From the NCBI RefSeq assembly GCF_017948265.1, contig NZ_CP072852.1, forward strand, positions 434,001 through 498,000: a stretch of DNA of 64,000 nucleotides, in the 5' to 3' direction. A program made the translations under genes and the position numbers. This DNA is from Rhodoferax sp. PAMC 29310 (GTDB lineage: Bacteria > Pseudomonadota > Gammaproteobacteria > Burkholderiales > Burkholderiaceae_C). The notes under the pieces were generated by a model. It saw only the letters and a list, made by a program, of their open reading frames with translations. It was not told where the DNA came from and did not search any database. Positions 1-64,000 of this stretch are shown here, in pieces (position 1 is the first letter of the stretch; every line of letters begins with the position of its first letter).

Positions 1-1725
1 GCGGACTGAACCGGTTCGGCCAAACTGGTTGACATAACTCACAACACCACTCAAATAGCTGGCGCTGCAGTCTGCACCTGCGGCACAGGCCACTGTGGTG
101 TTGTTGTCCGGGTTGGGGTAGAAAACGCCAGTAACTGGATTCCACTCCTGGTTCGGGTTTCCGCCCGACGCAGTGTTGTCTGCGCCGTTAATGTCAAAGG
201 TTTTGGAGCCCACGTACTTGATTGGTGCACGCAAGACGCCACCGTATCGGCCGGCACTGTAACTGGCCGTTTGGTCCAAAAGATATCCGAATGCGGCCAA
301 GCGAAGTTGGTCACTGTATTTTTGAATGGCACCGGCCGGTTTGTAATTGGGCTGAGGGGTGGTGGCACCATCCGAATATTTTTTGCAAAAATCGTAGTCT
401 CGGTTGTCCTTGAGCGCATAGGTGCTGGGGTTGCGGTCGCAGACCTGAACCCGGGAAAAAAAGTAACCGTCGGAGTTGAGCCCAGAAGTCGACGCCGGCA
501 CCCAGGTGCTGCTGCTGTCCGCATTGCGGTAGTAACATTGCTTTCCAACCCCGCTGAGTGGGTCGCCAAAAACCGCATTGGCGCATGAGATGCTGCCCGT
601 TGCATGCGTGTAGTACCAGTCGTTGTTGGCGCCGTAATAAATGCGTTTGATGGTTCCTGCGGGCAACACGCAAGTTCCTCCTTCATTGGCGCAAAAAGTA
701 GTATCACTGGGGAGCGACGCGTTGAGTTTTGTGATACCAGCGGTGTCAATTTGAGAGGCACCTGTCGCAGAACCCAGTGTGTAGCCTCCGAACCCGCTGG
801 ATGAGTTCCCCGATTTGCTCGTGCCAAAGTAGATTCGATTCAGTGTGTTGGCGATGAAAATGTCAGAGCCGCCCGCCGCAGACACCATTGAACTGGGCAC
901 GGCACCAAAGAAACTAACCCCAGAGACAAGGGCCGGTGACGGAGAGGTGGCTGATGTAATCGCGCGTGAGCTGCCATTCGCGTAAAGGCGCTTTGCGGGA
1001 AAGTTATTGCTGTTTCCCATCGCGATTGGGTTTCCGTCGGGAATCAGGGCCCGCTGCAGAACGGTCAATGTGGGGGTGTCGATCACCCTGTCGCCACCGG
1101 TCAACGACAGGCGCAACATGTCGATGGCGGAGCTGGACGCCCAGTTCAGGAAGTTGCCACTAAAACCATCGTTGACCGTCGTGCTACTGGCCGGCGTTGT
1201 ACCGTCGTCCTTTGTGTAACTGGTGCTGTTGTTCCAGCACATTCGGGTGGTTTTAGTCGGCTGAGTTGTGCTGGCCGTGGCCAGGGCAATAGCTGGTCCA
1301 CGACGCACAAAACGTTTGTAAGCCGCGGCTTGCCCGCTTGGCGCGCCAGTGCCTGCATCGTCATAGGTGTAGCAGCTCTCCGCGTCGTAATAACCAAGGT
1401 ATTCACGGTCGCTGGAGTAAGTGGGGTCGTCGCTTGTGCCAATGTTGTCCGGATCAACATACTGCGCACCAACCGTTGGAAACTCCACAGACAAGGCCAA
1501 CGCCAAAACGGGTTTGTCGCCAGCCGTTGCTGCATACAGAGGATCAGAAGACAACGTGATGGCGGGGATGGCGGGCGCTGTGGTGCCGCTGATCGCTACA
1601 AAAGAAACAACTGCGACAGCTGGAATCAATAGCCACGCGAGGTTTGGACGCAGAAGCCCTGAAAATTTGGCGAATTTCCCCTGGAGCCCATTGTTTGAGG
1701 AGCTGATGTGATTTTGAGTGCGCAT
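1..1725 (-). CDS. pilY1: PilY1-type pilus tip/adhesin protein (C-terminus beyond left edge)
   Basis: The minus strand is open for 575 codons from an ATG at 1725 to the window edge, with AGGAG a few bases upstream. The N-terminus has a signal-peptide-like hydrophobic stretch around residues 30-48. Secreted-type Ser/Thr/Gly/Asn/Tyr-rich sequence with scattered cysteines follows. PilY1 proteins sit at the tip of type IV pili with the minor pilins and influence extension, adhesion and surface sensing. The C-terminal PilC/PilY1 beta-propeller that would prove the family lies outside the window. The call therefore rests on position as the last gene of pilV-pilW-pilX, 16 bp after pilX, and on this N-terminal character. 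An ORF finder that requires a stop codon would miss it. Confidence 0.82.
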   Translation of the reverse strand, partial: MRTQNHISSSNNGLQGKFAKFSGLLRPNLAWLLIPAVAVVSFVAISGTTAPAIPAITLSSDPLYAATAGDKPVLALALSVEFPTVGAQYVDPDNIGTSDDPTYSSDREYLGYYDAESCYTYDDAGTGAPSGQAAAYKRFVRRGPAIALATASTTQPTKTTRMCWNNSTSYTKDDGTTPASSTTVNDGFSGNFLNWASSSAIDMLRLSLTGGDRVIDTPTLTVLQRALIPDGNPIAMGNSNNFPAKRLYANGSSRAITSATSPSPALVSGVSFFGAVPSSMVSAAGGSDIFIANTLNRIYFGTSKSGNSSSGFGGYTLGSATGASQIDTAGITKLNASLPSDTTFCANEGGTCVLPAGTIKRIYYGANNDWYYTHATGSISCANAVFGDPLSGVGKQCYYRNADSSSTWVPASTSGLNSDGYFFSRVQVCDRNPSTYALKDNRDYDFCKKYSDGATTPQPNYKPAGAIQKYSDQLRLAAFGYLLDQTASYSAGRYGGVLRAPIKYVGSKTFDINGADNTASGGNPNQEWNPVTGVFYPNPDNNTTVACAAGADCSASYLSGVVSYVNQFGRTGSVR

Positions 1726-1741
1726 TGAATTGCTCCTGAAG

Positions 1742-2347
1742 TTACTGGCGGTAAACCATTTGCAAAAGCGCTTGAATGTCTTCGCGCGGGCCAAACCCCA
1801 TGGCCGTGACACGGTACAAAAAGCTTGGATTAGACGCATCGCCCATTGGGTCCGGTACCAGTTCAATGATGTAGCGCGGGGCCTTGGACGGTTGGATGCC
1901 AACGCCGCCAGCAGCAAAGGTTTTTCCTGTGAACGTTCCCAGTGCTGTGGTAGCAGCGCCTGTCCCGGTGGTTTCAAAATTAACAGTGAGCCACGCCGGT
2001 TTTCCCGCAGTCGGCAGACTGCAAAGACCCACTGATTGGCCGGACGCGCCACACCCAGACACAAACTGAATCGCTTGCTTGCCATCAAACAGGGCGGCTC
2101 GCGTCGATGTTGGGTCGATCATGTCAAGTTCCGCATCAATTAATGCCGCCTCAGCGGCTTGCCATGCAACCAACTGATCTCGGTCATTTCTCGCGCCGCG
2201 TTCGCTCATGAGCGAAATTTGCGCTCCTGCCACGCCCAGTAACGAAATGATCACCAAGATCAGCATCACCATAATTAGTGAGGCTCCGGTTTGGGCTTGA
2301 ATGGAATTAGCCCCAGGTGATCGGGAAGGATGAATAGTTAGTTTCAC
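1742..2347 (-). CDS. pilX: Type IV pilus minor pilin PilX
   Basis: This 201-residue protein has one hydrophobic N-terminal helix (about residues 22-44) followed by a region of the PilX N-terminal type (SLMSERGARNDRDQLVAWQA). PilX is a minor pilin that, with PilV, PilW and PilY1, primes assembly and forms the pilus tip complex in the inner membrane and periplasm. The start is a GTG one base after the pilW stop, suggesting translational coupling. The cleavage region TGASLIMVMLILV is of the PilX type and departs from the classical GFTLIE motif. Gene order and spacing match a single polycistronic unit. Confidence 0.85.
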   Translation of the reverse strand: MKLTIHPSRSPGANSIQAQTGASLIMVMLILVIISLLGVAGAQISLMSERGARNDRDQLVAWQAAEAALIDAELDMIDPTSTRAALFDGKQAIQFVSGCGASGQSVGLCSLPTAGKPAWLTVNFETTGTGAATTALGTFTGKTFAAGGVGIQPSKAPRYIIELVPDPMGDASNPSFLYRVTAMGFGPREDIQALLQMVYRQ

Positions 2348-2348
2348 T

Positions 2349-3410
2349 TCAAAGCCCCTGGTCGTTGCGCAAATGCACGGTGAAAGAGAGGGTTTGGCGC
2401 AGGCGGCCGTCTATTGCAGGCGTAAATACAGTGCCGGGGTCCAGCGCAGAGGCTACTGTTTGGGCCATGGCCAAGCCGGCTGTGCCGGTGCTGGATGGTT
2501 TTGCTGCGCCAAACGGATAGTAGGTAGCAGATGTTCTGTCTATCGCGGAGTTGGCCGGCCCCCGAAGCACCATTCCTATTCGAATGCTGCGAACGCGGCG
2601 CCAGTTGTCGTTTGTAGCCACTGCATTTCCCGCTACGGTGAGTTGATCGGCTCGAAGATAGGCGTCAGGCACCGAGTCTGTGGCTGTTGTGGGGGCGGCA
2701 CCTGCCGTGACTCCATCTGTGCCGTAGAGGATCTGGAAATTCTCGACGCCTTGTACGATGGGTTGTGTCGTGATCGTCCCACTAGCTGGGTTGATCCAAG
2801 TGCACATTAAGGCCGGTTCACCAACGCTCACTGCAACGTGAATGACGCTTTCCCGTCTGTCGTATCGGCTAATGGGGATCGCTGTGACTCCATTGCCGGC
2901 ACAGTCAATCATCGAACCGTCCGCCACCCCAGATCCAGGAAATGTCTCCACGCCCTGGTATCGCAAGACCAGCACATCGCTGCCATACCCAGCAACCGAA
3001 GTCGACCGTGCGTTGGACGCGTGTGTTGGATCGGTAGAGTTGATCAGGGCGTTATTAAATCCAAAGACATTCGAGTCTGGGTTGGTGGCCAAACCTGTGA
3101 CAGCGGTTGTCGGCAGCGTGGTGGCCGCGTATTGAACGTCTTTGTAGCCGCTTTGAACAACCATACGCTGAAGCAAGTCTGCGGCGAAGCGTCCGTTGTC
3201 GCGAAGTTGAGCGGAGGCATCGACTGCGCTAAAACCTTGGCGTGTAACAGTCAGTGCGGCGATGGCTGCCAATGCGATCAGCATACTAATGATCAGCGCG
3301 ACAAGTAACTCAACCATTGTTAGGCCAAGTTGAGCCGATCGTTGAGCAAGCTTTTGACCGCTTGGCAGTGGTAGACACTTTCTTAAATGAAGAGTCGATG
3401 AGCAAATCAT
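2349..3410 (-). CDS. pilW: Type IV pilus minor pilin PilW
   Basis: This 353-residue prepilin-like protein has a leader of about 30 residues, then a type III signal peptide of the form GLTMVELLVALIIS, where PilD would cut after the glycine and N-methylate the next residue. A hydrophobic helix (ISMLIALAAIAALTV) and a long polar C-terminal domain follow. PilW is one of the minor pilins of the initiation and tip complex. Its ATG overlaps the pilV stop by 4 bp (ATGA), which implies coupled translation. The usual G(F/L)-T-x-x-E cleavage pattern is complete, including the glutamate needed for assembly. Confidence 0.88.
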   Translation of the reverse strand: MICSSTLHLRKCLPLPSGQKLAQRSAQLGLTMVELLVALIISMLIALAAIAALTVTRQGFSAVDASAQLRDNGRFAADLLQRMVVQSGYKDVQYAATTLPTTAVTGLATNPDSNVFGFNNALINSTDPTHASNARSTSVAGYGSDVLVLRYQGVETFPGSGVADGSMIDCAGNGVTAIPISRYDRRESVIHVAVSVGEPALMCTWINPASGTITTQPIVQGVENFQILYGTDGVTAGAAPTTATDSVPDAYLRADQLTVAGNAVATNDNWRRVRSIRIGMVLRGPANSAIDRTSATYYPFGAAKPSSTGTAGLAMAQTVASALDPGTVFTPAIDGRLRQTLSFTVHLRNDQGL

Positions 3411-4054
3411 GTTGAACTCCCTGGAGTCACTGGCAAGACAACCAGAGGCGTCGTCGCTCTTTCGAGCCCCGCAGCAGAGCTCTGAGTTCGATCTGTAGAG
3501 CTACGCGTCCATCCAATCTTCACGACGAGCACGCCACCGGTGTTGCTGCAAGCCCATTGCGGCAATCCCCCAGAGGTAAACGGTGTTGAGTCGAAACAAA
3601 TATCAACTCGGGCACCAGGCAATTCAGCGTCAACCCGGGACAACCATTCCGTCATTTGAGCATTGGCGACATCAGTGGTGCTGGTACAAGCAGTCGTGGG
3701 CGATGCATTGAGGCAGTATGACGGTGTGCCGACCACGAGCGGAGATGTCGAGAATGACCCAATATAAGGATTGTTGACTGTCAGTATTCCGATATTCTTG
3801 TTTCCACGAATGGTTTCAGCTATTTCGCGGCCCAAGAAGACTGCGGCTGACTGCAGGCGAGCCTCTCTGTTGGCCTGAAGTGACGCAGCTTGCATGCCCA
3901 CCATTCCGAGCAAGCCAAACGACAGCACGACAATAGATACCAGAACTTCAACCAATGAAAATCCGGCATTGTGCGAATAACTGAACAATGCCTTGTTCTT
4001 CCAATTGTTCGGTTGCCGGCGCTGATGTAGAAGGTGGAAATGTTCCATGCCCAA
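3407..4054 (-). CDS. pilV: Type IV pilus minor pilin PilV
   Basis: This 215-residue prepilin has the cleavage motif GFSLVEVLVSIVVLSFGLLG near residue 31, the characteristic PilV N-terminus, then a soluble domain with four or more cysteines that may form disulfides. PilV belongs to the minor pilin complex that starts type IV pilus assembly. It is the first gene of pilV-pilW-pilX-pilY1. No fimT/gspH-like gene lies upstream; nrdR is the next gene, on the same strand 97 bp away. Two ATGs two codons apart are possible starts (4054 or 4048), neither with a strong ribosome site, so the first residues are uncertain. Confidence 0.87.
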   Translation of the reverse strand: MGMEHFHLLHQRRQPNNWKNKALFSYSHNAGFSLVEVLVSIVVLSFGLLGMVGMQAASLQANREARLQSAAVFLGREIAETIRGNKNIGILTVNNPYIGSFSTSPLVVGTPSYCLNASPTTACTSTTDVANAQMTEWLSRVDAELPGARVDICFDSTPFTSGGLPQWACSNTGGVLVVKIGWTRSSTDRTQSSAAGLERATTPLVVLPVTPGSST

Positions 4055-4151
4055 TGATAGGCCTATGGGGCTCTGTATGGCGGTTTAGGCTGACCGCTCG
4101 TCGCCTCTGAGCAGCCGTTAGTCAGGTAATACCGGTGCCAGGGGCAAAAGT

Positions 4152-4601
4152 CTACCGCCCTACCTCATCCACCAGCGTTTTGAAGTCATCGATGTCTTCA
4201 AAGCTTCGGTAGACGCTGGCGAATCGGACATAGGCGATTTTGTCGAGCTTTTTCAGCTCCATCATGACCAGTTCGCCTATTCGGTTTGAAGCGACTTCGC
4301 GAGCGCCCAGATTGAGAAGAGTCTCTTCAATTCGCTCAACCGCATTGTCGACCTGTTCAGTGCTGACTGGTCGCTTGCGCAGCGCCAGTTTCATCGAGGC
4401 CAACAACTTCGGACGCTCATACTCTATCCGGCGACCGTCTTTTTTGACGATCGCTGGAAAAGTGACGTCGGGGCGCTCATAGGTCGTGAAGCGTTTTTCG
4501 CATGCACCGCATTGGCGTCTGCGGCGGATGAAGTCCCCATCCTCAGCGATTCGTGTCTCCACCACCTGGGTTTCGGAATGGCTGCAAAAGGGGCACTTCA
4601 T
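4152..4601 (-). CDS. nrdR: Transcriptional repressor NrdR
   Basis: This 149-residue protein matches the usual NrdR length. It has an N-terminal zinc ribbon ([17 protein letters not shown], with the second cysteine pair in [12 protein letters not shown]) and an ATP-cone domain from about residue 49 ([19 protein letters not shown]). NrdR senses dATP/ATP through the cone and represses ribonucleotide reductase genes by binding NrdR boxes. It starts 11 bp after glyA, so the two are probably co-transcribed, a common arrangement in betaproteobacteria. No nrd gene is in the window. Confidence 0.97.
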
Positions 4602-4612
4602 AGGGCGTGCGT

Positions 4613-5857
4613 TTAGCCGTAAACCGGGAAGCGAGCTGTCAGGGCATTGACCTTGGCCCGGACCGCATCGATATTCGCGCTGTCTCTCGGATTGTCCAGA
4701 ACGTCCGCGATCAAATTGGCGGTGATGCGAGCTTCTTCATCTTTGAAGCCGCGGGTTGTCATGGCCGGGGTGCCAATTCGCACACCGCTGGTGACCATTG
4801 GCTTCTCAGGGTCGTTGGGGATCGCATTTTTGTTGATGGTCATATGGGCAGAGCCGAGAACCGCCTCGGCTTCTTTGCCGGTAATCCCCTTGGAGCGCAG
4901 GTCAACCAACATGACATGACTTTCAGTGCGACCGCTGATGATGCGCAGCCCACGTGAAACCAGGGTTTCAGCGACGATGCGGGCATTTGTCAGTACTTGT
5001 TGTTGATAGACTTTGAAGTCCGGGGCGAGTGCCTCTTTGAATGCAACGGCCTTGGCCGCAATCACATGCATGAGGGGGCCACCTTGCAAGCCGGGAAATA
5101 TGGCACTGTTGATGGCTTTTTCGTGTTGCGACTTCATCAGGATGATGCCACCACGGGGGCCGCGCAGGCTTTTGTGGGTGGTGGATGTCACCACGTCTGC
5201 ATGTGGAACTGGGTTAGGGTACAGGCCTGCAGCAATCAGGCCAGCGTAGTGGGCCATATCCACCATGAAGATGGCGCCTACGTCCTTGGCGACCTTGGCA
5301 AACCGTTCGAAATCGATGCGCAAACTAAATGCAGATGCCCCAGCAATGATCAGCTTTGGCTTGGACTCATGCGCCTTGCGCTCCATGGCGTCATAGTCAA
5401 TGTCCTCCTGCTCATTCAGCCCGTAGCTGACGACATTGAACCACTTGCCGCTTATGTTTAGTGCCATGCCGTGCGTCAAGTGACCGCCTTCAGCCAAGCT
5501 CATACCCATGATTGTGTCGCCAGGCTTCAGGAATGCCAGAAAAACGGCTTCATTTGCAGACGCGCCGCAATGAGGCTGCACATTGGCGGCTTCGGCTCCG
5601 AAAATTTGTTTCACGCGGTCAATGGCCAGTTGCTCGGCCACGTCAACATATTCGCAACCACCGTAATAGCGCTTGCCGGGATAGCCTTCCGCGTACTTGT
5701 TGGTCAGCTGGGTGCCTTGCGCTGCCATAACAGCGGGGGATGCATAGTTTTCGCTGGCAATCAGCTCGATATGGTGCTCTTGGCGTGCGTTTTCGGCTTG
5801 AATGGCCGCGAATAGCTCGGGGTCAGTTTGCTCGATGAGGATATTTCGGTTGAACAT
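4613..5857 (-). CDS. glyA: Serine hydroxymethyltransferase
   Basis: This 414-residue PLP enzyme interconverts serine plus tetrahydrofolate with glycine plus methylene-tetrahydrofolate, supplying one-carbon units for purine and thymidylate synthesis. The PLP-lysine motif [19 protein letters not shown] is present near residue 227, as are the N-terminal [11 protein letters not shown] and the glycine-rich [13 protein letters not shown]. Length and start are typical, with AGGA upstream of the ATG. The leader contains a ZTP riboswitch (5905-6030), so expression should rise when folate one-carbon supply falls and ZTP accumulates. nrdR follows in the same direction. Confidence 0.98.
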
Positions 5858-5904
5858 GGCAGTCCTTTGAGACGGTCGGCCTGTGAATCATTTTGAATGA
5901 AACC

Positions 5905-6030
5905 AGGGCTGCCCAGGCGAACGGCTGATCGCACAGGCCCTATGGCCTTGTGCGGCACGCTCCCCCGTGGTGTTCCCACTTCAGTACTCAAACCCTATTT
6001 GGCCAAGCACCTATCGCCAGTCGCGTACTC
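5905..6030 (-). ncRNA. ZTP (pfl) riboswitch upstream of glyA
   Basis: The minus strand carries the hallmarks of the pfl motif. CGCGACTGGCG (6025-6015) comes first, then GTGGGAACACCACGGGGGA around 5975-5957. A long hairpin with arms GCACAAGGCC and GGGCCTGTGC follows, then CCGTTCGCCTGGGCAGCCC (5924-5906). The GGCG of the first block can pair with the CGCC of the last to form the family's pseudoknot. ZTP riboswitches bind ZMP/ZTP, signals of 10-formyl-tetrahydrofolate shortage, and are known to turn on glyA and folate genes. The last conserved base is about 47 nt before the glyA ATG, and I see no T-run terminator, so control may be at translation initiation. Boundaries are approximate. Confidence 0.88.
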
Positions 6031-6079
6031 GCCGAGTTTAACTGACCATCGCGGCGGTGCGCCGGGTGGTCGGTAGGTG

Positions 6080-6883
6080 TCAAGAGTTGAGCGGGGCGGA
6101 CATTTCGGCCGGAATGTCTTTGACCAAAACCGGAGCAGGTGAGGTTGAAGGCTCCACTTGCTGAATGACACGTCCAGTTGCGATTAGCTCTAGGCGTGCG
6201 TATTCAGCCATGACTTTGGCAGCATAGCCTCCGTCGTTATCCAAGTTGGCGGCGCCGACGTAATAGCGAAGTCCACCTTGGATAGAGCCTGCACGCTTGA
6301 TACAGTCTTCGAGCACTTTCACGCCGACGCGCAAATTGGACAAGGGATCGAAGGCTGCAAACTTGCCGCCAAAGTTCTCATATTTCTCACTGTGAATCGT
6401 GGTCATGACTTGCATCAACCCTTGTGCTCCCACGTGGCTTTGAGCAAATGGGTTGAAGCCTGATTCAATGGCCATGACCGCCAAAATCAGGGTGGGGTCA
6501 ATTTTGGTTCGTTGGCCTATTTGGTAAGCCTCGGATACCAGCGCGCTGATGGGTTCGGGGGCGACCGAGTATTTCTTGCTTAACCAAAATGCCACTGCGG
6601 CTTGTCGTTTGGGCAGGTCGCGTGGGTTGCTTGCAGTCGCACGTTCAATCGCCTCCACCTCGGTAGGCAGGCCAGTGAGCTCGACTTGGCGGGTCTGCAA
6701 CCAACTAAAAAGCTTGACTTCACCTATCTGGCGTAGCGCTGGCTGCGCAGTCAAGGCGATGGCTGCAAAAATCACAGTCAAGCCAATCAGGGCAAAACTG
6801 CTATGTGTAATTTCAAAGAATCCGCGGGCGATGACTGATGCGAGTGATCGCAGGCCCACTGTTACTTTTTCTGACGCGTTCAT
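6080..6883 (-). CDS. Membrane-anchored lytic transglycosylase, SLT domain
   Basis: From the ATG at 6883, which has AGGAAG just upstream, the protein is 267 residues; an upstream in-frame ATG at 6937 lacks such a site. One N-terminal hydrophobic segment (about residues 27-47) would anchor it or act as a signal. The C-terminal half is an SLT/goose-lysozyme-like fold with the catalytic glutamate in AVMAIESGFNPFAQS, followed by GAQGLMQVM. Such enzymes cleave the MurNAc-GlcNAc bond of peptidoglycan to 1,6-anhydro products in the periplasm. It is not a classical Slt70 or MltC by length. It lies upstream of the glyA riboswitch on the same strand. Confidence 0.88.
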   Translation of the reverse strand: MNASEKVTVGLRSLASVIARGFFEITHSSFALIGLTVIFAAIALTAQPALRQIGEVKLFSWLQTRQVELTGLPTEVEAIERATASNPRDLPKRQAAVAFWLSKKYSVAPEPISALVSEAYQIGQRTKIDPTLILAVMAIESGFNPFAQSHVGAQGLMQVMTTIHSEKYENFGGKFAAFDPLSNLRVGVKVLEDCIKRAGSIQGGLRYYVGAANLDNDGGYAAKVMAEYARLELIATGRVIQQVEPSTSPAPVLVKDIPAEMSAPLNS

Positions 6884-7069
6884 AGAACTTCCTTTGTTCG
6901 CGCGGGGTGCAAGTTTGAACTGATTCCAATTCGTCACTCACAACACCTCGTTTGAGTTAGTACGCGTTCAATATCCTGCTGGTTGTTTCATGCGTTATGC
7001 AGAGAATTGAGAATGCCGGGGTCGGCATCGGGTACGGGTTATCCTTTGATCTTCTCGCTGGGACGGCGG

Positions 7070-7099
7070 ATTCTATGAGGCTTTGATATACCAAGTCAA
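7070..7099 (-). promoter_or_regulatory. Putative sigma70 promoter for the lytic transglycosylase gene
   Basis: The gap between the transglycosylase start and proV (6884-7227) holds no gene that I can support. Its AT-rich core reads, on the minus strand, TTGACT (7099-7094), an 18-bp spacer, and TAGAAT (7075-7070), each one mismatch from consensus. The predicted start near 7063 would give a leader of about 180 nt. The rest of the gap shows nothing recognisable. Confidence 0.5.
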
Positions 7100-7227
7100 C
7101 AATATCAAATGATTTTTATATAACTAGATTTCTCATAAATCAGGTCGATATCAGTGAGGATATAGAGCCTTACTCGTCATGTGTGGGCAAAAAACCTGTC
7201 GGTTAGTTGCCCGCTTGTGAGGAAAAC

Positions 7228-8304
7228 CTATTGCAGGCTTTCCGGGTTGGGTGGCACCATGGCAGCAATGATGTCGCTCATGCTGATGGTTCCCATTAGT
7301 TTGCCCTTGCTATTGACAACGTTGGCAGCGTCCTTGCCCTCTACGCTGAGCAGTCGTGCGGCTTCCTCAATGACGAGGCTGACGTCGACTGTCGGGCCGT
7401 CCACGGCCGCGCCTTGGGTCATCAACGTGCGGCAGCGAATCACGCGGCCACGGTTGACGTCTTTCACGAAGCTGGCAATGTACTCATTGGCTGGCTTGAG
7501 AACAATCTGCTGCCCAGTGCCCTGTTGCACGGCTTCGCCGTCGCGCAGGATGGCAATTCTGTCGCCCAGGCGCAGTGCCTCATCCAGATCGTGGGTGATA
7601 AAAACGATTGTTTTCCCCAGCTCTTGTTGAAGATCTAGGAGAACAGACTGCATATCGCTTCGAATCAATGGGTCCAGCGCTGAAAACGCTTCGTCCATCA
7701 ACAAGATCGGGGCATCGTTGGTGAGCGCTCGAGCCAAGCCCACTCGCTGCTGCATGCCGCCGGAGAGCTGATTCGGATAGTTGTCCTCGTAGCCCTTCAG
7801 CCCAACGCGTTCGATCCACCGCATGGACGCTTCACGTCGCTTCTTGCGGGCAACTTTCTGGACTTGCAGTCCGTATTCGGCGTTCTCCAGCACCGTGAGG
7901 TGCGGGAAAAGGGCGAATTTCTGGAACACCATGGCGGTTTGCTCCCGTCGGAAGCGCTGCAGCTGGTCGTGGTTCATCTTCAGCACATCCTGCTCGCCAG
8001 CAAGCAACTCACCGGCCGTGGGGTCGATGAGTCGGTTAATGTGCCTTATGAGCGTGCTTTTTCCCGAACCAGACAAGCCCATCACGACATGGATTTCGCC
8101 AGCCGGCATGTCAATGTTGATGTCACGCAGACCCAGCACATGGCCATGATCATCACGCAGCTCTTGTTTGCTCATGCCCTGCCGGACTGCGTCGATGTAC
8201 TTGTCAGGGGTCGGCCCAAAAATCTTGTATAGATTTTTGATTGAAATCCCGATCGGTGGCTTTGAAACCCCGGCAATCGTTTGTGTCAAATTTGCATCAG
8301 CCAT
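7228..8304 (-). CDS. proV: Glycine betaine/proline ABC transporter ATP-binding protein
   Basis: Starting at the ATG at 8304, the protein is 358 residues. It has Walker A GLSGSGKSTLIRHINRL, signature LSGGMQQRVGLARAL, and Walker B ILLMDEAFSALDP with the switch histidine in FITHDLDEAL. A C-terminal CBS-type regulatory segment follows (around TLMTQGAAVDGPTV to GTISMSDIIAAM). ProV powers uptake of the compatible solutes betaine and proline across the inner membrane; the CBS region senses ionic strength in OpuA homologues. The start overlaps the proW stop by 8 bp, and the longer upstream reading frame lies inside proW and is not credible. Confidence 0.94.
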   Translation of the reverse strand: MADANLTQTIAGVSKPPIGISIKNLYKIFGPTPDKYIDAVRQGMSKQELRDDHGHVLGLRDINIDMPAGEIHVVMGLSGSGKSTLIRHINRLIDPTAGELLAGEQDVLKMNHDQLQRFRREQTAMVFQKFALFPHLTVLENAEYGLQVQKVARKKRREASMRWIERVGLKGYEDNYPNQLSGGMQQRVGLARALTNDAPILLMDEAFSALDPLIRSDMQSVLLDLQQELGKTIVFITHDLDEALRLGDRIAILRDGEAVQQGTGQQIVLKPANEYIASFVKDVNRGRVIRCRTLMTQGAAVDGPTVDVSLVIEEAARLLSVEGKDAANVVNSKGKLMGTISMSDIIAAMVPPNPESLQ

Positions 8305-9184
8305 GAACGACCTCCAAATGTTTCTGCAGGCGTTTTCCATAGGTTTGAGACACGCGGTCAAAAATAATCGCGATACCGACAATGGCCAAACCATTGAACA
8401 TTCCCATGGTGAAGTACTGATTCGCAATGGCTTTCAATACCGGTTGACCCAGTCCTTGAACGCCAATCATGGAAGTGATAACCACCATGGCCAGCGACAG
8501 CATAATGGTCTGGTTGATGCCCGCCATGATCGTTGGAAGCGCCAGCGGAAGCTGTACCTGAACCATCTTTTGCCAAGTTGACGTGCCGAAAGCATCGGCT
8601 GCCTCCAGCAAGTCTGTGTCTACTAAACGTATTCCCAGGTTGGTAAAGCGAATCACCGGCGGAATGGCGTACACAACCACGGCAATCATGCCAGCAACTC
8701 TCCCGATGCCTAGCAACATCACCACAGGAATTAGGTAGACGAAGCTTGGCATGGTTTGCATCACGTCCAGCGCCGGGTTAATGGTTTTTTGCAACCGATC
8801 CCACCGACTCATGGCAATACCGATGGGCAGGCCTAGGGCCAAAGCAACCACGGTACAGACGAAAATCATCGAAATGGTTTTCATCGTGTCGTTCCACATG
8901 CCAAAATAGCCGATCACAAGGAGCGTCAAGACGGTGCCGACAACGATCTTTGTTGACCGTGAGGCCAGCCAGGCGATCAAGGCAATGACACCGATCACAA
9001 CTGGCCAAGGCGACTGAGTTAGCAGTCGCTCGGAGTACATGAGGAAGTCGCGCAACGGATCAAACAGTCGCTCCAACGTCTCTCCATACTCTCGCGAAAA
9101 CGTCCTAAAGGTGCCGTCAATAGCCCTTCGCATGGCGCTGAGCTGCTCAGACCCCATGCTTGGAAATTCCTTAAGGAAACTCAT
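8297..9184 (-). CDS. proW: Glycine betaine/proline ABC transporter permease
   Basis: This 295-residue integral membrane protein has about six to seven hydrophobic segments. It carries the permease loop near AADAFGTSTWQKMVQVQLPLA, the EAA-type motif that couples to ProV. It forms the membrane channel of the ProU/OpuA-type transporter that imports osmoprotectants. An N-terminal extension of roughly 70 residues before the first helix resembles ProW proteins. It lies between proX (5 bp upstream) and proV (8-bp overlap), consistent with one operon. Confidence 0.94.
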   Translation of the reverse strand: MSFLKEFPSMGSEQLSAMRRAIDGTFRTFSREYGETLERLFDPLRDFLMYSERLLTQSPWPVVIGVIALIAWLASRSTKIVVGTVLTLLVIGYFGMWNDTMKTISMIFVCTVVALALGLPIGIAMSRWDRLQKTINPALDVMQTMPSFVYLIPVVMLLGIGRVAGMIAVVVYAIPPVIRFTNLGIRLVDTDLLEAADAFGTSTWQKMVQVQLPLALPTIMAGINQTIMLSLAMVVITSMIGVQGLGQPVLKAIANQYFTMGMFNGLAIVGIAIIFDRVSQTYGKRLQKHLEVVHG

Positions 9185-9189
9185 AAAGA

Positions 9190-10248
9190 TTAAAGCGATG
9201 CCTTGATCTTTGCAGCGACTTCAGGAGAAACCCAGTCAGCCCAGACTTCTGGTTGACCTTTCAGGAAGTGAGCGGCGCCGTCGGCACCAGTCGCTTGGTT
9301 GTCACTCATCCATGCGAGCAATTGGTTGACAGTGGCATTGCTCCAGCTGCGCTTCGCCAGGTACTCATAGGCAGGGCCTCCGGCCTTCTGGAAGCGATCG
9401 GTCACCACGGTCACAACTTCTGACTTGGCCCAGTCGGTCTTGACTGGTTTGTCGCAATCTGCCTTGGAGTTGCAGTTTTCAAAGCCATCCTTGTCAAATG
9501 GAACGCCTGCGTCCAGCTTGACCATGTCATATTTGCCCAAGATAGAGGTAGGTGCCCAGTAATAGCCCAGCCATCCTTCTTTGCGCTCATAGGCCTTTGC
9601 AATAGAGCCATCCAAACCAGCTGCTGAACCTGTATCGATCAGGACGAATCCTTTTTTGCCGGCTTCATAGGCTTTAAAAGCATTGCCGGTCGTCAGTTGG
9701 CAATTCCAGCCGGACGGACAGTTGTGCAGGCCGCCTTTGCCTTTGTTCTCAGATGACGGGAAGAGCTCGGGGTGCTTCAGGGCGTCGTCAATCGTCTTGA
9801 TGGTGGGGTTTGCGTCCGCGATGTACTTTGGCATCCAGATGCCTTCGACGCCGCCGTCTTTCAGTGCGGTTGCTGCGTAGTGCAGGGTGCCGGCCTTGAC
9901 TGCCGCATCCAATGGCTGGCGCACCGCGTTAATCCAAGCCTCAGGAGCGACGTCTGGCTTTCCTTTTTCCATCATCGCGGTCAAGGTCGGCATGGTGTCG
10001 CCGGGCACGAGCTCAACATCGCAGCCATAACCTTTGGTCAGAATGATGTTGTCAATGTGAGCCAACACCTCAGCGGATTGCCAATTCATATTGGCAACCG
10101 ATACTTTGCCACAAGCTTGGGCAGCCGCAGCGACAACCGCTGGCGCAGCCTCTACAGCCACTGGTGCTTCTTCCTTTTTGCTGCAGGCGGCAAGCACCAC
10201 AACAGTTCCCAGTACGGCCATAGATAGATTGCGAGTTGATGTAGTCAT
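9190..10248 (-). CDS. proX: Glycine betaine/proline-binding lipoprotein
   Basis: This 352-residue OpuAC-family substrate-binding protein has an N-terminal lipoprotein signal ending in VVVLAACSKKEE, so it should be acylated at the cysteine rather than free in the periplasm as in E. coli ProX. Tryptophan-rich segments (EAWINAVRQP, GYYWAPTSILGKYDM, PEVWADWVSPEV) are of the kind that form the aromatic cage for quaternary ammonium ligands. Being first in the operon fits higher expression of the binding protein. GGAG precedes the ATG, and a near-consensus promoter lies 136 bp upstream. Confidence 0.95.
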   Translation of the reverse strand: MTTSTRNLSMAVLGTVVVLAACSKKEEAPVAVEAAPAVVAAAAQACGKVSVANMNWQSAEVLAHIDNIILTKGYGCDVELVPGDTMPTLTAMMEKGKPDVAPEAWINAVRQPLDAAVKAGTLHYAATALKDGGVEGIWMPKYIADANPTIKTIDDALKHPELFPSSENKGKGGLHNCPSGWNCQLTTGNAFKAYEAGKKGFVLIDTGSAAGLDGSIAKAYERKEGWLGYYWAPTSILGKYDMVKLDAGVPFDKDGFENCNSKADCDKPVKTDWAKSEVVTVVTDRFQKAGGPAYEYLAKRSWSNATVNQLLAWMSDNQATGADGAAHFLKGQPEVWADWVSPEVAAKIKASL

Positions 10249-10383
10249 TTTTTCTCCAGTAATTGAACAGGGCGACGCAGCAATTTGCCCCCAAAATTGG
10301 GCATTCGAAGTTATCGTATCCGTCTAAATTGGATGGCGCAACGTCAACGTAAATGTCGTCAAAAATTATATTTGATCAAACCT

Positions 10384-10411
10384 ATTATAACGAATGCATA
10401 TCAATTGTCAA
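10384..10411 (-). promoter_or_regulatory. Near-consensus sigma70 promoter for proXWV
   Basis: On the minus strand, TTGACA (10411-10406) and TATAAT (10389-10384) are both perfect consensus hexamers with a 16-bp spacer in AT-rich DNA. The predicted transcript starts near 10377, with a leader of about 130 nt before proX. Osmotic control of proU-type promoters is known elsewhere; nothing here shows how this one is controlled. Confidence 0.75.
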
Positions 10412-10490
10412 GTACATAACTTTTGGTAATGCGCCGTTTGAGCGTGCGCTGGGGTGATGTGGCTGGATTTCGGCAGAAAAAGCACTTACG

Positions 10491-11990
10491 ATGGCTGCGT
10501 CGATTGAAACCTCGCATAGACAAAGCCAACCTTGGATGGGTTCTATGAAAACAGCTCTGCCAACCTCACTTAGCGGAAAAATCATTGCCACCACGGGTGT
10601 CATGGTGCTGATAGGGTTGCTGGCGCTTTCGCTGACCAATGTGTTAACTGCCCGAAGCAACGCGCTCAATTCCTTGGGTAGTCAAGTTAAGGCTTTGGCG
10701 TACTCGCATGCTGCTGGCGTTGGGGACTGGCTTTTGACCCGACACTTGCTTGTCAGGTCTGTTGCTGCTGCAGCTGATGAAGCAGATCCGCTGCCTTATT
10801 TGAAGAAGGCCAAGGTTGCCGGCGACGTCGACACGGTTTACATCGGTTACGCATACAAGAGAACGGCATTCTCAAGTCCTCAAAATTTGCCAGCAGATTA
10901 CGACCCAACCTCCCGCCCCTGGTATCAACAGGCCGCGATTGCCGCCCAATCAGTGGTGACGGAGCCGTATGTCGATGCTGGCTCCCAAAAGCTGGTGATT
11001 ACCTTTGCTTCGGCGGTTAAACAGGGCGGCCAAGTCAAGGCGGTGACGGCGGCCGACGTGTTCATGGACAGTGTGGTTCGTAGCATTGCCTCGATTCGCC
11101 CGACTCCCGGGACTTACGGTTTTATTGTCTCAAAGGCTGGAAAAATCCTGGTTCATGAGGACGCGGCCATGCTCCTCAAGCCTTTAAGTGAAGTAGTGCC
11201 CGCCTTGTCTTCTGGCGCAATTTCCACGATGAGCGGTAGCGGTTCGTTGACTCAGGTGACGATTGGCAGTGATGAGCGATTAATTCATGTCGAACCCATT
11301 CCTGGCACAGATTGGTCTTTGGTCATCGCATTGAATCGTGAGGAAGCGATGAGTGGCATTACCGCAATGATGTGGTCATCTCTCTTGGGAAGCGTTGCCG
11401 TTGCGCTGATTGCTGTGCTGGTCATCGGCGCATTGCTTACCAAGGTGATGCGGCGTTTAAGCGTGCTCCGAGATGCCATGCAAGACATTGGATCGGGTGA
11501 TGGTGACTTGACCCTTCGCGTTGAGGCCCAAGGCAGCGACGAGCTGGCGATGATCGGATCTGGTTTTAACCAGTTTGTAGAAAAGACACATGCAGTTTTG
11601 AAGCAGGTTCGGCAAAGTGCGGATTCTGTTGCGATTGCCAGCACCGAGATCGCACAGGGCAATCAAGACCTATCCTCGCGCACCGAAAGCCAGGCCAGCG
11701 CCTTGCAGGAAACAGGGGCTTCCATGGAGGAGTTGAGTTCGACCGTCAAACAGAATGCCGAGAGTGCAAATCAGCTGGCCATGCGTGCAAGCACCGTGGC
11801 TATTCGGGGCGGTGAAGTTGTGGACCAGGTGGTTGAGACCATGAAGGGCATCAATGACAGCTCTCGCAAGATATCAGACATCATCAGCGTCATTGATGGA
11901 ATTGCCTTCCAGACCAACATATTGGCGCTCAATGCAGCTGTCGAGGCGGCTAGGGCCGGGGAGCAGGAGGGTGTAAGAAGTTTTGTGTAA
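10491..11990 (+). pseudogene. Methyl-accepting chemotaxis protein, 5' part, interrupted by IS
   Basis: This part encodes 492 genuine codons up to 11966, then seven foreign residues read from the IS end before a TAA at 11988-11990. The order is a first membrane helix, a periplasmic double-CACHE sensor (motif SRPWYQQAA), a second helix near residue 292, HAMP, and the methylation and signalling region reaching the hairpin tip. The break falls straight after EAARAGEQ in the most conserved part of the receptor. Joining it to 13626 restores [20 protein letters not shown] and a 689-residue protein. The truncated product lacks one arm of the signalling coiled coil and should not control CheA. Starts at 10491, 10536 or 10545 are all possible; none has a strong ribosome site. 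Confidence 0.9.
11959..11966. repeat. 8-bp target site duplication, left copy
   Basis: GGGAGCAG directly precedes the left terminal repeat and is repeated exactly at 13618-13625. Eight to nine bp is the normal IS256-family target duplication. Confidence 0.9.
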
Positions 11991-11994
11991 ACGG
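11967..11994 (+). repeat. Left terminal inverted repeat of the IS
   Basis: The sequence begins GAGGGTGTAAGAAG and then TTTTGTGTAAACGG. It pairs with the right ends at 13271-13298 and 13590-13617. A close relative of this end occupies the last 24 bases of the window. Confidence 0.85.
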
Positions 11995-12032
11995 TTATTT
12001 GGCAGGAAACTGCTGTCTTGCATGGAGCCGAG

Positions 12033-13262
12033 ATGACCGTAGAGATGAAACCCTTACCCGCCGAGCTGATTGACGCCCTGTTGGCCGACTACAAAAAGCC
12101 CGAAGACCTGATTGGCCAGAATGGCCTCTTGACGCAGCTCACCAAAGCCTTGGTCGAGCGAGCTTTGCAAGCCGAATTGACCGGCCACCTGGGTCACGGC
12201 AAGAACCAGTTGGTTGCCAATGAAGCGGGCAACACCCGCAACGGGTGCAGCAAGAAAACGCTCAAAGGCGATTTTGGCCAGCTACCCATAGAAATCCCCC
12301 GTGACCGCGCCGGCACCTTCGAGCCCCAACTGATTGGCAAACACCAGACCCGCTGGAGCGGCTTTGACGACAAGATACTGTCGCTGTATGCCCGAGGCAT
12401 GACGGTACGCGAGATTCAAGGCCATCTGCAGGAGATGTACGGCGCCGAAGTGTCTCCTACCCTGATTTCATCCGTGACCGACGCCGTCATGGACGAGGTC
12501 AAAGCCTGGCAGTCGCGCCCCTTGGAGGCGCTGTACCCCATCGTCTACATGGACTGCATTCACGTCAAGGTGCGCGACAACGGTACTGTGCGGGTCAAGG
12601 CCCTGTACTTGGCCATTGGCGTCAACCTGGACGGCCTCAAAGAGGTACTGGGCCTGTGGATGGCCCAAACCGAAGGGGCCAAGTTCTGGCTGCAGGTGGT
12701 GACTGAACTGAAGAATCGGGGCGTGGCTGACATCTTTATCGCCTGCGTAGATGGGCTCAAAGGTTTCCCTGACGCCATTGAGGCAGTCTTCCCCAAGGCG
12801 ACGGTGCAGCTTTGCATTGTTCACATGGTGCGTCACAGCCTGAACTTCGTGGGGTGGAAACAGCGCAAGGAAGTCGCCGCGGATTTGCGGCTGATTTACG
12901 CTGCGCCCACTGAATCCGAAGCTGAGCGACAACTCACGGCATTCGAGGTCAAATGGGACGATTCCTTCGCTCCGATTGGGCGCTCCTGGCGGCGCAACTG
13001 GACACGCTTGATACCGTTCTTTGAATACCCGCCAGACATCCGAAAAGTGATTTACACGACCAACGCCATTGAGTCCGTGAACATGAGCCTGCGCAAAATA
13101 ACCAAGACCCGCGGCTCGTTCCCAACTGAGGACGCAGTGTTCAAGCTGTTCTATCTGGCACTGAACAACATCAGCCAGAAATGGACGATGCCGATTCGGG
13201 ATTGGAAGGCTGCTCTGAACCGCTTTACCATTCAGCTTGACGAGCGCATGCCGCGCGTCTAA
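12033..13262 (+). CDS. IS256-family (Mutator-type) transposase
   Basis: From the ATG at 12033, which has GGAG five bases upstream, the protein is 409 residues, the normal length. The DDE catalytic triad is complete: D174 in IVYMDCIHVKV, D240 in IACVDGLKGF and E347 in TTNAIESVNMSLRK. The family signature VQLCIVHMVRHSL lies between the second D and the E. These enzymes move the element through a circular intermediate and make 8-9 bp target duplications. The frame has no frameshift or stop, so the enzyme is probably active. An in-frame ATG at 12018 is less likely. Confidence 0.96.
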   Translation: MTVEMKPLPAELIDALLADYKKPEDLIGQNGLLTQLTKALVERALQAELTGHLGHGKNQLVANEAGNTRNGCSKKTLKGDFGQLPIEIPRDRAGTFEPQLIGKHQTRWSGFDDKILSLYARGMTVREIQGHLQEMYGAEVSPTLISSVTDAVMDEVKAWQSRPLEALYPIVYMDCIHVKVRDNGTVRVKALYLAIGVNLDGLKEVLGLWMAQTEGAKFWLQVVTELKNRGVADIFIACVDGLKGFPDAIEAVFPKATVQLCIVHMVRHSLNFVGWKQRKEVAADLRLIYAAPTESEAERQLTAFEVKWDDSFAPIGRSWRRNWTRLIPFFEYPPDIRKVIYTTNAIESVNMSLRKITKTRGSFPTEDAVFKLFYLALNNISQKWTMPIRDWKAALNRFTIQLDERMPRV

Positions 13263-13270
13263 CTTAACCG

Positions 13271-13298
13271 CCGTTTACACAAAATTCGGGACACCCTC
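13271..13298 (-). repeat. Right terminal inverted repeat, internal copy
   Basis: Read on the minus strand this begins GAGGGTGTCCCGAA and then TTTTGTGTAAACGG. It marks the end of the complete 1,332-bp IS unit but now lies inside the composite element. Confidence 0.85.
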
Positions 13299-13581
13299 GC
13301 GCTCCTGGCGGCGCAACTGGACACACTTGATACCGTTCTTTGAATACCCGCCAGACATCCGAAAAGTGATTTACACGACCAACGCCATTGAGTCCGTGAA
13401 CATGAGCCTGCGCAAAATAACCAAGACCCGCGGCTCGTTCCCATCTGAGGACGCAGTGTTCAAGCTGTTCTATCTGGCACTGAACAACATCAGCCAGAAA
13501 TGGACGATGCCGATTCGGGATTGGAAGGCTGCTCTGAACCGCTTTACCATTCAGTTTGACGAGCGCATGCCGCGCGTCTAA
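13299..13581 (+). pseudogene. Duplicated C-terminal fragment of the IS transposase
   Basis: This encodes the last 93 residues of the transposase again, starting at the equivalent of RSWRRNWT, and includes the catalytic glutamate. Against the intact copy there are three base differences, all changing an amino acid (R to H, T to S, L to F). It has no start or ribosome site of its own and lacks both catalytic aspartates. It is the coding part of a 319-bp direct repeat of 12980-13298. Confidence 0.9.
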
Positions 13582-13589
13582 CTTAACCG

Positions 13590-13617
13590 CCGTTTACACA
13601 AAATTCGGGACACCCTC
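13590..13617 (-). repeat. Right terminal inverted repeat, outer copy
   Basis: This is identical to the internal right end and directly abuts the second copy of the target duplication, so it is the end defined by the chromosomal insertion. Confidence 0.88.
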
Positions 13618-13625
13618 GGGAGCAG
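13618..13625. repeat. 8-bp target site duplication, right copy
   Basis: GGGAGCAG is identical to 11959-11966. Deleting the IS and one copy restores the chemoreceptor reading frame exactly. Confidence 0.9.
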
Positions 13626-14219
13626 GGTCGGGGTTTTGCGGTGGTGGCGTCCGAGGTCCGTAATTTGGCGGGACGTTCTGCCGATGCGGCGAAAGAGATT
13701 AAGGCGCTAATCGTTGCCAGCGTAGAGCGGGTCGAACAGGGTTCTGCTCTTGTTGACCAAGCGGCGGCGACGATGACGGAGGTGGTGAGCAGCATTCGCC
13801 GAGTCACTGACATCATGGGTGAAATCAGTTCGGCGAGTCGTGAGCAGGCCATGGGCGTCGCCCAAGTGGGGGAGGCTGTGACGCAGATGGATCAGTCAAC
13901 CCAGCAAAATGCAGCGTTGGTCGAAGAAATGGCGGCTGCGGCCAGCAGTCTCCGGTCGCAGGCCAATGAATTGGTCCAAGTAGTCGCTGTTTTCAAGTTG
14001 GGCACAGATACGCCGGGGCGCGCAGCGTTGCCAGCGGCGGTGCGCTCACACCAGGTCAATGCAACGCCTTTCAAAGGTGCCGACCGTCGGGGCGGTGGAG
14101 TTGCAAAGGATGCTGCTGCCCGAAAATCGAGTGCCCATCCATCCGGCGAGCCGGCGCCCGCTGTGGTCAAGAAGGACGCAGCCGGCTCCACCTCGAGTGA
14201 TGACTGGACGTCGTTTTAG
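13618..14219 (+). pseudogene. Methyl-accepting chemotaxis protein, 3' part
   Basis: The segment begins with the second copy of the 8-bp target duplication. From 13626 it continues the receptor as [28 protein letters not shown]..., the descending arm of the signalling hairpin with its methylation sites. A low-complexity linker and the C-terminus DDWTSF follow. The final WTSF resembles the pentapeptide that tethers CheR/CheB in other receptors. Without upstream sequence it cannot make a receptor; an internal ATG at 13641 exists, but no signal supports its use. Confidence 0.9.
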
Positions 14220-14448
14220 CCTTCCATTGGCCCTCAAACCGCAGTGTTGACACCGTTGATGGGGTGACGTTTTCGTCGTGTGGGATGTCGTCAAAGGGAG
14301 TTTTGCCAGGCATTTGGCGCACAGCCATTGCGTGCCCTGCCAAAAGATGATGGGTCGAGTCCTTCCTTTCGTTGCATTTAGCGGCGAAAATAGCGGTTCT
14401 GCCCCGTTTTTAATGTGACGGGTGTTTTTATTTTTGCGTCTGCGATTC

Positions 14449-17193
14449 ATGTTTCCTTTCACTTCTCTCAATAAAGCTGCCTCCACCCCAGAGGTGACCG
14501 CTACCCCTGCGAAATCCGCTGAAGTTCACCCACTGGATGCTCTGACGGGCGGCGCGTTTTCCGCTCAAACCTCTGGCGAGCGCATGACACGAATTCGTGA
14601 ATGGATGGCCAGCGAGCCTGCTGCGGATCAAATACAAGCGGTTTTCAAAGAGCTCAGCGTCAAAGACAAGGGCGCGGCCAAGTTGTTGCGTGAAAAGCTG
14701 GACGAAATCAAGCGCAGCAAAAATCAAGAATCCATTGCTCAAGAGTGGGCTGACAAGGCGCAGACCTTGGTTGCCGCCACTAAACTCAATATTGCCGACG
14801 CGTTGGCGTGGCAGCGAGATGCCGCCAAAGCAGGTGCGCCACTAAGCAAAGAGCCTCTGTCTACCCTGAAAGGGCAGTTGGCTGACCGCGTCAAGGGTGT
14901 GGAAGATCTGCAGCACCGGGTACAGGTGCAGCGCGAGGCTGCGGTGCTATTGGCCCAGCGTATTGAAGTCCTGTCGACCAAGTCTTGGCGTGATGCGCAG
15001 GGCGTATTACCTGCTTTGAGCGGTGATGTTGACAACTGGCAATCACAGGCTGAGGCCTTGTTGAGCGACAGCAATTGGCCCAGTGTTGACGCCAAGTTCC
15101 CCCCGTTGTTAGATGCCTCCAAGGCGCAGCTCTTGGTGGTGTGGGATGCATTCAACAGTGCGTTGACCCAGGCCGCCACGGCGTCTGACGATGCGTCCGC
15201 TGCATTGCCACCCGTGCCAGTTTGGGCCGATGAATTGCGCGTTCAGCGTGGTATTCCACTGGAGGCGGCCAAGCCACTCAAAAAGAAGTTGGACCCGGAA
15301 ATCAAGGCCAAGGCAACGTCTTCTGTGCGTGAGGCGCTCTCAAAAGTGGAGCAGGAAGTTGCTGAAGGGCACGGAAAAGCCAGTGCAGGTGCGGCGGCAG
15401 CGCTGCGCAACGCGCTAAAGGAATTTGGCAAGATCATTGACGACAAGCTCGAGAACCAAGCCCACGCGGCACTGGCAGCTGCTGGTGAGCTGGAGGGGTG
15501 GCAGCGTTGGAGCGCCGATCAGGTGCGAGAAGATCTGGTGGCCAAAGCCGAGGGCTTGCTTAAACGCCCCGACGGTCAGGCCGTGGGCGGACGAAAGATG
15601 CAGGAAAGCCTGCGCACTTTGCGTGATCAGTGGAGACAAACCGACCAAGGTGGCGTCCCTAATCACGGCCTTTGGAAGAAATTTGACGATGCCTGCAATG
15701 AGGCCCACAAGGTTGTTGAAGTCTGGCTGGAAAAGGTCAAGACCGAGTCGGCTGAGCACCGTGCTCATCGACTGGCGTTGATCGAGGAGGTCAAGGCTTG
15801 GGCTGAAGCCAACACGACCGCGCTGGACGATGACTGGAAAGGCTTCAACCGCATCCTGCATCAGTTTGGTGACCGCTGGCGTGAATGCGGCCATGTGGGC
15901 GAAAAAGCATTTGCAGAATTGCTGCCGCAATGGAAGGCTGCCATCAATGCAGCCGCGGCACCGCTGGAAGCCCTGCAGAAACTGAGCCTGACGCATCGCC
16001 ACGCCATGATCGATGAGGCCAAACTGCTGGGTGCACAGCCTGAATTGCGGGTGGATGCTGTCAAAGCCTTGCAGCAGCGTTGGCAGGCGGAAGCCCATGG
16101 CGTGCCTATCGACCGTCGCCAGGAGCAGAAATTGTGGGATGCCTTCCGCAAGCCCATTGATGAAGCATTCAATCGCAAGACGATTGAGCGTGAAAAGGCC
16201 GCTGAGGCCTTGGGTGAGCGCGATAAAGTGGTGCTGGACGCTGCCAAAGCGCTGCAGCAAGCCAACGCGTCTGGCGATGCTCAGGCGATTCGTCAAGCCA
16301 TGAATGACCTGGACGCTGCACTGCGCGGACAGGCGCAAGCCAAGGCCGACGTACAAGCACAAGATGAAACATCAAGTTCGCCTTCTGCTCAAGCGGAGAC
16401 TACACAAGTAGCTACTGAAACTGGAGCAAATTCGGAGTCGGAAGAGCCAGCGAATGAGGCGTCTGACGAAGCCGCTGAGTCTGCCGCGCCGGAGATCGAA
16501 ACCCCTGTGGTTGCGACCCCAGCGCCTCCGAAGCGGGTGGTGGCTGTCCGAGGTGATGACCGTCCTGGCATGAAGAAGGAAGAGCCGGCCATCCCTGGTC
16601 GCGGTGGCAAGTTTGGTGATCGAAAAGACGGTGGCCGAGATGGCAATCGGGGTCCTCGCGATGCCAAGTTTTCCGGTCGTACGGATGACCGCGGCCCACG
16701 CCGTGATGGCCGTGACAGCAATTGGTCGGATGCGCCCCGTTTGGGTGACACGGCCTTCCGTGCCCAACGCGATGCGCTGGAACAAGCTCAATTCGCACTG
16801 CGCAAACTGGCGGCACAAGCCCATGGCGAGGCATTGACGCACTTGCTGGGCGCTTGGGAGAACCGTGATGTTGAGCAGGTACCCTCTGCCCAAGAACTGG
16901 GCAGCCGGGTGAATGCGGCTGCACGCAGTGCCTGGACAAAAGCCTTGGCACAAGCCCCTGCGGGTGATGCGGCGACGGCCTTGCTGCGTTTGGAGATGGC
17001 GGCTGAGACACCAACACCTGCCGAGCACTTGAGCGCCCGCCGCATGTTGCAGCTTCAGTTGCTGACCAAGCGCAATGACCCGGCACCGGTGCAAACTTGG
17101 AGCCAGGATGCGTCGACCGTGTTGGCCAGTGCATTTGACGCGGCCAACGCGCGCCGTCTGCAAAATGTGTTGAAGGTCTTGCTGAAGCCTTGA
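14449..17193 (+). CDS. DUF349 domain protein, large, with RG-rich linker
   Basis: The protein is 914 residues from the ATG at 14449 (MFPFTSLNK); an in-frame ATG at 14422 would add nine residues. The first two thirds are helical, charged and Trp-containing. They contain several repeats of the DUF349 type, with recurring patterns such as LREKLDEIKRSKNQ, LRDQWRQTDQGG and FGDRWRECGHVG. Residues of about 650-770 are low-complexity: an Ala/Glu-rich stretch, then an Arg/Gly/Asp-rich one (RGGKFGDRKDGGRDGNRG), then a helical C-terminus. DUF349 proteins have no settled function as far as I know; RG-rich segments often bind RNA. The gene stands alone. Confidence 0.85.
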   Translation: MFPFTSLNKAASTPEVTATPAKSAEVHPLDALTGGAFSAQTSGERMTRIREWMASEPAADQIQAVFKELSVKDKGAAKLLREKLDEIKRSKNQESIAQEWADKAQTLVAATKLNIADALAWQRDAAKAGAPLSKEPLSTLKGQLADRVKGVEDLQHRVQVQREAAVLLAQRIEVLSTKSWRDAQGVLPALSGDVDNWQSQAEALLSDSNWPSVDAKFPPLLDASKAQLLVVWDAFNSALTQAATASDDASAALPPVPVWADELRVQRGIPLEAAKPLKKKLDPEIKAKATSSVREALSKVEQEVAEGHGKASAGAAAALRNALKEFGKIIDDKLENQAHAALAAAGELEGWQRWSADQVREDLVAKAEGLLKRPDGQAVGGRKMQESLRTLRDQWRQTDQGGVPNHGLWKKFDDACNEAHKVVEVWLEKVKTESAEHRAHRLALIEEVKAWAEANTTALDDDWKGFNRILHQFGDRWRECGHVGEKAFAELLPQWKAAINAAAAPLEALQKLSLTHRHAMIDEAKLLGAQPELRVDAVKALQQRWQAEAHGVPIDRRQEQKLWDAFRKPIDEAFNRKTIEREKAAEALGERDKVVLDAAKALQQANASGDAQAIRQAMNDLDAALRGQAQAKADVQAQDETSSSPSAQAETTQVATETGANSESEEPANEASDEAAESAAPEIETPVVATPAPPKRVVAVRGDDRPGMKKEEPAIPGRGGKFGDRKDGGRDGNRGPRDAKFSGRTDDRGPRRDGRDSNWSDAPRLGDTAFRAQRDALEQAQFALRKLAAQAHGEALTHLLGAWENRDVEQVPSAQELGSRVNAAARSAWTKALAQAPAGDAATALLRLEMAAETPTPAEHLSARRMLQLQLLTKRNDPAPVQTWSQDASTVLASAFDAANARRLQNVLKVLLKP

Positions 17194-17291
17194 CGCCCTG
17201 GCGCTCTGCTGGCAAGCGTTGGCAGAGCGAGGGTCGATCAGGATAGAGAGGCTATCCGTTTCCGCCCGGAGACGGCCTTCCAAAGGTAGCG

Positions 17292-18137
17292 CTATTGGCT
17301 GGCTTGCGACACCGTCAGGCGTTGCATCGAGGGCCGGTGAGCCCCGTCCAAACTCAAACGCAGTACCTCAGCCCGAACAGGCTGAGCCTCTGCATCCCAG
17401 TCACTCAGAACCACGCGACGCCTGCCTTCGGGCAAGACGTGATCGGCAGGTTTGTGGGTGTGGCCGTGAATCAAGGTGTGGGACTGTGTGGCCGCCAACC
17501 AATCGACTGTGGCCGCGACATCCAGGTCGGCATAGGTCACACCGCTTCGTTTCCGTGATTCGCTGTTGTCTCGCAGGGCACGGGCCACGGCTTGCCGCTG
17601 GGCCAAATCTTGGCTTAGAAACTGAGCCTGCCAGGCACTAGTGCGCACTTCAGCGCGAAACCTCATGTACTCGGTGTCGTCCAGGCACAAGGCATCGCCA
17701 TGGGAAAGCAGCCAGCGCTCACTACCAAACTCCAAAAGGGTAGGGTCTGTCAGCAATGCCATGCCACAACTGTTTGCAAACGTTTCACCCAGCAAGAAAT
17801 CACGGTTGCCGTGCATGAAAAAGATGTCATGGCGTTGTGCTGCATCTTTCAGAGCTTGGGCGCAACTGAACTCAAAGCCGACGGGTTCGGATAAACCTGA
17901 TGGCGGGTGCGCCACGTCGTCACCGACCCAAACCTCAAACAAATCACCCAAAATGAAGATTGCATCGGCTTGCGTGCGCTGCAGGTAGTTGCGCCACAGC
18001 TCGAAGGTGGTGATCTCGCTGGCCTGCAGGTGCAGGTCGGAGATGAAGTCAATTCGGCGCCAGTTGGCTGGCGCCCTCAGCACCGACCAGGGGGGCACCA
18101 AGCTTGGCGTCGAATTCCCTGGCTGATGCTGGGCCAT
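17292..18137 (-). CDS. lpxH: UDP-2,3-diacylglucosamine diphosphatase LpxH
   Basis: This 281-residue calcineurin-like phosphoesterase has the metal-binding motifs FISDLHL, FILGDLFEVWVGDD, FMHGNRDFL, LLSHGDALCLDD and LIHGHTHKP, which together define LpxH. It hydrolyses UDP-2,3-diacylglucosamine to lipid X at the inner membrane in lipid A synthesis. It is somewhat longer than E. coli LpxH (240 residues), mainly at the N-terminus. The ATG lies one base after the ppiB stop, so it is the last gene of a probable operon with the two cyclophilins. Confidence 0.95.
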   Translation of the reverse strand: MAQHQPGNSTPSLVPPWSVLRAPANWRRIDFISDLHLQASEITTFELWRNYLQRTQADAIFILGDLFEVWVGDDVAHPPSGLSEPVGFEFSCAQALKDAAQRHDIFFMHGNRDFLLGETFANSCGMALLTDPTLLEFGSERWLLSHGDALCLDDTEYMRFRAEVRTSAWQAQFLSQDLAQRQAVARALRDNSESRKRSGVTYADLDVAATVDWLAATQSHTLIHGHTHKPADHVLPEGRRRVVLSDWDAEAQPVRAEVLRLSLDGAHRPSMQRLTVSQASQ

Positions 18138-18138
18138 C

Positions 18139-18645
18139 TTAGAGGGCGACGGCCTTTTCCATCACAACGTCTTCCACTGGGACATCGTCGTGGTAACCCT
18201 TGCGGCTGGTTTTGACAGCCTTGATTTTGTCCACGACTTCGGTGCCCGAGACAACTTTCCCAAACACGGCGTAACCCCAGCCTTGGGCTGAGATCGCGGT
18301 GTGGTTCAGAAACCCGTTGTCAGCCACATTGACGAAGAACTGGGCGGTTGCAGAGTGGGGGTCGCCGGTGCGAGCCATGGCAACGGTGTACATCGCATTT
18401 TTCAAACCATTGTTGGCTTCGTTGTCGATTGGCTTGTCGCCTTTCTTCTCTTTCATGCCGGGCTCCATGCCGCCGCCTTGAACCATGAAGCCGGGGATGA
18501 CACGGTGAAAAATGGTGTTGTTGTAATGGCCTTTGTTCACGTAGCTCAGGAAGTTGGCGACGGATTTAGGGGCTTTCTCTTGGTCCAGTTCAAGCGTGAT
18601 GACGCCATAGTTGGTAATGTGGAGTTCGACTTTAGGGTTGCTCAT
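18139..18645 (-). CDS. ppiB: Cytoplasmic peptidyl-prolyl cis-trans isomerase (cyclophilin)
   Basis: This 168-residue cyclophilin has no signal peptide. Core motifs are present: [20 protein letters not shown] with the catalytic-site Phe-His-Arg, GFMVQGGGM and [12 protein letters not shown]. It speeds isomerisation of X-Pro bonds during folding in the cytoplasm. It sits 3 bp after its periplasmic paralogue and one base before lpxH. The same pairing of a secreted and a cytoplasmic cyclophilin suggests an old tandem duplication. Confidence 0.96.
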
Positions 18646-18648
18646 GAT

Positions 18649-19335
18649 TTATTTCACCAGGGTTGCAGAGTTAATAAAAATGGGTGTCTTGGGAACATCC
18701 GTCGGAAACGGGCCGCCCGCACCAGTAGGGATGGATTTGATTTTTTGAATCACGTCCATGCCGCTGACTACTTTGCCAAACACCGTGTAGCCAAAAAGCT
18801 GGGGGGCATTGACCAAATTCGAGCGTGGAGTATTTTCGTAGACTTGTCCCTGGTATTCAAACCGGGGAACCGGATCACCCGGTGGAATAGGGGTTGGGTC
18901 CAGAAACGCATTGTCTTTCACGTTAATGAAAAACTGGGCGGTTGCGGACTGTGGGTCGTTGGTGCGAGCCATGGCGAGTGTGCCCACGACGTTTTTGGCG
19001 CCGCCTTTGGCCAGCGCCTCACGCCCTTCGTGAACCACGGGTGGACGAACCTTTTTTTGAACGTATTTGCCGTCAAAACCACCGCCTTGAACCATGAAAT
19101 TTTCAATCACACGGTGAAAAATAGTGCCGTCGTAGTGCTTGTCTTTGACGTATTGCAGGAAGTTCTCCACTGTCTTTGGTGCTTTGTCGGGGTACACCTC
19201 GACCACAAATTCACCCGCCGTGGTGGCAAACTTGACCTTTGGTGCATCCTCTGCAAAGGCTGAACTCGCTATTGAAAGTAGAGCAGTTCCCGCAACAATG
19301 ACGGGCGCAATAGTTCGAAAAGTCTTGTAAATCAT
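18649..19335 (-). CDS. ppiA: Periplasmic peptidyl-prolyl cis-trans isomerase (cyclophilin)
   Basis: This 228-residue cyclophilin starts at the ATG at 19335 and overlaps the upstream gene's stop (TGATG). A Sec signal peptide (residues 1-27) ends at SSAFA before EDAPKVKF. Cyclophilin motifs DGTIFHRVIENFMVQGGGF and ATAQFFINVKDN are intact. The region between them and the C-terminus is longer than in PpiB, with a Pro-rich loop. It should help fold envelope proteins. Upstream is an L,D-transpeptidase gene and downstream ppiB. Confidence 0.94.
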   Translation of the reverse strand: MIYKTFRTIAPVIVAGTALLSIASSAFAEDAPKVKFATTAGEFVVEVYPDKAPKTVENFLQYVKDKHYDGTIFHRVIENFMVQGGGFDGKYVQKKVRPPVVHEGREALAKGGAKNVVGTLAMARTNDPQSATAQFFINVKDNAFLDPTPIPPGDPVPRFEYQGQVYENTPRSNLVNAPQLFGYTVFGKVVSGMDVIQKIKSIPTGAGGPFPTDVPKTPIFINSATLVK

Positions 19336-20570
19336 CCAATAATGCCTTCGTAGAAAATTTTCCACTGCGAGCCGTTGCGTGACCAATATTGGCGCTTAGT
19401 GGGGCCACTTCGCGTGCCGTCCGTGACTTCACCAAAGGTAACCACCATGGTGTCGCTGGTGTCGGTCCATCGCAGGAAAGAAAGATCTTTGAGTTGAATC
19501 GCTCGTCCGCGATTTTTGTCCAGTTCACGGCGCAGGTTGGGTGACCATTCGGTTAGCGTGCGGCCGTTGCTTTTGAAATCGGTGCTGTAAAAGGTCAGCA
19601 CCTGGTTCAGATTGCCGCTGGACTTGGCTTGCTGCCATGCGGCCAAAGCATCTTCAAAGGGTTTGCTGTCCGCACGAACGCTCATGGGGGCCACCCATTT
19701 CAGATCCTTGGCGATCACGACCGGCGTGGTCCGAATTTCAACGGCGCGAATGATGTCGTTCAGGTCCGGGTTGGCAATGGCCACACAGCCATCCGTTGCC
19801 AATGGTGCGCGCGAAAACTGGGCAGACGGTGTGCCGTGAAGCCATATGCCACTGCCCGTTTTTCCACGCTTGTTGTCGAGCTCATTGGGGTAGTTCAGGG
19901 GCAGGGCGCCAGTTCCGTAAATGTCTCCGAGCGCGGAGGGGTCCAAATTGCTGGTAATGAAATACACGCCCAAAGGCGTCCGCGCATCCCCTTCAGTCGA
20001 CTTCTCCACACCGAATTTACCCACTGAGATGTAGTAATCGGCTTCCAGTGTCAATCCATTGGGCCCGTTTCTGAATAAGTACAGGCGCGAACGCGAGGTG
20101 TCCACTGCGATGGCGTGTTTGTTGCGGGGTGAGAGAGAAATGAACTGAGACGGAATCGCTCCGGCAGGAGGGCGCTCGCGTAATGCCTTCAAACGCATGG
20201 CGGATTCGTCGCGCAACTCATTGAGTGTCGAGATGCCGGCCTTCAGTAAGTCATCCGGGACGTCGCCCAGCACCTTGACAGGCTGGGTTCGGGCAGCGAG
20301 CAAGTCACCGTAAACCAGGTGGGCGAGCTGAAAGGTGGGGTAGTCCCGCACCAACAGCTCGGCCTTGTTCAAAGCTTCGCGGCTTTGCGACCCGGCAATA
20401 AGCTTGTAGATCTCAATCAGTCGAGACTCCGCCACTCCAGCCTTCACAACAGGTTCTGAGGAGTTGGACGCGGGTTGCTTGGAGCGAGGTATTCCCCGCG
20501 GGCTGGCATGGGTCGTTGCGGCCAGTGTCAAACTCAGGGCTAGCAGGAGAGAGAGTAATTGCTGTTTCAT
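19332..20570 (-). CDS. L,D-transpeptidase (YkuD) with C-terminal NTF2-like domain
   Basis: From the ATG at 20570 this is 412 residues with a Sec signal peptide (cleavage near THASPRG). The N-terminal third is TPR-like (RLIEIYKLIAGSQSREALNK). The YkuD catalytic domain spans about residues 140-270, with IWLHGTPSAQFSRAP followed by the active cysteine in ATDGCVAIANPD. The last 110 residues look like a SnoaL/NTF2-like fold. YkuD enzymes form 3-3 peptidoglycan cross-links or attach proteins to peptidoglycan in the periplasm. It overlaps ppiA by 3 bp and follows a TPR protein with a similar C-terminal domain. Confidence 0.9.
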   Translation of the reverse strand: MKQQLLSLLLALSLTLAATTHASPRGIPRSKQPASNSSEPVVKAGVAESRLIEIYKLIAGSQSREALNKAELLVRDYPTFQLAHLVYGDLLAARTQPVKVLGDVPDDLLKAGISTLNELRDESAMRLKALRERPPAGAIPSQFISLSPRNKHAIAVDTSRSRLYLFRNGPNGLTLEADYYISVGKFGVEKSTEGDARTPLGVYFITSNLDPSALGDIYGTGALPLNYPNELDNKRGKTGSGIWLHGTPSAQFSRAPLATDGCVAIANPDLNDIIRAVEIRTTPVVIAKDLKWVAPMSVRADSKPFEDALAAWQQAKSSGNLNQVLTFYSTDFKSNGRTLTEWSPNLRRELDKNRGRAIQLKDLSFLRWTDTSDTMVVTFGEVTDGTRSGPTKRQYWSRNGSQWKIFYEGIIG

Positions 20571-20636
20571 GCACACGTTAACCGGGGCAGCAAAGCGCTA
20601 CAGCCGGCAGCGCCGGCTGAACCAACACACGGATCA

Positions 20637-21650
20637 TCAGTTGCCTGTCGTCTCTTTGACAATCAACCACTGATCACGGACCTTTGACATTTCCAATGTC
20701 TTGCGGCTGGCCACGGCAAATGACCCAGCGCGGTAGGCTTGGTAGAAACGGGCAGTTGCTGTAGATCCATTCACGGAAACCGTCAGATCGGACTGCGTCA
20801 CCTCAATGCTGGATTTGCCGACAATTCGACTACGGCGCTCACCCTCCCATGCACTACGCGACTGTTTTCCCGGGGTGTCGAAATTTTTGCCATAGGCGGC
20901 CAGGTAGCCCGCCATGTCTTGATCAGCCCAAGCTTTCGCCCATTTGGCAACAGCCGCTTCAATTTCCTTGGAGTCGTTGTTCGTGGCCACAGGCGTCGGA
21001 TTCGGCGTCGCCGGTTTAATGGCCGGAACTGGTGGCGTCGCGGCGACCGGTGCCGCAGCGACGGGTGGTGTCGGGGCGGCCGCAGGAGCGGCCGGCGTAG
21101 GCGTTGCACCAGGTTTTGGATTACTCAGGTTGGGCTTGAAGACCTCACGAATGCTGGCCAACTTTGGGGGCACCGCCGAGTTGGCACCATCAAGCTGCAA
21201 AGCTTTGTTATAGGCTTGACTTGCCAGTCGTGCATACACATCCCCCAGGTTTTCGTGGGCAGTGGCGTAGCTGGGGTTGGTCCGTATAGCCATCTCAAGG
21301 GCTGTACGCGCCTTGTCGAATTGGTTTTGTGATGCGTACAAAACCGCCAAATTGTTGTAAGGCTCAGGCAACTCGGGGAAGTCTTCGGTCAACTTGGTGA
21401 AGGTGGCGATGGCTTCAGGGTGCTTGCCGGTATTGCGCAAAATTACACCCTTCAGGAACCGCATTTGCGGGTCATTGGGCTTGCCGGCCAGGTAAGCGTC
21501 AGCTTTGGTCATTGCCTCGGGGAATTTGCCGGATCGAACCAGTTGACCGACATCGCCATATTCGTCTGCGGATGCGCTGGCCGCGGCAAATGCAGCCACC
21601 AAAGCCGCGACGCGCAGGGCCGTGAAGAGGGGGGAGCGAGCGTAGTTCAT
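20637..21650 (-). CDS. Exported TPR protein with NTF2-like C-terminus
   Basis: This 337-residue protein has a signal peptide (residues 1-28, ending ASASADEY) and about four tetratricopeptide repeats in residues 30-165 (for example EPYNNLAVLYASQNQFDKAR). A Pro/Ala-rich linker (about 185-225) and a C-terminal NTF2-like domain (from EIEAAVAKWAKAWADQDM) follow. No catalytic motif is visible; TPR domains usually bind partner proteins. The C-terminal domain resembles that of the downstream L,D-transpeptidase, 66 bp away. The two may act on the same envelope target. Confidence 0.82.
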   Translation of the reverse strand: MNYARSPLFTALRVAALVAAFAAASASADEYGDVGQLVRSGKFPEAMTKADAYLAGKPNDPQMRFLKGVILRNTGKHPEAIATFTKLTEDFPELPEPYNNLAVLYASQNQFDKARTALEMAIRTNPSYATAHENLGDVYARLASQAYNKALQLDGANSAVPPKLASIREVFKPNLSNPKPGATPTPAAPAAAPTPPVAAAPVAATPPVPAIKPATPNPTPVATNNDSKEIEAAVAKWAKAWADQDMAGYLAAYGKNFDTPGKQSRSAWEGERRSRIVGKSSIEVTQSDLTVSVNGSTATARFYQAYRAGSFAVASRKTLEMSKVRDQWLIVKETTGN

Positions 21651-21834
21651 TGAGATTTTTGATTCCTGCTGAGTGCTGTAGTCATGTCACCTCTCTGGGC
21701 TGGCACGGCTATATACTGATGTGGATTGTAGTTCAAGGGTGTTTGGCGGCACCCTCGGCAATTCCCCATTTATCCCCGGTCCTTGCCAAGACCGTTGCAC
21801 GGCGGTTTACCCGATCGCGGTGTTCTAAATACTC

Positions 21835-23226
21835 ATGAGTCTGCACATATACAACACGCTGTCGCGTGCCCTAGAGCCGTTTTCGCCATTGGAGCCGGGC
21901 CATGTCCGCATGTACGTCTGTGGCATGACGATTTATGACCTTTGCCACATTGGCCACGCCCGGATGATGATGGCCTTTGATGTGGCTCAGCGGTGGTTGA
22001 AAAGCAGTGACTACCGGGTGACTTACGTGCGCAATATCACTGATATTGACGACAAGATCATCAAAAGAGCACTAGAGCGGGGCATCACCATTCGAGCGTT
22101 GACTGACGAAATGATCGTGGCCATGCATGGCGACATCGCCCGCTTGGGCATTGAGCCTCCCTCGATTGAGCCGCGAGCGACTGAATACGTCCCCAAAATG
22201 CTAAGCCTGATCAGTCAGCTGGAAGCCAAAGGCTTGGCCTACAAGGCCGAGAGTGGTGATGTGAACTTCTCGGTCCGCAAGTTTCCCGGTTATGGCCGTT
22301 TGTCAGGCAAATCCTTGGACGAGTTGCGCGCCGGCGAGCGAGTGGCAGTTCAGGATGGCAAAGAAGACCCGTTGGACTTCGTTTTGTGGAAGGCAGCCAA
22401 GCCATCGGAGCCAGACGACGCCAAGTGGGACAGTCAGGCGGCGGGATTTGACTACGGTATAGGGCGCCCAGGTTGGCATATTGAGTGCTCAGCCATGAGC
22501 TGCGAGACTTTGGGTGAGACGTTTGATATTCATGGCGGCGGAGCTGATTTGCAGTTTCCCCACCATGAGAACGAAATTGCACAGAGCGAAGGGGCCAATG
22601 GGAAAACCATGGCCAGGTTCTGGATGCACAACGGTTTCGTTCGCGTTGACAACGAAAAGATGTCAAAAAGTTTGGGCAATTTCTTCACCATTCGTGAGGT
22701 CTTGAACAAGTTTGACGCTGAAACTGTTCGCTTCTTTTTGGTGCGTACCCACTATCGGACTGCCCTGAACTACAGCGATGTCCATCTTGACGATGCCCGC
22801 AGTTCGCTCAAGCGGATGTACACCGCTTTGCAACTGGTGTCGGCGGCTCCTGTGGACGCCGTTGATTGGGCCGATCCGTTCGCCAAGCGATTCAAAGCAG
22901 CCATGGATAACGACTTCGGGACGCCCGAAGCAGTGGCTGTGTTGTTTGATTTGGCATCTGAGGTCAATCGATCGAAGTCTGCGTCCTTGGCTGGGCTGCT
23001 GAAGGCACTGGGCGCGTGCCTCGGGTTGCTTCAGGGGGATCCGAATGCCTTCTTGACGGCGGGTGTTGGCGTTGATGAGGCACTGATCGTGTCAATGATT
23101 GCGGACCGGGCGCAGGCCAAAGCCGCCAAAGACTTTGCCGAAGCCGATCGGATTCGCCAGCACTTGTTAAGCAATGGCGTTGTCTTGAAAGACTCGCCCA
23201 CCGGGACGACCTGGGAGGTGGCGTGA
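21835..23226 (+). CDS. cysS: Cysteinyl-tRNA synthetase
   Basis: This 463-residue class I aminoacyl-tRNA synthetase has the zinc/active-site [15 protein letters not shown] at the N-terminus, the HIGH-type motif, and [14 protein letters not shown] for the KMSKS loop. Zinc ligands [19 protein letters not shown] also match CysRS. It charges tRNA-Cys with cysteine in the cytoplasm. Length is typical. It is transcribed divergently from the TPR gene across a 184-bp gap and followed at 46 bp by an alkA-like gene. Confidence 0.98.
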
Positions 23227-23272
23227 AAAGATCTTTGAATGAAATCAGCTTGTGCCGCCTATTGGGGAAGCA

Positions 23273-23923
23273 ATGGTAGCTATTAAAAGTGTAGCGACTG
23301 ACGCCGCAACTCCCTCCTATTGGGCAGAGGCCTGTAAGCATCTGGTCAAAAAGGACCGGGTCATGAAGCGATTGATTCCACAGTTTGGCGGCGCCTGTCT
23401 GCAAACCCGTGGAGATGCGTTCGTGACTTTGGCGCGCAGCATTGTGGGCCAGCAAATCTCAGTCAAAGCAGCCCAGGCAGTGTGGGACCGATTTGCGGTT
23501 TTGCCGACCCAGATTACCCCGGGTAATGTGCTTAAACTGAAGGTGGACGATATGCGTGGTGCCGGGTTGAGCGCACGCAAGGTAGAGTACCTGGTGGACT
23601 TGGCACTGCATTTTGACAATGGCGCTTTGCATGTGCAGGCGTGGGAAGCCATGAATGACGAGGCCATCATTGACGAGCTGGTCGCGATTCGGGGCATTGG
23701 TCGTTGGACCGCCGAGATGTTTCTGATCTTTCACATGATGCGCCCCAATGTATTGCCTCTTGATGACGTCGGCCTGATAAAAGGCATCAGCCAAAGCTAT
23801 TTTTCAGGTGATGTGGTGAGTCGAAGTGACGCGCGGGAGGTGGCCGCCGCCTGGGCGCCGTATTGCAGTGTGGCGACTTGGTATATTTGGCGCTCGCTGG
23901 ATCCGTTGCCGGTGGCATATTGA
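23273..23923 (+). CDS. DNA-3-methyladenine glycosylase II family (HhH-GPD)
   Basis: The ATG at 23273 has GGGGAAG just upstream and gives 216 residues. Visible are the HhH-GPD features: SIVGQQISVKAA, the helix-hairpin-helix ELVAIRGIGRWTAEMFLIF and the catalytic aspartate region LPLDDVGL. Such enzymes remove alkylated purines from DNA to start base excision repair. There is no N-terminal TATA-like domain as in full-length E. coli AlkA, as is normal for this short subfamily. The first codons (VAIKSVATDA) are written by a partial copy of the dispersed repeat at 23279-23304. Confidence 0.9.
   Translation: MVAIKSVATDAATPSYWAEACKHLVKKDRVMKRLIPQFGGACLQTRGDAFVTLARSIVGQQISVKAAQAVWDRFAVLPTQITPGNVLKLKVDDMRGAGLSARKVEYLVDLALHFDNGALHVQAWEAMNDEAIIDELVAIRGIGRWTAEMFLIFHMMRPNVLPLDDVGLIKGISQSYFSGDVVSRSDAREVAAAWAPYCSVATWYIWRSLDPLPVAY
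23279..23304 (+). repeat. Partial copy of dispersed GCTAT/ATAGC repeat at the start of the alkA-like gene
   Basis: The sequence GCTATTAAAAGTGTAGC, then GACTGACGC, matches the first half of the full copies at 54932 and 59300. It lies within codons 3-11 of the glycosylase gene. Confidence 0.5.
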
Positions 23924-24000
23924 GACGATGCGAAAGTTGCCGTGACCGTTATGGTGCAGCAATCGCCGTCAGCAAAAAACTATAGGACTAAGGACAAACC

Positions 24001-24978
24001 GTGGCCAAAAAAACATTCCTCGATTTCGAGCAGGCAGTCGCCGATCTTGAAAACAAAATTGAAGAGTTGCGCTATGTTCAGATTGAATCAGCCGTTGATA
24101 TCTCGTCCGAGATCGATCAGTTGACCAAGAAAAGCCAACAGCTGACGAAAGACATTTACAGCGATCTGACCCCTTGGCAAATCACCAAAATTGCCCGTCA
24201 TGCCGAGCGCCCCTACACGTTGGACTACGTGAACGAGGTGTTCACGCATTTCGTTGAACTGCATGGTGACCGGCATTTCTCGGATGACCTGAGCATTGTG
24301 GGTGGTCTGGCTCGCTTCAATGGCACTCCCTGCATGGTGATTGGTCAGCAAAAAGGGCGCGACACCAAGGAGCGCGGTTTGCGCAACTTTGGCATGAGCA
24401 AGCCAGAGGGGTACCGCAAGGCCTTGCGCCTGATGAAGACGGCCGAGAAATTCAAACTGCCAGTGTTCACTTTTGTCGACACACCCGGCGCCTATCCCGG
24501 CATTGACGCGGAAGAGCGTGGCCAGTCCGAAGCCATTGGGCGCAACATTTTTGAAATGGCTCAGCTGGAAGTGCCCATCATCACCACCATCATTGGCGAA
24601 GGTGGCTCAGGCGGCGCCTTGGCTATCTCGGTGGGTGATCAGGTGCTGATGCTTCAATACTCGATTTACTCGGTGATCAGCCCAGAGGGCTGCGCCTCCA
24701 TCTTGTGGAAGACATCTGACAAGGCCAAGGAGGCCGCAGACGCCTTGGGCATTACTGCTCACCGTCTGAAGGCACTGGGACTGGTCGATAAAATCGTCAA
24801 CGAGCCGGTCGGCGGTGCACACCGTGACCATAAACAAATGGCGGCCTTTCTGAAGCGGGCGCTGAACGACGCATTCCGTCAGGTCAGCGATCTCAAGGTC
24901 AGCGAATTGCTGGATCGCCGCTACGAGCGCCTGCAAAGTTATGGCCGATTCACTGATACCAAGGATGTAGCCAAGTAA
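24001..24978 (+). CDS. accA: Acetyl-CoA carboxylase carboxyltransferase subunit alpha
   Basis: This 325-residue protein starts at GTG 24001 ([13 protein letters not shown]) with AAGGA upstream. AccA motifs are intact: [45 protein letters not shown], and the glycine-rich [12 protein letters not shown]. With AccD it transfers carboxyl from carboxybiotin to acetyl-CoA to make malonyl-CoA, the first step of fatty acid synthesis. tilS follows at 16 bp, a neighbour pairing common in betaproteobacteria. Confidence 0.97.
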
Positions 24979-24994
24979 TTGGCGCGCTTAGCGA

Positions 24995-25957
24995 GTGACC
25001 GTACCTCTTGCGAGTGCGCTCGCGGCCTTTCAGCCTGAACTGCCGTTGGCTGTTGCCTACAGTGGCGGCGCTGACTCCACCGCCTTGCTGCTCGCCTGTG
25101 CTGAAAAGTGGCCGGGTCAGGTGCATGCAATCCACATCCATCATGGGTTGCAGTCCGCCGCTGACGAATTCGAGGCAAATTGCCGATTGTTTTGCACCCA
25201 CTTGGCTGTGCCCTTAACGGTCAAGCGAGTGAATGCCCGTGCCACAGCGGGGCAAAGCCCGGAAGATGCTGCTCGTCGTGCGCGCTATGGTGCAATTCAG
25301 GCTCTGGCCTTTGATGAGTGTGCAGAAAGTACTATAAAAAGCATAGCTGTTGCGCAGCATGCTGATGATCAGGTTGAAACCATTTTGCTGGCGATGAGTC
25401 GGGGAAGCGGCTTGCCGGGGCTCAGTGGCATGGCCGGTCGCTGGGTTCGCAACGGCCTGACCTTTTATCGACCACTGCTCAAGGTGGGTGGCGCCGATAT
25501 CAGGGAGTGGCTGGCGTCGCGTAGCGTCAATTTCGTCGAAGATCCGACCAACACCGACGAGAGTTTCACGCGCAACCGAATTCGCGCCCGCTTGTTGCCC
25601 GTTCTGCATGCCACATTTCCCCAGTTTCGCGACACATTCACTCGCAGCGCGGTGCATATTGCACAGGCGCAGGCCATTTTGGAGGAGGTGGCCGAACAGG
25701 ATTTGGTCGGTGTAGGTTCGCCACCCGTGATTAAAAAATTACAACAATTGAGCCAACACCGGCAAGCCAATGTGCTTCGGCATTGGTTGGCATTTGCTTT
25801 TGACTCTGTTCCCAGTGCGGCCCAATTGGACGAATTGCAGCGCCAGATCGCACGCTGTGTGACACGGGGGCACCAAATTCGTATCAAGGTGGGCGCCGGG
25901 TTTGTGGAAAGGCGAGGCACTGTTCTGCATTGGTACAATCCCAGAGTTTTGCTCTGA
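24995..25957 (+). CDS. tilS: tRNA(Ile)-lysidine synthetase
   Basis: This 320-residue N-type ATP pyrophosphatase starts at GTG 24995. The P-loop AVAYSGGADSTALLL and the RxxR-type region (GQSPEDAARRARYGAI) are present. TilS adds lysine to C34 of the CAU-anticodon tRNA-Ile so that it reads AUA, an essential step. The protein is shorter than E. coli TilS (432) and lacks the far C-terminal domain. Residues at ESTIKSIAVAQ are encoded by a partial dispersed repeat (25330-25355) inserted in frame between conserved segments. Confidence 0.95.
   Translation: MTVPLASALAAFQPELPLAVAYSGGADSTALLLACAEKWPGQVHAIHIHHGLQSAADEFEANCRLFCTHLAVPLTVKRVNARATAGQSPEDAARRARYGAIQALAFDECAESTIKSIAVAQHADDQVETILLAMSRGSGLPGLSGMAGRWVRNGLTFYRPLLKVGGADIREWLASRSVNFVEDPTNTDESFTRNRIRARLLPVLHATFPQFRDTFTRSAVHIAQAQAILEEVAEQDLVGVGSPPVIKKLQQLSQHRQANVLRHWLAFAFDSVPSAAQLDELQRQIARCVTRGHQIRIKVGAGFVERRGTVLHWYNPRVLL
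25330..25355 (+). repeat. Partial copy of dispersed repeat inside tilS
   Basis: TACTATAAAAAGCATAGC, then TGTTGCGC, matches the hairpin half of the repeat family. It is read in frame as TIKSIAVA and is locally more AT-rich than the surrounding gene. Confidence 0.5.
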
Positions 25958-25980
25958 AAAATCGTACTTTAAATTTACCA

Positions 25981-27255
25981 ATGGCACTGATTGTTCACAA
26001 ATACGGCGGCACATCGATGGGTTCCACGGAACGCATTCGCAATGTTGCCAAACGGGTCGCTAAATGGGCTCGCGCTGGCCACCAAATGGTGGTTGTTCCC
26101 TCCGCAATGAGCGGTGAAACCAACCGGTTGTTGGGTTTGGCCAAAGAATTGGCGCCCTCCAAAGCAACCGATTCCTATAGCCGGGAGCTCGACATGCTGG
26201 CGTCGACCGGCGAGCAGGCGTCCAGCGCTTTGTTGGCCATTGCACTGCAGGCAGAGGGCATGGAGTCTGTCAGCTACGCCGGGTGGCAAGTTCCTATTCG
26301 CACCAATAGTGCCTACACCAAGGCGCGCATTGAGTCGATCGACGACACCCGTGTACGTGCCGACTTGGATGCAGGTCGTGTGGTTATCGTGACTGGCTTT
26401 CAGGGCCTTGACGAGCAGGGCAACATCACGACATTGGGTCGGGGCGGCTCAGACACCTCTGCCGTTGCCGTGGCCGCCGCCATGAAGGCCGAAGAGTGTT
26501 TGATCTTCACTGACGTGGATGGTGTCTACACCACCGACCCCCGCGTCGTGGCCGACGCTCGCCGCTTGAAAACGGTCAGCTTTGAAGAAATGCTGGAGAT
26601 GGCCTCCATGGGCTCCAAAGTGCTGCAGATTCGCTCCGTTGAGTTTGCCGGAAAATACAAGGTCAAGCTGCGCGTATTGAGCAGTTTTACCGATTGGGAT
26701 ATTGACATCAACGAGGAAGCCGCATCCGGCACTCTGATTACTTTTGAGGAAGATGAACACATGGAACAAGCACTTGTTTCCGGAATCGCTTTTAACCGCG
26801 ATGAAGCCAAAGTTTCCGTGCTGGGCGTGCCCGACAAGCCGGGTATTGCTTATCAAATCCTGGGCGCCGTGGCAGATGCCAATATTGAAGTCGATGTCAT
26901 CATTCAGAACTTGAGCAAAGACGGGAAAACCGACTTCAGCTTCACTGTGAATCGCGGTGATTTCGCTAAAACCGTCGATTTGCTGAACGACGTCGTGTTG
27001 CCAAGCTTGGGCGCTGAAGAAGTGGTTGGCGACGCAAAGATTTGCAAGGTCTCCATCGTTGGCATCGGCATGCGTAGCCATGTCGGCGTGGCCAGCAAGA
27101 TGTTCCGCGTTTTGAGCGAAGAAGGCATCAATATCCAGATGATTTCAACCAGCGAGATCAAAACTTCTGTCGTCATTGATGAGAAGTACATGGAACTGGC
27201 CGTGCGTGCTTTGCACAAAGCTTTTGATTTGGACCAGGCCCCGGTACAAAATTGA
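25981..27255 (+). CDS. lysC: Aspartokinase
   Basis: From the ATG at 25981 (MALIVHKYGGTSMGS) the protein is 424 residues. It has the amino-acid kinase domain with KYGGTS, GRGGSDTSAVAVAA and FTDVDGVYTTDPR, followed by two ACT domains (VSVLGVPDKPGIAYQ and VSIVGIGMRSHVGVA). It phosphorylates aspartate in the first step of the Lys/Thr/Met/DAP pathway, feeding hom and thrC elsewhere in this window. The ACT pair suggests feedback control by lysine and threonine. An upstream in-frame start lies in the tilS end and is unlikely. Confidence 0.96.
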   Translation: MALIVHKYGGTSMGSTERIRNVAKRVAKWARAGHQMVVVPSAMSGETNRLLGLAKELAPSKATDSYSRELDMLASTGEQASSALLAIALQAEGMESVSYAGWQVPIRTNSAYTKARIESIDDTRVRADLDAGRVVIVTGFQGLDEQGNITTLGRGGSDTSAVAVAAAMKAEECLIFTDVDGVYTTDPRVVADARRLKTVSFEEMLEMASMGSKVLQIRSVEFAGKYKVKLRVLSSFTDWDIDINEEAASGTLITFEEDEHMEQALVSGIAFNRDEAKVSVLGVPDKPGIAYQILGAVADANIEVDVIIQNLSKDGKTDFSFTVNRGDFAKTVDLLNDVVLPSLGAEEVVGDAKICKVSIVGIGMRSHVGVASKMFRVLSEEGINIQMISTSEIKTSVVIDEKYMELAVRALHKAFDLDQAPVQN

Positions 27256-27290
27256 TCCAGAGTCGTGACATAATAGATGCATGCTAATTA

Positions 27291-27383
27291 GGAATCGTGA
27301 CCGAGTGGCCGAAGGTGCTCCCCTGCTAAGGGAGTATGGGGTGTAGAGCCTCATCGAGAGTTCGAATCTCTCCGATTCCGCCA
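27291..27383 (+). tRNA. tRNA-Ser (anticodon GCU)
   Basis: This 93-nt gene includes encoded CCA. The acceptor stem is GGAATCG paired with CGATTCC, discriminator G. The anticodon stem-loop CTCCCCTGCTAAGGGAG has anticodon GCT. A long variable arm typical of class II tRNA-Ser is present, and the T arm reads GAGAGTTCGAATCTC. It decodes AGC and AGU. It lies 35 bp after lysC and is followed directly by a strong terminator. Confidence 0.97.
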
Positions 27384-27387
27384 AGTT

Positions 27388-27423
27388 AAAACCCCAAGCG
27401 AGTCAATCGCTTGGGGTTTTTCT
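27388..27423 (+). terminator. Rho-independent terminator after tRNA-Ser
   Basis: AACCCCAAGCGA, loop GTCAA, TCGCTTGGGGTT, followed by a T-run: an 11-12 bp GC-rich hairpin with poly-T five bases after the tRNA end. The A-run on the left makes it usable in both directions, so it may also insulate the minus-strand gene that ends at 27526. Confidence 0.9.
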
Positions 27424-27525
27424 ATTTCAGCATCAATCTTAAATTTGGATAAGGCCCAAAAAAACAAGGCCGCGTATGGTCGGCCTCGTTTGATGGGGTC
27501 GCTACTGACGCCCAAACCGATGCGG

Positions 27526-28500
27526 CTAGTTGACCATTACCAATTTCCCCATCACGCCCCGCGAGCCCATGTGGGCGTAGGCTGCCTTCAAGTCTGCCAT
27601 GGGCATCGTGCGATCGATGATTGGTTTGATCTTGCCTTGACCGTACCACTGAGCCAGCTCCATCATCATGGCTGCATTGGCTTTAGGCTCTTTCTTTGCA
27701 AAGTCTCCCCAAAAGACGCCAATGACAGAGGCCCCTTTCAAAAGTGGCAAGTTGAGTGGCAATGAGGGAATGGGGCCAGACGCAAATCCGACCACCAAAT
27801 ACCGGCCCCGCCAAGCAATGGTGCGAAATGCGGGCTCGGTGAAGTCACCGCCCACGGGGTCGTAGATGACGTCGGCGCCTTTGCCATCCGTCAGGGCGCG
27901 AACGGCGTCTTTCAAGTTCTCCGTGCTGTAGTTGATGGTGGCGTCTGCGCCGGCAGATTTGCACAGCGTGCATTTCTCATCGGTCGATGCAGCCGCAATG
28001 ACTTTGGCGCCCACTGCCTTTGCAATTTGAATAGCAGCTGTGCCAACCCCTCCGGCGGCGCCAAGAATCAGCACTGTTTCACCGGCTTTCAGCTGTGCCC
28101 GGTCGATCAAAGCGTGATGCGATGTGGCGTAGATCATGATGAAGGCGGCAGCATCGACAAACGGGAATTTGTCAGGCAGTGCCATGCAAAGGGCCGCTGG
28201 CGCCAGCGTGTGTGTACCAAAGCCACCAGTGCCGGAGAGGCAGGCCACAGGTTGGCCTGCCTTCAGGTGGGTCACGCCTTCGCCAACGGCGACGACTGTG
28301 CCAGCGTATTCCGAACCGGGCACAAAAGGCAGTGGGGGCTTGATTTGATACTTGTTCTGAACGATCAGGAGATCGGGGAAATTGAGGCTGGCGGCCTTGA
28401 TTTCGATGAGTACCTCACCGACTTTGGGTTGTGGCGTGGGCATTTCAGTCCAGGTGAGGGCGTCAACGCCAACAGGGTTTTCACAGAGCCAAGCATGCAT
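27526..28500 (-). CDS. NADPH:quinone oxidoreductase family protein (zinc-independent MDR)
   Basis: From the ATG at 28500, which has GGAG nine bases upstream, the protein is 324 residues. It has an MDR fold: N-terminal GroES-like domain (SLNFPDLLIVQNKYQ, PFVPGSEYAGTVVAVG) and a Rossmann NAD(P) site GAAGGVGTAAIQIAKAVGAK. The cysteine and histidine ligands of zinc alcohol dehydrogenases are absent, placing it with quinone oxidoreductases (QOR). Its substrate cannot be told from sequence. Longer upstream frames reach toward surE and are less likely. It is transcribed divergently from surE. Confidence 0.88.
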   Translation of the reverse strand: MHAWLCENPVGVDALTWTEMPTPQPKVGEVLIEIKAASLNFPDLLIVQNKYQIKPPLPFVPGSEYAGTVVAVGEGVTHLKAGQPVACLSGTGGFGTHTLAPAALCMALPDKFPFVDAAAFIMIYATSHHALIDRAQLKAGETVLILGAAGGVGTAAIQIAKAVGAKVIAAASTDEKCTLCKSAGADATINYSTENLKDAVRALTDGKGADVIYDPVGGDFTEPAFRTIAWRGRYLVVGFASGPIPSLPLNLPLLKGASVIGVFWGDFAKKEPKANAAMMMELAQWYGQGKIKPIIDRTMPMADLKAAYAHMGSRGVMGKLVMVN

Positions 28501-28623
28501 GAGGGAAGTCTCCAAAAGTAATCTGAAATGATAGGGGCAGGTGAGGGTGCTCAATGTCACTGGCGGGACCGTCAATGGCAGGAACGGGGTGCCCCCTACA
28601 ATTCGCGATCAAACGAGTTCACC

Positions 28624-29418
28624 ATGAAAATCTTAATTTCCAATGACGACGGGTATCAGGCGCCCGGTATCGTGGCTTTGTATGAGGCCTTGCGAGACGT
28701 GGCAGACGTTGAAGTTGTCGCCCCTGAGCAGAATAACAGCGCCAAATCCAATGCACTCACCCTGCACTCGCCACTGTACGTCCACCATGCCAGCAATGGC
28801 TTTCGGTACGTCAATGGCACACCGGCTGACTGCGTTCACATTGCGTTGAGTGGCCTGTTGGACTACCGCCCTGATTTGATTGTTTCAGGGATCAACAACG
28901 GGGCCAACATGGGGGATGACACCATTTACTCGGGCACGGTGGGTGCCGCCATGGAGGGTTATCTTTTTGGAATTCCCGCCATCGCGTTCTCTCAAGTTGA
29001 GCGAGATTGGGTGCACTTGGAGTCGGCCGCCCGCAAGGCGCGGGAATTGGTGCTTCAAATGTCACGTCAAAAGTTGGTGGGCACCAAACCTTGGTTGCTG
29101 AACGTCAATATTCCCAACCGACCCTTTGACGAAATTGGGCACATAAAGTTGTGTCGATTGGGTCGCCGTCACGCGGCTGAAGCTGTGATCAAACAGGTGA
29201 GTCCGCGCGGCGAGACCATGTACTGGATTGGCGCGGCAGGAGCCGCCATGGACGACGCAGAAGGCACCGATTTTCACGCGACGTCCCAGGGCTTTGTGTC
29301 CATGACCCCGCTAAAAGTGGATTTGACTGACCACCATCATTTGGGTTATTGGGCACAAACCGCCTCCCGATTGGCGGAGCAGGATCAGGGCGCTGCAGCG
29401 CCGGATCAACCGAACTGA
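28624..29418 (+). CDS. surE: 5'/3'-nucleotidase SurE
   Basis: This 264-residue SurE starts at the ATG at 28624 ([16 protein letters not shown]). The metal site DD near residue 8, the Ser/Asn cluster [10 protein letters not shown] and [19 protein letters not shown] are intact. It dephosphorylates nucleoside monophosphates in the cytoplasm and is linked to stationary-phase survival. It heads the classical surE-pcm-nlpD-rpoS cluster, with pcm 7 bp downstream. Confidence 0.97.
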
Positions 29419-29425
29419 GAGACTC

Positions 29426-30220
29426 ATGAAAGAACGCCCGACTTTTCCCGCTCGACTGGATTTTTCGGGTGGCAAGCCTGTGCCAAACCGCCCGGACACT
29501 TTGTCCAGCCGTCCATTGGCCTTGGCGCCTTCTCCGCCCTCTGTGCGGATCCCGCTCAACTCTGAAGCGATAGGCTCCAGTTCGCCGCGTTCTCACATGG
29601 TGAGTCGGTTGATAGCTCAGGGGTTGAGTGATATGGCAGTGATCGCTGCGATGCGTGCGGTCGAGCGGCATCGGTTTGTGGACAGTGCACTGGGTAACCA
29701 GGCCTATGAGGACACCAGTTTACCGATTGGGTTGGGTCAAACCATTTCAAAGCCCAGCGTGGTGTCGCGTATGGGGGAGTTGTTGCGCAATGGCCAGTCG
29801 GGCAAGTTGGGCCGCGTCCTTGAAATTGGCACTGGGTGTGGGTATCAGGCTGCAGTGTTGAGCCATTTGGCGGACGAGGTTTACAGCATCGAGAGGCTGA
29901 GAGGTCTGCATGACAAGGCGCGGGAAAACTTGCGCTATTTTCGTATTGCCAACCTTCACCTCTTGTTTGGCGACGGCATGCTGGGCTACGCCAAAGGGGC
30001 GCCCTACGCCGGCATTATTGCAGCGGCAGGTGGTGAGGCGGTGCCTCAAGCGTGGATCGATCAATTGGCTGTTGGTGGCCGGTTGGTGGCACCGGTCGCT
30101 GTATCGGGCTCCGGTGTGGCAAAACAGGCCTTGATGGTGATCGACAAGACCGCGCAAGGGGTTCGTCAGACGGTGCTGGAGGTGGTTAACTTTGTCCCTT
30201 TAAAATCGGGTGTTGCATGA
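29426..30220 (+). CDS. pcm: Protein-L-isoaspartate O-methyltransferase
   Basis: This 264-residue SAM-dependent methyltransferase has motif I VLEIGTGCGYQAAVLSHLA, the Pcm signature around ALGNQAYEDTSLPIGLGQT, and post-I VYSIER. It methylates isoaspartyl residues so they can be repaired. The first roughly 45 residues (KERPTFPARLDFSGGKP...) form an extension not found in the 208-residue E. coli enzyme, rich in Pro and Arg and probably disordered. It sits between surE and nlpD in a stationary-phase cluster. Confidence 0.95.
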   Translation: MKERPTFPARLDFSGGKPVPNRPDTLSSRPLALAPSPPSVRIPLNSEAIGSSSPRSHMVSRLIAQGLSDMAVIAAMRAVERHRFVDSALGNQAYEDTSLPIGLGQTISKPSVVSRMGELLRNGQSGKLGRVLEIGTGCGYQAAVLSHLADEVYSIERLRGLHDKARENLRYFRIANLHLLFGDGMLGYAKGAPYAGIIAAAGGEAVPQAWIDQLAVGGRLVAPVAVSGSGVAKQALMVIDKTAQGVRQTVLEVVNFVPLKSGVA

Positions 30221-30230
30221 AGGGATGTCT

Positions 30231-31103
30231 ATGTTTGCTATGAGTGGTCGCGTGAGTTCGGTGCTTGCCTTGTTGGTCGTTGGTGGTTTGTTGGTGGGAT
30301 GCAGTTCAACGCCGCTCAATCGCGCGCCGGTGGTCGATCGGGGCGCGACAACGGCCGGTTCGATTCCGGTCCTGATGGACCCCAATACACCGTTGGTCAA
30401 GCAGCCTCCAGGCTTTGAGAATGCCGGCAAGCCTGGCTACTACACAGTGAAGCCAGGCGATACGATGACCCGCATTGGCTTGGAAACGGGGCAAACGGCT
30501 AAGGACATCGCGCGCTGGAGTGGCGTCGAGAACCCTCACAAAATTGAAGTGGGGCAGGTCCTGCGTGTCGTCCCTCCGGTTGCGTCGTCGACGCCTCCAG
30601 TGGCGATGGCCCCAGTGACGACGGCGACCGGCGTGGTCACCCAACCGGTGACTCAAGCCACGGTCACGCCCACGGGTAACGCGTCGCCGCCATCGTCAAC
30701 CACGGTGTCACCGGTGCAAGCGAGCGGCGGTGACGACGAAATCGCCTGGATCTGGCCAACCAGCGGCTCTGTGCTGGCCGGCTTTGACGAAGTCAAGAAC
30801 AAAGGTTTGGACATTGGTGGCTCCGTCGGTGACGCCATCGTTGCCGCCGCCGATGGTCGGGTGGTCTATGTCGGTGCGGGCCTGCGCGGCTATGGCAATT
30901 TGATCATCTTGAAGCACAACAACACCTACTTGACGGCCTATGCCCACAACAAATCGCTCTTGGTTATCGAAGACCAAGCGGTTCGCAAGGGCCAAAAAAT
31001 TGCTGAAATGGGCAATAGCGACGCTGATCGAGTCAAACTTCATTTCGAGGTTCGCCGGCAGGGCAAGCCGGTAGATCCAGCGAAATATCTTCCCGCCCGT
31101 TAA
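30231..31103 (+). CDS. nlpD: Murein hydrolase activator lipoprotein NlpD
   Basis: From the ATG at 30231, preceded by GAAGGG, this is 290 residues. It has a lipoprotein signal with lipobox LLVGC, a LysM domain ([20 protein letters not shown]), a Thr/Pro/Val-rich linker, and a C-terminal LytM/M23 fold. The M23 metal site is broken: the first histidine position reads NKGLDIGG, though YAH and LHFE remain. This is the known pattern of NlpD, which activates an amidase rather than cutting peptidoglycan itself. Starts at 30225 or 30240 are possible. Confidence 0.93.
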
Positions 31104-31114
31104 CTTGTAACGGT

Positions 31115-32143
31115 ATGAAAAATCGTTCCGGCAGTGGCTTAGCAGAATGCACTCGCCAATACGGAGCGATCATTTCAAAGGGAAAAAAGGTTCTGGCCAT
31201 TGATTTTCCAGTGGGAGGCGATTCTGAATTGATAGCACCCCCTGCTTCACACCCCTGCATTGAGCCAGAAGATGCGGCCCTGCCGAGCAAGGAGTCGGGT
31301 GACTCCCTGTCGGCCTATCTGCGCAATGTGAGGCATACCGCGCTTTTTACGCCTGAACAAGAATTCTTGTTTGAAACTCAGGCCCGCGCCCGTGACTTTG
31401 AGGCCCGCCAGAGCATGATTGAACACAATTTGCGTTTGGTTGTCAGCATTGCCAAGCCTTATTCTGGCCGGGGTGTACCACTGCCTGACCTGATTGAGGA
31501 GGGGAACCTAGGCCTCATGCATGCCATCGACAAGTTCGAGCCAGAGCGCGGCTTTCGCTTCTCAACCTATGCCAGCTGGTGGATTCGACAATCAGTGGAG
31601 CGTGCCCTGATTTATCATGGACGTGCCGTGCGGCTGCCCGTGAATGTAGTTCGTGGTTTGCAGCAAGTTTTGGGTGCACGTCGTGCCCTGGAAAATGACC
31701 CCACATTCAATCAAAGCCGCCCAGGTGGTGTTCAGGCGTTGGACATTGTCGCTTTGTTGGGCCGGGACGCCGCTGAAGTGGCCACGTTGCTCACATTGGC
31801 GGATGGCCCAAAATCTCTGGACGTTGTCCTGGACGTGGCTGGCGCCGGAGAAAGTCTCGGTGACACTTTGGCAGGTGATGCCAGTCAGGAGCCTTCATCC
31901 CTGGTGCAGGCACATGAAGTGGAGCATCTACTGGCGCAATGGATTGGGCTTTTATCCAGTCGTGAAAAAGAGGTACTGGAAGCAAGATTTGGCTTGCATG
32001 ATCTGGAGCCCGAAACCATGGAGGTGCTGAGCCAGCGACTGGAGTTGACGCGCGAGCGCGTCAGGCAGGTTCAAAACGAGGCTCTCGTCAAGCTGAAGCG
32101 CTACCTGGTGTCAAACGGGATTACCGCGCAATCGTTGTTGTAA
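31115..32143 (+). CDS. rpoS: RNA polymerase sigma factor RpoS
   Basis: This 342-residue group 2 sigma70 has region 1.2 ([20 protein letters not shown]), region 2 ([18 protein letters not shown] to [19 protein letters not shown]), region 3 and region 4 ([20 protein letters not shown]). RpoS directs RNA polymerase to stationary-phase and stress genes. The first 50 residues are poorly conserved, and the ribosome site at the chosen ATG is weak. The segment [14 protein letters not shown] may derive from a degraded dispersed repeat. It lies 11 bp after nlpD; in other bacteria the main rpoS promoter lies inside nlpD. Confidence 0.95.
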
Positions 32144-32191
32144 GCCGCTAACCGGTCTCGGCAGACACCGCCGGCCTGAGACAATAGTGAC

Positions 32192-33625
32192 ATGACTGAC
32201 GAAATTCAAATACCAGACAATTTTCCGGCTGACTCACTGTATGTGAAGTCTCTTGATCTTGAGGCGCAAGGTGTCGCCCATCGGGTCGATGGCAAAGTGG
32301 TTTTTATCAAAGGAGCGCTTCCCTTTGAGTGGGTGAGTGCGGTGGTCCATCGCAAGAAGAGCAGTTGGGAGCAGGGCGCTGTCACTGCGATTCACCGTGA
32401 ATCCTCGCAGCGGGTCAAGCCGGGCTGCCCCCACTTTGGGCTGCATGAGGGCGCTTGCGGTGGCTGCAAAATGCAGCATTTACATGTGGGCGCCCAGGTG
32501 GCCGTCAAACAACGGGTGCTGGAAGACAACTTGTGGCATTTGGGTAAAGTGAAGGCCGACATGATTCTGCGGCCCATTGAAGGCCCTGCTTGGGGTTACC
32601 GCTACCGGGCGCGGATTTCGGTGCGAAATGTGCGAAAAAAGGGTACTGTCCTGGTCGGGTTTCATGAGCGTAAGAGCGGCTTCGTGGCGGACATGAGAGA
32701 GTGTCATGTGCTGCCGCCGCACGTGAGCGACCTGCTGCTGCCCTTGCGTGCCTTGATCACCTCCATGGATGCCGTTGACACCTGTCCCCAAATCGAACTC
32801 GCTTGTGGTGACTCGGTGACTGCGTTGGTACTTCGCCATATGGAGGCGCTGAGCGAGGCCGACCGGGCGCGGCTGCGGGCTTTTGCGATTGAACATGCAG
32901 GTGTTCAATGGTGGCTGCAATCGGGGGGGCTGGACACCGTTCAATTGCTGGATGAGGCCGTTGAAGAGTTGAGTTACGACCTGCCAGAATTTGGCATCCA
33001 TATGCCCTTCAAGCCGACTGACTTCACGCAGGTGAATCCCCATATCAACCGGGTTCTGGTGGCTCGGTCCTTGCGGTTGCTGGATGTCAAAAAGAGCGAG
33101 CGCGTGATTGACTGGTTCTGCGGTTTGGGCAACTTCACGCTGCCACTCGCCACGCTGGCAAGAGAGGTGCTGGGAGTGGAGGGCAGCGAGACGCTGGTGG
33201 CACGGTCTCGGGAAAATTATCAGAAAAATACGAGTCAGCGCTCTATTAGATCAGCACTATGTGCTACAAAATTTGTAGCTAGAAACTTGTTTAACATGAC
33301 GCCTGAGCTATTGGTTCAGGACGGTGTTTCTGACAAGTGGTTGGTGGACCCACCACGGGAAGGGGCGTATGCCCTGTTTCAGGCACTGGCAGACCTCCAT
33401 CAGCAAAAGTTGGACCCCATCAATCACCCGCCTGTGGAGGGTGGGCTGGATTGGACACCTCCTAAGCGCATTGTCTACGTTAGTTGCAACCCCGCGACAT
33501 TGGCCCGTGATGCGGGCGTATTGGTGTCACAAGGGGGCTACCGCTGCTCGGCGGCGGGCATGGTCAACATGTTCCCGCACACGGCCCACGTGGAAAGCAT
33601 GGCGGTGTTCGACTTCGTGGAGTGA
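32192..33625 (+). CDS. rlmD: 23S rRNA (uracil-1939-C5)-methyltransferase
   Basis: This 477-residue enzyme has an N-terminal TRAM-like domain and the iron-sulfur cluster cysteines in [19 protein letters not shown]. The SAM domain shows [16 protein letters not shown], and the catalytic loop is [15 protein letters not shown]. It makes m5U1939 in 23S rRNA using SAM. Within the SAM domain, between ENYQKNT and FVARNLF, there is an AT-rich in-frame insert ([13 protein letters not shown]) matching the hairpin half of the dispersed repeat. Confidence 0.95.
33263..33282 (+). repeat. Partial copy of dispersed repeat inside rlmD
   Basis: GCTACAAAATTTGTAGCTAG is a near-perfect small hairpin of the same form as the repeat family's first half. 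Together with the AT-rich bases just upstream it encodes extra residues in a variable loop of the methyltransferase domain. Confidence 0.55.
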
Positions 33626-33668
33626 CGAACTTAGGCACCTCAGAGATACCAAGCCGCCTTGGCAAAGC

Positions 33669-34007
33669 CTAGTGCGCCGCCGATTTGCCGGCGCTTTTCT
33701 CTGTCGGGGCATCCTCAATGATTTCCTCAGCAGGCGCTGTCGGAGTCATTGTGGCGGGAATACCTTCAATGCTGTTCTCCCGCATGTACCCGTCCATCGA
33801 TTTCCAGCCTTCAAATATCGAGGATTTGGACAGCTTTGCATTCAAGACATAGCAGTCTTCAATGCTGCGCAATCCGTACCGACACGCGCTGCCAGTCGCT
33901 TTGGCGTCCGCTTCGCGTTGGAGCATACGCGGGTCTGGGCCCAATCCGGGGATTTCACACCCGGCCAGCAAAAGCACAGTCGCGGCGACGAGAAGGCGAG
34001 AGGTCAT
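33669..34007 (-). CDS. Small putative lipoprotein of unknown function
   Basis: From the ATG at 34007 the product is 112 residues with a lipoprotein signal (VAATVLLLAGCEIPG), so it is probably acylated at the cysteine. The mature part has two further cysteines (SACRYGLRSIEDCYV) that could form a disulfide, and a tail rich in Pro, Glu, Ala and Lys. I do not recognise a family. It is convergent with rlmD, 43 bp from its stop, and lies downstream of the Bax-inhibitor-like gene beyond a terminator. Confidence 0.7.
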   Translation of the reverse strand: MTSRLLVAATVLLLAGCEIPGLGPDPRMLQREADAKATGSACRYGLRSIEDCYVLNAKLSKSSIFEGWKSMDGYMRENSIEGIPATMTPTAPAEEIIEDAPTEKSAGKSAAH

Positions 34008-34079
34008 GACGTGAAGCTGTGGCATATAGGGAATATCGGCCAAATGGCGGATGAGTTAAGTGATCTGGAATATTGAAGC

Positions 34080-34106
34080 AAAAAAAGGCCCGAGCGGGCC
34101 TTTTTA
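34080..34106 (-). terminator. Rho-independent terminator after the Bax-inhibitor-like gene
   Basis: AAGGCCCGAGCGGGCCTT with flanking A-run and T-run forms a 7-bp GC-rich hairpin. On the minus strand it follows the gene at 34124-34819 by about 18 bp and separates it from the lipoprotein gene. Confidence 0.8.
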
Positions 34107-34123
34107 ATGCGTTGGCGTCAAAC

Positions 34124-34819
34124 TTAGTCGCGCTCACCGCCCATGATGCCCAATAGGGACAGCAAGGCCTGGAACACATTGATGATGTTGAGGTACATAG
34201 ACAGCGTTGCACTGATGTAATTGGTCTCGCCACCGTCAATGATGCGCTTCAGGTCGTACAACATGTAGGCACTGAAAATACCAATCACAGCCACCGAAAT
34301 GGCCATCATTCCTGCGGTGGAGCCCACAAACACATTGATGATGCCGCCAATAATCACGGCCATCGCGCCCACAAATAACCACTTGCCCATGCCAGAGAGG
34401 TCGCGTTTGATGACGGTTGACAGACTGGCCATGACGAAGAAGATGCCAGCAGTGCCTGCAAACGCCGTCATGATCAAGTCAGGGCCGTTTTTGAAGCCGA
34501 GAACCATGGCAATCATGCGAGACAACATCAAGCCCATGAAGAAGGTGAAGCCCAGAAGAACTGGGACACCCGCAGCCGAGTTCTTGGTCTTTTCAATGGC
34601 GTAAATGAAGCCGAAGGCACCGCCGAGGAATACGATCAATCCGAGTCCACCCGACAGTGATTGGGTGATGCCAGTGGTGACGCCTATCCAGGCACCCAAC
34701 ACCGTAGGCAACAGGCTCAGTGCCAACAACAAGTAGGTATTGCGCAGCACTTTGTTGCGCTGCGCGGCCATGGCGCCGTGGCCAAAACCTTGTTCGATGG
34801 GTTGAATGTTGTCATTCAC
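34124..34819 (-). CDS. Bax inhibitor-1/YccA family membrane protein
   Basis: This 231-residue protein has seven hydrophobic helices, typical of the UPF0005/BI-1 family, with family features such as LSGGLGLIVFLGGAFGFIYAIE and the late aspartate-bearing helix near YMLYDLKRIIDGGETNYI. Bacterial members (YbhL, YccA) are inner membrane proteins; YccA modulates FtsH, and some act as pH-sensitive calcium leaks. Which role applies here cannot be told. GGAG lies upstream of the ATG, and the gene ends at a clear terminator. Confidence 0.93.
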   Translation of the reverse strand: MNDNIQPIEQGFGHGAMAAQRNKVLRNTYLLLALSLLPTVLGAWIGVTTGITQSLSGGLGLIVFLGGAFGFIYAIEKTKNSAAGVPVLLGFTFFMGLMLSRMIAMVLGFKNGPDLIMTAFAGTAGIFFVMASLSTVIKRDLSGMGKWLFVGAMAVIIGGIINVFVGSTAGMMAISVAVIGIFSAYMLYDLKRIIDGGETNYISATLSMYLNIINVFQALLSLLGIMGGERD

Positions 34820-35004
34820 AGTGATACTCCTTCATGGCCTGCGATGTGCAGGGTTGCTTTGATTCTAGGGGCTATCAATCGGCTCGCCAAAATTGGCTGT
34901 GCGATGGGGCCCACTTTTTGTAAGGATACTTCCACCTGAAACAAGCTGAAAGAGGTGCATTCAAGGCGTTATGCTATTTGTTTTATAAATGTAGGTTCCA
35001 CTCA

Positions 35005-35412
35005 ATGAAAAACAAATTTGCACTCGAACTGTCTGATGTGAAAGCCATCGCTGCGGCTGCCGAGGCTGAGGCACTGAAAAACAATTGGGCGGTCACGATT
35101 GCGATCGTGGACGACGGCGGTCACTTGCTCTGGCTGCAGCGTCTTGACGGCGTTGCCCCCATCTCTGCGCACATTGCGCCGGCGAAAGCGAAGACGGCGG
35201 CCCTGGGTCGGCGCGAAAGCAAGATCTATGAAGACTTGATCAATGGCGGACGCACGTCATTTTTGAGCGCGCCCGAGATCAGCGGCATGCTGGAAGGTGG
35301 GGTTCCCATCATGAAGGACGGACAGTGCCTGGGTGCTGTGGGCGTAAGCGGTGTGAAGTCCTCAGAGGACGCACAGATCGCCAAGGCGGGTATCGCCGCC
35401 ATTGGTCTGTAA
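35005..35412 (+). CDS. GlcG/HbpS family (DUF336) protein
   Basis: From the ATG at 35005 (MKNKFALELSDVKAIAAAA) the protein is 135 residues. Typical GlcG features are VTIAIVDDGGHLLWLQRLDG, ISAHIAPAKAKTAA and the C-terminal VGVSGVKSSEDAQIAKAG. Family members include the haem-binding HbpS and GlcG of glycolate clusters; binding of haem or flavin-like ligands is plausible but not shown. It has no glycolate genes nearby. Confidence 0.88.
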   Translation: MKNKFALELSDVKAIAAAAEAEALKNNWAVTIAIVDDGGHLLWLQRLDGVAPISAHIAPAKAKTAALGRRESKIYEDLINGGRTSFLSAPEISGMLEGGVPIMKDGQCLGAVGVSGVKSSEDAQIAKAGIAAIGL

Positions 35413-35448
35413 CCGCTTTGTGAGTGTCGGCGCCGGACAATAGGCGTG

Positions 35449-35838
35449 ATGCAAGAATCCCTTCCTACGCCTTTGTTACCGCGTTGGCAGCGGTGGATTT
35501 GGATGTTCTGTGGAGTTGCTTGCTTGGTCGCCGGCGTGATTGGCATTGCGCTGCCGCTGCTTCCGACCACTCCTTTCGTGCTTCTGGCAGCTTTTTGTTT
35601 CTCCCGGGGGAGTGCTCGCTATGAGCAGTGGATGCTAAATCACACTCGATTTGGTCCCATGGTTCGCCACTGGCGGGCCTGTAGAGCGGTACCACTGCGG
35701 GCCAAGCAACTGGCGTCGGTGATGATGACGCTGAGTTCTGTGATGGCCTGGTGGCTCCTTCCGCCGTCCGTGCGCTGGATACCGGGTGCGAGTTGCGCGC
35801 TGGTTGCGATCTGGCTTTGGCACTTGCCCAATGGATAA
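35449..35838 (+). CDS. DUF454 (YbaN-like) inner membrane protein
   Basis: This 129-residue protein has two to three hydrophobic helices and the YbaN signature GIALPLLPTTPFVLLAAFCFSRGS, followed by NHTRFGPMVRHWR. No function is established for the family. The ATG at 35449 follows a GTG one codon earlier. It runs 36 bp after the GlcG-like gene and ends 12 bp before the converging hemP. Confidence 0.88.
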   Translation: MQESLPTPLLPRWQRWIWMFCGVACLVAGVIGIALPLLPTTPFVLLAAFCFSRGSARYEQWMLNHTRFGPMVRHWRACRAVPLRAKQLASVMMTLSSVMAWWLLPPSVRWIPGASCALVAIWLWHLPNG

Positions 35839-35850
35839 TTTTTTCCCAAC

Positions 35851-36063
35851 CTATTTGGTCAGAATTAATTTCCCCAGTTTGGTGGTTTGCAGGCGGTAAA
35901 TCTCTCCATGGTGAGCAATGTGGACGACTTTCTCCCCATTGAACAGGTCGGCGCTCTGCAGAGACTGCGTCTTGTTGTCGAATGCTGACGCCGGCACTGA
36001 TTTGGTTGTGGACAAGGCCGTGTCACTGCCGGGTACAACTAGCGTCTTAGATCGGTCCGTCAT
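35851..36063 (-). CDS. hemP: Hemin uptake protein HemP
   Basis: This 70-residue protein has the HemP signature in its second half, VVHIAHHGEIYRLQTTKLGK then LILTK. HemP family proteins accompany haem and iron uptake genes; in some bacteria HemP activates haem receptor expression. The ATG overlaps the exbD stop by one base (TGATG), so it is translationally coupled to the TonB energising complex. It is the last gene of the iron block. Confidence 0.92.
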   Translation of the reverse strand: MTDRSKTLVVPGSDTALSTTKSVPASAFDNKTQSLQSADLFNGEKVVHIAHHGEIYRLQTTKLGKLILTK

Positions 36064-36473
36064 CAGTTCTTCGGCTCGGTGATGAATCCAATTTTCTTGA
36101 TGCCCGCCTGCTGTGCAGCAGCCATGACTTGGGCCACACGCTCATAGCGCACATCTTTGTCACCCCGAATATGCAGGTCCGCCTGGGGCACCTTGAGGGC
36201 TTCAGCCTGCAATCGAGTGAGCAGCTCGCTGTCTTGCACCGGCGCTTCATTCCAGTGGTAATTGCCCTGGGAGTCAACGCTGAGCGCGATGGTTTTTGGC
36301 TTGGTTTGCTGAATTTCATTGGTGACGCGCGGCAGTTCCACGTTCACCGCGTGCTTCATCACGGGCACAGTGATGATGAAGATGATCAGCAAGACCAGCA
36401 TGACATCGACCAGCGGCGTCATGTTGATCTCGTTCATCACATCATCGGGCTCATCTTGGGTTCCGAATGCCAT
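36063..36473 (-). CDS. exbD: Biopolymer transport protein ExbD
   Basis: This 136-residue protein has one N-terminal membrane helix containing the functional aspartate (NMTPLVDVMLVLLIIFIIT) and a periplasmic C-terminal domain. With ExbB it uses proton motive force to energise TonB. Size and motif are typical. It lies 10 bp after exbB and overlaps hemP by one base. Confidence 0.95.
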   Translation of the reverse strand: MAFGTQDEPDDVMNEINMTPLVDVMLVLLIIFIITVPVMKHAVNVELPRVTNEIQQTKPKTIALSVDSQGNYHWNEAPVQDSELLTRLQAEALKVPQADLHIRGDKDVRYERVAQVMAAAQQAGIKKIGFITEPKN

Positions 36474-36483
36474 GTGATTCTCC

Positions 36484-37200
36484 TCAGGCTTTCTTCATCG
36501 GAACGACTTTGCCATTGCCGGTGCCACTGCTGACACGGGCACCTGTGACAAAGTAGGCGTGCAGGTCATGTGCGAAGCGGTTGAGCTTGGTCAGCACGGA
36601 TTTGTTGCCGCGAACCAGCGCGTTGTAGCCCAGCACGGCGGGAATGGCGACAGCCAAGCCCAGCGCCGTCATGATGAGTGCCTCGCCAATGGGTCCCGCC
36701 ACTTTGTCAATGGTGGCGGTGCCGGCGGCGCCGATGCCCAGCAGGGCGTGGTAGATGCCCCAGACGGTTCCAAACAAGCCCACAAACGGGGCGGTAGAGC
36801 CGACCGAGGCCAGAATGGCCAAGCCAGATTGCAGGCGGGCGGTGCTGTCATCGATGGCGTTGCGAAGACTTCTGGTGACCCAATCACTCATATCCAGCGT
36901 GTTGTGCAGCTGAACTTTGGTGTTGCTATGGTGGGCAGTGGCCTCGCGGCCGGCGAGTGCGACTTGGCGAAAGGGGTTGCTGTCGTCTCCGCCCAGTGCG
37001 GTCAGGCCGGTGGCCAAGTCTTCACTGTGCCAGAACGCCTCGGTGCCCGCGGCCAGTTTCTTGTACTTGAAGACGTCTAGCGCCTTGAGCACGATGACCA
37101 TCCATGAGGCCAATGACATGGTGAGCAAGACCAAGGCCACGGCTTTGGTGACCCAATCGCCTTGGGTCCAGAAATTGATCAGTCCAAGTTGAGAATTCAT
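36484..37200 (-). CDS. exbB: MotA/TolQ/ExbB proton channel family protein
   Basis: This 238-residue protein has three membrane helices and the ExbB core GLAILASVGSTAPFVGLFGT and IGEALIMTALGLAVAIPAV. It forms the proton channel with ExbD that drives TonB-dependent transport across the outer membrane. The start is preceded by GGAG. It sits 26 bp after tonB, giving the order tonB-exbB-exbD. Confidence 0.95.
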   Translation of the reverse strand: MNSQLGLINFWTQGDWVTKAVALVLLTMSLASWMVIVLKALDVFKYKKLAAGTEAFWHSEDLATGLTALGGDDSNPFRQVALAGREATAHHSNTKVQLHNTLDMSDWVTRSLRNAIDDSTARLQSGLAILASVGSTAPFVGLFGTVWGIYHALLGIGAAGTATIDKVAGPIGEALIMTALGLAVAIPAVLGYNALVRGNKSVLTKLNRFAHDLHAYFVTGARVSSGTGNGKVVPMKKA

Positions 37201-37226
37201 ATTGACTCCAGATAGAAATTAAAAAA

Positions 37227-37934
37227 TTATTCGAGAACGAAGCTGATAGGCACGTTGAACCACATCGCCTCTGGCACGCCGGCCCGCTTTCCGGGCACAT
37301 AACGCCAACGCAGCACGGTGGTGAGCGCGGTCTGGTCCAGCCGGTCAAAGCCGCTGGATTGTTTGAGTTCTGTTTTTTGGGCTGTGCCGTCGATGCCAAT
37401 CAACACTCGAACCACTACCTTGCCTTGTTCGCCCAGGCGCTTGCTCAGCGCCGGGTAGGGCGGCTTGGGATTTTGAAGGTAATCGGCGTCGCTGGACGGC
37501 AGCACAAGTTGAGGCAATTGGGGCGTGGGGGCCGCCTTGGCGACCACGGCTGGTGAAGCGCTCACCACTTGGGGACCAGTCGCTACTGGGGCCTCCAAAG
37601 CGCCAACTTGGGCGGTCGGCGCGGGCGTCGGATCGACAATGGCCAGCGGCAGGGGGGCTGGCGCCTTGGCAGGACCCGGTGTTTTCTTGGTCACCGCTTT
37701 CACGGGCGTCGGTTTAGGCGGGGCAGGGGCCGGCGCGGGTGGCGTCACTTTGGACGCAGCTGGCGTGTTGAACTCAACCAGTATTTCGGCCGGAATGATG
37801 ACCTCCACCGGTCGGCTGCGCAGGCCGGATTGAAGGGCCCACAGCGCCGCCATGTGAAAGGCGATGACGCCACCAGCAATGAGGAACTTGCGATTCACGG
37901 GTAAAAGGGCAACGGTGTGCGTGGGTAAAGTCAT
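37227..37934 (-). CDS. tonB: TonB energy-transducing protein
   Basis: This 235-residue TonB has an N-terminal membrane helix (about residues 17-33) and a long Pro/Ala/Lys/Thr-rich periplasmic spacer (about 58-150). The C-terminal TonB domain carries PKPPYPALSKRLGEQGKVVV and the closing VLRWRYVPGKRAGVP. It transmits energy from ExbBD to outer membrane receptors such as the one upstream. The upstream neighbour is a 29-codon ORF and piuC. Confidence 0.94.
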   Translation of the reverse strand: MTLPTHTVALLPVNRKFLIAGGVIAFHMAALWALQSGLRSRPVEVIIPAEILVEFNTPAASKVTPPAPAPAPPKPTPVKAVTKKTPGPAKAPAPLPLAIVDPTPAPTAQVGALEAPVATGPQVVSASPAVVAKAAPTPQLPQLVLPSSDADYLQNPKPPYPALSKRLGEQGKVVVRVLIGIDGTAQKTELKQSSGFDRLDQTALTTVLRWRYVPGKRAGVPEAMWFNVPISFVLE

Positions 37935-37959
37935 AGTTTAGGGCGCCACAACGCGAGGC

Positions 37960-38049
37960 TCAATCAGTCTTCCCGGCGAAGATCCACCAGGTGCCTCCAA
38001 TGACCAAGACGAGGCTGATGAGTACGGCTGTGAGGAAGGGCATTTCCAT
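37960..38049 (-). CDS. Possible 29-residue single-pass membrane peptide
   Basis: A 30-codon ORF from ATG 38049 to TGA 37960 lies in the otherwise empty gap between piuC and tonB. It starts MEMPFLTAVLIS and ends TWWIFAGKTD, with an uninterrupted hydrophobic stretch of about 20 residues in between and a charged tail: a plausible membrane helix with a short soluble end. A purine-rich GAAAGCGAG precedes the ATG, a weak ribosome site, and a second ATG lies two codons on. It begins 8 bp after the piuC stop and ends 26 bp before tonB, as an operon member would. I do not recognise a family, and chance cannot be excluded for so short a frame. Confidence 0.45.
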   Translation of the reverse strand: MEMPFLTAVLISLVLVIGGTWWIFAGKTD

Positions 38050-38056
38050 CTCGCTT

Positions 38057-38740
38057 TCAGGTGTCCGCCCACATGCGCAGGAGGTTGTGATAGGTGCCAG
38101 TGAGGCCCGTGGTTTCCTGGGTTTCACCGTGGCGTGTGCGCAGACCCAGCAGGTTCATGTCCAGCTCGTACAGCAAGCGGCGTTGTTCGTCGCTGCGGAC
38201 CATGCTCTCCACCCAGAAAAAACAAGCCAGGCGGTATCCGCGAGTGACTGGCTTGACTTGGTGCAAGCTGGTGCCCGGGTACAGCACCATGTGTCCGGCC
38301 GGTAGCTTGATGGCTTGTTCGCCAAAGGTGTCGGTCATGCATAGCTCCCCGCCGTCATAGTCTGTTGGGTCGTTGAGGAACACGGTGCAAGAGACGTCTG
38401 TGCGAACCTGTTGTCCAGTGTCTGGCATATAGCGCACGGCGCCATCGATGTGGTTGCCGTAGAAGTTGCTGTCACCGCCATAGCGGTTGAGCCGTGGGGG
38501 AAACACCTTTTTGGGCAAAGCGGCGGAGAAGAACAGCGGGCACCGGTCCAAACCCCGCAGCACCATGGCGCGGATTTCTTGGGCTGCGGCGCAGTTGTGC
38601 GCCAGTTGCTCATTGTTCTTGACCTGCGCGGCTTGTACACCCGCACCGGGACGTCCATCCGCCCACGGGGCGGCGGCCAGCAAGGATTGCGCGTGGCGAA
38701 CCTCAGCTGGGGTCAGGACATCAGGAATATGAAGCAACAT
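38057..38740 (-). CDS. piuC: PKHD-type Fe(II)/2-oxoglutarate hydroxylase PiuC
   Basis: This 227-residue dioxygenase has the iron ligands HxD in [12 protein letters not shown] and the distal His in [15 protein letters not shown], whose arginine binds 2-oxoglutarate. PiuC/YbiX proteins are encoded beside TonB-dependent siderophore receptors and are iron-regulated, but their substrate is not established. Here it follows the receptor gene at 18 bp, so the two are surely co-transcribed. Confidence 0.93.
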
Positions 38741-38758
38741 GGCGCAGGTTGACTTGAG

Positions 38759-41032
38759 TTAAAACTTCACGTTGAGGGTGAGCTGGGCATTGCGTCCGGA
38801 GCCAGGCACATAGTGGCCGGTGTAGAGCGAGTCTGCGTAGAGTTTGTTGGCCACGTTGCTCACATTGGCTTTCAGCGTGTACCGGTCATTGAATTTGTAT
38901 TCACCCATCACATCCACAGTGGCGTAGTCTGGCGCCAACCAGCCAGGATTGCGGTTAGGGGCTTGTTCGCTGCGAAAGTTAACTCCGGCGCCGAGGCGCA
39001 GTTGCGGGGTCAATTGGTAGGTAGACCACACGGTGCCCGTGTGCACAGGGGTCAGCGACGGGCGCTCACCCGTTCGCTCACCCGCAGTGGCTGTGGCGGC
39101 CGCGACGTCAATGTTGGCGGTGGGCATCCACATATATGAGCCATACACCTCCCATTCATTGGTCAGGCGCCCTGTGATGTCAATTTCGAATCCCACGGTG
39201 TGCCGCTTGCCGGACAGCAACATCGCGGTTGCGGCTGAATCGGGGTCTGTATTGCGTTCGTTGAACTTGGTTGAATGAAACAGCGCCAGCCGGGTGGTGA
39301 AGCGCTTGTCCGCTGTGTCCAGCTTGGCCCCAAATTCAATATTGCGGCTTTGCTCCGGGTCGGTGTTGGCGCTCAAAGCGCTGTAGGAGTAGGTGTCCGC
39401 CGAGGTGTTGAATGAAGTGCCGTATGAGAAATGGTACGAAGTGAGGTCGTTGGGCTGGTACAGCACCCCAAAGCGTTTGCTCCAGTTGGAAATCTTCTGT
39501 TGGTAAGAGGATATGGCGCCCGTTGTGGAGATGGTGTCATACGCGCCGTCCATCGTGTCGTAGCGCAAGCCCGCCAGCACTTTCCACTCGGGGGTGAGGT
39601 ACATCATGTCCTGCAAATAGGCGCCCATATTCTTCGCGTGGAATGCGCTTGACAGACTGAGCACGCGGCTGCCTTCGTCAAATGACACACCGTCGTTGGG
39701 TGTGCCGGCCAAGGTGCTGCGCTGACTTGTTGTGCCACTAGCGCGGTAAACGTTTTTCACTTCGTCGGCAAAGTCGACGCCTGCCAAAATTTCGTGCTTT
39801 AGCCCCAGTGCCATCAGTTTTGTGGAGTATTCACTTTGCAAATAGAGAGAGTTGAGGTCTTGAATTTTGATTCTGGAGCTGCGGTTCAAAACTGTGCGGT
39901 CGCTGAAGTTATCCAGGCCTGTACCATTTGCATTTCGGATCGTCACGGCGCGCTGGTCGCGGTCATAGCTGCCCCGTCGCACTGTGGTTTTGAGCTCGCT
40001 GTCGTCCTGAAAGCGGTGAGTGTGACTGGCCGTCAGGTAGGTGACTTCACCTGCATTGCGGTCACTCGCCAAGCCGTAATACGCGCTGGGGTCCAGGTTG
40101 TTGTTGATGGTGGTGGCAGCGGCAGCGGCGCTGGACGTGGGTTTGATCCACGGCAGCCCATAGTTCATGCCGTTGTTGTTGTCCAAATGGTAGAGACCGA
40201 GTGAAAACTCATCGGCCGTGCCAATGCCAAATCGGTAGGTGGCGGCGATGCCTTTTTTGTCAATGCTGCTACCCGCTCCGTTGTTGTCCGCTTTGGTGGC
40301 CATGGCGTTGATGTGCAGTGCCGCGTCTTCGCCCGTCTTGATGTTGAAGTCGCCCGTGACGCGGCGAAAATTGTGGCTGCCAAGCGTCGTGGACACCTCG
40401 TGTTCATCGATGGCGCGAGGCTGTTTGCTGACTTGATTAACGGCACCGCCCGTGGAGCCCCGTCCAAACAGTATGGAGGCTGAACCACGCAGCAACTCGA
40501 TGCGGTCATTGTTGAAGGTGTCGCGGTCATAAAACGCGGGGTCGCGCAAGCCATCTACAAAGATGTCGCCCGAGGTCGCCAGAGAAAAGCCGCGCAGACG
40601 AATGTCTTCTTCGCCGCCCTCGGCTGCCTGAAACGTCACGCCGGCTGTGTTGTGCAATACGTCTTTCAAGGTGTCCAGATTTCGGTCATCCACGAGCTTT
40701 TCGGTGACCACCGTGACAGATTGGGGAATATCACGCAGTGCCTGGTTGCCCTTGCCCTTGCCCTTGCCCTTGCCCTTGCCAATGCCGGTGGTGGTCGCCC
40801 GCAAGGCATCTTTACCCTCAGACGCTTCTGCCTTTTCCTTGACGATCACCGGTTTGAGCGTCGCGGCGGCGTTTGTATCCACTTGTTGAGCCAATGCGCT
40901 CATTGACCCGGCCAGCAGTGCCGCGCCCAGCGGCAGGATCATGGCCCGAGGTGCTATTGAATGAGCAGCTTTCCCCGCTTTATTGACGGGGGCTATAGCA
41001 TTAATTGCCGGTTTTTTTTTGGATTGATTCAT
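38759..41032 (-). CDS. TonB-dependent siderophore receptor
   Basis: From the ATG at 41032 the protein is 757 residues. It has a long signal sequence (cleavage near SALAQQVD), a plug domain (DIPQSVTVVTEKLVDDRNLD to the VNQVSKQP end) and a 22-strand barrel finishing in phenylalanine (QLTLNVKF). It resembles the Fiu/PiuA catecholate-type class by its piuC neighbour; the ligand is inferred only. Two oddities are visible. A run of Gly-Lys pairs precedes the plug, encoded by a hexamer tandem repeat. Residues 10-25 of the signal region are encoded by a full copy of the dispersed 50-bp repeat. Confidence 0.94.
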   Translation of the reverse strand: MNQSKKKPAINAIAPVNKAGKAAHSIAPRAMILPLGAALLAGSMSALAQQVDTNAAATLKPVIVKEKAEASEGKDALRATTTGIGKGKGKGKGKGNQALRDIPQSVTVVTEKLVDDRNLDTLKDVLHNTAGVTFQAAEGGEEDIRLRGFSLATSGDIFVDGLRDPAFYDRDTFNNDRIELLRGSASILFGRGSTGGAVNQVSKQPRAIDEHEVSTTLGSHNFRRVTGDFNIKTGEDAALHINAMATKADNNGAGSSIDKKGIAATYRFGIGTADEFSLGLYHLDNNNGMNYGLPWIKPTSSAAAAATTINNNLDPSAYYGLASDRNAGEVTYLTASHTHRFQDDSELKTTVRRGSYDRDQRAVTIRNANGTGLDNFSDRTVLNRSSRIKIQDLNSLYLQSEYSTKLMALGLKHEILAGVDFADEVKNVYRASGTTSQRSTLAGTPNDGVSFDEGSRVLSLSSAFHAKNMGAYLQDMMYLTPEWKVLAGLRYDTMDGAYDTISTTGAISSYQQKISNWSKRFGVLYQPNDLTSYHFSYGTSFNTSADTYSYSALSANTDPEQSRNIEFGAKLDTADKRFTTRLALFHSTKFNERNTDPDSAATAMLLSGKRHTVGFEIDITGRLTNEWEVYGSYMWMPTANIDVAAATATAGERTGERPSLTPVHTGTVWSTYQLTPQLRLGAGVNFRSEQAPNRNPGWLAPDYATVDVMGEYKFNDRYTLKANVSNVANKLYADSLYTGHYVPGSGRNAQLTLNVKF
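40746..40780 (-). repeat. Hexanucleotide tandem repeat in the receptor gene
   Basis: Five perfect CCCTTG units plus partial units at both ends (plus-strand reading) encode an alternating Gly-Lys tract just before the plug domain. A gain or loss of units would keep the frame and change only tract length. Confidence 0.85.
40953..41000 (-). repeat. Full copy of dispersed GCTAT/ATAGC repeat in the receptor signal region
   Basis: The plus-strand order GCTATTGAATGAGCAGCT, TTCCCCGCTTTATTGAC, GGGGGCTATAGCA follows the same block order as the copies at 54932 and 59300. It is translated on the minus strand as part of the signal sequence (NAIAPVNKAGKAAHSIAP). Confidence 0.75.
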
Positions 41033-41110
41033 ATTGACAATTGATTCAGAAAGGGGGGGGCTGGCTGAATCCGCAAACGTCAATGAATGGCGCGGGGTGG
41101 CTGGCTATGA

Positions 41111-41146
41111 ATGTCAATTATTGTAAATACGAATCGTTGTCATTTA
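41111..41146 (-). promoter_or_regulatory. Putative Fur-regulated promoter region of the iron block
   Basis: The AT-rich stretch 80-115 bp upstream of the receptor ATG contains, on the minus strand, AATGACAACGATTCGTATT. This agrees with the 19-bp Fur consensus at about half its positions, and TACAAT and TTGACA-like hexamers follow. Iron control of a receptor-piuC-tonB-exbBD block is expected from other bacteria; the exact site and promoter are tentative. Confidence 0.4.
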
Positions 41147-41611
41147 GAATAAATTTGAAATAATTTATCAAAACTTCAAGAAAATAGTCTTCTTTGTGCA
41201 AAAAGGCCCCTGCATGAGTCAAGGTCGCAGGTCGTCTGGATTTGGGACGAGGCAACTGCACCGAGTTCAGCTTGGAAAGTTGTGCGACACCCAACAACGG
41301 GCTGAAGCACATGCCTCGGTGGTGCCACGCCAGGTTAGGTATACGTAGATTCACCAGTAACATTGGTGCCTAATTCCGGTCGATTGGGTTTGCCTGGCGC
41401 GAGGCTGGAACGGGCTGTCGATCGGTACTGGCTGCTGCCTCGGTTTGGACTATTGGCCGCTTCAAATCCTGAGCCCGTTTTTCAGCGCCGATAGGCAGCA
41501 GTGTGGGTGGGCGCCACATCGATCAACTTCAAACCCACCTTGAGCTCGTCTTAAAAAAGACGGTTGATTCGCATGCTGCTTCTTTGTTGTCATGCGATGC
41601 GTCTAAGCCTT
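41147..41611. other. Non-coding stretch between the receptor gene and ppsR, with two crossing inverted repeats
   Basis: No supported gene lies here. Two perfect inverted repeats are visible: AACGGGCT (41409-41416) with AGCCCGTT (41472-41479), and CTGCTGCCT (41432-41440) with AGGCAGCAG (41493-41501). They interleave rather than nest, so both could pair at once only as a pseudoknot. The stretch to their left is AT-rich. Nothing else is recognisable. Confidence 0.4.
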
Positions 41612-42433
41612 TTAGTAGGTCAATCGCTCTGGCCGGATTTCTTGCAAGATGGTCGTTGCGATTTCCTCAATCGACTTGGTCGTCGTGGACAACCAGCGAA
41701 TGCCCGCCAGTTTCATCATGGCCTCGGCTTCTCGCACCTCCATGCGGCAGTTTTCGATGGAGGCATATTTGGAGTTGGGTCGGCGTTCGTTTCGGATCTC
41801 GCTCAATCGCTCTGGTTGAATGGTCAAACCAAATATTTTTGCCTTGTGATCCTTGAGGGCCGGTGGCAAATGCTGGCGTTCAAAGTCCTCAGGAATCAAT
41901 GGGTAGTTGGACGCCTTCAGTCCGTACTGCATGGCCAGGTACAAAGACGTGGGTGTCTTTCCGCTGCGGCTGACACCAACCAGAATGACGTCCGATTGCG
42001 CCAAGTCTCGATTTGATTGCCCGTCATCATGAACCAGCGAGAAGTTGATGGCTTCGATGCGGGACTGGTATTCCTTGCTTTTGCTGGCGTCGCTGAATCG
42101 GCCAATGCGGTGGTTCGACTTCAGCTTGAGCTCCGTCTCCAACGGGTGGACGAAGGTTCCAAACATGTCCAGAAGCATGCCTTGGCACCCCTCTGTGATG
42201 ACTTTCAAAACCTCCATATTCACCAAAGTGGTGAACACAATGGGTTTGGCGCCATCGACGATTCCTGCGTGATTGATCTGCCGAACTGCTTGGTGGGCTT
42301 TGTCGACCGAGTCCATAAACGGCAATCGCACATGGCGGGACGTGATTTCAAATTGAGCCAATATGGCTTTTCCAAAGGTTTCAGCGGTGATGCCCGTGCC
42401 GTCAGAAATGAAGAAAACTGTGCGATTTGGCAT
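41612..42433 (-). CDS. ppsR: Phosphoenolpyruvate synthase regulatory protein
   Basis: From the ATG at 42433 (MPNRTVFFISDGTGITAET) the protein is 273 residues. The DUF299 kinase/pyrophosphorylase features are present: the N-terminal SDGTG and the P-loop LVGVSRSGKTPTSLYLA. PpsR inactivates PEP synthase by ADP-dependent phosphorylation and reactivates it by phosphorolysis. The gene is divergent from ppsA, the usual arrangement. A longer in-frame start at 42529 is not supported by family length. Confidence 0.95.
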   Translation of the reverse strand: MPNRTVFFISDGTGITAETFGKAILAQFEITSRHVRLPFMDSVDKAHQAVRQINHAGIVDGAKPIVFTTLVNMEVLKVITEGCQGMLLDMFGTFVHPLETELKLKSNHRIGRFSDASKSKEYQSRIEAINFSLVHDDGQSNRDLAQSDVILVGVSRSGKTPTSLYLAMQYGLKASNYPLIPEDFERQHLPPALKDHKAKIFGLTIQPERLSEIRNERRPNSKYASIENCRMEVREAEAMMKLAGIRWLSTTTKSIEEIATTILQEIRPERLTY

Positions 42434-42656
42434 GGTGTTTGATCGGGTGAGTTGAATTTTCGCCCTCAGGTTTTTGAAAGCGCCGGGGCTATTGTGAACT
42501 TGTTGCCCGCCTACAATAACGTGTTTCAACCCAATTTAGTCACGCGATTGGCTGACAAAAATAGCGACAACAAGTCAGAGCGATTGCGTGAGCATGGTCG
42601 GTGCGTGTGAGCGCCGATTGCATGTACTGCGCCGTTTTTAACTTCTGGAGCTTCCC

Positions 42657-45047
42657 ATGTCTACATTGTTCAAAGAGACCGATTTGGTCGTCCCGTTCGA
42701 AAAACTGAGGATGACTGATGTCGACTCAGTTGGTGGAAAAAACGCCAGCTTGGGGGAAATGATTTCACATTTGCCCACCGGGGTCAAAGTTCCGACCGGT
42801 TTTGCCACTACTGCGCATGCGTTTCGCGAGTTTCTGGCGTTTGAGGATCTCAGCGGACGAATCAATGCCAGTTTGAGCAAATTGGATACTGAAGACGTTC
42901 GCGCATTGGCCCGGGTTGGGGCGGAAATTCGCGCCATGGTCGAGGCTCAGCCCTTTCCCGCTGACTTGGAGCAGTCCATTCGAGACGCCTTCTTGGTCTT
43001 GAGTGCAGACAATCCGCAGGCGTCGTTTGCAGTGCGCTCTTCAGCGACTGCTGAGGACCTGCCTGACGCTTCATTTGCGGGCCAGCAAGAAACCTTCTTG
43101 AATGTCACGGGCATTGATGCGATTCTGCACAAGATGAAGGAAGTCTTCGCGTCCTTGTACAACGATCGCGCGATTAGCTACCGTGTTCACAAAGGGTTTG
43201 CCCACGAGCATGTGGCTTTGAGCGCCGGTATTCAGCGCATGGTCCGCTCAGACCTAGGTGCGGCCGGTGTCATGTTCACCATTGACACTGAATCTGGCTT
43301 CTCAGACGTGGTTTTCATCACTTCCAGCTATGGCCTCGGTGAAACGGTGGTGCAAGGGGCTGTGAATCCTGACGAGTTCTATGTGCACAAGCCCATGCTC
43401 AAGGCAGGCAAACGTGCCGTGATTCGACGCAGCTTGGGTTCCAAGCTGCTTCAAATGCAATTCAGCACGCCTGAAGAGAAGGCTGCGACGGGCCAATTGG
43501 TGAAGACCACAGACGTGCCGGCCGAGTTGCGAAACCGCTACTCCTTGACGGACGGTGACGTCGAAAAGCTGGCTTCTTACGCGCTTGTCATTGAGCAACA
43601 CTATGGCCGCGCTATGGACATTGAGTGGGGCAAGGATGGCCTCGATGGAGAGCTTTACATTTTGCAGGCTCGGCCTGAGACGGTGAAAAGCCAAGCCGCC
43701 GGGAAGGCCGAGCACCGTTACAAGCTCAAGAGCACTGGCACCGTGCTTGCGGAAGGGCGGGCCATTGGGCAGAAAATTGGAACCGGCCCGGTGCGAATCG
43801 TGCACAACATCAGCGAGATGGACTCGGTCCAGCCTGGCGATGTGCTGGTCACCGACATGACCGATCCCAACTGGGAGCCTGTGATGAAGCGGGCTGCCGC
43901 CATCGTGACCAACCGGGGTGGGCGTACTTGCCATGCCGCCATCATCGCTCGTGAATTGGGCATTCCCGCGGTGGTCGGCTGCGGCAACGCAACCGAATTG
44001 CTCAAGGAAGGCATGCTGGTGACGGTCAGTTGCTCAGAGGGCGATACCGGTTTTATCTATGACGGGCTTCTTGACACTGAGGTCACGGAGGTTGAGCGTG
44101 GGGTGATGCCAGAAATCGATGTCAAGATCATGATGAATGTGGGCAATCCACAGCTGGCATTTGATTTTTGCCAGTTACCGAATGAGGGTGTGGGTCTGGC
44201 CCGGCTGGAGTTCATCATCAACAACAACATCGGCGTGCATCCCAAAGCCATTTTGGATTACCCCAACATTGATGCAGATTTGAAGAAGGCGGTCGAGTCT
44301 GTGGCGCGTGGCCACGCCTCACCCCGTGGTTTTTATGTGGACCGAGTGGCAGAGGGTATCGCAACCATTGGCGCAGCCTTCTGGCCAAAACCGGTCATCG
44401 TGCGCTTGTCAGACTTCAAGAGCAATGAATACCGCAAACTGATTGGTGGAAGCCGCTACGAGCCAGAGGAAGAAAACCCAATGTTGGGCTTCCGTGGCGC
44501 CGCGCGATACATCAGTGCAGATTTTGGCGAGGCATTTGCCATGGAGTGTGAAGCACTGAAGCGAGTGCGGCTCGACATGGGCTTGACCAACGTTCAGGTG
44601 ATGGTGCCGTTTGTGCGAACCCTTGGGCAGGCGAAACGGGTTACCGAGTTGCTGGCGGCGCACGGACTGAAGCGTGGACAAGATGATCTGAAAATCATCA
44701 TGATGTGCGAAGTGCCAAGCAACGCCATCCTGGCCACTCAGTTTCTGGAGTACTTCGATGGTTTCTCGATCGGTTCCAACGATTTGACTCAGTTGACCTT
44801 GGGTCTGGACCGCGATTCTGGCCTCGAGTTGTTGGCGGCTGACTTCGACGAGCGTGATCCTGCGGTCACCGCGCTGATCAGTCAGGCCATCGCAGCCTGC
44901 AAGGCTCAAGGAAAATATGTAGGTATTTGCGGTCAGGGCCCCAGCGACCACCCGGACTTCGCGGATTGGTTGAAAGACGAGGGAATTTCCTCAATCTCCT
45001 TGAACCCCGACTCTGTTATCGCAACCTGGAAGCGACTCGCTCGCTAG
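42657..45047 (+). CDS. ppsA: Phosphoenolpyruvate synthase
   Basis: This 796-residue enzyme has an N-terminal ATP-grasp domain ([35 protein letters not shown]). The phosphohistidine swivelling domain carries [25 protein letters not shown], and the C-terminal PEP-binding barrel reads [10 protein letters not shown] and GICGQGPSD. It converts pyruvate and ATP to PEP, AMP and phosphate for gluconeogenesis. GGAG precedes the ATG. It should be controlled by the divergently encoded PpsR. Confidence 0.98.
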
Positions 45048-45097
45048 ACGCTGGATTTGAGCGCCGTGGTTCGACAGCTTTTCAAGATGATGAAGCC

Positions 45098-47410
45098 ATG
45101 TTGAATCCGGCGCCGGGTGCTATCGCGTCGTCGACATTCCCAGGCGGACTGCGGCTGCACGCTTGGCTGCTTGCAGTCTGGTTTTTGGCCTCCTTCGGGG
45201 TTGTTTTTTTCGCGCACGATTTACAAATGGTTGTGCGCGGTTGGCCTGTCGGCTATTGGTTTGCTGCCCAAGGCAGCGTTTTCATCTTCATTGCGATCGT
45301 GGCGTGCTTCGCCTGGGTTGCCAATCGCCGCGACGGGGCCGGCCTCTCGGTCGATCCAGCCTATGCGGTTTACAAGTTGAGATTGCATCGACGGTTTGCC
45401 ATTTACGTGGTCTTGCTGTTGTTGTTTCTCGCTGCTTTGGCCGTGGCTGAGCACATTGGCTTAAAGAAAACCTGGGTCGGTGGAGTCTTTCTTTTCGCGT
45501 CAGTGACTTTGTACGCCGCCATTGGTATTTACGGCAGAACCTCGGACGCTGCCGAGTACTACGTTGCCGGGCGTCGAATACCTGCGTTCTACAACGGCAT
45601 GGCAACCGCCGCAGACTGGATGAGTGCCGCATCGTTCATTAGTATGGCGGGGGGCCTTTATTTGCAAGGGTTTTCCGGCACCCCTTCGCAGGCAGGTGGG
45701 TTGGTTTATGTATTGGGTTGGACCGGTGGTTTCTGCCTGGTTGCGTTGTTGGTGGCGCCTTATTTGCGAGGTTTGGGTCTTTTTACGATCCCGGACTACT
45801 TCGCCGCCCGCTTTGGTGGCCACTGGCCGCGGCAGATTGCCGCTTTTGCCGCGGTTCTTTGCTCCTTCACCTATGTTGTTGCCCAAATCTACGGCGTGGG
45901 ATTGATCACATCGCGAATGACTGGCGTTCAGTTTGAGGTCGGTATTTTGCTGGGACTAGGTGGCGTGCTGGTGTGCTCATTTTTAGGAGGCATGCGGGCT
46001 GTGACCTGGACGCAAGTGGCCCAATATGTGATCTTGATTCTGGCATTTTTGATCCCCGTGTCCTGGTTGGCTTACAAGCAACTCGGCAATCCCATGGCTC
46101 CGCTTGTCTATGGACAGCAACTACAAAAAATTGCGGCTTTGGAGCAAAAACTGCTGGATTCACCGGCTGAGGCCGAGGTCATTGAAGCCTATGCCGCACG
46201 CGCACGGGTCTTTGAGTTGAAATTGGTGAACGTGACCCTGGCGCTCGACACAGAGCGGAAGATGTTGAAAGAGCGGGTTCGATTTTTCAGCGAGCGGCGT
46301 GCCGATGAATCGGTGATTCTCGCCACCAAGCGTGAGTTGGCGGCATTGCCCAAAGACGAAGCGGCCGCCCGGGAGCTTTGGACTCGCGCCATGCAGGACA
46401 ATCAGGAGCGGGCTCAACCTCTGGGAGGCATGCCGCTTCAGGCCAAGCCCTATGCCGGCGACCCGGATGGAACTCCCAAAGAGCGAGAGGCGTTCGATGT
46501 CTCACGTCGAAATTTTCTTGCGTTGATGTTTTGTTTGATGGTGGGTACGGCGGGACTGCCGCATTTGTTGACCCGGTTCTACACCACACCGAGTGTGGCG
46601 GAGGCTCGGACGTCTGTGGCTTGGTCCTTGTTTTTCATTTCACTGCTGTACCTATCCGCTCCAGCATTGGCGGTTCTCGTCAAGTATGAGGTGATGAGTC
46701 AGCTCGTGGGTCAAAATTTCAACGCCTTGCCATCTTGGATTGCGCAGTGGGCGCAAGTCGATCCGGCACTGGTGTCTGTCAGCGATATCAATGGCGACAA
46801 CATTCTGCAATTTGCCGAACTTCGGATGGGGTCAGATATTGTGATGCTTGCCATGCCTGAGTTGGGTGGTTTGCCATATGTGATTTCGGGGCTGGTGGCG
46901 GCGGGGGGCCTGGCCGCAGCGCTTTCCACCGCTGATGGCTTGCTGTTGACTATTGGCAATGCGCTGGCGCATGACTTTGTTTATCAGGGGGAAAGCGACC
47001 GAGCTGGAGCGGTAAGGCGTGTCATGCTGTCCAAGTTCGCATTGCTTGTCGTTGCCTTGGTTGCGGCTTATGTCGCCGCCCAGCGCCCGGCAGATATTCT
47101 GTATCTGGTTTCTGCGTCGTTCTCTTTGGCGGGGGCCGCCTTCGTGCCGGCCATGGTTTTGGGTATTTTTTGGCAAAAAACGTCACGACCCGCCGCTGTG
47201 GCTGGAATGATCGTAGGACTGGGCTTGACGATCTATTACATGGCTATCAATTCCGTACCCGTTCGGTCATTCTTGGGGCTGCAGGGCAGCGGGATGTGGT
47301 TTGACATCCAACCCGTTTCAGCAGGCGTGTTTGGCGTCCCGACGGGCGTGGCAATCATTGTCGTGGCCAGCCTTGTTTGGCCCTCCCGGACCGAGTCCTT
47401 GACTCATTAG
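45098..47410 (+). CDS. DUF4212/sodium:solute symporter (VC_2705-type) fusion
   Basis: From the ATG at 45098 the protein is 770 residues. Residues of about 20-90 resemble the small DUF4212 partner protein (LASFGVVFFAHDLQ, GYWFAAQGSVFIFIAIV). The rest is a sodium:solute symporter with core helices such as GRRIPAFYNGMATAADWMS and GLAAALSTADGLLLTIGNAL. A charged, probably coiled-coil insert of about 150 residues (QKIAALEQKLLDSPAEAE to REAFDVSRRN) interrupts the helices. Later a loop DINGDNILQFAE fits an EF-hand calcium loop except at position 6. The family is linked to acetate or other small acid transport, not proven here. It starts 51 bp after ppsA. Confidence 0.85.
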   Translation: MLNPAPGAIASSTFPGGLRLHAWLLAVWFLASFGVVFFAHDLQMVVRGWPVGYWFAAQGSVFIFIAIVACFAWVANRRDGAGLSVDPAYAVYKLRLHRRFAIYVVLLLLFLAALAVAEHIGLKKTWVGGVFLFASVTLYAAIGIYGRTSDAAEYYVAGRRIPAFYNGMATAADWMSAASFISMAGGLYLQGFSGTPSQAGGLVYVLGWTGGFCLVALLVAPYLRGLGLFTIPDYFAARFGGHWPRQIAAFAAVLCSFTYVVAQIYGVGLITSRMTGVQFEVGILLGLGGVLVCSFLGGMRAVTWTQVAQYVILILAFLIPVSWLAYKQLGNPMAPLVYGQQLQKIAALEQKLLDSPAEAEVIEAYAARARVFELKLVNVTLALDTERKMLKERVRFFSERRADESVILATKRELAALPKDEAAARELWTRAMQDNQERAQPLGGMPLQAKPYAGDPDGTPKEREAFDVSRRNFLALMFCLMVGTAGLPHLLTRFYTTPSVAEARTSVAWSLFFISLLYLSAPALAVLVKYEVMSQLVGQNFNALPSWIAQWAQVDPALVSVSDINGDNILQFAELRMGSDIVMLAMPELGGLPYVISGLVAAGGLAAALSTADGLLLTIGNALAHDFVYQGESDRAGAVRRVMLSKFALLVVALVAAYVAAQRPADILYLVSASFSLAGAAFVPAMVLGIFWQKTSRPAAVAGMIVGLGLTIYYMAINSVPVRSFLGLQGSGMWFDIQPVSAGVFGVPTGVAIIVVASLVWPSRTESLTH

Positions 47411-47436
47411 CCAAGACCTCGTCTTTGGCATATAAT
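47408..47436 (+). promoter_or_regulatory. Putative sigma70 promoter of the rpsF operon
   Basis: A perfect -10 TATAAT (47431-47436) lies 17 bp from TAGCCA (47408-47413), a 4-of-6 match to the -35. It starts at the stop codon of the symporter gene and would give a leader of about 80 nt before rpsF. Confidence 0.6.
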
Positions 47437-47496
47437 GATGGGCTTCGCCTTGCCACACCTCAATTAGACGCTGAGGGTGGTTTTTTCTTGCCCATC
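47437..47496 (+). promoter_or_regulatory. Structured leader of the rpsF operon (nested hairpins)
   Basis: An outer perfect 7-bp stem pairs GATGGGC (47437-47443) with GCCCATC (47490-47496). It encloses an inner hairpin CCACACCTCA/TGAGGGTGG (47453-47480, one bulge) followed by TTTTTT. The inner part looks like an intrinsic terminator. Ribosomal S6 operons in many bacteria carry a leader bound by the S6:S18 complex; whether this is that motif I cannot confirm. It may instead simply terminate transcription from the symporter gene. Confidence 0.5.
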
Positions 47497-47521
47497 TTGG
47501 GGCTATCCAAAAGGAGTATCA

Positions 47522-47887
47522 ATGCGTCACTACGAAATCATTCTCATGATCCATCCGGATCAGAGCGAGCAGGTTCCCGCTATGCTGGAGCGTTACAAAG
47601 GCATGATCACTGCCGGCGGCGGTAAGATTCACCGCGTCGAAGACTGGGGTCGTCGTCAGTTGGTTTATATGATCAATAAGCTGGCTAAGGCTCATTACCT
47701 TTGCGTCAACATCGAAGCAGATCAGGCCGTCATGGCTGAACTTGAGCATGCGTTCAAATTCAATGATGCAGTTTTGCGTCACCTGACCGTTCTCAAGAAA
47801 AAGGCTGATACCGGCCCATCTTCGATGATGAAAACCGTCGAGCGTGAAGACGCCCGCAAAACTCAACAAGCTGAATACCAAGCCTAA
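47522..47887 (+). CDS. rpsF: 30S ribosomal protein S6
   Basis: This 121-residue S6 starts [19 protein letters not shown] and contains [19 protein letters not shown] and [10 protein letters not shown]. It binds 16S rRNA with S18 on the 30S platform. AAGGAG lies at ideal spacing upstream. It heads rpsF-priB-rpsR-rplI. The tail is enriched in Glu, Lys and Gln. Confidence 0.98.
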
Positions 47888-47910
47888 CAACGCTGCCAGT
47901 TGAGAGGCGA

Positions 47911-48210
47911 GTGAATCCATCCAGCAATCATCTCGTATTTTCGGCCTGCATTGAAGAGTTTGACGCGTTGCGTTACACGCCTGCAGGTCTGCCAGCCCTG
48001 AACCTGAAGTTGACTCATGAGTCCAGTGTTCAAGAGGCAGGGCAAGAAAGACAAGTGAAAGCTGCAATCAAGGCAATCTCCTTTGGGGTGATTGCTGAAC
48101 GGCTTGTAAAGCAGGCCGTTGGTAGCAGTTGGACATTCACCGGCTTTATAGCCACTCCTCGCAATGGCAAAAATGTTGTTTTGCATATTCAAGAGTTTCA
48201 GCAAGATTAA
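47911..48210 (+). CDS. priB: Primosomal replication protein PriB
   Basis: This 99-residue OB-fold protein starts at GTG 47911 and contains LRYTPAGLPALNLKLTHES and GFIATPRNGKNVVLHIQEF. PriB binds single-stranded DNA and PriA during replication restart. Its place between rpsF and rpsR is the standard location in beta- and gammaproteobacteria and supports the call despite low sequence conservation. Confidence 0.93.
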   Translation: MNPSSNHLVFSACIEEFDALRYTPAGLPALNLKLTHESSVQEAGQERQVKAAIKAISFGVIAERLVKQAVGSSWTFTGFIATPRNGKNVVLHIQEFQQD

Positions 48211-48239
48211 CGAATCCGTAAAAATTTAAGGAGTCCATC

Positions 48240-48524
48240 ATGGCCGGACCAAAACGTTTCAATAACAAAGACAAGCGCCCTAAGCGCCCAGCCCAGAACC
48301 TGCTGTTTAAGCGCAAGCGTTTCTGCCGCTTTACAGTGACTGGCGTTGAAGAGATTGATTACAAAGACATCGACACCCTGCGTGATTTCATTGCTGAAAA
48401 CGGCAAAATCATCCCCGCTCGCCTGACTGGCACCCGTGCCATCTTCCAGCGCCAGCTCAACACCGCTATCAAGCGCGCGCGTTTTCTCGCGATGCTGCCT
48501 TACAGCGACCAGCACAAGATCTAA
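48240..48524 (+). CDS. rpsR: 30S ribosomal protein S18
   Basis: This 94-residue S18 has an N-terminal basic extension ([16 protein letters not shown]). The core motifs are [22 protein letters not shown] and [22 protein letters not shown]. It pairs with S6 on the 30S subunit. AAGGAG precedes the ATG. The residues are typical throughout, and the gene is followed 11 bp later by rplI. Confidence 0.98.
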
Positions 48525-48535
48525 GGAATACGACC

Positions 48536-48988
48536 ATGCAAATTATTCTGCTCGACAAGGTCGTGAACCTTGGCAATCTCGGTGAAATCGTTCGTGTTAA
48601 AGACGGTTACGCCCGCAACTTCCTGATCCCAACTGGCCGTGCACGTCGTGCAACTGCGGCTGCGAAGGAGCAGTTTGAAGTCAAGCGCGCTGAACTGGAA
48701 AAAGCTGCTGCAGTGAAGTTGGCTGAATGCCAAGCTGTTGGCGAGAAGCTGACGGGCTATGTCTGCAAGCTAACGCAAAAAGCCGGTGTTGACGGTCGTC
48801 TGTTCGGCTCAGTGACCAATGCTGACATCGCGGACGAGTTGAACAAAAACGGCTTTAAGGTTTCTAAATCCCAAGTTCGTATGACCACTGGTCACATCAA
48901 AACTGTGGGCGACAGCGCAGCAACAGTGTCCTTGCACACTGATGTGGCAGTTGAAATCACAGTGTCTGTTTACGGCGAATCCGCTTAA
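48536..48988 (+). CDS. rplI: 50S ribosomal protein L9
   Basis: This 150-residue L9 starts [21 protein letters not shown], with the conserved [17 protein letters not shown] long connecting helix and a C-terminal domain ending in [14 protein letters not shown] follow. L9 binds 23S rRNA near the L1 stalk base. It ends the S6 operon, with a strong terminator 20 bp downstream. Confidence 0.98.
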
Positions 48989-49008
48989 ATAGAGCTGCTC
49001 TAATATGG

Positions 49009-49040
49009 AAGCCGCCGGGGTGTCAGTCTCGGCGGCTTTT
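49009..49040 (+). terminator. Rho-independent terminator after rplI
   Basis: AAGCCGCCG, loop GGGTGTCAGTCT, CGGCGGCTTTT: a 7-bp GC stem (9 with A-T pairs) followed by T-residues. It closes the rpsF-rplI operon before dnaB. Confidence 0.88.
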
Positions 49041-49161
49041 GTATTTGTGGTCTCTCTTGTTTTTTCAAATCGTCACAATTTTCTTTTGTTAGAAAATACA
49101 ATTTGATCCCGTTGTCCTGATGGCTGTTCGGGGCGAAATGGCCAAATCTAAGGACTCCTGA

Positions 49162-50568
49162 ATGTCGACCAAATTCCCCTCCAAGTCAGACGAGTACGGG
49201 GCCGACCCCCAGGTCGCCCAACTCCGCATCCCGCCGCATTCCATCGAAGCTGAGTCCAGTGTTTTGGGTGGATTGTTGCTTGACAATGGGGCCTGGGATC
49301 GCGTTGGCGACTTGCTCAAAGACGGTGATTTTTACAGGTACGAGCACCGTCTGGTTTTTGCAGCCATCGGGGTGTTGATCAATGGGTCAAAGCCCGCCGA
49401 TGTGATTACAGTCTTCGAGCAGTTACAAGGACAAGGCAAGGCTGAGGAAATTGGCGGGTTGGCCTATCTCAACTCGTTGGCGCAATACGTGCCCAGTGCT
49501 GGAAATATTCGTCGGTATGCGGAGATTGTTCGGGAGCGCTCCATTTTGCGCAAGCTCGTGACAGCTAGTGACGAGATATCGACCAATGCCTTCAATCCAA
49601 AAGGTCGTCCTGTTGCCGCCATTCTGGATGAGTCCGAGCAAAAGATTTTCAATATCGGCGAAGAGGGGGCCCGCACCAAACAAGGTTTCCAATCCATGGA
49701 CACTCTGGTGGTTGATTTGCTAGATCGTGTCCAGGAAATGGCAGACAACCCCAATGACGTGACCGGTGTTCCGACGGGTTTCTATGACCTTGATCGCATG
49801 ACGTCGGGCTTTCAGGCGGGTGACATGATTGTGTTGGCTGCGCGACCCTCCATGGGCAAAACGGCGTTGGCAATCAACATTGCCGAACACGTGGCGCTGA
49901 ATGAAGGTCTACCTGTCGCGGTCTTCTCGATGGAGATGGGTGCTGCCCAGTTGGCGGTTCGTATTGTTGGTTCCATCGGTCGCATCGATCAGGGGCATTT
50001 GCGCACCGGGAAATTGACGGATGAAGAGTGGCCGCGCTTGTCGGAGGCCATTGAAAAATTGCGCACCATTTCATTGCATATTGATGAGTCGGCCGGTTTG
50101 ACGTCCAGTGAATTGCGAGCCAATGCCCGGCGCTTGTCCCGGCAGTGTGGCAAGCTGGGCCTGATTGTGGTGGATTACTTGCAACTCATGAGTGGCTCGT
50201 CGGGTGACAATGAAAATCGCGCCACCGTGCTGGGTGAGATCTCCCGCGGTTTGAAAATGCTCGCGCGTGAGCTTCAATGCCCGGTGATCGCGCTGTCCCA
50301 GTTGAACCGAAGCGTTGAGCAACGTCCCGACAAGCGGCCGATGATGAGTGACCTGCGTGAGTCTGGTGCCATTGAGCAGGACGCTGACATCATCATGTTC
50401 ATCTACCGTGACGAGTACTACACCAAGGACGCCTGCAAGGAGCCAGGGGTCGCCGAAGTTATCATCGCCAAGCAGCGGAATGGTCCAACCGGCACGGTCA
50501 AGTTGGCTTTTTTGAGCAACATCACCAAGTTTGAGTCACTAGCCCACGGTGGCGGTGGAGATTTCTAA
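49162..50568 (+). CDS. dnaB: Replicative DNA helicase DnaB
   Basis: This 468-residue helicase has the N-terminal domain (PPHSIEAESSVLGGLLLDN), Walker A LAARPSMGKTALAIN, Walker B GLIVVDYLQLMSG and the ALSQLNRSVEQRPDKRPMM loop. It is the hexameric replication fork helicase. Size is standard, with no intein. It follows the ribosomal operon beyond a terminator, so it likely has its own promoter in 49041-49161. Confidence 0.98.
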   Translation: MSTKFPSKSDEYGADPQVAQLRIPPHSIEAESSVLGGLLLDNGAWDRVGDLLKDGDFYRYEHRLVFAAIGVLINGSKPADVITVFEQLQGQGKAEEIGGLAYLNSLAQYVPSAGNIRRYAEIVRERSILRKLVTASDEISTNAFNPKGRPVAAILDESEQKIFNIGEEGARTKQGFQSMDTLVVDLLDRVQEMADNPNDVTGVPTGFYDLDRMTSGFQAGDMIVLAARPSMGKTALAINIAEHVALNEGLPVAVFSMEMGAAQLAVRIVGSIGRIDQGHLRTGKLTDEEWPRLSEAIEKLRTISLHIDESAGLTSSELRANARRLSRQCGKLGLIVVDYLQLMSGSSGDNENRATVLGEISRGLKMLARELQCPVIALSQLNRSVEQRPDKRPMMSDLRESGAIEQDADIIMFIYRDEYYTKDACKEPGVAEVIIAKQRNGPTGTVKLAFLSNITKFESLAHGGGGDF

Positions 50569-50637
50569 GAAATATGACCATCGGTGCTCGCCCAGTAGGT
50601 GTGTGCCGCTCTACTATTAGGAATAAATGAACATATA

Positions 50638-50673
50638 AAAGCCCCCTGTCACTCGGAGACAGAGGGGTTTTTG
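50638..50673. terminator. Bidirectional terminator between dnaB and the phoH-like gene
   Basis: AAAAGCCCCCTGTC, loop ACTCGGA, GACAGAGGGGTTTTT: a 9-bp stem with one bulged A, flanked by A-run and T-run. The genes converge here, so it can serve both. Confidence 0.88.
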
Positions 50674-50690
50674 GCTGACTGGGCGCGAAA

Positions 50691-52394
50691 TTACAGAACG
50701 TCGCTTGCGAAATCGGCCAAGCGCGAGCGCTCGCCACGGGCCAGTGTGATGTGACCACCGTGCTGCCAACCTTTGAACTTGTCCACGGCAAAAGTCAGTC
50801 CCGATGATCCTTCAGTAAGGTAGGGCGTGTCAATCTGCGCCAAATTGCCCATGCAGATGATCTTGGTTCCAGGGCCTGCCCGGGTAATCAAGGTCTTCAT
50901 TTGCTTAGGTGTCAAATTCTGCGCTTCGTCGATGATGACGTACTTATTGAGGAAGGTACGTCCGCGCATGAAGTTCATGCTTTTTACTTTGATGCGGCTG
51001 CGAATGAGCTCGCTCGTGGCAGCTCGGCCCCATTCCCCTGCGCTGGTATCTGTTTTTCCCAGTACTTCAAGGTTGTCATCCAGTGCGCCCATCCAGGGGC
51101 CCATTTTTTCCTCTTCAGTGCCAGGCAAAAATCCAATGTCTTCCCCTACACTGACGGTGGCACGGGTCATGATGATTTCGGTATAGCGCCTGTCATCCAA
51201 CACTTGAGTCAGGCCGGCCGCCAGCGCCATCAACGTTTTACCGGTACCTGCAGTGCCGGTCAGCGTCACAAAATCGACCTCGGGGTCCATCAGCAAATTC
51301 ATGGCAAAGTTTTGCTCGCGGTTACGGGTAGTGACGCCCCAGACCGAGTTTTTGAGATGCGTGAAATCTTTCAGCGTCTTGAAGACGGCTGTCTTGCCGC
51401 GAATCTCGGTGACCCTTGCATACAGGCTCGGCTCGCCGGGAGACTCGAAGTAAACAAACTGGTTGATTTGCAAACTCGGAACAATCGGCCCCGTCACACG
51501 GTAAAAGGTGTGCGCGCCTGTCTGCCAGCTTTCAATGGTTTTCCCGTGCGTGGTCCAGAAATTGAGGGGAAGGGCGAGGGCGCCCGAGTACAGAAGATCA
51601 CCGTCTTCAAGTGTCTTGTCATTCTGATAGTCGTCCGTGGCCAGGCCCAAGGCTCTAGACTTGACGCGCATATTGATGTCTTTGGACACCAGAACGACCT
51701 CGCGTGGTGCATGCTGAAGACGCAACGCATCGACCACACCCAGAATCTGGTTGTCAGCCTTGCCCTGGGGCAGGCTGGTGGGTAAGGTGTAATTGAGCAG
51801 CTGGGTTTGGAAAAACAGCTTGCCGCCGGCCTGTCGATGGCCCGTGGTATTCAGAGCCAGGCCGGCGCCGATGTCGGCACCGTTCTCACCTGCCAGCGCA
51901 TCGAGCGTGCGACTGGTTTGGCGGGCATTGCGGGCGACTTCTGTCATTCCCTTCTTGTGGCCATCCAGCTCCTCCAATACGATCATTGGCAAGAAGATGT
52001 CATGTTCCTCAAATCGGAATAGGCACATTGGGTCATGCAGCAACACATTGGTGTCTAGAACGAACAACTTTTTCGGCCCCGTTCTTTTGTCTTTGACAAT
52101 GCGGTCTTCCCCAGCTGGCTTCGATGGAGGTGTCGGGCGCTCGCTGGGGGCAGCCTGAGCGGCTGGAGGCGTTTGCGTCTTGGGTTTGACCGGCATTCGC
52201 GCTGTTTTGGCGACAGGCTGGGACTGGGGCGCTGTTACCTCCGCTGACACGCGCTGTCGGGATTTTGGGGTCGCAGCCGTCTGGATGGGCGTGTGTTCGG
52301 GGATGGGCGCTTTGGGTTTGCTCTGAGCCGGCACGTTGTAGTCTTTTTCGCTCAGAAGTGCGGCACGTTTTGCGGGGGCAGTGGGCAGTGGCAT
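50691..52394 (-). CDS. PIN-PhoH fusion protein (PhoH2/YlaK type)
   Basis: From the ATG at 52394 (MPLPTAPAKRAALL) the protein is 567 residues. A Pro/Lys-rich N-terminal tail of about 100 residues precedes a PIN nuclease domain (KLFVLDTNVLLHDP, with the later acidic residues around MIVLEELDGHKKG). A PhoH ATPase domain follows, with Walker A LTGTAGTGKTLMALAAGL and the motif NKYVIIDEAQNLTPKQMKT. Such fusions act as RNA helicase/RNase proteins and are often linked to RNA decay. No toxin-antitoxin partner is apparent. Confidence 0.92.
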   Translation of the reverse strand: MPLPTAPAKRAALLSEKDYNVPAQSKPKAPIPEHTPIQTAATPKSRQRVSAEVTAPQSQPVAKTARMPVKPKTQTPPAAQAAPSERPTPPSKPAGEDRIVKDKRTGPKKLFVLDTNVLLHDPMCLFRFEEHDIFLPMIVLEELDGHKKGMTEVARNARQTSRTLDALAGENGADIGAGLALNTTGHRQAGGKLFFQTQLLNYTLPTSLPQGKADNQILGVVDALRLQHAPREVVLVSKDINMRVKSRALGLATDDYQNDKTLEDGDLLYSGALALPLNFWTTHGKTIESWQTGAHTFYRVTGPIVPSLQINQFVYFESPGEPSLYARVTEIRGKTAVFKTLKDFTHLKNSVWGVTTRNREQNFAMNLLMDPEVDFVTLTGTAGTGKTLMALAAGLTQVLDDRRYTEIIMTRATVSVGEDIGFLPGTEEEKMGPWMGALDDNLEVLGKTDTSAGEWGRAATSELIRSRIKVKSMNFMRGRTFLNKYVIIDEAQNLTPKQMKTLITRAGPGTKIICMGNLAQIDTPYLTEGSSGLTFAVDKFKGWQHGGHITLARGERSRLADFASDVL

Positions 52395-52439
52395 GAGTGG
52401 GTAGGCTCGCAAAAAAAGGTGGTTTCAGGGCGTCGGAAA

Positions 52440-52473
52440 CAAAAAAGCCGTCTTGATCGCAAGACGGCTTTTG
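52440..52473 (-). terminator. Rho-independent terminator after the bcp-like gene
   Basis: AAAAAAGCCGTCTTG, loop ATCG, CAAGACGGCTTTT: a perfect 10-bp stem with T-runs in both senses. On the minus strand it lies 100 bp after the peroxiredoxin gene and just before the PhoH-like gene. Confidence 0.85.
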
Positions 52474-52572
52474 GGGGGAGCGGAGTTTGTGGAGTTCAGC
52501 AACATGAAACTCATTATGCATGAGCTCAAATGCGTGGGAAGGGCTCCCTCAAATCTCCGCCGAGTGGCACGC

Positions 52573-53061
52573 TTATGCTTCTGCGGTGGCTGTTTTATTC
52601 AATGCCTTGACGGCTTTCAGCACGTCGTCCACATGGCCAGGCACCTTCAGGCCGCGCCACTCTTCTTTCAGTGTGCCATCGGCACCAATGAGGAAGGTGC
52701 TGCGCTCGATGCCTTTGACCTTTTTGCCGTACATGATCTTGTTCTTGACCACACCAAACATGTGGCACATCTTCTCTTCGGTGTCAGCGACCAACTCAAA
52801 GGGCAACTCGAGTTTTTCTTTGAAATCGTCGTGCGACTTCATGTTGTCACGGGAAACGCCAAAAACCGTTGCGCCAGCTTTGACAAAATCTTTGTACTTG
52901 TCCCGGAACTGCATCGCTTCAGTGGTACAGCCAGGCGTGTTGTCTTTGGGGTAGAAGTACAGAATAACTACGTGACCCAAGTGGGACGTGTTGGACACTT
53001 TGAGGCCACCAGTGGCCATTGATTCAAATTCAGGGATGGGTTTATTGACAACAATCGCCAT
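52573..53061 (-). CDS. Thioredoxin-dependent peroxiredoxin (Bcp/PrxQ family)
   Basis: From the ATG at 53061 (MAIVVNKPIPEFESMATGG) the protein is 162 residues. The peroxidatic cysteine is in YPKDNTPGCTTEAMQFRD. The resolving cysteine found five residues later in E. coli Bcp is replaced by methionine, making this a 1-Cys-like or atypical member. It reduces hydroperoxides. It is transcribed toward the PhoH gene, an association common in related genomes. The ORF extends upstream, but the added residues are not conserved. Confidence 0.93.
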   Translation of the reverse strand: MAIVVNKPIPEFESMATGGLKVSNTSHLGHVVILYFYPKDNTPGCTTEAMQFRDKYKDFVKAGATVFGVSRDNMKSHDDFKEKLELPFELVADTEEKMCHMFGVVKNKIMYGKKVKGIERSTFLIGADGTLKEEWRGLKVPGHVDDVLKAVKALNKTATAEA

Positions 53062-53206
53062 AGTTCTTAAATCTCGTGTGACAGGATGCGTCGTTCTCGT
53101 AAGTTGCAAGCACTATCCTCTGACAGCACTCCGGCGCTTGCAACTGCAACCCGATATTTTAACTCCAAATGAGCGGATGAGCTGCTCAATTCACTACGGT
53201 GTATCC

Positions 53207-53581
53207 CTAAGGTGACGGCATCAAGAGTGCAACGGCGACATGACGCCCTTCGCCGGCGAGGATGTTGTAGGTGCGACAGGCCGCCTGCACATCCATGGTT
53301 TCGATGCCGATCTGTCGACTGACCAAGGGCGCAATCCAGGCCGGATTGGGGAAGCGAATGCGGTCTCCGCTTCCAAAAATAATCAATTCAGTGCCCAGTG
53401 CCGCCAGTTGCGCGAAGTGGGCTTCACTCAGGTTTTCAAACTGGTCGCAGTTCCATTCAAAGCGCTCCCCGCGTGATCCGAGGACGATGCTGGTACTGAT
53501 TTTTTCATTGCCGACACTGATCCATCCGGGGCCGTAGCCGCTGATGGATTGCACGTCGATGGAGTCGGGTTGGAATTTCAT
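53207..53581 (-). CDS. Mth938-like (DUF498) domain protein
   Basis: From the ATG at 53581 the protein is 124 residues with the Mth938/NDUFAF3-like pattern: GYGPGWISVGNEKI, LIIFGSGDRIRFP and MDVQAACRTYNILAGEGRHV. Homologues assist complex I assembly in eukaryotes; the bacterial role is unknown. It is divergent from alaA with 110 bp between. Confidence 0.87.
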   Translation of the reverse strand: MKFQPDSIDVQSISGYGPGWISVGNEKISTSIVLGSRGERFEWNCDQFENLSEAHFAQLAALGTELIIFGSGDRIRFPNPAWIAPLVSRQIGIETMDVQAACRTYNILAGEGRHVAVALLMPSP

Positions 53582-53691
53582 GGTCGAAAGCCTCGATGAG
53601 TATGCTGCAGTGCAACCAAAACCGGAGTTCGGGTTCGGAAATGTGGTCAAATTATAAGTTTCGCCCTGTGTCATCCACTCCCGGAGGGATT

Positions 53692-54918
53692 TTGAAAACC
53701 ATTCGAAAATCTGCCAAATTGGCTAACGTCTGTTACGACATTCGCGGACCAATCATGGACGCGGCTCGCCAGATGGAAGAAGAGGGCCACAAGATCATCA
53801 AGCTCAACATTGGCAATCTGGCCGTGTTTGGTTTCGACAGCCCAGAAGAGATTCAGCAGGACATGATTCGCAACCTGCCCAATTCGGCGGGATATTCGGA
53901 CAGCAAAGGCATCTTTGCGGCGCGCAAGGCTGTCATGCATTACACCCAGCAGCAGGGCATTCAAGGTGTCACGCTGGACGATATTTACCTGGGCAATGGC
54001 GCCAGCGAACTGATTGTCATGGCCACCAACGCCTTGTTGGACGATGGCGACGAGTTGCTGTTGCCGTCACCCGATTACCCGCTTTGGACTGCCGCTACCA
54101 GTCTGTCCGGCGGCGCGCCGGTGCATTACAACTGTGACGAGGCCAATGGCTGGATGCCTGACTTGGCGGACATCCGGGCCAAGATCACCCCGCGCACCAA
54201 AGGCATTGTGGTCATCAACCCCAATAACCCAACGGGCGCTTTGTACTCTGATGATTTGCTCAGTGCCATTGTGGAGATTGCCCGCGAACACGGACTGGTC
54301 ATTTTTGCCGACGAGGTCTATGACAAGGTGTTGTACGACGATGTTCGTCACACGGCCATGGGAAGTTTGTCAGATGACGTGCTGACTTTGACCTTCAACT
54401 CGCTGTCCAAGAGCTATCGTTCCTGCGGTTACCGTTCTGGCTGGATGATTGTGTCGGGCGATAAAAAGCCAGCCAAGGACTACATCGAGGGTTTGAACAT
54501 GCTCTCGAACATGCGCCTATGCTCTAACGTGCCAGGACAGTGGGCCATTCAGACCGCTTTGGGCGGTCATCAAAGCATCAATGAGTTGGTGAATGAGGGC
54601 GGACGCCTGCGTCGCCAGCGCGATTTGGCCTATGAGTTGATCACTGCCATTCCTGGTGTAACGTGCGTCAAACCGAGTGCGGCACTCTACATGTTCCCCA
54701 AGCTGGACGCCACGATGTATCCGATTGCGGACGATCAGGAGTTTTTCCTGGAACTCTTGCAAGAAACCAAGGTCATGCTGGTTCAGGGCACGGGCTTCAA
54801 CTGGCCCAACCCGGACCATTTCCGTATTGTTTTTTTGCCACACGAGGATGACTTGCGCGAAGCCATTGGCCGGGTGGCCAAGTTTCTCGAAAGCTACCGC
54901 AAGCGCCACAGCAATTAA
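53692..54918 (+). CDS. alaA: Alanine/pyruvate-type PLP aminotransferase (AlaA-like)
   Basis: The best start is TTG 53692, placed four bases after a strong GGAGGG, giving 408 residues beginning MKTIRKSAKLANVCYDIRGP as in AlaA proteins. Class I aminotransferase features are VVINPNNPTGALYS, FADEVYDKVLYDD and the PLP-lysine in NSLSKSYRSCGYRSGW. It should transfer amino groups between glutamate and pyruvate. It precedes hom and thrC, a conserved betaproteobacterial order. A frame opening exists further upstream but lacks a ribosome site. Confidence 0.93.
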   Translation: MKTIRKSAKLANVCYDIRGPIMDAARQMEEEGHKIIKLNIGNLAVFGFDSPEEIQQDMIRNLPNSAGYSDSKGIFAARKAVMHYTQQQGIQGVTLDDIYLGNGASELIVMATNALLDDGDELLLPSPDYPLWTAATSLSGGAPVHYNCDEANGWMPDLADIRAKITPRTKGIVVINPNNPTGALYSDDLLSAIVEIAREHGLVIFADEVYDKVLYDDVRHTAMGSLSDDVLTLTFNSLSKSYRSCGYRSGWMIVSGDKKPAKDYIEGLNMLSNMRLCSNVPGQWAIQTALGGHQSINELVNEGGRLRRQRDLAYELITAIPGVTCVKPSAALYMFPKLDATMYPIADDQEFFLELLQETKVMLVQGTGFNWPNPDHFRIVFLPHEDDLREAIGRVAKFLESYRKRHSN

Positions 54919-54931
54919 TCGTCGTGAGAGT

Positions 54932-54980
54932 GCTATTTAAATAATAGCTGCTCCCGCATATTCAATAAGGGCAAATGCCC
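54932..54980 (+). repeat. Full copy of dispersed GCTAT/ATAGC repeat between alaA and hom
   Basis: Blocks in order are GCTATTTAAATAATAGCTG, CTCCCGCATATTCAATAAG and GGCAAATGCCC. The first block is a perfect small hairpin, and the last part a second one. It starts 14 bp after the alaA stop and ends 29 bp before hom, so it would be transcribed in the operon mRNA. Confidence 0.8.
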
Positions 54981-55009
54981 AATTTATCGTCAATTTAGCA
55001 AGAGTATTT

Positions 55010-56332
55010 ATGAAACCGATTCAAGTAGGGCTGTTGGGCATTGGTGTGGTGGGTTCGGGCACATTCAATGTGCTGCGTCGCAACCAGGAAGAAATCATGC
55101 GCCGCGCTGGCCGTGGCATTGAGATCACCATGGTGGCTGATCTGGACGTGGCGCGCGCTCAGAGCTTGGTCGGTGACGGCGTCAAAGTCGTCAACGACGC
55201 ACGCGCAGTCATTGCCAACCCTGACATTGACATCGTGATTGAGTTGATTGGCGGCTACGGCATTGCCAAGACGTTAGTCATGGAAGCCATTGCGGCGGGC
55301 AAGCATGTGGTTACGGCCAACAAGGCCTTGCTGGCCGTGCACGGGACCGAGATTTTTGCAGCGGCGTCCGAAAAGGGCGTGATGGTCGCGTTTGAAGCGG
55401 CCGTGGCCGGTGGCATTCCTATCATCAAGGCCTTGCGCGAAGGCCTGACTGCGAACCGCATTCAATGGCTGGCCGGCATCATCAACGGCACCACCAACTT
55501 CATCCTGTCCGAAATGCGCGATAAGGGACTGGACTTTGATGTCGTGCTCAAACAAGCGCAAGCGCTGGGCTATGCCGAAGCGGACCCTACCTTCGACATT
55601 GAAGGCGTGGACGCGGCGCACAAAGTCACCCTCATGTCGGCCATTGCGTTTGGTATTCCGGTCCAGTTCGAGAAGGCCTATATTGAAGGCATCACCCAAC
55701 TGAGCTCGGTCGACATCAAGTACGCCGAACAGCTCGGTTACCGCATCAAATTGCTCGGCATCACCAAGCGCACTGACGCCGGTGTTGAACTTCGTGTGCA
55801 CCCCAGCTTGGTACCCACCAAGCGTTTGATCGCCAATGTGGAAGGCGCCATGAACGCCGTGGTGGTTCAGGCCGACGCAGTCGGCACCACGCTTTACTAC
55901 GGCAAGGGCGCGGGTTCCGAGCCCACCGCCAGTGCGGTGATTGCGGACCTGGTGGATATCACTCGCCTGCACACCGCAGACGCGGCCCAGCGTGTGCCGC
56001 ATCTGGCGTTCCAGCCCAATGCCATGAGTGATTTGCACATTCTGCCGATGAGCGAAGTGGTCACCAGTTACTACCTGCGTCTGCGCGTGGCTGATGAGGC
56101 TGGCGTGTTGGCCAAAGTGACTGGTTTGCTGGCCGAAGCTGGCATCAGCATCGACGCCATGCTGCAGCGTGAAGCGGATGAAGTGGGTGGTGAGGGCTCG
56201 ACCCAGACTGACATCATCATCCTCACCCACGACTGTGTGGAGTCCAACATGAACGGCGCGCTGGAGCAGATGCAGAAGCTGCCCACGGTGTTGGCGCCCA
56301 TTACCCGCATTCGCAAGGAAGAGTTGGCCTGA
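55010..56332 (+). CDS. hom: Homoserine dehydrogenase
   Basis: This 440-residue protein has an N-terminal Rossmann domain (IQVGLLGIGVVGSGTFNVL) and the catalytic motif EADPTFDIEGVDAAHKVTLM. GKGAGSEPTASAVIADLVD is also present, followed by a C-terminal ACT domain (YYLRLRVADEAGVLAKV). It reduces aspartate semialdehyde to homoserine, and the ACT domain suggests threonine feedback. It ends in a 4-bp ATGA overlap with thrC. Confidence 0.98.
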   Translation: MKPIQVGLLGIGVVGSGTFNVLRRNQEEIMRRAGRGIEITMVADLDVARAQSLVGDGVKVVNDARAVIANPDIDIVIELIGGYGIAKTLVMEAIAAGKHVVTANKALLAVHGTEIFAAASEKGVMVAFEAAVAGGIPIIKALREGLTANRIQWLAGIINGTTNFILSEMRDKGLDFDVVLKQAQALGYAEADPTFDIEGVDAAHKVTLMSAIAFGIPVQFEKAYIEGITQLSSVDIKYAEQLGYRIKLLGITKRTDAGVELRVHPSLVPTKRLIANVEGAMNAVVVQADAVGTTLYYGKGAGSEPTASAVIADLVDITRLHTADAAQRVPHLAFQPNAMSDLHILPMSEVVTSYYLRLRVADEAGVLAKVTGLLAEAGISIDAMLQREADEVGGEGSTQTDIIILTHDCVESNMNGALEQMQKLPTVLAPITRIRKEELA

Positions 56333-57759
56333 TGAACTACTTGTCCACCCGCGGGGAACCGACCCGCCGCCGTTTTTGCGAAATTCTGCTGGAAGGCTTG
56401 GCGCCGGATGGCGGCCTGTATTTGCCGGAGCACTACCCGCAGGTGGACGACGCCACGTTGACCCGCTGGCGCACGGCCTATCAAACACAGGGCTACGCCG
56501 CCTTGGCGTTTGAGGTGTTGTCGCTCTACATTGACGACATTCCTGCTGCCGACTTGAAGCAAATTTGCGACAAAACCTATACCGAAGCGGTGTTTGGCAC
56601 GCGCAAAATTGTGCCTTTGAAAAAGGTCGAAGATGGCCTGTACCTGGAAGCCTTGTCCAACGGCCCCACACTGGCCTTCAAGGACATGGCCATGCAGTTG
56701 CTGGGCAACCTGTTTGAGTACGAGTTGGCCCGCCGTGGCGAAGAGTTGAACATTCTGGGTGCCACCAGCGGCGACACGGGCAGCGCGGCTGAATACGCCA
56801 TGCGGGGCAAAAAAGGCGTGCGTGTCTTCATGACCAGCCCGTTTGGGCGCATGAGCCCGTTTCAGCAAGCGCAAATGTTCAGCCTGATGGACGAAAACAT
56901 CCACAACATCGCGGTGGACGGCGTGTTTGACGACTGCCAAGACATGGTCAAAGCCGTGTCCAACGACTTGGATTTCAAACGCCAGTACAAGATTGGCACC
57001 GTCAACTCCATCAACTGGGCCCGTTTGATGGCCCAGGTGGTGTACTATTTTGCCGGCTACTTCCAGGCGACAACAACCAATGCCGAAAAGGTGAGCTTCA
57101 CTGTGCCCAGCGGCAATTTTGGCAATATCTGCGCCGGCCATGTGGCTCGCATGATGGGGCTGCCGGTGGACAAGCTGGTGGCTGCCACCAACGAAAACGA
57201 CGTGCTGGACGAGTTCTTTCGCACCGGCGTCTACCGTGTGCGCGGCAGTGCCGACACCCATGAAACCTCCAGCCCCTCGATGGACATCTCCAAAGCGTCC
57301 AACTTTGAGCGCTTCATTTTCGATCTGATCGGTCGTGATGGGCCGCGCACACAAGCCTTGTTTGGTGCCGGTCTGGCCAAAGAAGGGCGTTTTGACCTGT
57401 CGGGTGATCCGGCCTTTGCCGAGGCGGCGACGCGTTACGGTTTTGAGAGTGGGAAAAGTGTGCATGCTGACCGGCTGACAACTATCAAGGACGCGTTTGA
57501 GCGCTTTGGCTTGATCATTGATACCCACACCGCTGACGGCGTCAAAGTAGCGCGCGAACACCAGCAAGGGGGCGTGCCCATGATCGTTTTGGAAACGGCG
57601 CTGCCGATCAAGTTTGCCGCCACCATTGTGGAGGCCTTGGGTCGTCAGCCCGATCGTCCGCCCCAGTTTGAAGGCATCGAGGACCTGCCCAAGCGGGTGA
57701 TTCGCATGGTCGCCGATGCTGGCGCCATCAAAGCCTACATCACGCAGTCCTGCACATGA
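56332..57759 (+). CDS. thrC: Threonine synthase
   Basis: This 475-residue PLP enzyme carries the lysine motif SNGPTLAFKDMAMQLLG and the phosphate-binding GATSGDTGSAAEYAM. It converts O-phosphohomoserine to threonine. The N-terminus MNYLSTRGEPTRRRFCEILL is typical of the long proteobacterial class. It follows hom by overlap. The kinase making its substrate (thrB) is not in the window. mobB overlaps its stop by 4 bp, joining amino acid and cofactor genes in one run. Confidence 0.98.
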   Translation: MNYLSTRGEPTRRRFCEILLEGLAPDGGLYLPEHYPQVDDATLTRWRTAYQTQGYAALAFEVLSLYIDDIPAADLKQICDKTYTEAVFGTRKIVPLKKVEDGLYLEALSNGPTLAFKDMAMQLLGNLFEYELARRGEELNILGATSGDTGSAAEYAMRGKKGVRVFMTSPFGRMSPFQQAQMFSLMDENIHNIAVDGVFDDCQDMVKAVSNDLDFKRQYKIGTVNSINWARLMAQVVYYFAGYFQATTTNAEKVSFTVPSGNFGNICAGHVARMMGLPVDKLVAATNENDVLDEFFRTGVYRVRGSADTHETSSPSMDISKASNFERFIFDLIGRDGPRTQALFGAGLAKEGRFDLSGDPAFAEAATRYGFESGKSVHADRLTTIKDAFERFGLIIDTHTADGVKVAREHQQGGVPMIVLETALPIKFAATIVEALGRQPDRPPQFEGIEDLPKRVIRMVADAGAIKAYITQSCT

Positions 57760-58289
57760 AGGTGGTTTGCATTGCCGGTTACTCCGGTGCGGGCAAGACG
57801 CGCTTGATTGAACGTTTGATACCCGCGCTCCATGCCCGTGGGCAGCGGGTGTCGGTGGTCAAGCATGCGCACCACCGCTTTGACATTGACCACGCCGGCA
57901 AAGACTCCTTTCGCCATCGCGAGGCCGGTGCGTTTGAGGTGGTGGTAGCCTCGGATCAGCGTTTGGCGCTGATGCGGGAATTTGAGAAAACCGTCGAGTT
58001 GACCGTTCACCAGATGATTGCCGAGTTGAGCCCCGTTGCCGACTGGGTGCTGGTGGAAGGCTTCAGAGATTGCGATTTGCAGAAAATTGAGGTCTGGCGC
58101 CATTTGAGTGAGAAGCCCGCGCGCTACATGGATGACGATTTCATCGTCGCCGTGGCCACTGACTCACCCGAGGCCTTGCCACAGGCGACCCAGCGGCCCG
58201 TGCTGAACCTCAATAGTGCCGATGAAGTGGCTGACTGGCTTCAGGCCAGCGGTGACCGGTTCGACTACCGCCCGGAGATTTACCAATGA
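57756..58289 (+). CDS. mobB: Molybdopterin-guanine dinucleotide biosynthesis protein MobB
   Basis: This 177-residue P-loop GTPase has Walker A IAGYSGAGKTRLIERLIP and the MobB signature VSVVKHAHHRFDIDHAGKDS with WVLVEGFRD. It assists attachment of GMP to molybdopterin. The ATG overlaps the thrC stop and its own stop overlaps moeA, so translation is chained from thrC through moeA. Confidence 0.95.
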   Translation: MKVVCIAGYSGAGKTRLIERLIPALHARGQRVSVVKHAHHRFDIDHAGKDSFRHREAGAFEVVVASDQRLALMREFEKTVELTVHQMIAELSPVADWVLVEGFRDCDLQKIEVWRHLSEKPARYMDDDFIVAVATDSPEALPQATQRPVLNLNSADEVADWLQASGDRFDYRPEIYQ

Positions 58290-59536
58290 ACGCCCTGCGC
58301 CCCCCCCGTGCCCCCCTGAAGCCTCTCGACGACGCCCTGATCGAGCTACTTGGGTTTGCCACTGCTTTGAGCGCGGTGGAGTGGGTTTCTACCTTTGATG
58401 CGGACGGCCGGGCGCTGGCGCAAGACTTTGTATCGGGTCTTCAGGTACCACCTCAAGACAACAGCTCCATGGACGGCTATGCCGTTCGCCGCGCTGATGT
58501 GGTGCAGGCCAATGGCCAAGCCTTGTCTGTGTCACAGCGCATCGCCGCAGGCACCGCCGGCACAGAATTGGCGCCGATGACCGTGGCCCGAATCTTCACG
58601 GGTGCGCCCATTCCTGCTGGGGCCGACGCAGTCGTCATGCAGGAAGATTGCGAGCTGACCAAGACCGACACCGGCGACACCGTCCGGCTGGCGGGCGTGC
58701 CGGATTTGGGGCAGTGGATTCGCCGGGCCGGCGAGGATGTCACCCAAGGCGCCGTAGTGCTCTCAAAAGGAGAGCGTTTGACGCCGGCTTCGATTGGGCT
58801 AGCGGCCAGTATTGGCTTGCATCGTTTGTCCGTGGTGCGCCGCCCTAAGGTGGCCTTGTTTTCCACGGGCGACGAGTTAGTTATGCCAGGTGACGTGGCG
58901 CCCGAGGCGATGAAGCCGGGCGCCATCTACAACTCCAATCGCTTCTTTCTGCGGTCGCTGCTGGTGCGTCTTGGTTGTGAGGTCACCGACCTGGGCATCG
59001 TGCCCGACCGACTCGATGCCACGCAGGATGCTCTGCGCGCTGCCGCGCAAGACCACGACTTGATTCTGACTAGCGGCGGGGTGTCGGTCGGCGAAGAAGA
59101 CCACATCAAACCCGCCGTTCAGTCACTGGGGTCGCTTGATTTGTGGCAAATCGCCATCAAACCCGGCAAACCCTTTGCCTATGGGAAGGTGCAGGGCGCG
59201 CACTTCATTGGCCTGCCCGGCAACCCCGTGTCCAGCTTTGTGACCTTCTTGCTACTGGTGCGTCCGTTTCTCTTGCGGCTACAGGGTGTCTCGGATGTCG
59301 CTATGAAATCAGTAGCTATCCCCGCTCATTTCACTTGGGCTAGAGCCGATAAACGTCGTGAATTCTTGCGGGTTCACCGCAATGCGGCCGGCGGGCTTGA
59401 TTTGTTTTCCAACCAGAGTTCTGGCGTGTTGACCTCTGCAGTATGGGGTGATGGCTTGGTAGACAACCCCGCGGGTCAGGTCATCCAGGCGGGCGATATG
59501 GTGCGCTTTATCTCTTTTTCGGAGTTGTTGGCATGA
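58286..59536 (+). CDS. moeA: Molybdopterin molybdenumtransferase MoeA
   Basis: This 416-residue MoeA has QDNSSMDGYAVRRAD, IFTGAPIPAGADAVVMQED, FSTGDELV, LILTSGGVSVGEEDH and GLPGNPVSSFVTFLL. It inserts molybdate into adenylylated molybdopterin. In the C-terminal beta-barrel domain, residues VAMKSVAIPAHFTWAR are encoded by a full copy of the dispersed 50-bp repeat (59300-59347), an in-frame addition or replacement. It is followed by moaD with a 4-bp overlap. Confidence 0.96.
   Translation: MNALRPPRAPLKPLDDALIELLGFATALSAVEWVSTFDADGRALAQDFVSGLQVPPQDNSSMDGYAVRRADVVQANGQALSVSQRIAAGTAGTELAPMTVARIFTGAPIPAGADAVVMQEDCELTKTDTGDTVRLAGVPDLGQWIRRAGEDVTQGAVVLSKGERLTPASIGLAASIGLHRLSVVRRPKVALFSTGDELVMPGDVAPEAMKPGAIYNSNRFFLRSLLVRLGCEVTDLGIVPDRLDATQDALRAAAQDHDLILTSGGVSVGEEDHIKPAVQSLGSLDLWQIAIKPGKPFAYGKVQGAHFIGLPGNPVSSFVTFLLLVRPFLLRLQGVSDVAMKSVAIPAHFTWARADKRREFLRVHRNAAGGLDLFSNQSSGVLTSAVWGDGLVDNPAGQVIQAGDMVRFISFSELLA
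59300..59347 (+). repeat. Full copy of dispersed GCTAT/ATAGC repeat inside moeA
   Basis: Blocks are GCTATGAAATCAGTAGCT, ATCCCCGCTCATTTCACTT and GGGCTAGAGCC, in the same order and spacing as the intergenic copy at 54932. Here it is translated without a stop. Confidence 0.8.
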
Positions 59537-59784
59537 AAGTCACCGTCAAGTACTTTGCTTCCATTCGCGAGGCCATTGGGCAGTCCAGCGAGTTGCTTCA
59601 AACCGAAGCCGCAACCTTGGCCGCGTTGCGCGACGAATTGATCGCCAAAGGCGGAGCCTACGCTGAAAGCCTGGCCCGTGGCCGCTCGGTTCGATTGGCC
59701 TTGAATCAGGACATGAGTGACGAAAGCGTTGCCTTGCTGGACGGCGCTGAAGTGGCTTTCTTCCCCCCCGTGACCGGCGGCTAA
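59533..59784 (+). CDS. moaD: Molybdopterin synthase sulfur carrier subunit MoaD
   Basis: This 83-residue ubiquitin-fold protein starts MKVTVKYFASIREAIGQ and ends with the functional Gly-Gly (VAFFPPVTGG), which carries the thiocarboxylate. It donates sulfur to cyclic pyranopterin monophosphate in complex with MoaE, encoded 4 bp downstream. Confidence 0.97.
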   Translation: MKVTVKYFASIREAIGQSSELLQTEAATLAALRDELIAKGGAYAESLARGRSVRLALNQDMSDESVALLDGAEVAFFPPVTGG

Positions 59785-59788
59785 GACC

Positions 59789-60289
59789 ATGACACAGCCA
59801 TCGACGTCAACTCAATCGCGTGTCGTTGTCCAGACGGCTGACTTTGACCTGGGCGCCGAGATAGCCGCGCTGCGCGCGCTGGATGGCCGGGTGGGGGCTG
59901 TGTGCAGCTTTGTAGGCACCGTGCGGGACCGCACCGCCGGTACGTCAGGTCTGATCAGTAGCATGGAGTTGGAGCACTACCCCGGCATGACCGAGAAAGC
60001 CATCGAGGCCATGATTGACGCCGCTCATCAGCGATTTGACATCTTTGGCGCTCGGGTGATCCACCGGGTAGGTCTGTTGCAGCCTTTAGATCAAATTGTG
60101 ATGGTCGCCGTCACCTCAGCGCACCGGGGCGAGAGCTTTCAGGCCTGCGAGTTTCTGATGGACTACCTCAAAACCCAGGCCCCGTTCTGGAAGAAAGAAG
60201 AAACCCCAGAAGGCGCGCGCTGGGTGGACGCTCGTGTGACCGATGACGCGGCGCTGGCTAAATGGGGCATTCAGGCCAATAACGCCTGA
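59789..60289 (+). CDS. moaE: Molybdopterin synthase catalytic subunit MoaE
   Basis: This 166-residue MoaE has GAVCSFVGTVRDRTAG, LEHYPGMTEKAIEAMI, RVIHRVGLLQPLDQIVMVAV and the catalytic lysine region DYLKTQAPFWKKEETPEGARW. With MoaD it forms molybdopterin. An N-terminal Thr/Ser/Gln-rich extension of about 15 residues precedes the domain. It is the last gene of the mobB-moeA-moaD-moaE run. Confidence 0.97.
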   Translation: MTQPSTSTQSRVVVQTADFDLGAEIAALRALDGRVGAVCSFVGTVRDRTAGTSGLISSMELEHYPGMTEKAIEAMIDAAHQRFDIFGARVIHRVGLLQPLDQIVMVAVTSAHRGESFQACEFLMDYLKTQAPFWKKEETPEGARWVDARVTDDAALAKWGIQANNA

Positions 60290-60365
60290 AGTACGCCAAC
60301 CCGCAGGGCCAGCCTTGCTGGCGGTTGACGCAGGTCAATCTCGGCGTCATCGCCTAGTGCAAACT

Positions 60366-60392
60366 CTTGAAAACATGCAGCACGCCACAAGT
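60366..60392 (+). promoter_or_regulatory. Putative sigma32 heat-shock promoter of clpB
   Basis: CTTGAAA (60366-60372) is an exact -35 match for sigma32, followed after 12 bp by CCACAAGT, a partial match to CCCCATNT. Transcription would start about 20 nt before the clpB ATG, close to its AAAGG ribosome site. ClpB is a heat-shock chaperone in other proteobacteria. Confidence 0.5.
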
Positions 60393-60417
60393 TGCGGGAT
60401 AACTCAAAGGGATTGCT

Positions 60418-63021
60418 ATGCGAATCGATAAACTCACCACCAAATTTCAGGAAGCACTGGGCGACGCCCAATCACTGGCGCTCGCCAACGACCACGCCTA
60501 CATTGAACCGGTCCACGTCCTGCTGGCCATGTTGCGCCAGGAAGACGGCCCCCGCGCTTTGTTGCAACGCGCTGGCGCCAATGTGCCTGGCTTGCTGGCG
60601 GCCGCCGAGATGGCCATGAAAAAACTGCCTCAAGTGGAGGGCCACGAGCAGGTTCAAATGGGCCGCGATATGGGCAGCTTGCTGCAGGCCACGGAGAAAG
60701 AGGCGATGAAGCGTGAGGACCAGTTTGTATCTGGTGAGCTGTTCCTGCTGGCTTTGACGGAAACCAAACTCGACATCGGGCGCTTGGTGAAGGAAAACGG
60801 ACTGACCCGCTCGGCCCTGGAGTCCGCCATTGACAAGGTTCGCGGCGGCCAGAACGTGGACAGCGCAGACGCTGAAGACCAACGCGAATCGCTGAAAAAA
60901 TACTGCCTGGACCTCACCGAGCGCGCCCGCATGGGCAAGCTCGACCCCGTGATTGGCCGGGATGACGAAATTCGCCGAGCGATTCAGGTGTTGCAACGCC
61001 GCACCAAAAACAACCCGGTGTTGATCGGCGAACCCGGCGTGGGCAAGACTGCCATTGTGGAAGGATTGGCCCAGCGAATCGTCGCGGGCGAGGTGCCGGA
61101 CTCCTTGAAGAACAAGCGCGTGCTGTCGTTGGACATGGCCTCACTTTTGGCCGGTGCCAAGTTTCGCGGCGAGTTTGAAGAGCGCCTGAAAAACGTATTA
61201 AAAGATCTCGCCAAGGACGAAGGCCAGACCATTGTCTTCATTGACGAGTTGCACACCATGGTGGGCGCCGGCAAGGCCGAAGGCGCCATGGACGCAGGCA
61301 ATATGCTCAAGCCCGCTTTGGCGAGGGGCGAGTTGCATTGCGTCGGCGCCACCACGCTGGACGAGTACCGCAAGTACATTGAAAAAGATGCCGCGCTGGA
61401 GCGCCGTTTCCAGAAAATTTTGGTGGGTGAGCCCACCGTAGAAGCCACCATCGCCATCCTGCGCGGATTGCAAGAAAAATACGAAGCCCACCATGGTGTT
61501 CAGATCACCGACCCAGCCATCGTCGCCGCTGCCGAATTGAGCCACCGCTACATCACCGACCGCTTCTTGCCCGACAAGGCCATTGACCTGATTGACGAGG
61601 CGGCCGCCAAGATCAAGATCGAGATCGACTCTAAGCCCGAGGTCATGGACAAGCTGGACCGCCGCCTGATTCAGCTGAAGATTGAGCGTGAAGCCGTGAG
61701 GCGCGAAAAAGACGAGGCCTCGCAAAAACGTTTCGAGTTGATCAACGAAGAGATCAGCAAGCTGGATAAAGAAATTGCCGACTATGACGAAATCTGGAAG
61801 GCTGAAAAGGCGCAGGCCCAAGGCTCCGCCCAGTTCAAGGAGGAAATCGACAAACTGCGTCACCAGATCGAAGAGTTCACCCGCAAGGGCGACTTCAACA
61901 AGGTGGCTGAGTTGCAGTACGGCAAATTACCGGAACTGGAGAAAAAACTCAAGGACGCGCAAGTCAGCGAGGCCGGCAAAGCCAAAGACGCCAAAGACGG
62001 TGGCCGCCCGCAACTCTTGCGCACCATGGTGGGCGCCGAAGAAATTGCCGAAGTCGTGGCTCGCGCCACCGGTATTCCGGTCAGCAAATTGATGCAAGGC
62101 GAGCGCGACAAGCTGCTGGTCATGGAGGGTAAGTTGCACCAGCGTGTGGTGGGCCAAGACGAAGCCATTACCGCCGTGGCCAATGCCATTCGCAGATCCC
62201 GCGCTGGGCTGTCCGACCCGAACCGCCCCACGGGTTCATTCCTGTTCCTTGGCCCAACAGGTGTCGGTAAAACCGAGCTGTGCAAAGCGTTGGCGGGATT
62301 TCTGTTTGATTCGGAAGAGCATTTGGTGCGCATCGACATGAGTGAGTTCATGGAGAAGCACTCGGTGGCCCGCCTGATTGGTGCGCCCCCCGGCTATGTC
62401 GGTTACGAAGAGGGCGGCTACCTGACGGAGGCCGTGCGCCGCAAGCCCTACAGCGTGCTGTTGCTGGACGAGGTGGAAAAAGCCCACCCCGATGTGTTCA
62501 ACGTGCTGCTGCAGGTGTTGGACGACGGTCGCCTGACCGATGGTCAAGGCCGCACGGTGGACTTCAAGAACACCGTCATCGTGATGACCAGCAACATCGG
62601 CTCGCACCTGATTCAGAGCATGGTGGGCCAGGATAGCGAGGACATCAAAGATGCGGTGACAAGTGAGTTGAAAAACCACTTCCGCCCTGAGTTTTTGAAC
62701 CGCATTGACGAAACCGTGGTGTTTCACGCGCTGGATGCCAGCCACATTGCTGAAATTGCGGGTATCCAGGTCAAGGTGCTGGAGGCGCGCCTGGCCAAGA
62801 TGGACCTCACGCTGCAGGTGTCACCTGCCGCGCTGGCCGAACTGGCCAAGGTCGGCTTCGACCCGGTGTTTGGTGCACGCCCCTTGAAGCGCGCGATTCA
62901 GCAACGTATTGAGAATCCGCTCTCCAAGCTCTTGCTGGAAGGCAAGTTCTTGCCCAAAGACGTGATTCCGGTCGATGTCGATCCGATTCAGTCGCCGGGG
63001 AAGTTCAGCTTCGGCAAGTAA
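60418..63021 (+). CDS. clpB: ATP-dependent chaperone ClpB
   Basis: This 867-residue AAA+ disaggregase has the Clp N-domain ([19 protein letters not shown]), a first ATPase with [18 protein letters not shown], and the middle coiled-coil domain (about 405-525). A second ATPase follows with [18 protein letters not shown] and the substrate-channel loop [13 protein letters not shown]. It resolubilises aggregated proteins with DnaK. A terminator follows 17 bp downstream. Confidence 0.99.
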
Positions 63022-63037
63022 ACCTGTTGAAGCCCAT

Positions 63038-63077
63038 GAAAAAGGCGCTGCGATAGTTATCGCAGCGCCTTTTTTTG
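63038..63077 (+). terminator. Rho-independent terminator after clpB
   Basis: AAAAAGGCGCTGCGATA, loop GT, TATCGCAGCGCCTTTTTTT: a 14-bp near-perfect hairpin with T-run. Confidence 0.93.
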
Positions 63078-63180
63078 ACTCTTGCGCGTCAGGGGGGAAC
63101 CTATTATGGTTGGCGTGACGGCTGAGGCTGAACGTTGTCATGCACACACCAGCGCCGTCCCAACCTAACTGAGGTATGTC

Positions 63181-63903
63181 ATGGCTGATTTCACCAATCT
63201 TCGAGCACTTTTCATTAACACCTCGCTCAAGAGGAAGGCCGACGAAAGTCACACGCAGTTACTCCTGAACGCGTCCGCAGGAATCATGAAGAAGAATGGC
63301 GTTGCGGTGGAGCAGCTGCACTTTGCGGCCCACGACATTCCGCCGGGGGTCTACCCTGACATGACGGAGCACGGATGGGAAAAGGACGACTGGCCAACCC
63401 TCTGGAAGAAAGTTTTGGCGGCCGACATTCTCATTGTGGGCACTCCACTTTGGCTGGGGGAGGAGAGCTCGGTGTGTCGGGTTCTGATCGAGCGGCTCTA
63501 CGCCATGTCTGCAGAGCTCAATGACAAAGGGCAATCGATCTATTACGGCAAGGTGGGCGGCTGTGTCATCACAGGAAACGAAGACGGACTCAAACACACC
63601 GCGATGACCATTGGTTTTGCACTCAACCACCTTGGCTACACGATCCCACCCCAAGCGGATTGTGGATGGATTGGCGAGGCAGGCCCCGGTCCCTCCTATG
63701 GCGACAAATTGGAGGGGGGCGGACGCGCCGGTTTTGACAACGACTTCACCCAACGGAACACAACGATCATGACGTGGAATTGCATGCACCTAGCGCGAAT
63801 GCTGAAGGACGCAGGCGGAATTGCGAAGGAGGGAAATGATCGCGAAGCATGGAAAGCCGGGGCGCGATTCGGCTTCGAAAATCCAAGTGAAAGTTTAGGA
63901 TAA
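63181..63903 (+). CDS. Flavodoxin-fold NAD(P)H-dependent FMN reductase family
   Basis: This 240-residue protein has a flavodoxin-like fold: the phosphate loop ALFINTSLKRKADESHTQ, ADILIVGTPLWLGEESSVC and a glycine-rich GGCVITGNEDGLKHTAM. It resembles the multimeric flavodoxin/NADPH-dependent FMN reductase families, which reduce FMN or quinone-like substrates; the substrate is unknown. It stands alone after clpB. An IS-like end begins 74 bp after its stop. Confidence 0.87.
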   Translation: MADFTNLRALFINTSLKRKADESHTQLLLNASAGIMKKNGVAVEQLHFAAHDIPPGVYPDMTEHGWEKDDWPTLWKKVLAADILIVGTPLWLGEESSVCRVLIERLYAMSAELNDKGQSIYYGKVGGCVITGNEDGLKHTAMTIGFALNHLGYTIPPQADCGWIGEAGPGPSYGDKLEGGGRAGFDNDFTQRNTTIMTWNCMHLARMLKDAGGIAKEGNDREAWKAGARFGFENPSESLG

Positions 63904-63976
63904 GAACTCGCTCAGATAGGGTGCGAAGAAGATGCCCCGTCGTTGGGTAGGACTCAAGCCTCGCTGCATGGTGGCG

Positions 63977-64000
63977 GAGGGCGTAAAAAGTTTTGTGTAA
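63977..64000 (+). mobile_element. Left end of a second IS256-family element (cut by the window edge)
   Basis: The final 24 bases, GAGGGCGTAAAAAG then TTTTGTGTAA, match the left end of the IS at 11967-11990 at 22 of 24 positions. They share its left-specific AAxAAG block, where right ends have CCCGAA. The orientation predicts a plus-strand transposase just past the edge. The 73 bp between the reductase stop and this point hold nothing recognisable. Confidence 0.7.

Follow-up and report, generated by a model that had tools for sequence, protein, structure and literature searches.

A dispersed 66-bp element with lineage-specific dialects in Comamonadaceae and its likeness to DNA-uptake signals

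Results

The window analysed here, a 64,000-nt stretch of Rhodoferax sp. PAMC 29310 (NZ_CP072852.1, positions 434,001 to 498,000), carries copies of a short repeat both within and between genes. A search with R1, a sequence-only profile built from 24 copies of the same genome, recovered five full copies (E values from 2e-15 to 2e-5) and one weak match:

54931..54996, plus strand: intergenic full copy, flanked by ORFs 53596-54918 and 55010-56332 (alaA, hom); 52.8 bits, E = 2.1e-15
59298..59363, plus strand: full copy in moeA (ORF 58286-59536), sense; 33.0 bits, E = 3.5e-9
40952..41017, plus strand: full copy in the 5′ part of the minus-strand ORF 38759-41083 (TonB receptor), antisense; 24.6 bits, E = 1.5e-6
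19266..19333, plus strand: full copy within a minus-strand CDS, absent from the list of an earlier note on this DNA; 23.9 bits, E = 2.5e-6
23230..23297, minus strand: full copy that runs over a gene edge and takes in the half-copy noted at the start of the alkA-like gene; 21.1 bits, E = 1.9e-5
25285..25350, minus strand: low-scoring and doubtful copy, antisense, in the region of tilS (ORF 24995-25957); 10.2 bits, E = 0.043

The gene identities tested were MoeA and, via its G373 homologue, TilS; alaA, hom, alkA-like, rlmD and TonB receptor are names taken over from the earlier note. The copies at 40952 and 19266 were placed within CDSs by a codon-score gene caller. The copy at 54931 is itself part of R1 (as L003), so its score is partly a matter of construction; the other four full copies lie outside the model. 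The earlier note had described three full copies of about 50 bp with one block order, between alaA and hom, in moeA and in the receptor gene. All three were found there in that order, but the copies are longer, at about 66 bp. Among the half-copies it had listed, the one at the alkA-like gene proved to be part of the full copy at 23230-23297 and the one in tilS is weak, whereas pieces in 31115-33625, the possible place of rlmD, reached E values of 4.1 and 6.5 in the profile search and are therefore not above chance. The pattern GCTATN8TAGC had four matches in the window against a shuffle mean of 0.05, two of them being one palindrome read on both strands. A gathering-threshold Rfam scan of the window returned only tRNA and the ZMP/ZTP riboswitch, and the copies were without a match.

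Across the whole genome, GCTATN8TAGCTNCYCNCGC (at most one mismatch) matched 86 times, compared with once for the reversed pattern, and R1 found at least 150 copies (150 scored of 1468 candidates, all matching). The repeat family itself is confirmed by these counts and the five window copies. The suggested association with Comamonadaceae was borne out as well: 131 of 299 genomes of the family matched, 70 of them with at least ten copies and a maximum of 589, and none was found in 24 other families of the order (one genome each). The motif is abundant in some genomes and nearly absent from close relatives, with copy numbers from none to hundreds within one genus. In high-copy genomes, forward and reverse counts are similar and both lie far above reversed-pattern controls. 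Among 72,556 plasmid records a query with a single dialect copy matched one, a weak test because other dialects would escape it, and 31 kb of plasmid pVEIS01 of Verminephrobacter eiseniae contained no motif. In viral contigs, nine stretches with one exact pattern were found, which hold ten profile copies at E < 1e-6.

Dialect profiles, each built from its own hits, span about 66 positions and hold 50-74 bits. They recovered 88 copies in 416 kb of genome G123, 68 in 340 kb of G373 and 25 in 100 kb of G074; reversed sequence gave 0 hits in each case. The element is made up of the conserved block ATAGCT-N-C-Y-C/T, a core specific to each lineage and A/T tracts that flank both sides in fixed register. 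The core is near-palindromic in some dialects and differs among these three genomes, and dialects vary between genera. Columns 8-10 and 52-53 are 95-100% A/T, A and T being interchangeable, while the neighbouring columns 6-7 are nearly free; a terminal inverted repeat was not seen in the profiles. Taken with the strand symmetry, unpaired arms and rare codons described below, these features make the copies resemble linear double-stranded DNA motifs, about 66 bp long, more than folded hairpins.

The earlier note had proposed that such repeats, read through without stops, add peptide segments to essential proteins. At the moeA site of the window, the length is exactly 66 nt in all 20 congeneric orthologues placed, and the alignment with E. 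coli MoeA shows no gap of 22 residues; judged from these alignments, the motif overlies ancestral residues and is not an insertion. A peptide insert is not supported at tilS either, where the site measures 66 nt in 11 of 13 relatives, whether or not they carry the motif, and several have a better motif than the window copy. The earlier note had itself named such an outcome as grounds for giving up the proposal. The proposal holds in part, since moeA of G123 has a clear in-frame insertion (30 residues, compared with 3 in E. coli). An informative homologue was available for 16 coding copies, of which 10 lie in place, 2 are insertion-like and 4 are unclear; within the G123 subset, none of four was clearly in place. 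Build-up in place was seen at moeA, tilS and G373:254520. Near the site, G123 TruB exceeds its E. coli counterpart by 4 residues and G373 TilS by about 6, so neither contains a 22-residue insertion. Positions are stable between G373 and G004 for 14/14 and 12/14 placeable elements, the other two having changed by substitution without an indel. Elsewhere, one gene junction shows a clean presence/absence difference, with a length of 63-66 nt in five genomes and of 0-1 nt in twelve, the alaA-hom spacer has a scored copy at the same place in 10 of 19 congeners placed, and the site of 23230-23297 spans 67-90 nt in seven relatives and 19-30 nt in three. None of the relatives compared extended across the 19266 site. 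The ends of one insertion form a TTCAT-like repeat at a start and a stop codon that must be kept anyway. Both substitution in place and whole-unit gain were thus observed.

Whole-unit gains of this kind would be expected if the element were mobile and miniature (MITE- or REP-like), first spreading by insertion and later diverging under some constraint, as would the shorter spacers at sites that lack it. This explanation is nevertheless unlikely in view of the copies built in place at conserved protein positions, the lack of any shift in position between G373 and G004 where elements could be placed, and A/T columns that are constrained beside free neighbours. The evidence on transposases points both ways. 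Y1_Tnp (PF01797), the sole transposase family searched, in the own genome and the 299 family genomes, is commoner in high-copy genomes (62/70 versus 160/229 others), an association that leans towards the RAYT-like spreader considered earlier. However, such a transposase is not required, as 8 of the 70 high-copy genomes are without a match, including G199 with 212 pattern matches, and RAYT mobilisation was rejected as a requirement. In the own genome, no element lies in the 3.3 kb covered at the single Y1_Tnp locus.

About a third of the copies fall inside CDSs (31/88 in G123, 27/68 in G373 and 8/25 in G074), as assigned by the codon-score gene caller. Coding copies show no clear strand preference (27 sense, 39 antisense). 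Codon adaptiveness within the copies is 0.34, 0.35 and 0.23 in the three genomes, compared with 0.67 in the remainder of the same genes, and 0/300 random draws were that low in each genome. The copy density is one per 4-5 kb, and spacing is more even than random in G123 and not even in G373. In the own genome we found a weak replication-strand bias (87/137 copies, with 13 close to the skew boundary left out). Even spacing in G123 and this bias, along with a near-palindromic core flanked by A/T tracts, would suit a site bound by a protein, probably a dimer, that is specific to the lineage and either organises the chromosome or directs its recombination or replication; selection on number and spacing, not uptake, would then keep the copies. 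We judge such a site quite unlikely, since copy number runs from none to hundreds inside one genus, dialects vary between genera, and the families searched included no candidate protein.

In a separate look at element-free regions (nine proteins scanned in each, hence anecdotal), the longest stretch of G373 (26.7 kb) contained a phage integrase and a tail protein, and that of G123 core genes.

Pairing between the arms of the hairpin described in the earlier note is not kept copy by copy. In G123, 28% of the copies have A at position 1 with C retained at position 17, an arm change without compensation, and no stem pair appeared among the top pairs. Pairing within the core may still occur, because invariant positions cannot covary and because G373 has a weak pairing excess, its core diagonals i+j = 65 and 64 ranking first and third in the summed values (0.40 and 0.34). 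Uncompensated arm variation, the lack of a stem among the top pairs and strand symmetry together disfavour a folded hairpin or RNA. A common transcription terminator or structured RNA, to which the many intergenic copies between convergent genes (16/40 in G123, 9/28 in G373, 3/14 in G074) and the other hairpin-like spacers of two motif-free genomes at the alaA-hom place could point, is highly improbable given arms that vary without matching changes, the lack of a sense-strand bias in coding copies and window copies without an Rfam match.

Discussion

Our analysis suggests, at close to even confidence, that the element is a DNA-uptake-signal-like tag with dialects, acting through a putative receptor, uptake function and drive. 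A process favouring alleles nearer the lineage consensus would keep up to hundreds of copies per genome. Most likely, this process would be biased DNA uptake in natural transformation, comparable to DNA uptake sequences (DUS) in Neisseriaceae and uptake signal sequences (USS) in Pasteurellaceae. DNA bearing the tag would be preferred by a receptor linked to the pilus, giving tagged alleles a higher rate of uptake and recombination. With a drive of this kind, substitutions would build the tag in place, and a rare whole-unit insertion could spread too.

In favour of an uptake tag we count the dialects, the A/T columns, strand symmetry, poor codons, build-up in place, the stability between G373 and G004, the even spacing in G123 and the abundance in some genomes with near absence in close relatives. 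Reports of sequence-selective, pilus-dependent transformation in V. eiseniae and of transformation by own-species DNA only in Acidovorax temperans, as given in the available part of PMC4212676, fit an uptake tag as well; published competence thus concerns members of the family other than our genome. Against it we count a length, at 66 bp and 50-74 bits, far beyond that of known uptake tags, the lower density, the whole-unit gains, the 0/4 G123 copies in place, the uneven spacing in G373, the lack of the motif in 31 kb of pVEIS01, the weak core pairing in G373 and the replication-strand bias of the own genome, which uptake does not predict. A further point against it is that ComEC (294/299 family genomes) and GspH minor pilins (286/299) do not track copy number; both are near universal and were rejected as discriminators of high-copy genomes.

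Extending this to the family, Comamonadaceae may have evolved, independently of Neisseriaceae and Pasteurellaceae, a third system by which transforming DNA is recognised as self. Its 66-bp two-sided dialect tag, read by a putative receptor, would rewrite codons of conserved genes in place, with gains and losses between close relatives; we hold this wider claim tentatively, at somewhat less than even confidence. To our knowledge, two families with genomic uptake tags are known so far, and Comamonadaceae would be the third. Congeners with none and with hundreds of copies would then form a natural experiment for the receptor, and selective uptake could account for the failure of DNA from other Acidovorax species to transform A. 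temperans in published assays (available part of PMC4212676). Even without an uptake function, this is an abundant motif that accompanies poor codons in conserved genes and can be mistaken for hairpin repeats or inserted peptides.

Several known systems share features with the element. In USS, AT tracts adjoin the core. DUS, in the accessible text of PMC3630211, occur in great numbers inside and outside coding DNA and have lineage-specific dialects. The element is likewise over-represented genome-wide on both strands, in coding and intergenic DNA, with dialects. It differs in being 66 bp long and two-sided, compared with about 9-12 bp, in its lower density and in some whole-unit gains. With REP/RAYT systems it shares short dispersed repeats, dyad symmetry and lineage-specific forms, but it needs no RAYT, has many copies in genes and is built in place, whereas REP are extragenic. 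Rickettsia palindromic elements sit in frame within protein-coding genes and in this respect are like the moeA insertion of G123, although outside G123 most informative coding copies are not insertions. The beta-proteobacterial repeat element (BRE) occurs in Bordetella and several Comamonadaceae, with some copies in coding sequences; in Bordetella it has a full length of 75-91 bp, 69% GC and at most 29 copies per genome, partly in tandem (accessible part of PMC3110155). In length, GC and copy number, BRE as described there is set apart from our element, by description and not by sequence.

A literature search for a DNA uptake sequence in Comamonadaceae found none, none of the titles listed dealt with the full element, and the family or genus names were unmatched in the available parts of PMC12616744 and PMC3733652. 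Among the closest known sequences are two motif pairs from Comamonadaceae, GCTTAT(N)5AAGCG of Acidovorax ebreus and ATAGCT(N)22CAAAAG of Polaromonas naphthalenivorans. They are frequent between convergent genes and 81-94% intergenic, whereas about a third of our element's copies lie inside CDSs, and the accessible part of that paper gives no function or full element for them (PMC5217627). Rhodoferax ferrireducens T118 had the most motif pairs (140) among its genomes. The P. naphthalenivorans pair, as given there, has ATAGCT in common with the element, and the A. ebreus pair fits the core GCTTATTNNATAAGCG of element copies.

Copy number and distribution

The three full copies of the repeat (~66 bp in this analysis) that an earlier note had reported in the window lie at the positions it gave, and a search with R1, a sequence-only profile built on 24 own-genome copies picked by pattern, found five, two of which had not been given as full. 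Across the whole Rhodoferax genome, R1 detected at least 150 copies (150 of 1468 candidates scored). Ten genomes selected for matching a 38-base pattern contained 79 to 367 copies each of GCTATN8TAGCTNCYYNCGC with at most one mismatch, and the reversed pattern gave 0–2.

Whole-genome pattern counts in five of the ten selected genomes
Polaromonas sp. P2-4: 367 copies
Curvibacter sp. GWA2_63_95: 337 copies
R. antarcticus: 124 copies
Acidovorax radicis N35: 113 copies
Hylemonella sp.: 79 copies

In our genome, 87 of 137 scored copies were on the strand opposite positive GC skew (13 of the 150, near a skew boundary, were excluded), and the first 230 kb held a run of 11 minus vs 1 plus copies. The window also contains:
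5904–6034, minus strand: ZMP/ZTP riboswitch (51.4 bits, above the Rfam gathering score)
27291–27380, plus strand: tRNA gene (Rfam)

In a species-level collection, the exact 38-base pattern matched 18 stretches, all from records titled Comamonadaceae bacterium, Acidovorax, Rhodoferax, Polaromonas, Curvibacter or Hylemonella. No match (E 0.01, stricter filters) was obtained in 24 genomes of other Burkholderiales families, one per family, which agrees with the earlier association of the repeat with Comamonadaceae. Within 299 genomes of the family, the pattern matched at least once in 131 and at least ten times in 70, with a maximum of 589 in genome G123 and 0–2 in most others; these counts are lower bounds because the pattern favours some dialects, i.e., lineage-specific versions of the motif. 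Controls mostly gave 0–3 matches, except in G234 (11 control vs 9 real). Among 36 Rhodoferax genomes, R1 found at least 84 matches in 17 and none in seven. One dialect copy had a sole match among 72,556 plasmid records, in three places on the 31.9 kb R. antarcticus plasmid NZ_CP019241 (L340), and nine viral-contig stretches (L330–L338), possibly host flanks of proviruses, carried motif copies. The longest element-free stretch of genome G373 contains a phage integrase and a minor tail protein (L207 9551–10720 and 14628–17261).

A motif pair reported without explanation from A. ebreus, with 107 of its 114 copies intergenic, is probably a piece of the present element; a second pair, from P. naphthalenivorans, with 101 of 125 copies intergenic and 18 in genes, is perhaps another piece (both PMC5217627). 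BRE, as described, differs in length, GC and number (PMC3110155).

Anatomy and dialects

Column analysis of 39 copies of G123 and 22 of genome G074 revealed strong conservation at positions 14–26 and lineage-specific bases at 27–41, with positions 6–7 almost free. Positions 8–10 and 52–53 were 95–100% A/T, A and T being mixed, and further A/T enrichment occurred at −1 to 0 and 62–63. On our reading of these columns, A/T tracts flank a core whose centre is near position 32, following one another at intervals of about one helical turn on either side. Core half-sites change jointly between dialects (GCGCTTG..CAAGCGC in G074 vs GCCCTTT..ATAAGGGC in G373), and we take the element to be recognised as linear DNA, possibly by a symmetric protein. 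DUS, too, occurs in dialects (PMC3630211).

Dialect profiles, each re-derived from its own matches (none on reversed sequence at E 0.01)
G123: 74 bits, 88 copies in 416 kb
G373: 50 bits, 68 copies in 340 kb
G074: 61 bits, 25 copies in 100 kb

Pairing in the hairpin originally proposed for the repeat is not kept from copy to copy. In G123 the first stem is often unclosed, since 28% of copies have A at position 1 against a constant C at position 17, and no stem pair was among the top covarying pairs within genomes; the core diagonals of G373 did show a weak summed excess of pairing. The alaA-hom spacer of genomes G019 and G016 (L189, L190) holds a diverged relative, not scored by R1, with matching stem changes (GCCCAATAGGC vs GTCCAATGGAC). 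It is possibly a further dialect, and the changes hint that pairing may matter at that spacer.

Origin of the copies

The suggestion that the repeats add peptide segments in frame did not hold for moeA in the window, where the site measured exactly 66 nt in all 20 congeneric orthologues placed with our gene as query, a motif being scored in nine (12–30 bits) and not in the other 11. Twenty-nine congeneric MoeA proteins aligned gap-free across the site, and length differences from E. coli MoeA were at most 3 residues. It did hold for moeA of G123, a clear in-frame insertion (30 residues vs 3 in E. coli). An inserted segment is not supported in tilS either, whose site is 66 nt long in 11 of the 13 relatives compared; site G373:254520 measured 66 nt in 9 of 11.

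Between G373 and its close relative G004 (~93% identical, 148 kb aligned, three elements on each side without syntenic match), every placeable G373 element (14 of 14) had a counterpart, as did 12 of the 14 that could be placed in G004; at the other two G004 elements the site kept its length of 66 nt and differed by 7 and 9 substitutions. In the DNA compared, a spanning homologue was available for 20 of the 66 coding copies in G123, G373 and G074, and for four of these only in G004.

The remaining 16 coding copies by our classes
In place, 10: 8 G373, 2 G074
Insertion-like, 2: G123 moeA, G373:241288
Unclear, 4: 3 G123, 1 G373

Element-free spacers were often shorter, and one gene junction measured 63–66 nt in five congeners vs 0–1 nt in twelve (four others not placed). 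In-place copies and insertion-like copies or whole-unit gains therefore both exist, in a mix that may differ between genomes.

Placement in genes and spacers

Density was higher between genes, with 31 of 88 (G123), 27 of 68 (G373) and 8 of 25 (G074) copies within genes, 27 sense and 39 antisense. Codon adaptiveness in coding copies was 0.34, 0.35 and 0.23 in the three genomes vs 0.67 elsewhere in those genes, and none of 300 random draws per genome was equally low. Each strand had a preferred frame (sense phase 0 in 20/27, antisense phase 1 in 31/39); the third reading frame contains a stop codon. Copies were spaced more evenly than expected at random in G123 (CV 0.75, with only 0.2% of simulations reaching so low a value) but not in G373 (CV 1.01).

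Proposed drive

Neither point mutation nor a mobile element suffices by itself: the former leaves whole-unit gains unexplained, the latter the build-up of copies in place with constrained A/T columns. A drive favouring any allele nearer the tag would produce both. The known drive of this kind is uptake bias in transformation, and we propose biased DNA uptake during natural transformation as the drive in Comamonadaceae; by analogy, we infer an uptake function for the element. Within the family, A. temperans, V. eiseniae and A. facilis could be transformed, A. defluvii and A. delafieldii not detectably so; transformation was strongly reduced in V. eiseniae pilus mutants, only own-species DNA transformed A. 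temperans, and a competition assay with salmon sperm DNA pointed to selective binding (PMC4212676). The sections of that paper drawn on here name no uptake sequence.

Y1_Tnp matched in 222 of the 299 family genomes; what recurs across the family is a single gene, much alike in length and score. The locus of the gene in our genome (L079 1384–2169) holds no element. In the high-copy genome G074, Y1_Tnp matched 14 times, several of the matches scoring identically, as would a recently active insertion sequence.
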